31,942 nucleotides of DNA from a virus, in IMG/VR virus record IMGVR_UViG_3300043427_001369, positions 1-31,942 of that record; one strand, written 5' to 3'. The notes under the pieces are model-generated. The model saw only the letters and a list, made by a program, of their open reading frames with translations, was not told the DNA's origin and ran no database searches. A program made the position numbers and the translations under genes. Below, piece after piece: positions 1-31,942 of this stretch (positions within the stretch are counted from its first letter, which is position 1; every line of letters begins with the position of its first letter).

Positions 1-425
1 AAGAGATGCTGCACCCGATGCTCGTCTCCTTGGGATATGACATGAACAAGGCGTGGAAACTTCTTACGCTGGAGAAAGAAACAGTTGTACCAGGACTAGG
101 TGTGTCAGTTAGGCACATGCTCCAAACTCTGGGTACGGAATGGGGGCGCAGCTGTATTCACACCAATGTGTGGTTGCAATGCTGGGAACGGCGTATTGCG
201 CACTTTGACCGGGTTGTCGTAGATGACGTGCGCTTTTTTAACGAAGCGGATCTTGTCACACGGTTAGGCGGTGAAATGTGGAGTATTGAGCGTCCTGGGG
301 TTGCAGCCAATACGTCCCACGCCAGTGAAGGTGCCTTGGACGCCTACACGTTCACACGCCACATCACCAACCAGGGGACACTTGACGATCTACGGCGTAA
401 CGTAGAGACAGCATTGGGCGCCTAG
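1..425 (+). CDS. Deoxynucleoside monophosphate kinase-like protein, C-terminal part
   Basis: This protein probably phosphorylates deoxynucleoside monophosphates to supply dNTP precursors during phage DNA synthesis. The visible part carries the family pattern: HMLQTLGTEWGR followed about 40 residues later by VVVDDVRFFNEADLV and then GGEMWSIERPG, as in the T4 gp1-like and adenylate kinase-like phage kinases. The N-terminal P-loop expected in this family is absent. The frame is open to base 1, so the gene almost certainly begins outside the window, and the ATG at base 6 is internal. The stop codon (423-425) overlaps the GTG of the next gene. The family call is good; the exact substrate is not known. 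Confidence 0.8.
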   Translation, partial: EMLHPMLVSLGYDMNKAWKLLTLEKETVVPGLGVSVRHMLQTLGTEWGRSCIHTNVWLQCWERRIAHFDRVVVDDVRFFNEADLVTRLGGEMWSIERPGVAANTSHASEGALDAYTFTRHITNQGTLDDLRRNVETALGA

Positions 426-733
426 TGGCGAGTCTGCGATATCACGCCGGTCGCATGGTCCTCATTGAGGTGCCAAATGGTTGGCGTGTACGCATCAAAC
501 CCAGGGAGGGGGACAAAGTTGAACTGCCCCTAACGAGCGCAGAGCTTGCAAATGCTGTCGTTGAGGCAGAGCAGCTTTACGCCGATGTTAGGGGTATTAC
601 CAACGTTCGTCCCACCTGTCAGCAGTGCATCCACTGGCATTTTGTCCAGGGTGCCTGTGGTCTTGGTTTTCCTGAAGGACGCACCAGTGGAGGACGTTTT
701 GCAGGTAAGTGCAGTGCCTACTGGCCCGACTGA
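425..733 (+). CDS. Small cysteine-cluster protein, unknown function
   Basis: This 102-residue protein starts at a GTG that overlaps the stop codon of the kinase gene, so the two are likely translationally coupled. The N-terminal half is a plain mixed sequence. The C-terminal half carries four cysteines in the order CQQC, then ACG, then KCSAYW, with aromatic and histidine residues between them (CIHWHF). This looks like a small structural zinc site, although no family can be named. Small Cys-rich proteins of this kind are common in the early or metabolic arms of phages. Function unknown; that it is a real gene is supported by its coupling and length. Confidence 0.6.
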   Translation: MASLRYHAGRMVLIEVPNGWRVRIKPREGDKVELPLTSAELANAVVEAEQLYADVRGITNVRPTCQQCIHWHFVQGACGLGFPEGRTSGGRFAGKCSAYWPD

Positions 734-734
734 T

Positions 735-911
735 GTGCCCCAAGGGGCGTGGGATTGCGGAGAGGGTTACTTCATCGAAACCCTCTACGACGATCGCCTA
801 GGGGAGCCCTACTACCGCTCTTGCTCACCTGGGGGTGCGCTGTGTCGGTACAGCTCTGACCTGTGGCAGGCGGAAATGTACGTCAAGCACCTCAAGGGGG
901 CGCAAACTTAG
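735..911 (+). CDS. Small hypothetical protein (58 aa)
   Basis: The frame is open from well upstream, but the only placement that does not run through the previous gene starts at the GTG at 735, directly after the stop of that gene. The GTG at 714 is an alternative. The product, beginning MPQGAWDCGEGYFIETLYDD, is acidic and tyrosine-rich with three cysteines and ends in EMYVKHLKGAQT. No domain is recognised. Its stop overlaps the end of the convergent HNH gene by four bases, so it is the last gene of the + strand arm. Start choice is uncertain because no clear ribosome binding site is visible. Confidence 0.5.
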   Translation: MPQGAWDCGEGYFIETLYDDRLGEPYYRSCSPGGALCRYSSDLWQAEMYVKHLKGAQT

Positions 912-1552
912 TCTTCCTCGTCCTCAGGGGGTTCCAGTTCGCACCACTCGGCGATGGCAAGTTCCCGAAACCCATCCCAAAACGGCTGCTGGCGATACCA
1001 TGCAAAGATTGGGTTGGATCCCTTGGCGCCGTTACAGCGGCAGCAACAAGCCACAAGATTGCCACGCACAGTTAGCCCTCCGTGCTTCCTAGGAATGACG
1101 TGATCCAGGGTGTTGGCATCCTGGCCGCAATAGGCGCACCTGTGATCCCAGTGCTCAAAAATCTGCCGCCGAAAGCGGTGCTTAGTGACCTTTTTAGGGA
1201 CTAACTCTGCCCCTTGGATTGAATGGCTGATGTAACCACCATTGAGTTCGTGGCACTCGATTGAGAAGTCAACGATCTCCTCTGTCAGTTCCTCAATCCT
1301 TGAAGCCAGATTTTCAACAAGCTCATCGGGATCCTGCTGATCGTCGGAACTTGTCAGAAACATAATCTTGGCGACATTCAACCAGCGTTTTTGCACCAGG
1401 AATACAGGATCCTGGTGTTCATGCTCATAGCCCAACGGACACGCGGTGGGTATGCAAACCCATGCCCCGGCGTCGTTGCGTATGAGCTGATCCCCTGGTA
1501 GCCGTGCCCTGCAGCGTTTTGTCCGCCTGCACTGTCGCCAGGTATCACTCAC
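908..1552 (-). CDS. HNH endonuclease
   Basis: This is a 214-residue protein with a C-terminal HNH nuclease domain. Visible elements are CAYC (139-142, zinc ligands), LDHVIPRKHGG (149-159, with the catalytic DH pair), GNLVACC and CRCNGAKG (164-178, with the second Cys pair C170/C173 and the Asn). The N-terminal part has more cysteines (C8, C14, C33, C38), perhaps a second zinc-binding DNA contact, and a charged helical middle section (about 70-100). The GTG at 1552 is the first possible start because TAA lies two codons upstream. It follows the endolysin on the same strand. It could be a free-standing homing endonuclease or a packaging-associated HNH; I cannot tell which, since no terminase gene is in view. 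Confidence 0.88.
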   Translation of the reverse strand: MSDTWRQCRRTKRCRARLPGDQLIRNDAGAWVCIPTACPLGYEHEHQDPVFLVQKRWLNVAKIMFLTSSDDQQDPDELVENLASRIEELTEEIVDFSIECHELNGGYISHSIQGAELVPKKVTKHRFRRQIFEHWDHRCAYCGQDANTLDHVIPRKHGGLTVRGNLVACCCRCNGAKGSNPIFAWYRQQPFWDGFRELAIAEWCELEPPEDEED

Positions 1553-1601
1553 TGGTTATGTGCGCCTGGCTACAGAATAGACAGATCAGCTGGCGTTTGT
1601 C

Positions 1602-2669
1602 TCAGTAAGGCCAGCGCAGCCGAGGTCTTCCCTTGCGGATGCCCAGGTGGACAAAGCCCTTGACTGCACCCAGGCCCACGCTGTAGTCCCAGTATCTGTC
1701 GCAAAACGCCTGCACTTTATTGATGTCTACGCCTTCCATGAAGAAGTCCACGGCGCCAACCCCTGAGGCGTCAAAGAGGTGCTCGCTGCCGCTGGCGCCA
1801 CCCACTTGGCGATTGATTCCTACAGGCCGATAGCCGCTGGTAATGCGAATCGGCTTATTTCCCAGGTTGCGGCGCACGCGCTCTAGGAAGTTGGCAAGCT
1901 CTGCGGCGGTGTCGAGCTGGTACTGATGCACAAAGCGCCGCTCCTCCGTGTCCAGAGCAAACTCACCTAGACGGATGTTGGGCGTAATCCTGGCGGAGAA
2001 AGGGGAGGAGACGCTGAGCTTGGCGGGCATAGGGATGTGCTGCGCAGCAGAGCCACGTTGAAACAGCGCAAGCTCTGCTTGTCGCCGACGCGCCAAACCG
2101 GGCAGTACGCCGTGGGTGCCGCCATTCCACCTGGGTAGTTCTTGGGTGACCACAAGTGATGGGGTTTCGCCTTTGTTGATCCTGGTGCGGAGAGTGCTGG
2201 ATGCCACGGCCCCCATGCCCACGTTGTACGCCCAGGACACCATCGCGGCCTGTTGCTCAGGCGCCCAGGACTTCATCGCCGGCATCAACTTCAGCAGTTC
2301 TTGGTGACGTGCCAGCACATCATCCTGAAGCATGGCGTCGGCCTTGGCCTGAGTGATCACGTCGCCGAGCTTTACGGCACGCCCATCCATGCTGGTGTTT
2401 CCCCAGCCCACGGTTGGAATGCCGACAGGGCATAGGTAGGCTTTAAGGTGACAACCTTCAAACTCCTTAATAATCCCCAAAGCGTGACCAAGCCACGCAG
2501 GATCCCCTTGCTTTCCCGCCTGGCTCCAGGTTTTGAACCAGTCGCGGTCACGATCCAGCGCGTTGGGATCAGCGGCAAGGATCTGCTGCTCCAGCTCCGT
2601 CAAGGCCGCCATCTGGTGGGGCAGTTTTTTGTAGTGATTGAACAGGTCAATCAGCTGGATCCGTTGCAT
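1602..2669 (-). CDS. Two-domain endolysin: GH24 muramidase plus M15 peptidase
   Basis: This enzyme should cleave host peptidoglycan at the end of infection. Residues 60-205 match a T4/P22-type lysozyme (GH24). E71 lies in KEFEG, C80 in AYLCP and T86 in IPTVGWGN, which fits the E-8aa-(D/C)-5aa-T triad spacing of this family. The NVGMGAVASSTL and WNGGTHGVLPGLARRRQAEL segments are also typical. Residues 235-355 match a VanY-like M15 zinc peptidase: TSGYR (277-281), SEH with H297, AVDFF with D308 and GFVHLGIR with H341 as the third ligand. The first 55 residues are a helical N-terminal module of unknown role. There is no signal peptide, so export would need a holin. The start overlaps the upstream gene by 23 bases and lacks a good ribosome binding site. 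Confidence 0.92.
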   Translation of the reverse strand: MQRIQLIDLFNHYKKLPHQMAALTELEQQILAADPNALDRDRDWFKTWSQAGKQGDPAWLGHALGIIKEFEGCHLKAYLCPVGIPTVGWGNTSMDGRAVKLGDVITQAKADAMLQDDVLARHQELLKLMPAMKSWAPEQQAAMVSWAYNVGMGAVASSTLRTRINKGETPSLVVTQELPRWNGGTHGVLPGLARRRQAELALFQRGSAAQHIPMPAKLSVSSPFSARITPNIRLGEFALDTEERRFVHQYQLDTAAELANFLERVRRNLGNKPIRITSGYRPVGINRQVGGASGSEHLFDASGVGAVDFFMEGVDINKVQAFCDRYWDYSVGLGAVKGFVHLGIRKGRPRLRWPY

Positions 2670-2907
2670 CGTTCAAGTGGTATGGAGAGGTGATGGACAT
2701 CGCGCCACCCAGCAGCGCAGAAGCACCAGGCTGTAGCGTCGGGTCAACGGGATGGTCTTGATACAGGGGTTCGGGCGGCGCATCCTGCGGCAGGTGAGCC
2801 TCGTACTCAGCCAAAGCGCGACTGACCTCAACCTGGGCAATGCGACTGCCAGGTTCTACTGCCAGCTGCGCTTTGGCATTGCTGGGGCGGGTAGTGAGTA
2901 GTGTCAC
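2647..2907 (-). CDS. Small proline-rich protein of lysis region, unknown
   Basis: This 86-residue reading frame starts at a GTG preceded by a G-rich stretch that could act as ribosome binding site. It overlaps the endolysin start by 23 bases and follows the 57-residue gene by 20 bases. The sequence is acidic with a proline-rich middle (LPQDAPPEPLYQDHPVDP) and a small-residue segment (PGASALLGGAMSIT). It has no membrane segment, signal peptide or lipobox, so it is not an obvious spanin or holin. The position inside a tight minus-strand lysis cassette supports it being real. Function unknown. Confidence 0.5.
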   Translation of the reverse strand: MTLLTTRPSNAKAQLAVEPGSRIAQVEVSRALAEYEAHLPQDAPPEPLYQDHPVDPTLQPGASALLGGAMSITSPYHLNDATDPAD

Positions 2908-2927
2908 AACGCCGCCCCCATGGCCGC

Positions 2928-3101
2928 CTACATCTTTGCCTTTTTACTCAGCAGACCGGCAAGGATTTCAATCATGCGGTAGACCTTGGCCACCGCAGCG
3001 TCGTCCTTGGGCGTCGGGGTAAGGTTGACGATCATCAGCGCAGTGGCATGAGCGCTGAGCAAAATCTCAATCGCCGTTTTGGCGTGCTCCAAGAAGTCCA
3101 T
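2928..3101 (-). CDS. Small helical protein (57 aa) of lysis region
   Basis: This gene was found by reading the minus strand between its neighbours. It starts MDFLEHAKTAIEILLSAHAT and has a central VNLTPTPKDDAAVAKVYR motif followed by a second hydrophobic helix, MIEILAGLLSKKAKM. Two short amphipathic or hydrophobic helices are joined by the polar NLTPTPKDD turn. From memory, similar short proteins occur in other tailed phages next to lysozyme genes. That makes a lysis accessory or holin-like role possible, but the helices are short for a classical holin. There is no clear ribosome binding site; the ATG at 3101 is the only sensible start. Confidence 0.6.
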   Translation of the reverse strand: MDFLEHAKTAIEILLSAHATALMIVNLTPTPKDDAAVAKVYRMIEILAGLLSKKAKM

Positions 3102-3128
3102 AACCAAGAAAGGCGTCTTTACCTAAAT

Positions 3129-3398
3129 CTAGTTGGGTCGCACTGGCGCGGAATGCACCGAAGGCATCCGAGGGATCTGCTGAATGTCCACAAGTAATGG
3201 ACCTAAGAAGGCGAGAAAGGCGATGACGCCGACAGCCCATGCGAGGCGCATCTCGACGGTGCGTAATCGCCCGAAGAGACCGGTGATCTCATCGCGGCGT
3301 TCACCGAGTTGCAAGATCAGCGTTTCGACCTTGCCCTCTAGGGAGCCGAGTTTGTGGTAGATGTCGCTGTGCGACACATCAGAGCGCTCTGGCGGCAC
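3129..3398 (-). CDS. Putative holin-like protein: coiled coil plus one membrane segment
   Basis: This 89-residue protein has an N-terminal coiled-coil stretch (SDIYHKLGSLEGKVETLILQ) and a charged linker (ERRDEITGLFGRLRTVEMR). One clear membrane segment follows at about residues 52-71 (LAWAVGVIAFLAFLGPLLV), and then a short proline-containing tail. This arrangement resembles XhlA/hemolysin-type accessory holins and other single-pass phage lysis proteins. It sits three genes before the endolysin in transcription order, so a role in releasing the endolysin through the inner membrane is plausible. The GTG at 3398 is used; an internal GTG about seven codons later is possible. Holin function is inferred from topology and position only. 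Confidence 0.62.
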   Translation of the reverse strand: MPPERSDVSHSDIYHKLGSLEGKVETLILQLGERRDEITGLFGRLRTVEMRLAWAVGVIAFLAFLGPLLVDIQQIPRMPSVHSAPVRPN

Positions 3399-3428
3399 AG
3401 CGACTGTGGCATTGCAATAGCAGAGTAG

Positions 3429-3563
3429 CTACCGCCCCTGACCACGCATCTTCTTGCGATTGTGGTTGGGTTTGCTATTGCGGCCCTGACCCTGGCGCGA
3501 CCGCTTGGGTTTACCGGGCGTGTGCTCAATACGCCCCAGGGCAGTTTTGCTCTTTACGACCAT
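3429..3563 (-). CDS. Very basic 44-aa protein
   Basis: This short reading frame begins MVVKSKTALGRIEHTPGKPK and continues RSRQGQGRNSKPNHNRKKMR to a GQGR end. About a third of the residues are Arg or Lys, the rest mostly Gly, Asn, Gln and Ser, with no acidic residue except one Glu. It looks like an unstructured nucleic-acid-binding or RNA-binding peptide. I recall similar KTALGRIEH-type small proteins in marine cyanophage genomes, which is one reason for suspecting a cyanobacterial host. It lies between the glycosidase-like and holin-like genes. No clear ribosome binding site is present. Function unknown. Confidence 0.6.
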   Translation of the reverse strand: MVVKSKTALGRIEHTPGKPKRSRQGQGRNSKPNHNRKKMRGQGR

Positions 3564-3582
3564 GCGCGGAGATCAGGTGGCA

Positions 3583-4434
3583 CTAGGTTACTTGGTTAAT
3601 CCAGGCGCGATCCGGGGCGAGGCTGCCTTGGTTGCGCAGAATGCGACCATCTAGGCCGTCCATCACCAATACCGGGCGACCCTGGGAGAATGCGCTGCTG
3701 AGGCCAGCTACGTTGCTGCGAAGTGGCCAGGAGTGGTCCGTGTCAAGCACTTGCACACCACGAAACCCTGGCACTTTGGCGGCGCCCCCAGGTGCAATCC
3801 AATCAGCGCCGACCTTGGTTAGCCAGTCCTGCTGGGGCTTCACCCTGCTGGCGTAGCTGGCACCGATGGGCTGCATGGAAAACTTGCGCCACCAGTTGAT
3901 CACCTTGCGCTGGAACCAGTGGACGCTGTTGCGGTGAAGCTCGTTACCTACCTCAGCGGTCACGTTGTCGTAGGGCGCTAGGCGCCGCGCCACCTCCTTG
4001 ACATGCGCACGTTGATACCTGTTCCACTTCCCCTTGGTGTGGACCTGCGTCGCATCCTTGGGGCCGAGGCCATTGAACGGATGATGCTCCCATCCCCTAG
4101 GGAAGAATGCGGAGAAGGCGTTGTCAAACAGCACAACACTGGTCACTACATCACGCCGCTCCGCACGCCGCACCACACGCTCCAGGCGGTCGTAGAAGGC
4201 AGGGTTGAGCTGCCCCCAGCGCCTCCAAGGAACGTCGCCGACACGCACCAGCCCTGGGGTGTTGCTGCCCCAGGTGGAGGAGTCGAGCACCATACCCTTG
4301 GTTTCAACGGTCCAGAGGCGGGTGAAGTTGCCCGTGAGTGCATCAATCCCAGTGGTGCGGCCGCTGAAGGGTTGCACTACGTCCCAGGTGTGGTTGCCGG
4401 CGCGACCCTGGAGGAGGCGCTTAGCCGACATCAC
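3583..4434 (-). CDS. Glycoside hydrolase-like (clan GH-A, TIM-barrel) protein
   Basis: This 283-residue protein looks like a cellulase/mannanase-type (beta/alpha)8 glycosidase. Near the N-terminus RVGDVPWRRWGQLNPAFYDR and DVVTSVVLFDNAF resemble strands 2 and 3, where such enzymes read NPAYFDRLD and VVLF. YDNVTAEVGNELHR (155-168) carries the N164-E165 pair typical of the clan GH-A acid/base residue at the end of strand 4. LDTDHSWPL (230-238) and GRPVLVMDGLDG (252-263) fit late strands. At the strand-7 position, where a nucleophile Glu is expected, I see Asp. No signal peptide is visible. It starts GTG or ATG (4434 or 4431) and overlaps the upstream gene by 14 bases. A tail-associated depolymerase is the likely role, though it may be inactive. 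Confidence 0.68.
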   Translation of the reverse strand: MMSAKRLLQGRAGNHTWDVVQPFSGRTTGIDALTGNFTRLWTVETKGMVLDSSTWGSNTPGLVRVGDVPWRRWGQLNPAFYDRLERVVRRAERRDVVTSVVLFDNAFSAFFPRGWEHHPFNGLGPKDATQVHTKGKWNRYQRAHVKEVARRLAPYDNVTAEVGNELHRNSVHWFQRKVINWWRKFSMQPIGASYASRVKPQQDWLTKVGADWIAPGGAAKVPGFRGVQVLDTDHSWPLRSNVAGLSSAFSQGRPVLVMDGLDGRILRNQGSLAPDRAWINQVT

Positions 4435-4741
4435 TCACCGCCCAGGGGAGGGGGCGCACTTCCACGGGGTTGCTATAGGCGCCATGCAGGGCTGCCTTGA
4501 TGGCGTCAAGTTCGGCGCCCAGGGTGGTTTCAACGAAGCTGATCATGCAGTCTTCAGTGATGGCGCAGAACTCGGTGAACGCATCCGGGTCTGGGTCGGC
4601 GAATGTTGCAACGCCGCTGTGGTAAACCCAGCGTGACTCGTCCCTGGTGTATGCCAAGCGGTAGTTAACACTGAGAACTACGTCAGTGAGATCGCCATGC
4701 AAGGGCGCGACAAGGAGATTTTTGAAGGTCCAGGAGTACAT
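4421..4741 (-). CDS. Small structural or fibre-associated protein, unknown
   Basis: This 106-residue acidic protein begins MYSWTFKNLLVAPLHGDLTD and continues with an alternating beta pattern (VVLSVNYRLAYT, WVYHSGVATF). A helical C-terminal half follows (DAFTEFCAITEDCMISFVET, LGAELDAIKAALHG). From memory, proteins with a similar TFKN..V....LTDVV..V.Y start and a W/F-VE..L...LDAIKA end are frequent in T4-like and other cyanophages near structural genes, but none has a defined function that I know. It lies five bases after the long fibre gene, so a fibre accessory or chaperone role is possible. Confidence 0.55.
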   Translation of the reverse strand: MYSWTFKNLLVAPLHGDLTDVVLSVNYRLAYTRDESRWVYHSGVATFADPDPDAFTEFCAITEDCMISFVETTLGAELDAIKAALHGAYSNPVEVRPLPWAVSDVG

Positions 4742-4746
4742 GATTG

Positions 4747-7700
4747 TCAGAGAACGACGGTGGTGTTGATGATGCGGGAATCAGTTACGTCAATGCCGGC
4801 GCGTAGTGTACGCACACGGATGTTTAGGTCGTTGAAGTTAGTAAAGGCGCCCAAGTCTCCGGGATCCGTGACACCAGCATCAATTGCTGGTATCGCGCCC
4901 GTACTTGCCTTGCGGAAGATTGTCGTAGTTGTGTCATAGCCGATACCGTTGATGGTAATACCGCTTGTTACTGCTAGACCAGTGGTGCGCAGGTTTGTGC
5001 TGACTTGCAGCAGGTTGTAGTTACCGAAGACACCCTCAAAGCCGGAGCTGCCAGAGGCCGATACCCAATACTGAGTCCAAAAACGCTCGTCAGTACCGCT
5101 GTAAACAGAGAAGTTGTCAAAGATGCTGCCAAATGCTGGACCCAAGGTGCGCCAGTAGGCAGATGATCCAGAGGAGGATGCGGTGCTCGTTGCAATTGTC
5201 GGAGTGGCCGCAGTACTAAACAAGCGCACGTTTGACCATGTGTTGTTGTAGTTCATCGTGTTAGTGCCCACCGTTCCGCTGGCCCCATCAGGTTCGCCGA
5301 ACGTCAACCTCAGCGTGTCAGCGGTACTGCCTGTGAACAGGTTGGAGCAGTGTCCGGTCAACTCATAAGTGCTGACGGCATACGAACCAGCGGATTGGCC
5401 CGCGCCACGGAAGCGCACTGACGCATAGGCGCCTGTGTTTTGGCTGTTGTCGTAGCGGACATTGCCCATGAGGCACAAGCCTGCAATGACAACGACATCA
5501 GAAGCCAGCTGGATGATCGCCTTACGGCGGCTGTTTCTACTGATACCGCCAATGGTAAAATCGCTGGGCTCCATGGCGCCGATTGCGACGTTTCTCAGGG
5601 CGCCGGTTGAGTTAAATCGAACACAAGGCGCAGAGCGGAGGCCGTACACCTGACCAGCAGTACCTTCAATGACGGCCGCATCTACGGACTGTGCGCGGAG
5701 GTAGTAGTTGCAGGCATTGCTGAAGTCACCAATAGCCAGCGCTCGCCAGTTGGTAGGCGTTGAGCGATCTGCGGCAACGTATGATGTGTTGCCGCTGATG
5801 AAGAACGAATCCGGTACGTCGCTATCGCTCAGTGTTTGCTGGATGCCCCACCACGTAACTCCGACAACATCTGCGGCCTGTTCAAACACAAAACGTAGTG
5901 GGTTTGCTTGGACTAGCAATGCCGTCTGCCCAGTCCCTACATACAGGTGCTCATTGTCTGGTGAGGTTAGGAATGTCGGCTGTTTGGTGTGGTCATAGAA
6001 GTTAGCCCCGCTGAATGGCACCGTTCCACCGTTGGTGTAATCGTTTAGGTAATCCTGGGCCGTAAAATCCCAAGCGCGGATAATGGCTTGCGTTTGGAAC
6101 GTAATCACACCCGTCTCCATGTACATTCCAGCACCGATACGGAACTCCACGGTTTCGTTGGAGCTATAGGCCGCATTGGCGTAGGCCGCAGCATCAGCCA
6201 AATAGCGCACAGGTTTGCCGCTGATGCCGGACGTTGGTGGATCGCTCAGCAGTGCATCAGTGCTAAGTCCTGTGCGGCCATTGACCGGATCCACGTAGAC
6301 GTACTGCGTCCCAGGTCGTGCGCTAACCAATCGGTTCTGGGTGCGCCAATACTCCAGGCCTTTCTTGGTGACGACAACTGCATCGGCATTGATGGCCGCA
6401 TCAAGCTGTGCATCTGTGGTACCTGAGAGGGTTGCGGTGCTGCGCAGCTCTGATGCACTGGCCAGCTCCACGCCGCCTTGCACCGTGGTGGTGGCGCCCA
6501 GGGGAGGAAGGATGGCTGTGTTGTTGACCACCAGCCGGTCAACGGTGATCTCACTGGCGGTGAGGCCATTGGGGAAGTCGGTTTGCTGGATGTCGTCCAG
6601 CGTGGCGCTGCCGATGTCGGTGACGCTCAACGTGGCGCCGGTCTCAACATCCTCCAAGCCCCTGGGAGTGATGTTGAAGCCGTCCTCGTTGCTGCCCTGT
6701 GGTACGACGCGCCCGCCGCTGTGGTTGGTGAAGTAGTAGGTGAACTTGTTCTGGGCGCTCAGCATTTGCTGCGCCGCAGGGACTGCCTTGGAGTAGTTCA
6801 GGAAGCCGGCCCACTCCCATGCGTGGCCATAAAGGCGCAACACGCTGGGGCGGCGGAACTCCACTGCCCAGTTGCCCAGGCCCGATGCCGCGCCACCGCT
6901 CGGCGCCACGGGGAAGTCAGTGGCGCTGGTGGGGTCGCGGTCACGGTCTGCTTCGGCCTGCGGCACCAATGCGTTGTGGGCAGCAGTGGAGGTGAAGCCA
7001 AGCGCTACCAGGAATGCGTAAACACCCAGGTAGTCGGCAGCGGTGCGGTATTGGTTGCGGATGGTGCCGGCGCTAGTCCATACCGTTGAGAAGTTGATCC
7101 CCAGGGTGGTGCTGTCGGCGTCATCACTGGTGTCGGTATCAAGCAGCAGGATGGGCGCCTCGGTAGTGGCTGGATCCTCGCTGCTGTAGCCGGACTCCAT
7201 GTGGACGAACGCTTCACCCCAGAAGGAGGGGTCAGGCGCGGCAGTGGCGGCAGTGAGATCCGTCAGTGCCTGGTAGTGCTTGTTGGCGTATTGGACGACG
7301 ATGCCGGCTCGGTAGTAGGTGCCATTGACGTAGGTGGAGGTAGGCGATGAGCGGCGCAGAATGATATCGCTGGTTACGGCAACGCCCGCCCCAGCAGCAG
7401 GGCCGGTACCAGCAGCACTGACAGTGATCACGTCATCGCCAGTGGTGCCAAGCGCTTCAGCAATGGCGCCACCAACACGAGCGGGATCCGTCTGCAACAC
7501 GAAGTTGCGCTCAGGAATCCTGGCGCTGGCGGTGTTGTTAAGCCGCAGGGATACCCGCCGCTCTTCGGGACTCCTGGTATCAACAAGGCGGCGGATGTAG
7601 ACCCTTTTGCCGATAGCCAGACTCAGGCCGGTATCGGGATCCGTTTCGGGTGCATCGTTGGTGCCAGATTGCTGCAGATCACCTGTGACCTGGATTTCAT

Positions 7701-9348
7701 CTGGGGAAGAGGCGGACCAGGCGGCGGTGTCGAGCGTGGTACGCCAGTCGTCGCCAAAGGGGTTCTCAACCCACAGGCGCGTACCACTGGCCAGGGTGTA
7801 ACCATCGCTGTACAGGATGGCGGGCACATCATCACTGGCCGAGGTGGTGGCCAGGGCAGTATCCAGCGTGATGGTGCTTGAGGTGTAACTATCAATGGTG
7901 CCCAGGTAGATGCGGCGGAGATTGCCCGTCTTGGCACTCAGGTTCAGCGGAACGCGGACGTTGCCAACGGTCCAGTTCTTGTCTTGGGGGAAGGAATAGG
8001 TTTTGTAGCCCTTGGAGACTGCAGCGCAGCCACCGAAGCTGCTGTTGCTGTTTGTAATGGTGATTTCACCGCCCTTATCGGTGAAGTGATGGATGCCGTG
8101 GCCAATGGCAAACACCGATACCTCTTGGATGAAGGCATCGTTGATAGCAGTGATGTGCCGGCTGCGACGCTCCGGCTTCATACGGATGTCATCAGGCGAG
8201 GCGCTGATGTACTGCGCATAGGTGGTAGTGGTCCAGGATCCGGCCGAATACCGCTGCCAGGAGGTCATGTCCTTCTGCAGCGACACCCCAGTGAAGTTGG
8301 CGGTCACTATGGACTTGAGGCCCAACACCTTGTAGCCATCGGCGAAGATGCCGCCCATGCCGTAGTCCGACCGCACTGAGCAGTTGAACACATAGGGCGA
8401 GGCCGACGCGGTGGTATCCCACGCCTCCGTGGGAGTGTCACCCGCCACGATCGGACCAACGATCTGGTACTCGGTGCCCCTGGTGACGGTCAGTGCAGCG
8501 CTGAGGTCCGCGCCAGTGCCGACAGCGGAATACACCTTGGCGTAGAAGTCATCCAGCTCAGCCTTGCTGCCGAAGTGGAACGCATCTAGGAGGTGATGGC
8601 TGGTCGTAACACCAACCTTGTCCATGAAGGTGTAACCGAAGAAGTAGCCGGTTCCTGTTACCTTCAGCATCCCTCGGCGGTTGCTGTAGTCAGCCGCCTC
8701 ATCTGCAGCAGCCGGAACCCAGGACGGGCGAATGGTGGTTTTGCGTAGATCCGGGCCGCAGAGGGAGCAGCCACGGGGCAGTAGCACACCGCCAACCGTG
8801 GCGGGGTTGAAGGCAATCAGCTCCGCCGTAGTCGGATCCTTGCTATCGCCCCAGGAGGTAAGCGAGATGCTGGAGCTACCGGGATCGGTGTAGAGAGTGT
8901 GGACGCCAGGGGAGAGGAGGATGCTGACGCAATCGACATGCGCCCTGGGGTCGGTGTAGGTGTACCAGCTCTTGCTGGTGATGATCGCTGCCTCAATGAC
9001 GGCGCGGTTGATCGTCTTGAACGGACGTTGAGGTGAGTAGCCGCATTCCAGCCGCTGCAGCTCCAGCCGCTTTAGCTTGCTGGCGATGATCTCCTCATCG
9101 GTGGCGCCGCTTTCATGTGTGTTGTATGAGCCGCCAACGAACTTGTCGGAGCCGGTGTATGGGTTGACATAAAGCGTGAAGGGTGCGCTAAGGGGATCGG
9201 CTTGTGCGGCGGAGCCAGACGATACTGCAGCGGAGCCGGCGATCTGACGCATCAGATCGTTCAGTGCTGCGATCTGCTCCTTGAACTGCGCAATCGAAGC
9301 GGCGGTATCAAGGGCTCCGCTTTCGCCCGCCAGCTTCAGGCTCGTCAT
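4747..9348 (-). CDS. Large tail fibre / beta-helix virion protein (1533 aa)
   Basis: This is the longest gene in the window and probably forms a trimeric fibre or spike that binds the host. The N-terminus has a short coiled coil (about 14-40), followed by FTLYVNPYTGSDKFVGG and PFKTINRAVIEAAI. That is the start of a parallel beta-helix domain of pectate-lyase type, as in long structural proteins of cyanophages. Around residues 950-1000 a TTTVQGGVELASASELR segment and VVVTKKGLEYW match the short trimerising repeat found in many tail fibres. A second YVYVDPVNGRTG start at about residue 1015 opens another beta-helix-like half rich in Ser, Thr, Asn and Gly. No catalytic motif is obvious. It lies 26 bases after the previous gene without a clear ribosome binding site. 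Confidence 0.8.
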   Translation of the reverse strand: MTSLKLAGESGALDTAASIAQFKEQIAALNDLMRQIAGSAAVSSGSAAQADPLSAPFTLYVNPYTGSDKFVGGSYNTHESGATDEEIIASKLKRLELQRLECGYSPQRPFKTINRAVIEAAIITSKSWYTYTDPRAHVDCVSILLSPGVHTLYTDPGSSSISLTSWGDSKDPTTAELIAFNPATVGGVLLPRGCSLCGPDLRKTTIRPSWVPAAADEAADYSNRRGMLKVTGTGYFFGYTFMDKVGVTTSHHLLDAFHFGSKAELDDFYAKVYSAVGTGADLSAALTVTRGTEYQIVGPIVAGDTPTEAWDTTASASPYVFNCSVRSDYGMGGIFADGYKVLGLKSIVTANFTGVSLQKDMTSWQRYSAGSWTTTTYAQYISASPDDIRMKPERRSRHITAINDAFIQEVSVFAIGHGIHHFTDKGGEITITNSNSSFGGCAAVSKGYKTYSFPQDKNWTVGNVRVPLNLSAKTGNLRRIYLGTIDSYTSSTITLDTALATTSASDDVPAILYSDGYTLASGTRLWVENPFGDDWRTTLDTAAWSASSPDEIQVTGDLQQSGTNDAPETDPDTGLSLAIGKRVYIRRLVDTRSPEERRVSLRLNNTASARIPERNFVLQTDPARVGGAIAEALGTTGDDVITVSAAGTGPAAGAGVAVTSDIILRRSSPTSTYVNGTYYRAGIVVQYANKHYQALTDLTAATAAPDPSFWGEAFVHMESGYSSEDPATTEAPILLLDTDTSDDADSTTLGINFSTVWTSAGTIRNQYRTAADYLGVYAFLVALGFTSTAAHNALVPQAEADRDRDPTSATDFPVAPSGGAASGLGNWAVEFRRPSVLRLYGHAWEWAGFLNYSKAVPAAQQMLSAQNKFTYYFTNHSGGRVVPQGSNEDGFNITPRGLEDVETGATLSVTDIGSATLDDIQQTDFPNGLTASEITVDRLVVNNTAILPPLGATTTVQGGVELASASELRSTATLSGTTDAQLDAAINADAVVVTKKGLEYWRTQNRLVSARPGTQYVYVDPVNGRTGLSTDALLSDPPTSGISGKPVRYLADAAAYANAAYSSNETVEFRIGAGMYMETGVITFQTQAIIRAWDFTAQDYLNDYTNGGTVPFSGANFYDHTKQPTFLTSPDNEHLYVGTGQTALLVQANPLRFVFEQAADVVGVTWWGIQQTLSDSDVPDSFFISGNTSYVAADRSTPTNWRALAIGDFSNACNYYLRAQSVDAAVIEGTAGQVYGLRSAPCVRFNSTGALRNVAIGAMEPSDFTIGGISRNSRRKAIIQLASDVVVIAGLCLMGNVRYDNSQNTGAYASVRFRGAGQSAGSYAVSTYELTGHCSNLFTGSTADTLRLTFGEPDGASGTVGTNTMNYNNTWSNVRLFSTAATPTIATSTASSSGSSAYWRTLGPAFGSIFDNFSVYSGTDERFWTQYWVSASGSSGFEGVFGNYNLLQVSTNLRTTGLAVTSGITINGIGYDTTTTIFRKASTGAIPAIDAGVTDPGDLGAFTNFNDLNIRVRTLRAGIDVTDSRIINTTVVL

Positions 9349-9374
9349 TTCTATGGGTCAACACCATGATGCCC

Positions 9375-10424
9375 TTAGCTTAATGGTGCAGTCACCAGTC
9401 TGATTCGACCTGTGGAGATGAAGTCAGCGCTCATGCTGATTAGCTCCTTGGCGGCAACATTAACCGAGGTCTTGGAGAACAGGATTGCCGTCTCGTAGCA
9501 CATCGGCTCGTTGAGTGTTGGCGCTGAGGCGGGCGGCGCCACCACGAACCGAGCGGTGGCCTTGGCGCCTGTTTGCGTCAGCAGCATCAGCTTCAGCAAG
9601 GTGCTTGCTGGGTGCTTGGTGGTGTTCTGCCGGTAATCGATGTCTGCTTGGAACGACCCAGCACCACGCAGCAGCCCCTTGGTGGATTCGCCGAACTCCT
9701 GACCGATGGCATTGAGGTCAAGCATGTCCACATTGGTTTCAAACACCCAGGAGCTGAGGCAGGCCACCAGCTTCCAGCCGCTGCCCACACCACCCAGGGT
9801 GTCAAGCTCTGCCGCCAGAGTCGCCTGCAAGGTTGCGCTGAGGAAGGTTTCGCCTGTCTGTTCCCCCTGGGGCGTGGCGGAGGCGAGTTCCTGGTTCAGC
9901 GCGGTGATAGTGGATGTGGTGTAGGTGCCTGAGGGTGCGGCTAGTACAGCAAAAGTGCCGCAGTCCACGTTGGCAAGTGGCAGTCCACTGGCGCCAGTGC
10001 CGTTGATGGCGTCAATCTCATCGGTGTAGAGGGTGACGCTATCCAGGTCGTCGCGGTTGGCGTAGTAGTAGCCGCTCGTGGTGGCGCTTAGGTTGGTTTC
10101 GTAGAAAGCCCGCTCGTCTCCTCCCATTCCGGTGTCATACATTGCCCCGTGCTTGGTACGTGCCAGCACCGCAGGGCCTGTGACATACGTGCCGTCGTTG
10201 TAGAAGCTGTGCCCGTCAGGACACGGCGCATAGATTCCACCACTGGGGATCACCGGCACACCCCTGGGGCATACCAGGGCGATGCGGTCACCGCTCCACA
10301 CCGCTGGCTCGGACAGGTCGATCGTGACAGGCGTGCCATCCACGAGGCGATTGCCCGCAAGGATGGCCGGCGCAGGCCACTCCCTGGACATCGAAACCTG
10401 GCCGTTGATGCCAAGGACTGCCAC
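9375..10424 (-). CDS. Virion structural protein (349 aa), tail-associated
   Basis: This protein starts MAVLGINGQVSMSREWPAPA and is rich in Ser, Thr, Gly and beta-strand patterns. The C-terminal third (FETNVDMLDLNAIGQEFGES, then GAGSFQADIDYRQN and LLKLMLLTQTGAKATARFVV) resembles the fold pattern of phage tail tube proteins: a loop with target residues, a G-rich turn, then a D-x-D strand. The GTG start overlaps the stop of the preceding gene, so the two are probably coupled. It sits after the gpJ-like gene together with two 133-residue proteins, so it is likely a distal tail or fibre-adaptor part. Exact role not known. Confidence 0.6.
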   Translation of the reverse strand: MAVLGINGQVSMSREWPAPAILAGNRLVDGTPVTIDLSEPAVWSGDRIALVCPRGVPVIPSGGIYAPCPDGHSFYNDGTYVTGPAVLARTKHGAMYDTGMGGDERAFYETNLSATTSGYYYANRDDLDSVTLYTDEIDAINGTGASGLPLANVDCGTFAVLAAPSGTYTTSTITALNQELASATPQGEQTGETFLSATLQATLAAELDTLGGVGSGWKLVACLSSWVFETNVDMLDLNAIGQEFGESTKGLLRGAGSFQADIDYRQNTTKHPASTLLKLMLLTQTGAKATARFVVAPPASAPTLNEPMCYETAILFSKTSVNVAAKELISMSADFISTGRIRLVTAPLS

Positions 10425-10825
10425 TAGAACACTCCAGAGGGTTTGCCGGAGATGACGAAGTTGACGCTGACGCTGGTGTTATCGCCAACGGAAGTGGTAA
10501 CGCCGATGCTGGACAGCAACGCCGTACCGGAGATGGTGCCCTGGCTTTGACCTGTGCGCAAAATCATGGTCAGAGATTCGCTAACGCTGTCCTCGTCGGA
10601 GAGGATGCGGTTCATCACCTGCTGCGTCGCTAGGTCGTCGGTTTTGTAGAGCAGGGTGGCGGTGCCGCTGGTGTTACGGCGCCCGTAGGCGTAGGTCTGA
10701 TCTAGATCGCCGATGCCGCTGGTATCCAGGGTGTCCCGGTTCAGTGTCAGCGAGGCATTGGTGACCTTGGCGATCTTGGCGCCGTTCCACCGGAGTTCGC
10801 CATGCGTACCGTTAAGAATCGACAT
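10424..10825 (-). CDS. Tail tube-like structural protein (133 aa)
   Basis: This 133-residue protein reads GELRWNGAKIAKVTNASLTL, then DTSGIGDLDQTYAYGRRNTS and GTATLLYKTDD, and ends with VSVNFVISGKPSGVF. Such a pattern (binding-loop start, a D-T-S-G loop, a strand after a conserved Gly, and a final beta strand) is typical of small tail tube or tube-like proteins. A separate, larger tube protein lies at 20221-21156, so this one may instead form part of the distal tail or a fibre adaptor. It overlaps its neighbours on both sides by a few bases (ATGA-type coupling upstream). Confidence 0.55.
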   Translation of the reverse strand: MSILNGTHGELRWNGAKIAKVTNASLTLNRDTLDTSGIGDLDQTYAYGRRNTSGTATLLYKTDDLATQQVMNRILSDEDSVSESLTMILRTGQSQGTISGTALLSSIGVTTSVGDNTSVSVNFVISGKPSGVF

Positions 10826-11226
10826 CAGAATCGCAGCTCTGCCCTCAGGGACACTCTAGTGCTGTAACGCCGCCCGGGGACACGCTCCATTACTGGTGGC
10901 TGCCCTTGGGCGAAGTACCACAGGAGGCCAGTTCCTTCCTGGGAGAAGATGTTGCGGAAGGTGGTGCTTGTAATGCCAGAGAATACCAGTGCCGGCACGG
11001 AGAGATCAGTAATCGGTCCCTTGGCATCTAGGTAGGTCTGGGTGATAGCTTCTGCCTGGGATTCGGTGATGTTGTTGTATGCCAGGTCCAGCAACGCATC
11101 TACAGGTTTGCTGCTCCAGATGCGGTAGCTGCGCACACCGGATTGCGCCACGGATTCGGTGATGCTCCACGTCGGCGGCGTGAAGCTGCAACCTGTGGGC
11201 TGGATTGGGGGGAAGGCTACGGTCAT
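10825..11226 (-). CDS. Tail structural protein of cyanophage/prophage type (133 aa)
   Basis: This protein begins MTVAFPPIQPTGCSFTPPTW and continues with LLDLAYNNITESQAEAITQT, a helix, and a C-terminal beta part with WYFAQGQPPVMERVPGRRYS. From memory, this arrangement (FP...P.S..FTP, a LDL.FNNI...A..I...Y helix, a QPP...V.PGR..V.V.L end) occurs in small conserved proteins of cyanobacterial prophages and siphoviruses found close to the tail tip genes. Start and stop overlap both neighbours (ATGA with the gpJ-like gene). It is probably a tail tip or fibre connector; the molecular role is unknown. Confidence 0.6.
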   Translation of the reverse strand: MTVAFPPIQPTGCSFTPPTWSITESVAQSGVRSYRIWSSKPVDALLDLAYNNITESQAEAITQTYLDAKGPITDLSVPALVFSGITSTTFRNIFSQEGTGLLWYFAQGQPPVMERVPGRRYSTRVSLRAELRF

Positions 11227-14200
11227 CGAACGATCTCCCAGCTGCCGGCGTCATCCCAATTCTGAATCATCTCCAGGTAGCCAGACGGATCCGTTGGAGC
11301 GTGGAGCGCGGCAATGTCAAACTTGCCATCATCCGTTGGTGTGATGCTTGTGATCTCGTAGGTCTTCACCTCACTACCAGGCACCTTGCGGACGAAGACG
11401 ATCCCCCTGGGGGTAGCGGTGCCATCTTCGGCAACCACCAGATCCGTTTCCCATGGTTCGTCTTCGCTGCCGTCCCAGGCGATGATTGGGCCGCCGGCAG
11501 ATACGTCTGTAGTGCTGATCACCTGCCCAGAGGTGGTGACGGCACCGCTGCTGAACTCGTCATAAACCGTGGTGTCCATCGCCACGCGGATGTAGTCACC
11601 GGGCTTGATGCCGGAGCAGATCGCCTCAATGCCGTCATAGGTGGTGGTGAAGGACACCAGATGAGTGCGGACGCTGCGGTTGCGCAGCTTAAACTTGGCT
11701 ACATCAATGGCATGGGCCTCGCTGGTGACATAGCCGGTGAGGTCTACAGATTCCACGGGCGCCGTATCGCTGACGCCTGCCTCACGCACAAGCACCTCGC
11801 GCTCCACAGGGAATAGGCCTGGGCTTGTGGGGGCAGTGCTGCTACGCTCCTCGCGCCACCGCACACTGATCTGCGTCGGGGTGCGATCATCAACGGGCAC
11901 GGTTTCAAAGCGGAAGCTGCCCTCCTCAATGTTGCCGGCAGTGAACAGCGCCTTGATTGGTGCTGGGTCAAAGGTGAGGGCAGGCGCCAAGCTGTAACTG
12001 CCGTTCACCTCGCGGAAGCTCAGCAGCATCGTGGCAGCCGTGTCCGCAATCCACTGCCGAGGAGAGTCTGTGGCCAACATCACTGGGCCATCAAAGAAGT
12101 AGCGGCGGTCCTGGCACCACTGCGCAGCTTCCTGGAAGGATGTGAGGTCAATCAAATCGTCACTGATCCGGCCTGGTCCGTACTTGGGGTTCGTCAAGCG
12201 ATCCAGAGCGATGTCGGGGAACAGATGCGAGGCGCCGACGGTGAGGCTTTGCAGCAGGCGGCGGATCTTGGCGCCTGCGGTGATATAGGCGGAGAGCTGA
12301 CGGAACTGCGTCCACTCAAACATTGATCGAACGTTGATACCAATGAGCGCCATCCCTGGGTATAGCGGGGTGGCGTCGTTCTCCAGGATCTCGTTGACAT
12401 AGACGATCTCGTGCTCTGGGGAGTTGCTGGCAGTGGCTTGGATCTCTTCGTAGATGAACTGTTCTGCCAATCGGCCCCAGCTATCGGCGTAGTTGAAGTC
12501 ATCTGGGTACGGCAGCCCCATGGAGGCGTCGCGTCGCGTTTGCGTTAGACGAAAAGTGGATCGCGCTCTGCTGACGACAACACCATTGAATGTGGCCGTA
12601 ACTGTGACGCCACCCGTGGTAGTGGTTTTGGTCAATACGCCTTGGAGCTTGGAGTCCAATACGCACAGCTCCCCAGTGGCGATACTTTGGCGGATCTCCC
12701 ATGCGGTGAGCGGTTCAATGCGGTACTCCCAACGGTCCTGGTATGGCATCTCTAGGCGGATGTAGTTGAACATTGCCTGCTGCGTGATGCCACGTACACC
12801 GAAGCACTGATCCAAGGGTGTGAAGGTTGAATCGGAGTACCGGCGATAGCTGATGCGGAAGAAGCTGTAGCGCTGGTCAATGGTGGTAGAGGTGCCGCTT
12901 TGGTACTGATCAACCTTGACCGTATTACCGCGCTTGATCTTGTCACCTTCACGCGATAGGCAGCCTCGGTTATCCGCGTCTTGAAAGCTCAAGGTGTTGC
13001 GGAACCTCAGCAGACCGGAGATGCTGACGCCCATCGCGGAACGAATGCCAAGTTCGACAATGCGGCACTCTCTGGATGTAACGAGGTTTGCCAGGGCAAC
13101 ACGCATCAGGTGTGGGCCAGAGCTGCCGACCGCACGTGCCGTGGAGGTGAGCCCATCGGCCTCTAGGTCGGCTTGGGTGTATTGCGCTGCTTGCCCGGCA
13201 CGTACCACCTCAAACGTGGCGCTGATGGACTGGCCGGAACCTGCGGTGAGCGTCTCAAAGTCGCTGATGAACAGGGCGTCGTCTGGCGTGCGGGCGGTGC
13301 ATACCGCAAGTGCTGAGCCAACCTTGTACAACTCACCAACGACGATGGCATCGTCATAGGTGCGTTGACGTGCTGCCACGGCGCTGGCGGCATCATCTGC
13401 CTTTTCTGTGTACAGGTCTTTTTCGCTGTAGTCAAACTGGATGTCGGCCTGGGTGGCAGATGTTGTTACAGCATCCTCGGGAAACTTGATGTCAACTTTG
13501 AAGTCAGAAGTGATGCCGATGCCGTTAACAACGGTGGAGGCGGAGTACGGCAGCGTTGTGAAATTATCCCCAGAACTGTCGCGTGCGTAGAGGCGGTACT
13601 CGCGCACAACAACGACAACGCGGAGCGGTTGTCGTAGCTCTAGGTCGCGGCTTGTGTTGTTTGCTCTCAGCCAAAAGTCAACGTGATACGAGCCTGGTGC
13701 TGGGACGTTACCTGATGTGCGGTAGAGAGCAATGATGGCGGCATCGTCAACAGTGACCGTAGATGTCACACGCTTGTTGATGGTGTCAACAGTCGGCGTA
13801 CCAAGGGTGACAGTAGCCTCTAATGCTGCAGGCGTAATAGCGGACGATAGACCAGGGAATCCCCCGGAGAAGGTGGGCCTGATGTAGGTAGTGTCAATTT
13901 CGCGGACCTCAACCTCCATCGTCCATGTGTCGTCCTCGTCGTCGATGCCGGAGAACTCGGTGTTGAAATCGCTGCTGCGATACAAGGTGTAGGTAAAGGT
14001 GTCGCCGACGGCGTAGCTGACACTGCCTGATGTTGCGCCGACAATGCCAGACTTTGTGGAGAAAAACGCCTCGTACTTGGCGCGTTGCGTGGCTACAACC
14101 TCATCGACATCGCAGGCCACGATGGCATTACCTTCATCACCTTTGGGCTTCAACCTGGCGGTGTATTTGGGCCGCACCACGGGGTTGAGTTTGTATCCCA

Positions 14201-14999
14201 GGTTGTTGCCGATGGGGGAGTAGACGCCGAACGTGGTATTGGTGCTGGGCTTGATAGAGGCGCAGAAGTCCGGCGCCCAGGCGTTACCAAGGCTTTGGAC
14301 CTGGAACACATCACTGGCACCGTCGTTTTGGGCGTTGCCGTTGTCATTGGCGGCGAGGCGGCCCAGGATGCGGTCTGCGGAAGTAAGGCGCCCGCCATTG
14401 GAGCGGTAGTAGATCGTAAGGCGACTGCCGGAGCCATCACCACCCGCCAAGTCATAGCCGCCGATGCTGTTGTCGCCAATGGCGAACCCGCCTAGGTCGA
14501 TGGCCTCCACATCGCCTTCGCCCAGGAGGAAGACGGCGCGGAGCATCTGGCTACCACCCAGGCTCCAGATTTGCGACCAGAGGAGGGAGGTGTTGGTACG
14601 GACACCGCCGTAGGTGTAGCCATCTAGGGTCTCGCGCTTGGTGTAAAGCACAGGGATCGGCGCCCCAATGCCAGCCACCTCCTGGATGGCATCAAAGCCA
14701 GCACGAGGAGCGAAGCTGCTGTTCTCAAGCTGGTTGACGCCTGTGCGCTGCTTGACCTTGAGTTCAGCAGGGCGGTTGTTGCCAACACGTGGCTGCAGCA
14801 GGAAGGCGATGATCTGAAAGCCCACGCCGATGGCGGTGAGCACCAAAGACGTAATCGCCAGCGTGGTTGCGGGCTCACCGGCTACCACCGCAGGTTGCGG
14901 CCCCTTGTGCGCCCGCTCGAGCAGGTAGTCCTTCCAGGCCAGGTACTGCTCGTCTGTCAGCCCCAGTACTGAGGCGATGTAGCGATCAGACGGCAGCAC
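11223..14999 (-). CDS. Tail tip / host-specificity protein, gpJ-like (1258 aa)
   Basis: This large protein should form the distal tail hub that contacts the host and holds the fibres. Near the C-terminal third (about residues 900-1165) it has the gpJ-type sequence: RLTNPKYGPGRISDDLIDL, AAQWCQDRRYFFDG, a FREVNGSYSLAP turn and VPVDDRTPTQISVRWREE. The order matches lambda J-like tail proteins, where an LL.NPRYG...... ID motif is followed by a WC motif and then the gG.y.L strand. The N-terminus (about 46-69) has a hydrophobic stretch, LAITSLVLTAIGVGFQIIAF. The GTG start overlaps the NlpC-like gene by 14 bases. Its place after tape measure, L-like and K-like genes is the classic order. Confidence 0.88.
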   Translation of the reverse strand: MLPSDRYIASVLGLTDEQYLAWKDYLLERAHKGPQPAVVAGEPATTLAITSLVLTAIGVGFQIIAFLLQPRVGNNRPAELKVKQRTGVNQLENSSFAPRAGFDAIQEVAGIGAPIPVLYTKRETLDGYTYGGVRTNTSLLWSQIWSLGGSQMLRAVFLLGEGDVEAIDLGGFAIGDNSIGGYDLAGGDGSGSRLTIYYRSNGGRLTSADRILGRLAANDNGNAQNDGASDVFQVQSLGNAWAPDFCASIKPSTNTTFGVYSPIGNNLGYKLNPVVRPKYTARLKPKGDEGNAIVACDVDEVVATQRAKYEAFFSTKSGIVGATSGSVSYAVGDTFTYTLYRSSDFNTEFSGIDDEDDTWTMEVEVREIDTTYIRPTFSGGFPGLSSAITPAALEATVTLGTPTVDTINKRVTSTVTVDDAAIIALYRTSGNVPAPGSYHVDFWLRANNTSRDLELRQPLRVVVVVREYRLYARDSSGDNFTTLPYSASTVVNGIGITSDFKVDIKFPEDAVTTSATQADIQFDYSEKDLYTEKADDAASAVAARQRTYDDAIVVGELYKVGSALAVCTARTPDDALFISDFETLTAGSGQSISATFEVVRAGQAAQYTQADLEADGLTSTARAVGSSGPHLMRVALANLVTSRECRIVELGIRSAMGVSISGLLRFRNTLSFQDADNRGCLSREGDKIKRGNTVKVDQYQSGTSTTIDQRYSFFRISYRRYSDSTFTPLDQCFGVRGITQQAMFNYIRLEMPYQDRWEYRIEPLTAWEIRQSIATGELCVLDSKLQGVLTKTTTTGGVTVTATFNGVVVSRARSTFRLTQTRRDASMGLPYPDDFNYADSWGRLAEQFIYEEIQATASNSPEHEIVYVNEILENDATPLYPGMALIGINVRSMFEWTQFRQLSAYITAGAKIRRLLQSLTVGASHLFPDIALDRLTNPKYGPGRISDDLIDLTSFQEAAQWCQDRRYFFDGPVMLATDSPRQWIADTAATMLLSFREVNGSYSLAPALTFDPAPIKALFTAGNIEEGSFRFETVPVDDRTPTQISVRWREERSSTAPTSPGLFPVEREVLVREAGVSDTAPVESVDLTGYVTSEAHAIDVAKFKLRNRSVRTHLVSFTTTYDGIEAICSGIKPGDYIRVAMDTTVYDEFSSGAVTTSGQVISTTDVSAGGPIIAWDGSEDEPWETDLVVAEDGTATPRGIVFVRKVPGSEVKTYEITSITPTDDGKFDIAALHAPTDPSGYLEMIQNWDDAGSWEIVR

Positions 15000-15372
15000 T
15001 TCTTAGTCTCCACAGCGTCCCTGTTTTTGATGCTACAGGCCTCCAGATCACTCCACGGGAATGGCTTACGGTCAGAAATCCACCGTCCACGAACACACCC
15101 ATTCCCAGAGGGCCGCCTGGTTTGTAGTGCAGCTGCAAGCACCCTAGACCCGGTGCGTCCCATGGCTCCAGGTACTGACGCCAGATGCGGAACAGGGGCA
15201 GCCATCTCCCCTGGGCGGCCAAGTTGAACCATAAGGCGTCAACTGGGGGAGCGTCGAAACCCTGGGCGGTGAGGATCTTGACGGCGATGATCGCGCAATC
15301 TGCTGCGATGCCATCGTCTGGATCCGCCCCCAGGCCGTGTGGTAGTCCGATCCAGCGGACGTAGTTAATCAC
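14986..15372 (-). CDS. NlpC/P60-like tail protein, gpK-like
   Basis: The 128-residue product starts at a GTG that forms a GTGA overlap with the previous gene's stop. It reads INYVRWIGLPHGLGADPDDG, then IAADCAIIAVKIL, which is the D-C motif of NlpC/P60 cysteine peptidases. The C-terminal part, GMGVFVDGGFLTVSHSRGVI, has the beta strands with a His after the glycine turn, as in the second catalytic position. Short proteins of this kind lie between the L-like and J-like genes of many siphophages and act in tail tip assembly or in local cell wall cleavage at entry. The same frame is open further upstream to 15849, but that extension overlaps the L-like gene and is not credible. Confidence 0.75.
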   Translation of the reverse strand: MINYVRWIGLPHGLGADPDDGIAADCAIIAVKILTAQGFDAPPVDALWFNLAAQGRWLPLFRIWRQYLEPWDAPGLGCLQLHYKPGGPLGMGVFVDGGFLTVSHSRGVIWRPVASKTGTLWRLRSAAV

Positions 15373-15836
15373 TGGAGCGTCAGGGTGCCAGTGGTGGGCA
15401 ACGCTCCAACCATCGACTGGGATAGCAGGCGACCACCGCGCTGCTGCACTGAGTCCAGGGGGGAGGCGAGCTGCAGCACCACGCCGTTTTTGGAGCTGTC
15501 GTATTGGACCTGCGTGCAGGCCCATAGCTGCTCGGTGAGCACTGTTTGCAGTGCAAAGCTGGCGCGGTTCAACTTGACGGTCTTCACCTCCAGCAGCCAG
15601 TCCTCGTCCGCCGCTTGTGCGAAGACGTTCAGGGTCAGCTCGTTGGCGACGCTGGCAATAGCCGCCTCCGCCCTGTCGCCGCCCAGGGTGGCGCCGTTGG
15701 TCTGCACTGCAACCGGGCGATAGGGGTAGAGCACACCGCCAAGCTCTTTGTCCTCCCCTGGGAAGAAGTTTTGCGCGGCCCAGGTGGTGTAGGTGCCGCT
15801 GCGGAGCTTGAAGCGGAGGAAGTGGCAGAGTTCCAT
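15369..15836 (-). CDS. Minor tail protein, gpL-like
   Basis: This 155-residue protein lies between the tape measure and the NlpC-like gene, the position of gpM/gpL in lambda-type tails. It starts MELCHFLRFKLRSGTYTTWA and has a central WLLEVKTVKLNRASF segment. The end, NGVVLQLASPLDSVQQRGGR followed by VGALPTTGTLTLQ, fits the L-like pattern in which a 'PLD' turn is followed by an LP-tG strand. ATGA overlap with the tape measure stop and GTGA overlap with the next gene point to coupled translation. It should connect tape measure end and tail tip; assignment rests on position plus these weak motifs. Confidence 0.65.
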   Translation of the reverse strand: MELCHFLRFKLRSGTYTTWAAQNFFPGEDKELGGVLYPYRPVAVQTNGATLGGDRAEAAIASVANELTLNVFAQAADEDWLLEVKTVKLNRASFALQTVLTEQLWACTQVQYDSSKNGVVLQLASPLDSVQQRGGRLLSQSMVGALPTTGTLTLQ

Positions 15837-18800
15837 CAGGCGATACCAAGCGAACGGCGGACCTGGGGATTGTTCTTCATGCGGCGCTGTGCAATCTGCG
15901 CACCACGGGATGCTGCAGCCTGTCCGATGCGCTCCGCTTCATCCCTGGTGACGAACTCCTGGCTGTTGATCACCGTGGATTCAAAGCGGATGGCACCTTC
16001 GGTGGAGCCGGTGGTGAAGTCCTCATCCTGACGGCTGAACGGCACTTGGAGGGGCGTCTTGTCCTGGCCGCGCATGTACGGCACTGCGCGAACACCAAGG
16101 TCACCGGATGGTGTGCGCTGCAGGGGCAGGATCGCCTCAGGGCCTGCTTCGCCCATGACACCCGGCGCAAAGCTGCCGCCTTTGGCAAAGCGGAACATCG
16201 TGGCCTGGTTGACGATGCCACCCTTGGCGTAACGCTCCAGGTGGCCTTGGGGGGCAAAAATGCCGCCTTTGGCGAACACGGGGAACGATGCTTCAGCAGG
16301 AATCGGGCCAGCTGCGCCAAAGGAGAAGTCACCCACAGGATTGTTGGCGCTGAAGGATGTGGGTCCACTGGCTCCTGCCGCACTACCCGCCAGGCCGAAA
16401 ATCTTACCCACAGCCTGCAAGGTGATCATCACCAGCAACTGGCCGATGATCTCCTGGGCCATTTTGAAGAAGCTGTTGGCGACGCTTTGGAAGAAGTCGG
16501 CAAGCACCTGCTTGGCGGAACCGGCACCAGTGATGAGTTTGTTGAACGCATCACCGAAGGCATCGCCGATGTTGTTGGCGGAGGTGACCACGATATTGCC
16601 GAGGTTGCTCAGTTCGTTGAGGGAGCCGGTGGTTGCAGCAAGACCGGCCTGTATGCGCTCTATGTTTGTTGCCGCTCTACCAGGCCCCTCAGCAGCGGCA
16701 TTTACTACAGCCTCACGCTGACGTTGCAGCTGGGTTAGGGAGCGCTCTAGGTCAGCGGTTGAGATGCCCTTATTTGCTGCTCGGACTTCAGCAATAGCCG
16801 CCTTAGTTATGGCAATTTGCGTATCTAGTTCCTCTTTCTTCAGTGTTACGGCGCGTTCAAACTGGATAATGCGCTGTGCTTCTGCAGGGAGCATACCCTC
16901 TTGTACAAGACGCAGATATTCTTTGGCGTCTGAGAGCTGCATCTCCTGTTGCTTTCTGTAATTACTTATGTCTTCACCTGCGCTACGGACAGCCTCGCGA
17001 TTCTGGAGTTCTTGCTTGAATCTTTCCGTGGCTAGCTGCCGAATTGCGTCTTCGCTCTTACGACGAGCGTCTACAGCTTTTGCCTGTGCCAAGGCATTGA
17101 TGTGAGCCCGCTCGCCCTCGTAGTTGGCATTACGGAGGCTTGCAATGCGCTCCGCCTCAATCTGGGCCAACTCCTTGGCGAGTTCTGTCTGAAGAGCTAA
17201 GCCTTCACGACCATCACGACGAAGATCGCGGATGCGGTCTTCGTACTCCGCTACTTGGATAAATAGCTCCAGCTGAGCGCGCAACTCCATGGTGCGATCC
17301 TCAGGCGGTTTGGGGCCTTTCTTTTCTTTTGCTCCTTCTGCGGAGGCTGCGTCTAAACCTGTAGGAAAAGCGACACTGCTTTGAGGGGTAGGCAACCCAG
17401 GGGATTTAGATTGTGTTGCTTCAGGTCTATTTGCCATACCTTCCAGGCCGGCCACGACTGCTTTGCCTGGATCTAGGCCGAACATACGGGCAACCCAACC
17501 AATAGGAGTTGAGCTGTTAACCATGTTACGCACCGTGGCTTTCCACCTATCTGACACAGCTCCGAACGCTTGTGCGAATACAGCCTGTATAAAATCAGCA
17601 ACAGCCCGGAAAGCCGTACTCAGGAAGCCGAGACGATTGAAAATGATGTTTCCTGCGCCGTTAAACGCAGAGGAAAAGAAAGACGTGAACGTCGTCCAGC
17701 GGCTTGTCCACGCACTAACTATATCGTCAAACTGGCGACGCATCTCAGCTATGTATGTGCCTAGCCCTCTAATAACATCGCCAATGGCATTGAAGCCTGC
17801 AACAACACCGCGTACAAAAGCAACAATAGTACCTTCGTTGTCCTCAAAAAAGTCTGCAAATACAGTCTGAAAAGCAGCACCCAAGGGTTGCAGTTCTTTG
17901 CCTATTGCTTCCTGTGTGCGCCCCCAGGCTGTGGCAAGACGGCGACCGGCGGCCTCACCGCTTTGTGACATAGCAATCACATTTTTGCCATACTCCGTAT
18001 TGGCAAGACGCACGAACTTCATGAAGTCATTAAGGGTCACCTGACCCTTCTCAAGCATCTTGTCCAGCTCAGCTGGCGTCTTGCCGATTGACTCTGCAAA
18101 CAAGGTAAATGCACCTGGGAGACGTTCACCGATCTGTCCTCGAAGTTCCTCAGCACTTACCTTGCCCTTGGAGAAGATCTGAGCTGTGGCCAGCAGCGCT
18201 GCATCAAGGTCAGCCAAAGTTCCGCCTGTACCTAGGATGGCACTGGAAACACCAAGGAACGCCTCCTGGGCAGCCGCAACATCACCCCCAGCCCCTAGGA
18301 CCGAGGCGGAAAGCTTGGTGAAATTCCTAGTGACCTGCTCCTGGGGTATTGCAAGTGCCCTGGAGGTCTGGTCAATGAAGGCCAAGCTCTGTTGGTAGGC
18401 GGCGCTGTCCTCCACCACACCGCTCAAGGCGCGGCGTTGTTGATTGATGGCGGCGGCGTACTCAGCAGTAGCACTAGCAGCCTGGCGTAACATCGCAACC
18501 TGGGCGCCAATCGCGGCCCCAGCGAACGCACCACCAACACCACCCAAGGCGCCACCCGCAACGCCACCCAAGAAACCCTCAGGGCCGCCGAAGATGCCGC
18601 CGGAGATGGCTGCACCTGCGATTTGGGTTACACCCTGGGCAGTGATGCGGCGCTGGCTGTTACGTTTCCGATCTGCAATGTCAAGGCGCCGATCAAAATC
18701 AGCCAGTTCTGCGTCAAAGGCGCGTTTACGTGCTTGCCCCTCTAGATCCAGACCCTCTAGGAGTTTGTCGTATTCGCGTTGTCTGTATTTCTCCTGTATC

Positions 18801-19462
18801 TTGGCGCGCTCGTTTAGGCCACGCTCCATGGCATCGTTGATACCTTGCATGGCGCGTTCAACGCCTTGCTCTGCCTGCCTTACCTGGGCAGATACGGGCT
18901 GAGGTCCAATAGGGCGGTCGTATTGCGTACCAGGGCTATAGGGCGTAGAGCGGAAAGGTGGAGCGATGAATACACCACCTGGTCCACGCCCTGCTTGGGG
19001 AACGGCACCAAACTCTGTAGTACGCCGCCCTGCAACTTCTAAGGGATTGGCAGTGGTAGCTAGCTCTTGAATGCTGGCAACTTTCTGAGCACGACGCATC
19101 GCGCCTTGCTCTACTTGCTCCAGCTTTTTATAGGCAGATACAGTGCTATTTAAGTCAGCAATGTAATCACGCTGCGCTTTACCTACTTCTTTGAGATCCT
19201 GGGTAAGCTGTGTGTATAAAGGAGAGTGCAGCTGAGCTTGCTCTCTTACCCCTTTAAGCGCAGTTTCCAGCCCCTTTAGCGTCGCTTCGCTATTCTGCGC
19301 CTGCTTGCCATAGTCTAGGATCGCCTTCCTGGCTTTCTCTAGGACTGCATCACTTTGATTAACCGTTGCATCTAGGCCACGGAATGCGCTTTTTAGCTTG
19401 GCAAGCTCCTCATAGCCCTCAATCCCCAGCTTGACAAGGATGGGTTGTACTTGACTAGCCAC
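15836..19462 (-). CDS. Tail tape measure protein (1208 aa)
   Basis: This protein sets tail length and is threaded through the tube. The N-terminal 270 residues are mostly helical. A glycine- and alanine-rich hydrophobic stretch follows (about 275-320, GGIFGGPEGFLGGVAGGALG). Next comes the tape measure N-terminal domain, with SKGKVSAEELRGQIGERLPG, TLFAESIGKTPAELDKMLEK and VTLNDFMKF (about 430-490), a clear family signature. Long coiled coils fill about 690-920, and the C-terminus has GEAGPEAILPLQR and SGDLGVRAV (about 1105). At 1.5 angstrom per residue the tail would be about 180 nm. The GTG start has a G-rich ribosome binding site and overlaps the chaperone extension by eight bases. Confidence 0.94.
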   Translation of the reverse strand: MASQVQPILVKLGIEGYEELAKLKSAFRGLDATVNQSDAVLEKARKAILDYGKQAQNSEATLKGLETALKGVREQAQLHSPLYTQLTQDLKEVGKAQRDYIADLNSTVSAYKKLEQVEQGAMRRAQKVASIQELATTANPLEVAGRRTTEFGAVPQAGRGPGGVFIAPPFRSTPYSPGTQYDRPIGPQPVSAQVRQAEQGVERAMQGINDAMERGLNERAKIQEKYRQREYDKLLEGLDLEGQARKRAFDAELADFDRRLDIADRKRNSQRRITAQGVTQIAGAAISGGIFGGPEGFLGGVAGGALGGVGGAFAGAAIGAQVAMLRQAASATAEYAAAINQQRRALSGVVEDSAAYQQSLAFIDQTSRALAIPQEQVTRNFTKLSASVLGAGGDVAAAQEAFLGVSSAILGTGGTLADLDAALLATAQIFSKGKVSAEELRGQIGERLPGAFTLFAESIGKTPAELDKMLEKGQVTLNDFMKFVRLANTEYGKNVIAMSQSGEAAGRRLATAWGRTQEAIGKELQPLGAAFQTVFADFFEDNEGTIVAFVRGVVAGFNAIGDVIRGLGTYIAEMRRQFDDIVSAWTSRWTTFTSFFSSAFNGAGNIIFNRLGFLSTAFRAVADFIQAVFAQAFGAVSDRWKATVRNMVNSSTPIGWVARMFGLDPGKAVVAGLEGMANRPEATQSKSPGLPTPQSSVAFPTGLDAASAEGAKEKKGPKPPEDRTMELRAQLELFIQVAEYEDRIRDLRRDGREGLALQTELAKELAQIEAERIASLRNANYEGERAHINALAQAKAVDARRKSEDAIRQLATERFKQELQNREAVRSAGEDISNYRKQQEMQLSDAKEYLRLVQEGMLPAEAQRIIQFERAVTLKKEELDTQIAITKAAIAEVRAANKGISTADLERSLTQLQRQREAVVNAAAEGPGRAATNIERIQAGLAATTGSLNELSNLGNIVVTSANNIGDAFGDAFNKLITGAGSAKQVLADFFQSVANSFFKMAQEIIGQLLVMITLQAVGKIFGLAGSAAGASGPTSFSANNPVGDFSFGAAGPIPAEASFPVFAKGGIFAPQGHLERYAKGGIVNQATMFRFAKGGSFAPGVMGEAGPEAILPLQRTPSGDLGVRAVPYMRGQDKTPLQVPFSRQDEDFTTGSTEGAIRFESTVINSQEFVTRDEAERIGQAAASRGAQIAQRRMKNNPQVRRSLGIA

Positions 19463-20137
19463 CCCGTTTGCCCCCCTGGTCCTTGTGAAGCTCGTTTAGC
19501 GCCGCGATTTCCATGACCTGGATGTCGTCCAGCATGGTACGGCGGTCCTCAACATCATAGAGGTCAAATAGTCCGCCGGAACACACCAAAACCTCGTATC
19601 GCAGACCCGTGTAGCCCGCCATGGAAACGGTCCACTGGGTCTGCATACGCAGGAACATTGACACCGCCTCCCAGTTCTCATCCCACACCACGCAATGCTC
19701 CTCCTGGGGAGTGGAGGAGGAGGGTATAGAAATGCCGAACGCCTTGGCGTCGTCCTGGGACTTATCTTCGATTTTCTTGCTGCCAGACGCCCAGTACCTA
19801 GCAACCTCCTTTAGTTTCCCGCCCTGGCTCCCTCAAAGGTTTCGGTGTACGCCTTGAGCACGCCGCGAATCCAGTAGGGATCGTCTACGAACTCCTTCAA
19901 GGTCGCCAGGGAGAAGGGGATGGGTTGGCCGTCTTCGTCGGTGATGCCTTCCCAGTCCACCATGATGGTTTGGAGCAGCTGTGCGTCACCTTTTTCGCTC
20001 AGCTTGCTGAACTCCTTACGTCCCACACGCTTGAACACTGCATCAAACGAGGAGGAGTCAAAAGTGCCACCATCACTGGGCTCCTCGATCGTGACAGGCC
20101 ATTTGAAGGTTTTAACCTTCTTGCGGACGAACGCCAT
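19455..20137 (-). CDS. Tail assembly chaperone G-T fusion made by -1 frameshift
   Basis: This is the long chaperone product (about 227 residues). Ribosomes read the upstream chaperone frame to the slippery GGGAAAC at 19820-19814, slip back one base and continue for 119 residues to the stop at 19455. I translated the -1 frame across the junction: it runs LKEVARYWASGSKKIEDKSQ and on into HCVWDENWEAVSMFLRMQTQ with no stop. The C-terminal part (VWDENWEAVSMF, TQWTVSMAGYTGLRYEVL) matches the DUF1799-type tail chaperone T domain, which contains WPENW and QWR..GLdY. The T domain binds tape measure, and the G domain coats it. It overlaps the tape measure start by eight bases. Confidence 0.82.
19811..20137 (-). 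CDS. Tail assembly chaperone (G-like)
   Basis: This is the zero-frame product of the chaperone gene, ending at the TAA directly after the slippery site. From the ATG at 20137 it is 108 residues: MAFVRKKVKTFKWPVTIEEP, then SDGGTFDSSSFDAVFKRVGR, and later GITDEDGQPIPFSLATLKEF and VDDPYWIRGVLKAYTET. The pattern of a basic beta start, a P-DGG turn, F.A.FKR and 'l..dp....gi..AY.e' is that of phage tail assembly chaperones. A TTG start ten codons upstream is also open, but MAFVRKK is the typical family start. It lies between the tail tube and the tape measure genes, the normal place. Confidence 0.85.
   Translation of the reverse strand: MAFVRKKVKTFKWPVTIEEPSDGGTFDSSSFDAVFKRVGRKEFSKLSEKGDAQLLQTIMVDWEGITDEDGQPIPFSLATLKEFVDDPYWIRGVLKAYTETFEGARAGN
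19814..19820 (-). promoter_or_regulatory. -1 programmed frameshift slippery site GGGAAAC
   Basis: On the minus strand the end of the short chaperone frame reads GCG GGA AAC TAA, so the heptamer G GGA AAC has the correct X XXY YYZ phase directly before the stop codon. Lambda uses the near-identical GGGAAAG for its gpG/gpGT frameshift. In the -1 frame the mRNA continues GGG AAA CTA AAG and remains open for 119 codons. Downstream bases can form a stem and possibly a pseudoknot (see findings). A strong AGGAGG lies three to nine bases after the site. The call depends only on sequence; the efficiency is not known. Confidence 0.85.
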
Positions 20138-20172
20138 GTACCTGGGAATAGCTTGGTTGTACAGCAAAATAT

Positions 20173-20196
20173 AGCCCAGGTTTTTACACCTGGGCT
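20173..20196 (-). terminator. Intrinsic terminator after tail tube gene
   Basis: A perfect 9-bp inverted repeat, AGCCCAGGT and ACCTGGGCT, with a six-base loop is followed on the minus strand by ATATTTTG. It lies in the 83-base gap between the tail tube stop and the ATG of the chaperone. A hairpin here would let the tube be made in excess over the chaperones and tape measure. The same 8-bp arms occur in the terminator at 30797-30816. The U tract is short, so partial read-through is likely and also needed for downstream genes. Confidence 0.7.
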
Positions 20197-20220
20197 TTGT
20201 ACTACAACCTATCCCTAGGA

Positions 20221-21156
20221 TCAGGTATAAATAAGGCTGAACTCATCGTTCCCCGTGGTGCTGGGCACAAACGTCACTGGGATGCTCAGCATGTGGATAC
20301 CATCCTGATCGGTGTACGAGGGGTCACCAATGTCCACCCTGGTGGAAGCGAAGTCCACGATGTTACCTGCGGTCTGCCCGTGCTGGAACAGCAGATTGCC
20401 CAGGGTGCCATCGCTAAGGGCTGCGGTGAAGTAATCCTTGGCGGCGATGGTGGGGGCCTCGATAACCACCGTGCCAGTGCTGGCACGATCGGTGATGAGC
20501 ACCTCCTTGTTGCAGGAGATCAGCTCACGGTAGACAAGGGTGTTGCCCAGGTCAAACTCCACGGACTGGAGACAACCCACATAGGACAACAGCTGGAAGT
20601 CCGTGGTGTTGCCATTCTTGAACACCCTAGGGGTGGCCTGGTTGGCGTAGGTCACAGACGGCAGCGCCGTGTCGGTCGGCGCGTTGTAGATCCCGGTGAA
20701 GGTGAAGTTGATTTGGGGGATCTCGCCAACAGCACCACTGAGGGTAAAGGTGCCCCTGGCGCCAGTGACCTTATGCAGCACACCATCAATGTTGTAGTAG
20801 ATAGTGACGCTGGAAAACGCAGAGGAGACGGGGGCGTAGGTCACCGACGTACTAGCAACCACGGTCTCGCTCAGCCCACACGCTTGGAGGGCCTTGCCGT
20901 ACTGGGGGGCAGTGCCAGCAGTACCGCTACCGGCGAGTTCGACGCTGAACGTACACTCCACCCTGGTGTTAGCCAAGAGTTGCTCCGATGCGCCCAGGTA
21001 GGGGCGCACCAGATCTCGGCTAACAACGTCGCTTTGCAGGGGCACAATGTTCAGATCGCGCACCAGCACGGCATCGCTCCCCGTGGGGATGGGATCAGTG
21101 CCGTAGGTGCCTTCCGTCTCAATCAGGATGAGACGCTTCCGTGTCAGGAGCGGCAT
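20221..21156 (-). CDS. Major tail tube protein
   Basis: This 311-residue protein stacks to form the tail tube. It starts MPLLTRKRLILIETEGTYGT and continues DPIPTGSDAVLVRDLNIVPL and RPYLGASEQLLANTRVEC. Then come VELAGSGTAGTAPQYGKALQ, ACGLSE, and later YYNIDGVLHKVTGARGTFTL, VGEIPQINFTFTGIYN and a final beta strand. The order E..YG.DP.PTG / VELAGSG..G.AP..G..L.ACG / GARG / G..P...F.F.G is that of the siphophage tube family with two-domain folds. A GAGG ribosome binding site lies nine bases before the ATG. It is followed by a terminator, as expected for a gene needed in many copies. Confidence 0.88.
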   Translation of the reverse strand: MPLLTRKRLILIETEGTYGTDPIPTGSDAVLVRDLNIVPLQSDVVSRDLVRPYLGASEQLLANTRVECTFSVELAGSGTAGTAPQYGKALQACGLSETVVASTSVTYAPVSSAFSSVTIYYNIDGVLHKVTGARGTFTLSGAVGEIPQINFTFTGIYNAPTDTALPSVTYANQATPRVFKNGNTTDFQLLSYVGCLQSVEFDLGNTLVYRELISCNKEVLITDRASTGTVVIEAPTIAAKDYFTAALSDGTLGNLLFQHGQTAGNIVDFASTRVDIGDPSYTDQDGIHMLSIPVTFVPSTTGNDEFSLIYT

Positions 21157-21331
21157 CTGTGGTTACCTCGGGATTCTCTGGGGTGGGGCGGACTTCTTCC
21201 GCAGGTGACGTGCGAAAAACCAGCGTCCGAAGGCCGGTCTCAGGATCCAGGAGGTAGGAACCACCCTGCCCCTGGTACTCGTCTTCAACAATAAGTGCAG
21301 GGGGTTGGTACAAAGATCGACGACGGCTCAT
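21119..21331 (-). CDS. Small protein upstream of tail tube, unknown
   Basis: This 70-residue protein starts MSRRRSLYQPPALIVEDEYQ, continues GQGGSYLLDPETGLRTLVFR and ends in a proline- and acid-rich tail (PAEEVRPTPENPEVTTDAAP). Its ATG forms an ATGA overlap with the tail terminator stop, and its end overlaps the tail tube start by 38 bases. The acidic tail overlapping the tube's coding start is compositionally unlike its basic N-terminus. No family recognised; the position suggests a small tail or tail-completion accessory protein. Confidence 0.55.
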   Translation of the reverse strand: MSRRRSLYQPPALIVEDEYQGQGGSYLLDPETGLRTLVFRTSPAEEVRPTPENPEVTTDAAPDTEASHPD

Positions 21332-21759
21332 GGTGTGGCATCCAGGGCAGCGACTTGAGTGCGGTACTTGATGTCGTACTCGCAGGAGATCAACCCAGCA
21401 GGCTGATCGGCTTCAATTAGATTAAACGCCGTCTGTGATGGCTGAATATCAATCGCCAAGCCACCTAGGGTGAGATCCGCCATCAGCTTGCTGTGCATCG
21501 ACACCATCGTGGGGTCAGCCGAGCTGTCTGGGACCGTTCCACGCACGATGATGGTCACACGGACCCGCAGCAGCGCATCCAGGGTGGGCAAACTGGTCTG
21601 CTGCGTGTAGGTGATGCTAATAGGCTCGATAACCAAGGCTGGGGTTTCGCTGCGCCCCATCGCCTCAACCCTGGAGCGCCAAATGCGAGTACCTACACCT
21701 GCGGTGCCCGCAAGTACCGTGGCAAGCTGGGCCAGGATTTGTTCGTTCTTACTTGCCAC
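21328..21759 (-). CDS. Tail terminator-like protein
   Basis: This 143-residue protein should cap the tail tube and help it join the head. The pattern MASKNEQILAQLATVLAGTA, then GVGTRIWRSRVEAMGRSETP, PALVIEPISITYTQ, a beta meander LRVRVTIIVRGTV, DLTLGGLAIDIQPSQT and ISCEYDIKYRTQVAALD is typical of siphophage tail terminators (N-terminal helix, R-x-x-R loop, beta sheet, LGGLA.dI, final YRT). It lies upstream of the tail tube gene, the usual position. It follows the 48-residue gene by 20 bases. Confidence 0.75.
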   Translation of the reverse strand: MASKNEQILAQLATVLAGTAGVGTRIWRSRVEAMGRSETPALVIEPISITYTQQTSLPTLDALLRVRVTIIVRGTVPDSSADPTMVSMHSKLMADLTLGGLAIDIQPSQTAFNLIEADQPAGLISCEYDIKYRTQVAALDATP

Positions 21760-21779
21760 GATCTATGCGCTACCTGGAT

Positions 21780-21926
21780 CTAGCGTAGTTCGGACCAGGG
21801 ACCAGGATCCGCCTTACCGGAAAGTATGACCAGTGCGCGGCGGTAGTAATGCGTATCAGTCTTTCCCGCCTTTTCTAGGGCCTGCTTAACTGCAAACCAC
21901 TTTTCCCTGGTTTGTGCATCAATCAC
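21780..21926 (-). CDS. Small protein (48 aa) upstream of tail terminator
   Basis: I found this frame by reading the gap between its neighbours. It runs MIDAQTREKWFAVKQALEKA, then GKTDTHYYRRALVILSGKAD and ends PGPWSELR. The GTG start is preceded by an in-frame TAG one codon upstream and by a good GGAGG eight bases before, so the start is well defined. It is mostly helical with a WF..KQALE..G core. I have seen similar short proteins in cyanophages but no function. The strong ribosome binding site supports expression. Confidence 0.6.
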   Translation of the reverse strand: MIDAQTREKWFAVKQALEKAGKTDTHYYRRALVILSGKADPGPWSELR

Positions 21927-21983
21927 ACCTACCAAACCTCCAAAGCGACTACAGGTTGTTTGAAGTCTAGTGACAGCGAAAGA

Positions 21984-22274
21984 TTAGGATTTCCACGTCC
22001 CAGACACGTTTGAAGAGACGGCGGTAACGCTTTTCCACGTGCCCGCCACATTCACATAAACAGCAGAAGCGGTTTTCCAAGTGCCTCCAATGTTTACCCA
22101 TACATTGAGGCCGCTAGGTGGAGCGGCGCTTGGCCCGACTGCTACGAACGGCTGACCTAGGTAGGCGACATCCAGAGAGGTCGTACCTAGCGCCTTGGCT
22201 TCAACCTGGACAAAGGGCTGCCCGAGGTGGGCGATGTCCAGGGTTTGGAGATCGGTGTTACTCGGCAGGGTCAT
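21984..22274 (-). CDS. Small repeat-containing structural protein (96 aa)
   Basis: This protein is built of two repeat types. LDIAHLGQPFV (12-22) is repeated as LDVAYLGQPFV (34-44), 22 residues apart. NIGGTWK (61-67) is followed by NVAGTWK (75-81) and NVSGTWK (89-95), 14 residues apart. The 'LD.AY..QPFV' unit and the 'V.V.GTWK' units resemble decorations on virion or tail fibre proteins. The gene overlaps the 64-residue gene by 17 bases. Probably a virion surface protein; binding partner unknown. Confidence 0.6.
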   Translation of the reverse strand: MTLPSNTDLQTLDIAHLGQPFVQVEAKALGTTSLDVAYLGQPFVAVGPSAAPPSGLNVWVNIGGTWKTASAVYVNVAGTWKSVTAVSSNVSGTWKS

Positions 22275-22452
22275 CGGGGGTTACCTGGGTGCGGGCCTCA
22301 ACGAATGCAGCGGCGGCGTTCTGGATCTCGTCCATTGTGGGGAAGTGGTCAAACTTGAAGAACTGCGCCTCGTCTTCAGTAAGTACGACACGGGCGTACC
22401 ACTTGCCCGCCATGTCCTGTTCAACAGCGTGGACGTGATAAGTCATGGTCAT
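22258..22452 (-). CDS. Small hypothetical protein (64 aa)
   Basis: This gene starts MTMTYHVHAVEQDMAGKWYA; a second ATG lies two codons in, and TYHVHAVEQDMAGKW is the compact core. It continues RVVLTEDEAQFFKFDHFPTM and DEIQNAAAAFVEARTQ, a beta-beta-helix pattern. It forms an ATGA overlap with the end of the 819-residue gene, so it is likely coupled to it. No domain recognised. It may be a small accessory or chaperone for the neighbouring fibre. Confidence 0.5.
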   Translation of the reverse strand: MTMTYHVHAVEQDMAGKWYARVVLTEDEAQFFKFDHFPTMDEIQNAAAAFVEARTQVTPDDPAE

Positions 22453-24908
22453 GCTTGAGAGATGGTCATGTCATCCACCCAGCCCGAGAAGGTGGTGCCG
22501 CCCCAGGCTTCGGCGGTGATTTCCACCACACCCACCTCGGTTGGGGTGAAGGTGATGGTTAGCTCTTCCCAGGTGTCGGCAGCGGCGGTCATGGCGCTTA
22601 CTACATCGGAGCTGACGCCGGCAATCTGGCCACCTTTGCAGACGAGGCGCATCGTGAGGTTGCTGTCAGTGCGGCGCATCCATGCTTTGACGGTGACAAG
22701 GCTGTTGGCGGCGCAGGCGACTTTGGCGAGGGAGAAAATGATGGGGCGTGATGAGTTCCACGATTGCGTGCTAGTGGGCTGAATCTTCCAACTGATGCCG
22801 CCGGCAGTTTTGCGTTGGTCGATCGCTGAGCTTATGACTACTCCGTGAGAGACTATTTTATGGTTATTTGCGGTTTGGTCGTGGTTATGAGAATAAAAGT
22901 AACATTCTGTGCCGTTAGTGGCTACCTGGAATTCTTCTGATTCTTCAAATAGACAGTTATACAGATAAACAGTCCCTTGCGAATTAGTATTTCGCACAGA
23001 CCCGATCTGGTTGTCACCGAAAGTGCTATTCACAATCTTTCCTCCAGTGGCAGCGCCTGGAACATCTAGAGCAAAATTACCATTATTAAAGCCATTTAAC
23101 TGTATAGAAGAAAAAGGAGATGCCCTGAAGTTAGTTATGCCTGTGTTATTGCTATAAACATTCCCCAGGTTTGCTATCTGATTTCCGGCGGTGTTTTGGC
23201 TGAGGGGGCTTTGGATATTAGCGCACAGAGCGCCTGTTGTAATTTTTCCAGCAGTACCAATGATGAGAGCATTGCCAGTATTATTATTGGCGGCAATTAA
23301 CGAAAGATCAAGTCCGACACCCTGAGTTTGATTGCTAAAAAATAGGGCACCAAATCTAACTCCGGCGATCTTGTTCAGTGTTAACCAGGAGTGCGAAGCT
23401 GTCAAAGCTGTTCCATTTCCATTCACCCCATCTAGCCAGGTCTCCAAGTTCTGCGTGCTCATTGCAGTCCGGTCCCAGCCACCGCTGTAGGTAATGGGGC
23501 TGCCGTCAGTGCCGGATTCTGAAATGCTATGCAGCGGTGTACTAGATGATGCTGCCGGTCCTAGCTTGATCGTTTCGCGCTTCCACGTTGTCACTGTCTC
23601 GCTGGTGCCGTAGTAGCCGCGCACAGCAGTCTCAATTGGCGTGTTGTTTGTACTAGCGTCAAGCATCACGCGGGTGCCGTTGATGCTTTGGATGCCCCAG
23701 AAGGTTTCGCCTGTGGTGTTCTTGCCGATTAAGCTGGTCAGCGTAAGGCTGTCGGCGGCGCTGCTGGCTTTGCAAGCGATGATGTTGCTGAATACATAGC
23801 TAACGCCAGTCGTAGTGCTTGGATCAGTATTTACAAAAAGACTGAGGCTTGCAATTGAGCTTCCTAAGGCTGCGCCTGTATCTACCGTGACTACTTGCCA
23901 TCTACTGTTTGAGGGAACGGCAGGAATAGAAATTGTATTGACAACAGTATCTCCGGTGGTATCAGAGCAAAGCCGTAACTCAAGTCGGTTGGCCGGTAAA
24001 GCAAGTCCTACATTTATCCAAAATGAAACTTGTTGGTAACCGGATAGATCTAATGTCGCTGGCAGTGTATAATATGCTGCTTTTCCAGTAGTAAAAGCAG
24101 TGGCAATTGTAATCGTATCCGCATTGCTGTGTTCCTTAAATGTAGATGTAGTAAGACTTGTGGTCACGTTTGTACTAGCCACCCACGACGACCTGCTCGG
24201 ACCAGTGCTGGCGATGTTTTGCGTGACGGGGCTGGTCAGCATCACGCGGGTGTTATTGCGGAGGCGCACGGTGCCTCCGCTGGTATAAGCGGCATTACCC
24301 GCTGAGCCGTCAAGGGTAAACGTGTTAGCACCAGTGTTGGTAATTTCCCAGGTGCCATTTGCATTGGTGTTGCCCGAAACCCCAGTTACCACCACTGTGT
24401 CGCCAGTGCTATAACCGTGCGCCGTGCATGTAATGCTGATTGGCGTAGCGTTACTGGCTCCAGTAATTGTCTTAGTCGCTTGCAGCGCCTGCGAAGTCCA
24501 CACACCAGTTTGCCCCAGGCTTGTAGGGGCTGGACTGCCCATAACGCGGATGGTGTCGCCGGGGACTGTACGCGCTGACGTTGCGCCTGAGGTAGTGCTT
24601 TTCCAGCGCCCACCTATGTAGTATTGGCGATCAACTGTTTGGTTGTTCAGTGGAGTGCCGCCGCTTAAGGCAGCAATCGTCAGCGACGTGCTTGACACCC
24701 AGGCAGTAATGCTATAAACCACATAACTGCTGCCAGTAAAAATACTTAGATGCTGCCCAATCAGTGAGCCATCATTAGGAAATGAGGCTGTAGCGCTGCT
24801 AAACGTCGTACTGGTAATGCGCCCATCGGTGCCTGAAGCCAGCAAATCAAAGCTGCTGCCGGCATAGTTATCGTTGCCGTTCTCAAAGTCAACAAAAAGG
24901 GTGGCCAT
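22449..24908 (-). CDS. Modular adhesin/fibre-like virion protein (819 aa)
   Basis: The N-terminus reads MATLFVDFENGNDNYAGSSF, a short beta-helix-like start (YVD..nGnD.). At about 147-215 there is a module TCTAHGYSTGDTVVVTGVSG, then NGTWEITNTGANTFTLDGSA and AYTSGGTV, which matches the FCCH-like small beta domain seen in many phage structural proteins. Residues 220-680 are Asn/Thr/Ser/Gly-rich beta-structure with short repeats. The C-terminus (about 690-819) looks like a carbohydrate-binding jelly roll: LVTVKAWMRRTDSNLTMRLV and WEELTITFTPTEVGVVEITA, ending WVDDMTISQA. The middle part is more AT-rich than the flanking genes. Probably a host-binding surface protein; attachment to head or tail is not known. 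Confidence 0.7.
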   Translation of the reverse strand: MATLFVDFENGNDNYAGSSFDLLASGTDGRITSTTFSSATASFPNDGSLIGQHLSIFTGSSYVVYSITAWVSSTSLTIAALSGGTPLNNQTVDRQYYIGGRWKSTTSGATSARTVPGDTIRVMGSPAPTSLGQTGVWTSQALQATKTITGASNATPISITCTAHGYSTGDTVVVTGVSGNTNANGTWEITNTGANTFTLDGSAGNAAYTSGGTVRLRNNTRVMLTSPVTQNIASTGPSRSSWVASTNVTTSLTTSTFKEHSNADTITIATAFTTGKAAYYTLPATLDLSGYQQVSFWINVGLALPANRLELRLCSDTTGDTVVNTISIPAVPSNSRWQVVTVDTGAALGSSIASLSLFVNTDPSTTTGVSYVFSNIIACKASSAADSLTLTSLIGKNTTGETFWGIQSINGTRVMLDASTNNTPIETAVRGYYGTSETVTTWKRETIKLGPAASSSTPLHSISESGTDGSPITYSGGWDRTAMSTQNLETWLDGVNGNGTALTASHSWLTLNKIAGVRFGALFFSNQTQGVGLDLSLIAANNNTGNALIIGTAGKITTGALCANIQSPLSQNTAGNQIANLGNVYSNNTGITNFRASPFSSIQLNGFNNGNFALDVPGAATGGKIVNSTFGDNQIGSVRNTNSQGTVYLYNCLFEESEEFQVATNGTECYFYSHNHDQTANNHKIVSHGVVISSAIDQRKTAGGISWKIQPTSTQSWNSSRPIIFSLAKVACAANSLVTVKAWMRRTDSNLTMRLVCKGGQIAGVSSDVVSAMTAAADTWEELTITFTPTEVGVVEITAEAWGGTTFSGWVDDMTISQA

Positions 24909-24916
24909 ACGCTAGT

Positions 24917-25177
24917 TCAGGCTGTGTATTTGATCCAAATGTCGCCATCACTGCCACCGCTTGGATCGCTGGTGCTAGTGGTGATATTTCGCAGCCCCGT
25001 GCTACTAGAACCGACTCTAGTTGCCGACAGCTCCACAATACTGGCCGTACCAGAGTCTTTCTTGGTGTATAACTTCCCGTCGTATGTATTGAGCGCCAGT
25101 TCGCCCAGCTCCAAATCGCCCGTTGTTGGGACCTTGGCCGCTACGGCGGATCGCTTTAGTTTGATGAGGTTTGCCAT
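24917..25177 (-). CDS. Small fibre protein with Mtd N-terminal-like start (86 aa)
   Basis: The protein reads MANLIKLKRSAVAAKVPTTG, DLELGELALNTYDGKLYTKK and DSGTASIVELS. The motif 'lKRs.. gk.P. ..L..GElAlNt.DgkLy' is widespread at the N-terminus of phage fibre proteins and the phage major tropism determinant, where it forms the trimeric virion-attachment domain. Here little more than this domain and a short Gly/Ser/Asp-rich tail (PSGGSDGDIWIKYTA) is present, so it is either a small fibre or an adaptor. It is separated from the 819-residue gene by eight bases. Confidence 0.68.
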   Translation of the reverse strand: MANLIKLKRSAVAAKVPTTGDLELGELALNTYDGKLYTKKDSGTASIVELSATRVGSSSTGLRNITTSTSDPSGGSDGDIWIKYTA

Positions 25178-25215
25178 GTGGCCGTCCGATGAGTGCTATA
25201 AAGCTGGACTATGGA

Positions 25216-25671
25216 TCAGAAGGTGCCTCCGTCAACAGTCCCTACTGCGATGGTCACAAAGTTATCACTAGCATCCTTGGTCCAACTCAGGGACGTGTTA
25301 AGGCGAATCACACCGTCCGTGCCGTCGGTGCCCCAGATGTAACCAGCCGTGCCGCCAGAGACAATAGCAACCTTTTCATCAGTGCTGGTCGCTGGAATGT
25401 TTAGAGCCGTTTTGAACGCGTTAAACGTAATCTTCTTCTCTTTCTGCGCGCTAGATTCACTGGCATCGTGAATAATCAGAAGATCATCGGCACCACTGAC
25501 ACTACCCAGGGTCGTCAGATCGTCGATGGCGGGGACGACCGGCAGTTTAGTGGTGGCGTCGGTAGCGACATGGAGCGTACCGCGATCAGTGGTGATGTGC
25601 GGCTCACCAGCTAGCATTCCCGTAGAGGGAAGGTTGGCTTTAAGGCCGCGACGCAGCTGAAGGCGAGCCAT
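25216..25671 (-). CDS. Fibre protein with Mtd N-terminal-like domain (151 aa)
   Basis: The N-terminus (MARLQLRRGLKANLPSTGML, AGEPHITTDRGTLHVATD) has the same type of virion-attachment domain as the adjacent genes: R-R-G-x-x-x-x-L-P....GE......rGtl.vA. The C-terminal part (LTTLGSVSGADDLLIIHDAS and KKITFNAFKTALNI) resembles the short 'disc'-forming segment of fibre proteins with a K.ItF..fk..L pattern. It ends TVDGGTF, a tail shared with the next two genes. The 44-base separation from the 86-residue gene and ATG start are clear. Confidence 0.66.
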   Translation of the reverse strand: MARLQLRRGLKANLPSTGMLAGEPHITTDRGTLHVATDATTKLPVVPAIDDLTTLGSVSGADDLLIIHDASESSAQKEKKITFNAFKTALNIPATSTDEKVAIVSGGTAGYIWGTDGTDGVIRLNTSLSWTKDASDNFVTIAVGTVDGGTF

Positions 25672-25673
25672 AG

Positions 25674-26591
25674 CTAATTAAACGATCCTCCGTCTACTGT
25701 AGCTGCCCAGTCTGCATCGTAGTTTGCCCCTGTTTGTTTGATAAGGACATTACCGGGATCCCCGCCAGTAGGCAGTCCGCTCTCGGTAGTGGGCGGTGGA
25801 GCGGCCTCCCATCTGTCATTAGCAGCTACCCAAGTGAGGACATCGCCGTCCTGGGTGCCGCCATTGGCCTCTACATCGTGTAGATCCTGCAGGCGACGGC
25901 CTGTGTCCCATCGCACCATGAGGATGCCTTGGGCGGCGCTTGAAACGACCGCAGCTACCGCAAGTTTTAGATTCGGCGCCTGAGGCTCTGTTGCAGTAAA
26001 GCCCCCAGGCGTAGACGGATCACACCAAAGGATGGCACCTTCGGCGTACGTTCGCGTATCTACACCACGGATTTTGCCGAAGGTGGTTACGAAACCATCC
26101 GCGCCTGAGGCGATACTTTGCGTGGTCACACCCAGGAACACATAACCTGGATACGTGCCATTAGCCACCATGGGCGCCACAAGAAGGCGACCACTATTTC
26201 CTAGGGTGCCGGCAAACATCACGGCACGACCCTTGGCAATGGTTGTACCAGTACTGTTGCGACATAGAAGTTTGTGCGCCTGACCCCAGGGGATCGTGAC
26301 ACCGCTTGCTACCCCGAGATCTAGAGTTTGCTCGTCTGCGTTCCAGGTAACTACACCTGGATCCACTGTGGCGGCAGCATTTAAGGCGAACCCTAGGGTG
26401 TTAAGTGTCCTGGGGTCAGAGTTCAGATGCCCATAGGGAAGTTGCGACCACAGTGACACTCCGTCACCAATCTTGATGCGCTTGGTATCAGTTTCATAGC
26501 CAGGTTCATTAGCTCGAAGGACTGGATTGACAGCAGCCCATTGAGCTTGAGTACCGGCTCGGAAGTGGAGGCGTTGAGGAGCAGTTGTCAC
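25674..26591 (-). CDS. Fibre/tail-spike-like protein with Mtd N-terminal-like domain (305 aa)
   Basis: The N-terminus, LHFRAGTQAQWAAVNPVLRA and NEPGYETDTKRIKIGDGVSL, is the classic attachment domain of tail spike and hyaluronidase-type fibre proteins (R.Gt...W...NPVL..gE.gyetdt...kiGDG...w..L.y). The middle is beta-rich (WGQAHKLLCRNSTGTTIAKG, VFLGVTTQSIASGADGFVTT), resembling domains found in fibre assembly segments of other phages. Near the end come DVEANGGTQDGDVLTWVAAN and DRWEAAPPP, a segment typical of fibre linkers, and the end is ATVDGGSFN. The GTG start overlaps the stop of the preceding gene (GTGA). Confidence 0.7.
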   Translation of the reverse strand: MTTAPQRLHFRAGTQAQWAAVNPVLRANEPGYETDTKRIKIGDGVSLWSQLPYGHLNSDPRTLNTLGFALNAAATVDPGVVTWNADEQTLDLGVASGVTIPWGQAHKLLCRNSTGTTIAKGRAVMFAGTLGNSGRLLVAPMVANGTYPGYVFLGVTTQSIASGADGFVTTFGKIRGVDTRTYAEGAILWCDPSTPGGFTATEPQAPNLKLAVAAVVSSAAQGILMVRWDTGRRLQDLHDVEANGGTQDGDVLTWVAANDRWEAAPPPTTESGLPTGGDPGNVLIKQTGANYDADWAATVDGGSFN

Positions 26592-27019
26592 GGCGTACCT
26601 CCGTCCACAATTGGCGTGTTCACCCAGACTGTACCGTTATTGATAAGGAGATCACCTTGGGCGGGGGAGGTGACGTTTACGTCGGTGAGATCCTGCAGCT
26701 CAAACTCCCTGGGGTTGCGACCCACGACGGTGCCATCTGGTGGGATGCGCATCAGCATCAGGTCACAAAAGGCACCGTCGTCTAGACGCATCACTTCGCG
26801 AACGGTGTAGTTGACACCATCCACAGCAACAGTATCGCCGTAAACCAAACCGCCAAACAGTGCCGTTTTACAGGTGAGCTTGTAGTCCGTGGTTAGCACC
26901 ACCCCGTCTGCCACGATTTCGCTAGGCATATCCAAAATGCCCAAGTCAGAGGTGGTGCCGGCAACGACGGGTACACCGAAGTCTGCCAGGAACAAATTCA
27001 GATCTTCGGTGAATGCCAT
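26588..27019 (-). CDS. Head-tail joining-like protein with fibre-like C-terminus (143 aa)
   Basis: Residues 1-90 read MAFTEDLNLFLADFGVPVVA, then DLGILDMPSEIVADGV, GGLVYGDTVAVDGVNYTVRE and DDGAFCDLMLM. The order 'f.edl..Fl.dFGvp..........gilD.....v..gd.v.v.g..Y.Vr.v...d.g....l.L' is that of head-tail joining/head completion proteins (the ATP-binding sugar transporter-like family name is misleading). After a short linker the C-terminus, LQDLTDVNVTSPAQGDLLIN and NGTVWVNTPIVDGGTP, is instead the short segment seen in phage fibre proteins. A single polypeptide with both parts is unusual. It lies between the capsid and tail genes, where a joining protein is expected. Confidence 0.6.
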   Translation of the reverse strand: MAFTEDLNLFLADFGVPVVAGTTSDLGILDMPSEIVADGVVLTTDYKLTCKTALFGGLVYGDTVAVDGVNYTVREVMRLDDGAFCDLMLMRIPPDGTVVGRNPREFELQDLTDVNVTSPAQGDLLINNGTVWVNTPIVDGGTP

Positions 27020-27065
27020 GGATCCATGCTAGAGCAAATGGCTTCACCTCATTGTTCCAAAGCCA

Positions 27066-27137
27066 AGGGTCGGGCTGGGCTTGAACCAGCACTGAGTTCC
27101 GATTGTCTCGGCTGCCTCTGCATTGGGCTACCGACCC
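27066..27137 (-). tRNA. tRNA-like element with defective anticodon arm
   Basis: The minus strand of this gap folds as a tRNA: a perfect 7-bp acceptor stem (GGGTCGG/CCGACCC), TA at 8-9, a D arm with stem GCC/GGC and a perfect T arm GCTGG-TTCAAGC-CCAGC. Total length, 72 bases, is normal. The anticodon arm is not normal: CCGA pairs with TCGG around a loop of only five (GACAA), with no T at 33, and the D loop CAATGCAGA has lost one of its two Gs. If the loop were forced to length-based numbering the anticodon would be CAA. No CCA end is encoded. It fits a decayed or unusual tRNA gene; tRNA remnant at a recombination site is an alternative. Confidence 0.5.
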
Positions 27138-27151
27138 AGGACGATACTAGG

Positions 27152-29035
27152 CTAGCTAGTGATCGCCTGCAAAACGGCGTTAGGCAGGCGACGGTCGAAG
27201 TAGGCGAGGCGGCGGATGGTGCCGTTAATTGAGGCAGACGCTTGTGCTGTTCCGATAGTTGCTTGCGTGGGAGTCGGAAGCGTGCCAGAGGTATCAGATG
27301 TTGTTGCAACCCCACCGTTTGCATACGTATCAAAGTCGTTCAACTGGTACGCTCCGGCAAACTTGCTTGCACTGTTTAGCGGCGCCGAGTTGGCGGCGGT
27401 AAATAGGGATGTCTGGACGCTGTTGTTATCAACTACGACGAATTGTCCAGCAGACGTTCCAGTGTGGCCAAGTCTTATCCGCTCTGCCGATGTGGTGTCA
27501 TCTACTCCAAAGAGGCCACCGCCAGACTTAGGTATTGCATCAGCAAACACCGTCCCCTGACTCTGCGAGTACCACCGGCTAAAATTAGACCCCGTGATCT
27601 GAGCGACGTCAGCATTACGGGTGACGGTTGCGCTGGTGGTGGGGATGTAGCTGGTCGGGAAGGCTCCGGCTTCCAGCTGGGCGCCATAGAGAAGGATTCC
27701 GCTTGTGCCGTTAGCGGTGATGTTCAGCGCATTATTTCCGCTAACAACCGATACAGCATACGGGATGGAAGTTGTTCCAGCACTCCTAGATAGCGTGCAT
27801 CTATACCACCCATTACCGACTGATGTAATTGTAGACGTGTTTCCAGTTTCGACTGTACCAACGGTGCCTGTTGAAAGATCAAACCAAGTGCGATGGTTGG
27901 TGCCATCAAAGGCGTCGAGAAAAACCCAGGAATAACCGTCTGCTTTTAGGTAAACGCTCCAGGTGTAAGTCGTACCCGAGCTAACCGTTGCAGTTTGCGC
28001 AATAAAAGGCAAGCCTGTCATTGCATTTGGTATAAACCTATCGGCAACTGTCAAGCCGTTCGGTGCTGTTCCAGCGTTCGAGGTAACCGTCCCGTTGACT
28101 TTATTGTTCCACGCGGCATCATTAAACTCCTCACTTCTTAGCAACAGGTTGATACGTGATTCCTCAATCAACAACCCCAGGCTTTCACCAGTCGTCGGGT
28201 CATGGTCAAACCGTGGAGCGCCGGAGATGCTGGATGTGGTCTTGACGTATTCGCCTGGGGTGGTGGAGGCTTCTAGTTGGGCGCCCCAGAGGTAGAGGCC
28301 GGAGGTGCCGTCTCCGGTGTAGGTAGTGTTACCAGAGGAAGATAGGTATATTCGGGCAGTAACGGCTGTTCCTGCTCCCTGCGTAGCAGTCACTATGCAA
28401 CGATACCAGCCACCGGATAAAGGCACAATAGACACGGATACATTTGTCCAGCTGCCACCTGGAGAGGTAGATGTTGTGCCGTTTGTCAGCGTGAACGTTC
28501 CGCCAATCAAGGCGGACACGCCATCTGTCATACCGATGAACACTTGGCTGCGCTCGGCGGCCTTGATGTAACAAGAGAAGGTATAAGTGCCCGAAGAGCT
28601 TGTGTAGCTTTGTCCAATAAAGTGGTTGTTGCTTGCTGTTGTGTCCTCAACGAGCTTGTCCGCTGTCAAGGTGCCGTCAGGTGCCGCAATAGCATTTGCA
28701 ACAGAGCCAGAACCGAAAGGCTGTACGCGAGTTTTTGCCCAACTCGCATTATCAAACTCCTCACTCCGTAACAGCAAATTGACCACCGAGTTCTTAATCA
28801 GCCCATCGCTACCCACATACGTCCCAACGCCATTACCTCCCCTGGTGAAGTCGATCAGGTTCTGGCCGCTGACGTTATCGTTGAGGCTTTTGCTAGAGGC
28901 AAAGCGCAAATCCAAGGTTGGCGTACCAGCCTGGGAGTAGAGGAGATCGTCGCCCGTCCCTGGGGCGCCAGTGATCTTCCAGCTTGATGCTGTGGGCTTT
29001 GCCAGCGTCAGCCCCGCCGCGAGCGTCAGGCCCAT
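27152..29035 (-). CDS. Modular adhesin with duplicated carbohydrate-binding-like domains (627 aa)
   Basis: Two homologous modules follow a short N-terminal part. Module 1 (about 86-265) starts NLLLRSEEFDNASW and ends LYLWGAQLEAS; module 2 (about 296-465) starts NLLLRSEEFNDAAW and ends ILLYGAQLEAG. Both contain a YTFSCYIKA/YTWSVYLKA strand and a GGWYRC/NGWYRC turn. They resemble jelly-roll carbohydrate-binding modules found in phage fibres. The C-terminus (about 480-627) looks LamG-like: FSRWYSQSQGTVFADA near its start and INGTIRRLAYFDRRLPNAVL near its end. It is coupled to the preceding gene by an ATGA overlap. Probably a host-binding protein on head or tail surface. Confidence 0.72.
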   Translation of the reverse strand: MGLTLAAGLTLAKPTASSWKITGAPGTGDDLLYSQAGTPTLDLRFASSKSLNDNVSGQNLIDFTRGGNGVGTYVGSDGLIKNSVVNLLLRSEEFDNASWAKTRVQPFGSGSVANAIAAPDGTLTADKLVEDTTASNNHFIGQSYTSSSGTYTFSCYIKAAERSQVFIGMTDGVSALIGGTFTLTNGTTSTSPGGSWTNVSVSIVPLSGGWYRCIVTATQGAGTAVTARIYLSSSGNTTYTGDGTSGLYLWGAQLEASTTPGEYVKTTSSISGAPRFDHDPTTGESLGLLIEESRINLLLRSEEFNDAAWNNKVNGTVTSNAGTAPNGLTVADRFIPNAMTGLPFIAQTATVSSGTTYTWSVYLKADGYSWVFLDAFDGTNHRTWFDLSTGTVGTVETGNTSTITSVGNGWYRCTLSRSAGTTSIPYAVSVVSGNNALNITANGTSGILLYGAQLEAGAFPTSYIPTTSATVTRNADVAQITGSNFSRWYSQSQGTVFADAIPKSGGGLFGVDDTTSAERIRLGHTGTSAGQFVVVDNNSVQTSLFTAANSAPLNSASKFAGAYQLNDFDTYANGGVATTSDTSGTLPTPTQATIGTAQASASINGTIRRLAYFDRRLPNAVLQAITS

Positions 29036-29343
29036 CAGATCACCTCCGGTTCAGGCGCAGGCTCCTCAACCTCTGGCTCCGGTTCAGGAAGCACAATGGC
29101 ATCAGCACCTTGATACGCCGGGTTAGGCGATCCATCGGCCAAGAACTTTGGTTCCAGGGCGCCCACGTAGTACGGACCGACCTTATAGGCTTCGGCTCGC
29201 TGGCGCAAAGTCTCTACAACGCTGAGCACAAAATAGTCTTCAGCACTGGTAGCTGTAGTAGCACCTGCAGAGACAACCGTTAAATACTCAGCTTGGATAG
29301 CTGGCATCAACTCATCAGGCAGTTCAAACGAAACAAGGGCCAT
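29035..29343 (-). CDS. Small acidic protein, virion associated (102 aa)
   Basis: The protein reads MALVSFELPDELMPAIQAEY, then SAEDYFVLSVVETLRQRAEA, and ends in an acidic proline repeat (PEPEPEVEEPAPEPEV). I chose the ATG at 29343 over an upstream in-frame start at 29403 because a GAGGA ribosome binding site lies seven bases before it and because the upstream version would overlap the previous gene by 50 bases. The Pro-Glu repeat suggests a flexible extension. Function unknown; neighbours are fibre-like proteins. Confidence 0.6.
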   Translation of the reverse strand: MALVSFELPDELMPAIQAEYLTVVSAGATTATSAEDYFVLSVVETLRQRAEAYKVGPYYVGALEPKFLADGSPNPAYQGADAIVLPEPEPEVEEPAPEPEVI

Positions 29344-29353
29344 GAGTGAATCC

Positions 29354-30097
29354 TCAAGCGGTGGTGGCTTTGATGACGACAAAAGCGAGGACAATAGCCT
29401 CACTTAGGGAGCCAGCCGTGATATTACGCACATTCACACTGGCAGAGCCGGCAGCGGTCTGTGCATTTAGCAAATAAGCACCAGCCGTACCAGCAGAGAC
29501 GTGATTCAAAATAAGCACGTCGCCTGCTGCAATCTGAGAATTTGTCAAGGTAAAACTGACCGTTGTACTGGCGGCAAGGGCAGCGTTATTAAGCGTGATC
29601 TGCCCACACTGCGTATTCAACGTCACCCCTGTAGCTTTGCTCGTGGCTTGCGTTACTGTGCCTCCAGCACCAATGCCATAACCAAAAGGCAGTGTAAAGC
29701 GAGTGCCACTACTAGAATCAAAGGTTGTGTTAGAGCCAGCAACGGCGCCGCTCAGGTTATACAACACCTGACCAGAAGCGCCCCCCACTAAGGCGACAGT
29801 CCCTGTGGCATCGGGGAACGAAATCGTCCTATTGGCAGTAGGAGTAACCGCCTGAAGAGTTGTGCTGTACGTTCCACCGTCGTCAAGGTTGATGTCACCA
29901 CCAACGCCGAGTTCTTTGGCGGTATCGTCCCAGGTAAGGTCAGCGGATGCTCCGAAAGCATTGCTGTCGTTGTACTGGAGCTGCGTGTCTGCGCCTGCCG
30001 GTTGCCCAGTACCGCCCTGCACGCCAGGGACAGCCACTGCCACCTGTACGGCAGCCTGGGGAATTACCGATAGCTGGACGACGCCCGTGCTAGTCAT
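29354..30097 (-). CDS. Fibre-like virion protein (247 aa)
   Basis: The N-terminus VVQLSVIPQAAVQVAVAVPG is followed by QGGTGQPAGADTQLQYNDSN and AFGASADLTWDDTAKELGVG. This is a fibre-type segment found in phage and prophage fibres, in which 'QLQYNdggafgg...ltwd...' is a known pattern; here the same order is seen. The C-terminal 95 residues (CGQITLNNAALAASTTVSFT, ITAGSLSEAIVLAFVVIKA) match a small beta-sandwich trimer domain common at the end of phage fibre and head-fibre proteins. Head fibre and tail fibre are both possible given its closeness to the capsid genes. Confidence 0.65.
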   Translation of the reverse strand: MTSTGVVQLSVIPQAAVQVAVAVPGVQGGTGQPAGADTQLQYNDSNAFGASADLTWDDTAKELGVGGDINLDDGGTYSTTLQAVTPTANRTISFPDATGTVALVGGASGQVLYNLSGAVAGSNTTFDSSSGTRFTLPFGYGIGAGGTVTQATSKATGVTLNTQCGQITLNNAALAASTTVSFTLTNSQIAAGDVLILNHVSAGTAGAYLLNAQTAAGSASVNVRNITAGSLSEAIVLAFVVIKATTA

Positions 30098-30099
30098 GC

Positions 30100-30702
30100 T
30101 CAGTTCCGCGAGTAGGTACGCTCAACCGTTGCGACGCCCTTGAGGAAATAATAACGCTGGCCCCCAGTTGCGGTGAAACTTACGTCGTAGCCGTAACGCC
30201 CGGGCTCTAGGGAGGCAGAAGTAGAAGGAGGCACCGTTAGCGACACCACACCATTTGCTGCATCAGACAATGCGCAAACCATCGTGGCCTCTTGGGTATT
30301 GGTTAGTAGGCCGTAAATGTCTGCATCAATGGTGTAACCCGTTAGGTTCATTGGCGTAGCTACATAGAACGTACCAGTAGCACTGCCGCTTAATGCCACT
30401 TCGCTACCACCGGATGTAGCAGACACCTTGAAGGCTCCTGTAGTCAACCCAGAGGAAATGACGTAATAGACCCTATTCAGCTCTAGTCCGCATGGCACAC
30501 TAAGCTCTTGGCCTGTTAGTGCTGTACCTGTAAAGACAACCTTGTCGCCCGCAGTAAGACCGTGACAATCACACGTAAACGTACCAACGCCAGCAGCTAC
30601 GGTAATGCTATCCAGGGTCTGTCTATCCTCGGTCACACGCAGAGACGTAGACCACGTGGCATTTTGCAGCAGCGTGATGTCGTAGCTAGCGGGATAGATC
30701 AT
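30100..30702 (-). CDS. Modular virion protein with beta-domain insertion (200 aa)
   Basis: The outer part (MIYPASYDITLLQNATWSTS and, later, MNLTGYTIDADIYGLL, GVVSLTVPPSTSASLEPGRY, GQRYYFLKGVATVERTYS) matches a small phage structural domain usually read as 'P..YdI.I..G.t...........LTGy....qir..........v....l.pG.Y.YDl......G....ll.G...V'. Between the two parts, at about 33-114, an FCCH-like beta module is inserted: FTCDCHGLTAGDKVVFTGTA, YYVISSGLTTGAFKVSATSG, ALSGSATGTFYV. The gene is the first after the terminator at 30797-30816. Its start has no strong ribosome binding site. Confidence 0.65.
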   Translation of the reverse strand: MIYPASYDITLLQNATWSTSLRVTEDRQTLDSITVAAGVGTFTCDCHGLTAGDKVVFTGTALTGQELSVPCGLELNRVYYVISSGLTTGAFKVSATSGGSEVALSGSATGTFYVATPMNLTGYTIDADIYGLLTNTQEATMVCALSDAANGVVSLTVPPSTSASLEPGRYGYDVSFTATGGQRYYFLKGVATVERTYSRN

Positions 30703-30796
30703 GAGTAGAACAGGCGCACACCAGTCACATTCTTACTCCCGCGCATGGGCTCACGTCTGGTGCTGCTCCACTCTAAATCACCAAGGCACGAAGAAA

Positions 30797-30816
30797 AGCC
30801 CAGGTTGCCCTGGGCT
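30797..30816 (-). terminator. Intrinsic terminator after decoration-like gene
   Basis: AGCCCAGG and CCTGGGCT pair perfectly around a four-base loop (minus strand GCAA), followed on the minus strand by TTTTCTTC. It lies 24 bases after the stop of the 136-residue gene. The arms are identical to those of the terminator at 20173-20196. Transcripts from the capsid side would mostly end here, favouring capsid and decoration products. The remaining 94 bases before the next start show no confident promoter. Confidence 0.8.
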
Positions 30817-30839
30817 CTATGCGCCTATGTTTACGCCGC

Positions 30840-31250
30840 TCAGGCGTACTTCTTGGCGGCCACAGCGTTAATGCTGTAGGTATGGGTTGAGGTGCTGGTG
30901 GTGGACACTGCCTTGATCCAGCGCTTGGCGGCACCCTTGGGGAACACCAGGTACTGCTTAGAAGCAGACGTGGACACTTGCGCAAAGGCGACAGCAGCGG
31001 AAGCCTGCTCCGTACCACCCAGGTTGAACACCGTGGTGATATCGCTGTAGCTACCGCCCTCGGTGTCGCTGGACTGCAGCTTTACGGCAAGGGTGGAAGT
31101 GCCACCGGCTTCAACATCAAGGATGACAATTACGTCACCCTCGTACTCCTGCATATCAACAGCGGTGCCGTTGAGGTTGGAAGTGCGCTGGGCAGTAGGG
31201 GCAAAAGCAACGTGCGACAGTTTGCTCAGGCCCGTGGAAAGGATGGCCAT
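30840..31250 (-). CDS. Capsid decoration-like protein (136 aa)
   Basis: This 136-residue beta-rich protein reads MAILSTGLSKLSHVAFAPTA, then QRTSNLNGTAVDMQEYEGDV, IVILDVEAGGTSTLAVKLQS, SDTEGGSYSDITTVFNLGGT and, near the end, KGAAKRWIKAVSTTSTST. The pattern 'g..vDm..Yeg.v.vildv...gg..tl.vklq.sd...g.y.di......' is typical of small proteins next to the major capsid gene in HK97-type phages, which stabilise or decorate the head. AGGAG lies five bases before the ATG and overlaps the previous stop. The terminator just downstream fits high expression. Confidence 0.68.
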   Translation of the reverse strand: MAILSTGLSKLSHVAFAPTAQRTSNLNGTAVDMQEYEGDVIVILDVEAGGTSTLAVKLQSSDTEGGSYSDITTVFNLGGTEQASAAVAFAQVSTSASKQYLVFPKGAAKRWIKAVSTTSTSTHTYSINAVAAKKYA

Positions 31251-31253
31251 GGG

Positions 31254-31475
31254 TTACTCCTGGGGGGAAGTGGTGGACTTGCTGCGCCGCGAACGAGGAG
31301 CGGGCGCTTCCTGGGGGCTGGGTTCCTCGGAGGCAGGAGGCGCTGGGGCGTCTACCACCTTGGCTTTACCTGTACCAATCAGGAGATTGGCGTCGGCAAC
31401 ATTGAGTTCAAGCAAGGAACCCGCCGCAGCGAGTTCCCCGTTGATCATCACGTTGCGCAGAATCTCAACGTGCAT
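31254..31475 (-). CDS. Small protein next to major capsid gene (73 aa)
   Basis: The N-terminal 45 residues form a small beta domain: MHVEILRNVMINGELAAAGS, LLELNVADANLLIGTGKAKV. Proteins with 'v.ilr.v...G......G.vl.l...dA..Li..GkA..v' are common directly downstream of phage capsid genes. The rest (PAPPASEEPSPQEAPAPR, then RSRRSKSTTSPQE) is disordered, with a Pro/Glu stretch and a basic stretch. It starts 11 bases after the capsid stop. Probably a head accessory; function unknown. Confidence 0.55.
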   Translation of the reverse strand: MHVEILRNVMINGELAAAGSLLELNVADANLLIGTGKAKVVDAPAPPASEEPSPQEAPAPRSRRSKSTTSPQE

Positions 31476-31486
31476 GACTACTTAGA

Positions 31487-31942
31487 TCAGGTGCCGTAGC
31501 AGAAGGCAGCAGGCTGCTTCACTGCAACGTCCAGATCCTGGTGAGCGATCACGCGGACGGTGCCGGCGGTGGCGCCCGCATAGGGGTCAACCATCAGGTC
31601 CAGACCACTCCACATGCCCATGATCATCATGGAGAAGTCGCCGAACAGCGCATCGTTGTTGAGGAGCTGGTTGGAGACGATCACCGGATAGCCGTTGATC
31701 TCATCGTTTTCGTACACGAAGCGGGCTTCGGTGCCGACGATGCTGGTGCTCTTCAGGGCGCCACGGGCGGAGGCGTTGATGATGTAGCGCATGGCGCCAG
31801 CATCAGCGTTGGCCGCTGCCACATCGGTCTCCATGCCGATGTACTCGGCAAAGGTGCCGTAGGTGGTGATGGTCTGGCTGCCGATACCAGTGGTGTTGAC
31901 GAGACCCAGGGGCTGGTTGCTCGAACCGGTGCCGTAGATGGC
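31487..31942 (-). CDS. Major capsid protein, HK97-type, C-terminal part
   Basis: The frame is open to the window edge, so the N-terminus is missing. I translated the edge as AIYGTGSSNQPLGLVNTTGI, then GSQTITTYGTFAEYIGMETD. This is followed by the P-domain/A-domain part: RYIINASARGALKSTSIVGT, VYENDEINGYPVIVSNQLLN, ALFGDFSMMIMGMWSGLDLM and VDPYAGATAGTVRVIAHQDL, ending in VAVKQPAAFCYGT. The 'GtG...qPlGl.nt.gi', 'l.GyPv..sn.l', 'GDFs...i....gl.l.vdpy' and final 'D..v..p.aF' motifs are the HK97-fold phage capsid family. The internal ATG at 31834 is not the start. It leads the transcription order of everything to its left. Confidence 0.9.
   Translation of the reverse strand, partial: AIYGTGSSNQPLGLVNTTGIGSQTITTYGTFAEYIGMETDVAAANADAGAMRYIINASARGALKSTSIVGTEARFVYENDEINGYPVIVSNQLLNNDALFGDFSMMIMGMWSGLDLMVDPYAGATAGTVRVIAHQDLDVAVKQPAAFCYGT

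Follow-up and report, generated by a model that had tools for sequence, protein, structure and literature searches.

A conserved tRNA-like RNA of cyanophages with a GACAA-capped hairpin in the position of the anticodon arm

What role could a tRNA-shaped RNA that lacks a usual anticodon loop have among the structural genes of a phage? The question is raised by a 31,942-base IMG/VR virus record, which was analysed over its full length and is called the window here. Its host is probably a Synechococcus-like cyanobacterium, given that the nearest isolates by protein are the Synechococcus siphoviruses S-CBS1, S-CBS3 and S-LBS1. A 132-base gap in the window (27020-27151) separates two minus-strand genes, namely an upstream gene for a phrog_5939 tail protein (27152..29035) and a downstream gene for a head-closure or head-tail attachment protein (26588..27019; phrog_82, PF05354). 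An earlier note, made from the letters of the sequence, had described in this gap a tRNA-like fold of normal length with perfect acceptor and T stems, a short D loop and a five-base loop without T33, and had offered decay of a tRNA, a tRNA with an unusual loop, and an attachment or recombination scar among its explanations. The description of the fold and its setting is borne out: the fold is present letter for letter at 27066-27137 on the minus, transcribed strand and is 72 nt long.

Read from its 5' end at 27137, the element begins with the acceptor strand GGGTCGG (27131..27137, minus strand as are all its parts), which forms a perfect stem of 7 bp with CCGACCC (27067-27073). This is followed by the D arm GCCCAATGCAGAGGC with its short D loop (27114..27128), which is near-invariant among family members, the arm at the anticodon position (27096..27112), and the variable-region segment CTCAGT (27091..27096), which is invariant and common to ordinary phage tRNA-Leu. 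The T arm GCTGG-TTCAAGC-CCAGC, with a perfect 5-bp stem and the T loop TTCAAGC, occupies 27067..27090 together with the 3' acceptor strand CCGACCC; the discriminator position (27066) is T and no CCA is encoded. Infernal scores the element at 33.3 bits against the Rfam tRNA family (RF00005), the gathering score of which is 29, with an E-value of 1.2e-5 that was computed for 201 bases against all 4227 families. Thus, a cloverleaf with acceptor, D and T arms is recognized at the family score, and the window element lacks the 5-bp anticodon stem, 7-nt loop and U33 of that family. The element is absent from a fast-filter Rfam scan of the whole window at the gathering threshold, and ARAGORN, which had been suggested as a check, does not call it in the window. 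Folded alone, the 72 nt adopt the cloverleaf as their minimum-energy structure (-28.8 kcal/mol, z -2.65), with only one of 200 shuffles being as stable. With its flanks included, the minimum-energy structure differs from the cloverleaf and is not better than shuffles, and therefore thermodynamics alone is not the argument.

The arm at the anticodon position, which the earlier note had called broken, is instead refolded and conserved, as its covariation indicates. It keeps the normal 17 nt but folds differently from a standard anticodon arm: an outer pair, G(27112)-C(27096), is followed by the stem CCGA/TCGG (27108-27111 paired with 27099-27102), a bulge on the 3' side (AA at 27097-27098 in the window; AA or AG across the family), and the pentaloop GACAA (27103..27107), which replaces the 7-nt anticodon loop and offers no U33. 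These letters are the same as in the boxB loop of P22, a GNRA-like pentaloop in which a looped-out C contacts the N peptide (PMC12550061), and on this sequence identity the GACAA of the window element is presumably GNRA-like as well. Rare variants of the loop, GATAA (in S-SZBM1 and one contig, L041) and GCGAAA (in the tRNA-like element of L240), also look GNRA-like. A 5-nt loop that is closed directly by covarying pairs and has no U33 is not expected to decode; the GNRA-like loop, the covarying closing pairs and the missing U33 together make a role outside translation a reasonable reading.

An exact scan with the T arm alone recovered four contigs (L121, L126, L127 and L128) that carry the same element with different acceptor and hairpin stems. 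Pattern scans in which the D arm and GACAA were fixed, the loop was left free, the loop was fixed and the D arm left free, or the D loop was kept short and the anticodon loop left free together yielded about 40 contigs. The scans with a free loop return two kinds of sequence only: one is a family in which the loop is invariably GACAA, and the other is ordinary phage tRNA-Leu with 7-nt loops. Both have TAGCCCAA..GCAGAGGC..CTCAGT in common, and from these shared letters the GACAA family looks to be derived from phage tRNA-Leu. As the homologues were gathered from one viral-contig collection by exact patterns, these numbers undersample the diversity of the family and are biased to the patterns used. 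BLAST was insufficient for recovering the family, which required patterns and covariance models; when phages and plasmids were searched by BLAST with the element as query, the only matches were due to chance or to tRNA fragments. Some pattern matches were discarded as chance, namely the sole match in the genome_contigs set (L135, Paracoccaceae), which lies inside a different sequence, and two matches to the GACAA pattern (L155 and L162).

In an alignment of 16 sequences, 98.4% of the cells are paired and 52 cells show double changes, as against 16.6 in shuffled and at most 10 in slid controls. A more diverse set of 20 sequences has 98.2% of its cells paired and 74 double-change cells (shuffled mean 20.8; slid at most 17), which rules out simple decay. 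The double changes in this set affect 7 of 7 acceptor pairs, 3 of 5 T-stem pairs and 3 of 5 arm pairs, while the D stem, the GACAA pentaloop and CTCAGT show no variation. Loss of the fold or of its base pairs in close relatives, the observation that had been named as fatal to the element, was looked for, and the pairs are kept. Covariance models built for the family (R1 and R2) score its members at 67 bits or more versus at most 55 bits for ordinary tRNAs, and each record searched contains one copy of the element. The discriminator position is a pyrimidine in most of the tRNA-like elements of the family. We conclude that diverse cyanophages possess a conserved, structured family of tRNA-like RNAs with a non-canonical arm, and that the window element is probably a non-decoding member of it rather than a decaying tRNA. 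As a separate observation, T loops with TGCAA in place of TTCAA (U55 to G) are seen in L179, L180, L182, L184, L185 and L200 and in the tRNAs of L181, so that they occur both in tRNA-like elements and in the tRNAs of some of those phages.

The GACAA arm is found on at least three tRNA scaffolds. The other scaffolds have normal D loops, and their arm consists of an outer pair, a 3' bulge A, a 3-bp stem and GACAA. For the commonest of these bodies, scaffold-2, 22 sequences give 95.9% of cells paired and 90 double-change cells, with all 4 of the 4 arm pairs covarying, including the pair across the bulge. Isolated phages carry the arm as well: it has the loop GACAA in S-PM2 (NC_006820.1 164658-164729), S-RIM8, S-RIM32, DSL-LC03 and S-CREM1 (OP535465.1 9968-10039), whereas S-SZBM1 has it with GATAA. 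The isolate records have no annotated feature, and hence no tRNA, under these matches; the isolate elements are not among the Rfam tRNA matches at E 0.01, and ARAGORN calls several of them with no anticodon or an implausible one. Searched with R1, the phages S-CREM1, S-SZBM1, S-EIVl, S-CBP1, P-RSP2, S-CBS1, S-LBS1 and S-CBS3 show nothing above tRNA-level scores, the elements of S-CREM1 and S-SZBM1 using a scaffold other than that of R1.

The gap in the window also contains a candidate -10 box, TAGTAT (27144..27149, minus strand), exactly six bases ahead of the first base of the element, the same spacing as that between a candidate -10, TAGCAT (27026-27031, minus strand), and the ATG of the head-closure gene. 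TANNNT is the usual cyanobacterial form of the -10 element, and scans of the locus for the sigma-70 consensus and for terminators reported nothing. Comparable spacing is seen in L121, L127, L131 and L134, and ahead of a hairpin (motif B) of 25-27 nt with the form GTTCCCGCTCTGC-N-GCATCGGGC and a variable loop. In six loci (L129, L132, L157, L158, L160 and L161) this hairpin, here of 25-26 nt, lies directly 5' of the element, with a TANNNT box exactly six bases ahead of it where checked. Judging from the letters of the box and its spacing, the window element thus likely has a promoter that starts at or close to its base 1. Hairpin B is also observed at L014:1218, L015:3046, L089:6866 and L156:4729, and occurs without a tRNA-like element, for instance ahead of the head-closure gene in L014 and L015. 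TANNNT boxes about six bases ahead of the ATG are a feature of the head-closure gene of the window and of its homologues in L004, L005, L007, L008, L011, L018, L019, L023 and L024, where they would yield leaderless mRNAs. In two contigs (L182 and L200) an A and at least 10 T follow the element immediately, as though the element acted as a terminator.

The position of the element varies among related phages, gene names outside the window having been read from the sequence by eye. It is at the same place as in the window in the closest relatives (L002/L120 and L003/L122), about 2 kb upstream of the same head-closure gene in L005/L006, and ahead of a gene resembling the portal gene in four other relatives. 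Several 55-kb phages have it after a kinase-like gene and ahead of an opposite-strand HNH gene and a tyrosine integrase gene, the latter about 1 kb away; in L167 both neighbouring genes are on the opposite strand. The isolates related by their head-closure gene (S-CBS1, S-CBS3 and S-LBS1) have no gap at the corresponding place. A general role as the leader of the head-closure gene was rejected, since the neighbouring genes differ among relatives, the element coming ahead of a portal-like gene, behind an early operon or between opposite-strand genes; with no downstream gene common to them, a cis-acting leader is unlikely, and the differing neighbours together with the single copy per record point to action in trans. 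Separately, the stretch of the window at 26588-30702 has four genes and the element between a phrog_5707 gene and the head-closure gene, whereas the head-closure gene of L008, L011, L014-L017 and others is directly preceded by a gene that shares the C-terminal end of the phrog_5707 gene; the stretch looks like an exchangeable cassette. A tRNA-Lys (TTT) is observed about 0.75 kb downstream of the element, near the integrase, in L121 (7229-7302) and L169 (11760-11833), and is possibly an attachment-site tRNA.

The element is also connected with the abiF RNA (RF03085), which lies directly upstream of it in many contigs, an arrangement that recurs in some 20 loci. In L156 and L164 abiF is found at the Rfam gathering score, with its matches beside the element and not within it; the element itself does not match the abiF covariance model, the window has no abiF RNA at the gathering score, and many loci with the tRNA-like element are without abiF. 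A scan for abiF only, which placed no condition on what follows it, gave at least 120 matches. Among the distinct sites with enough flank in the matches listed, a cloverleaf starts 0-3 bases after abiF at 66 of 92; for random positions taken from these loci the figure is 7 of 1840. An automatic rule divides those 66 sites evenly into 33 canonical tRNAs and 33 that are not, some of its arm calls being wrong (L179, L214, L265 and L308 were read by eye). A GACAA tRNA-like element (once with GATAA) directly abuts 25 of the 103 distinct abiF sites collected, 17 of these elements being downstream and 8 upstream, and 37 of the 103 have one within 1 kb. The background is six such elements in 1.99 million strand-bases of loci chosen by protein homology. 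This comparison is not fully clean, as 10 of the 25 abutting sites lie in loci fetched with tRNA-like-element or window-protein queries; the remaining 15 were brought in by the abiF scan, which made no selection for the GACAA arm. Hairpin B and another module (module C) likewise abut tRNAs or tRNA-like elements. RCd22, an RNA with abiF motifs, neutralises the AbiF toxin by binding it directly (PMC12373285), and an abiF RNA has been reported in the cyanophage S-CREM1 (PMC9964418). The linkage observed is with the abiF RNA itself, and in one exact-pattern scan of genome contigs no defence locus of a cyanobacterium was found to carry an RNA of this kind.

Other small modules were observed in these neighborhoods. 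A second tRNA-like class follows abiF in L228, L229, L232, L236, L262, L275, L288 and L314; it has a 6-bp stem at the anticodon position, its loop of 5 nt ends in ATA (AGATA, ACATA, TCATA or AAATA) and has no U33, and ARAGORN labels some of its members tRNA-Ile or tRNA-Met. A small RNA-like module, CTCTGT..ATCCTTGAGG..CACGCTTGGGCCATC, with paired changes visible by eye in its outer stem, is located 5' of one of three features (abiF, a tRNA or a tRNA-like element) in L156 (~4815-4860), L199, L204, L089 (~6895-6945), S-SZBM1 (L207 ~2945-3000), S-RIM8 and S-RIM32. Another, GGGTGCAACAAGGAACGTTGCATTAAACGAAG, is 3' of the tRNA-like element in S-CREM1 (L206:2514-2600) and in L185 (after ~157 of its reverse strand), and 3' of abiF in L238.

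In light of these connections, we tentatively favor a trans-acting anti-defence RNA, either an antitoxin-type mimic or a nuclease decoy, as the most likely role, at a confidence that falls short of even. This preference is based on the linkage with an antitoxin motif, on a tRNA body without the loop that anticodon nucleases cut, and on precedents: RNA mimicry by a phage is known from pseudo-ToxI (PMC3475682), phage tRNAs with altered anticodon loops are predicted to evade tRNases (PMC10264068), and Cas13a, the nuclease domain of which is proposed to descend from AbiD/F, cleaves tRNA anticodons (PMC11042736). The L-shaped body is kept through its acceptor, D and T arms, with the anticodon arm rebuilt across the class as an outer pair, a 3' bulge of 1-2 nt, a stem of 3-4 bp and a GNRA-like pentaloop GACAA. 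During infection the RNA would be transcribed, probably under its own -10 box in the case of the window, where its 5' end would fall at or near 27137, and would act in trans. As a tRNA-shaped decoy with no cleavable anticodon loop, it might occupy a host toxin that is RNA-controlled or cleaves tRNA, such as an HEPN RNase resembling AbiF or some other anticodon nuclease, and may work together with the abiF antitoxin motif, its direct neighbour in many related phages. We infer its transcription, stability, action in trans, target identity and inhibition; the decoy step is a guess, because the RNA target of AbiF is stated to be undefined (PMC12373285). A more speculative and rather improbable extension is that the small anti-defence RNAs of cyanophages come in strings, an abiF antitoxin mimic being coupled to a tRNA mimic that has a nuclease-proof GNRA-like pentaloop in place of its anticodon loop, such that one transcript would block both the RNA-binding and the substrate sites of an HEPN RNase of the AbiF/Cas13 lineage; the window element would then be the tRNA half alone under its own promoter.

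The strongest rival to the anti-defence reading is RNA punctuation, in which RNase P and the 3' tRNA nuclease would act on the tRNA-like body, freeing the exact ends of neighboring RNAs (abiF, hairpin B, module C or the downstream mRNA), its arm having been released from decoding and capped with a stable loop. The abutment of cloverleaves on abiF in the matches listed fits this reading, and so do other observations: real tRNAs follow abiF as often as tRNA-like folds do, S-CREM1 and S-SZBM1 have a real tRNA within a few bases after abiF, and hairpin B and module C adjoin tRNAs or tRNA-like elements. However, it leaves unexplained why GACAA is invariant and the D arm and CTCAGT are fixed while the acceptor and T stems, which RNase P contacts, diverge; moreover, a candidate -10 box stands immediately ahead of the element in the window and in L121, L127, L131 and L134, so that there is no upstream RNA to be freed. 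We regard punctuation as possible but somewhat doubtful. The conservation of the loop, the most conserved part of the element, would be accounted for by a protein-binding regulatory RNA, in which the GACAA hairpin, identical in its loop letters to boxB, would be a boxB-like site on a tRNA body to which a peptide or protein, of the phage or of its host, would bind to control transcription or assembly. Its stem is shorter than that of boxB, no N-like gene was encountered, and its genome positions differ, with the L167 copy lying between opposite-strand genes; this makes such a role unlikely.

Explanations that keep the element within the ordinary life of tRNAs fare worse. That it is a tRNA with an unusual loop was right as to form, and a tRNA-Leu-derived molecule reading codons with a 5-nt loop would be consistent with the D arm and CTCAGT of ordinary phage tRNA-Leu and with the label tRNA-Leu(caa) that ARAGORN gives some relatives. 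Decoding is nevertheless very improbable: besides the lack of U33 and the covarying pairs that close the loop on both sides, most of the tRNA-like elements have a pyrimidine discriminator where A is expected for Leu, no CCA is encoded, and the same arm sits on unrelated tRNA scaffolds. A decayed tRNA gene or an attachment or recombination scar, both of which the earlier note had entertained, might be suspected from the varying position among related phages and from the nearby integrase of several 55-kb phages. We give these almost no credence, as changes in the stems are compensatory across relatives in which the hairpin loop and D arm stay fixed, most copies have no integrase nearby, and the acceptor sequences vary, so that a shared core site is improbable.

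To our knowledge there is no single agreed purpose for phage tRNAs. A tRNA-shaped RNA that has traded its anticodon loop for a fixed hairpin, and which is also present in the model phage S-PM2, separates translation from the other uses of phage tRNAs and is a defined object for testing. Its linkage with the abiF RNA points towards abortive infection by RNases as practised in picocyanobacteria, and the anti-defence role, if true, would be a case of RNA mimicry of tRNA by a DNA phage. We found no description of GACAA tRNA-like RNAs in the open-access literature, nor, apart from the abiF RNA report in S-CREM1, of a counter-defence RNA of picocyanobacteria.

The closest known relatives of the element by sequence are phage tRNA-Leu with a short variable loop (e.g., those of L142 and L137), which have the same TAGCCCAA..GCAGAGGC D arm, CTCAGT, T arm and overall length, whereas the element has the refolded 17-nt arm with GACAA, a shortened D loop and no ACCA end. 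The abiF RNA, the type III antitoxin RNAs and the pseudo-ToxI of PhiTE are likewise small structured RNAs in phage genomes, and the neutralisation in trans proposed for the element would be akin to theirs; unlike the abiF RNA, which it abuts in many contigs, the element has a tRNA-like fold instead of the abiF hairpin, and has no known cognate toxin. Phage tRNAs with altered loops, predicted to evade tRNases, likewise combine a tRNA body with a modified anticodon loop and are connected with defences that cleave tRNA, but they are proposed to replace host tRNAs in translation (PMC10264068), whereas the element has no usable anticodon loop. The pseudo-tRNA of Bacillus cereus (tRNA-Other) is another tRNA-like RNA outside translation; it is chromosomal and located at a genomic island (PMC3399842), and the abstract on it mentions neither a GACAA arm nor a comparable family. 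Finally, the P22 boxB hairpin has the same GNRA-like pentaloop GACAA, but it is a free hairpin in the nut site, whereas the hairpin of the cyanophage element is set within a tRNA body.
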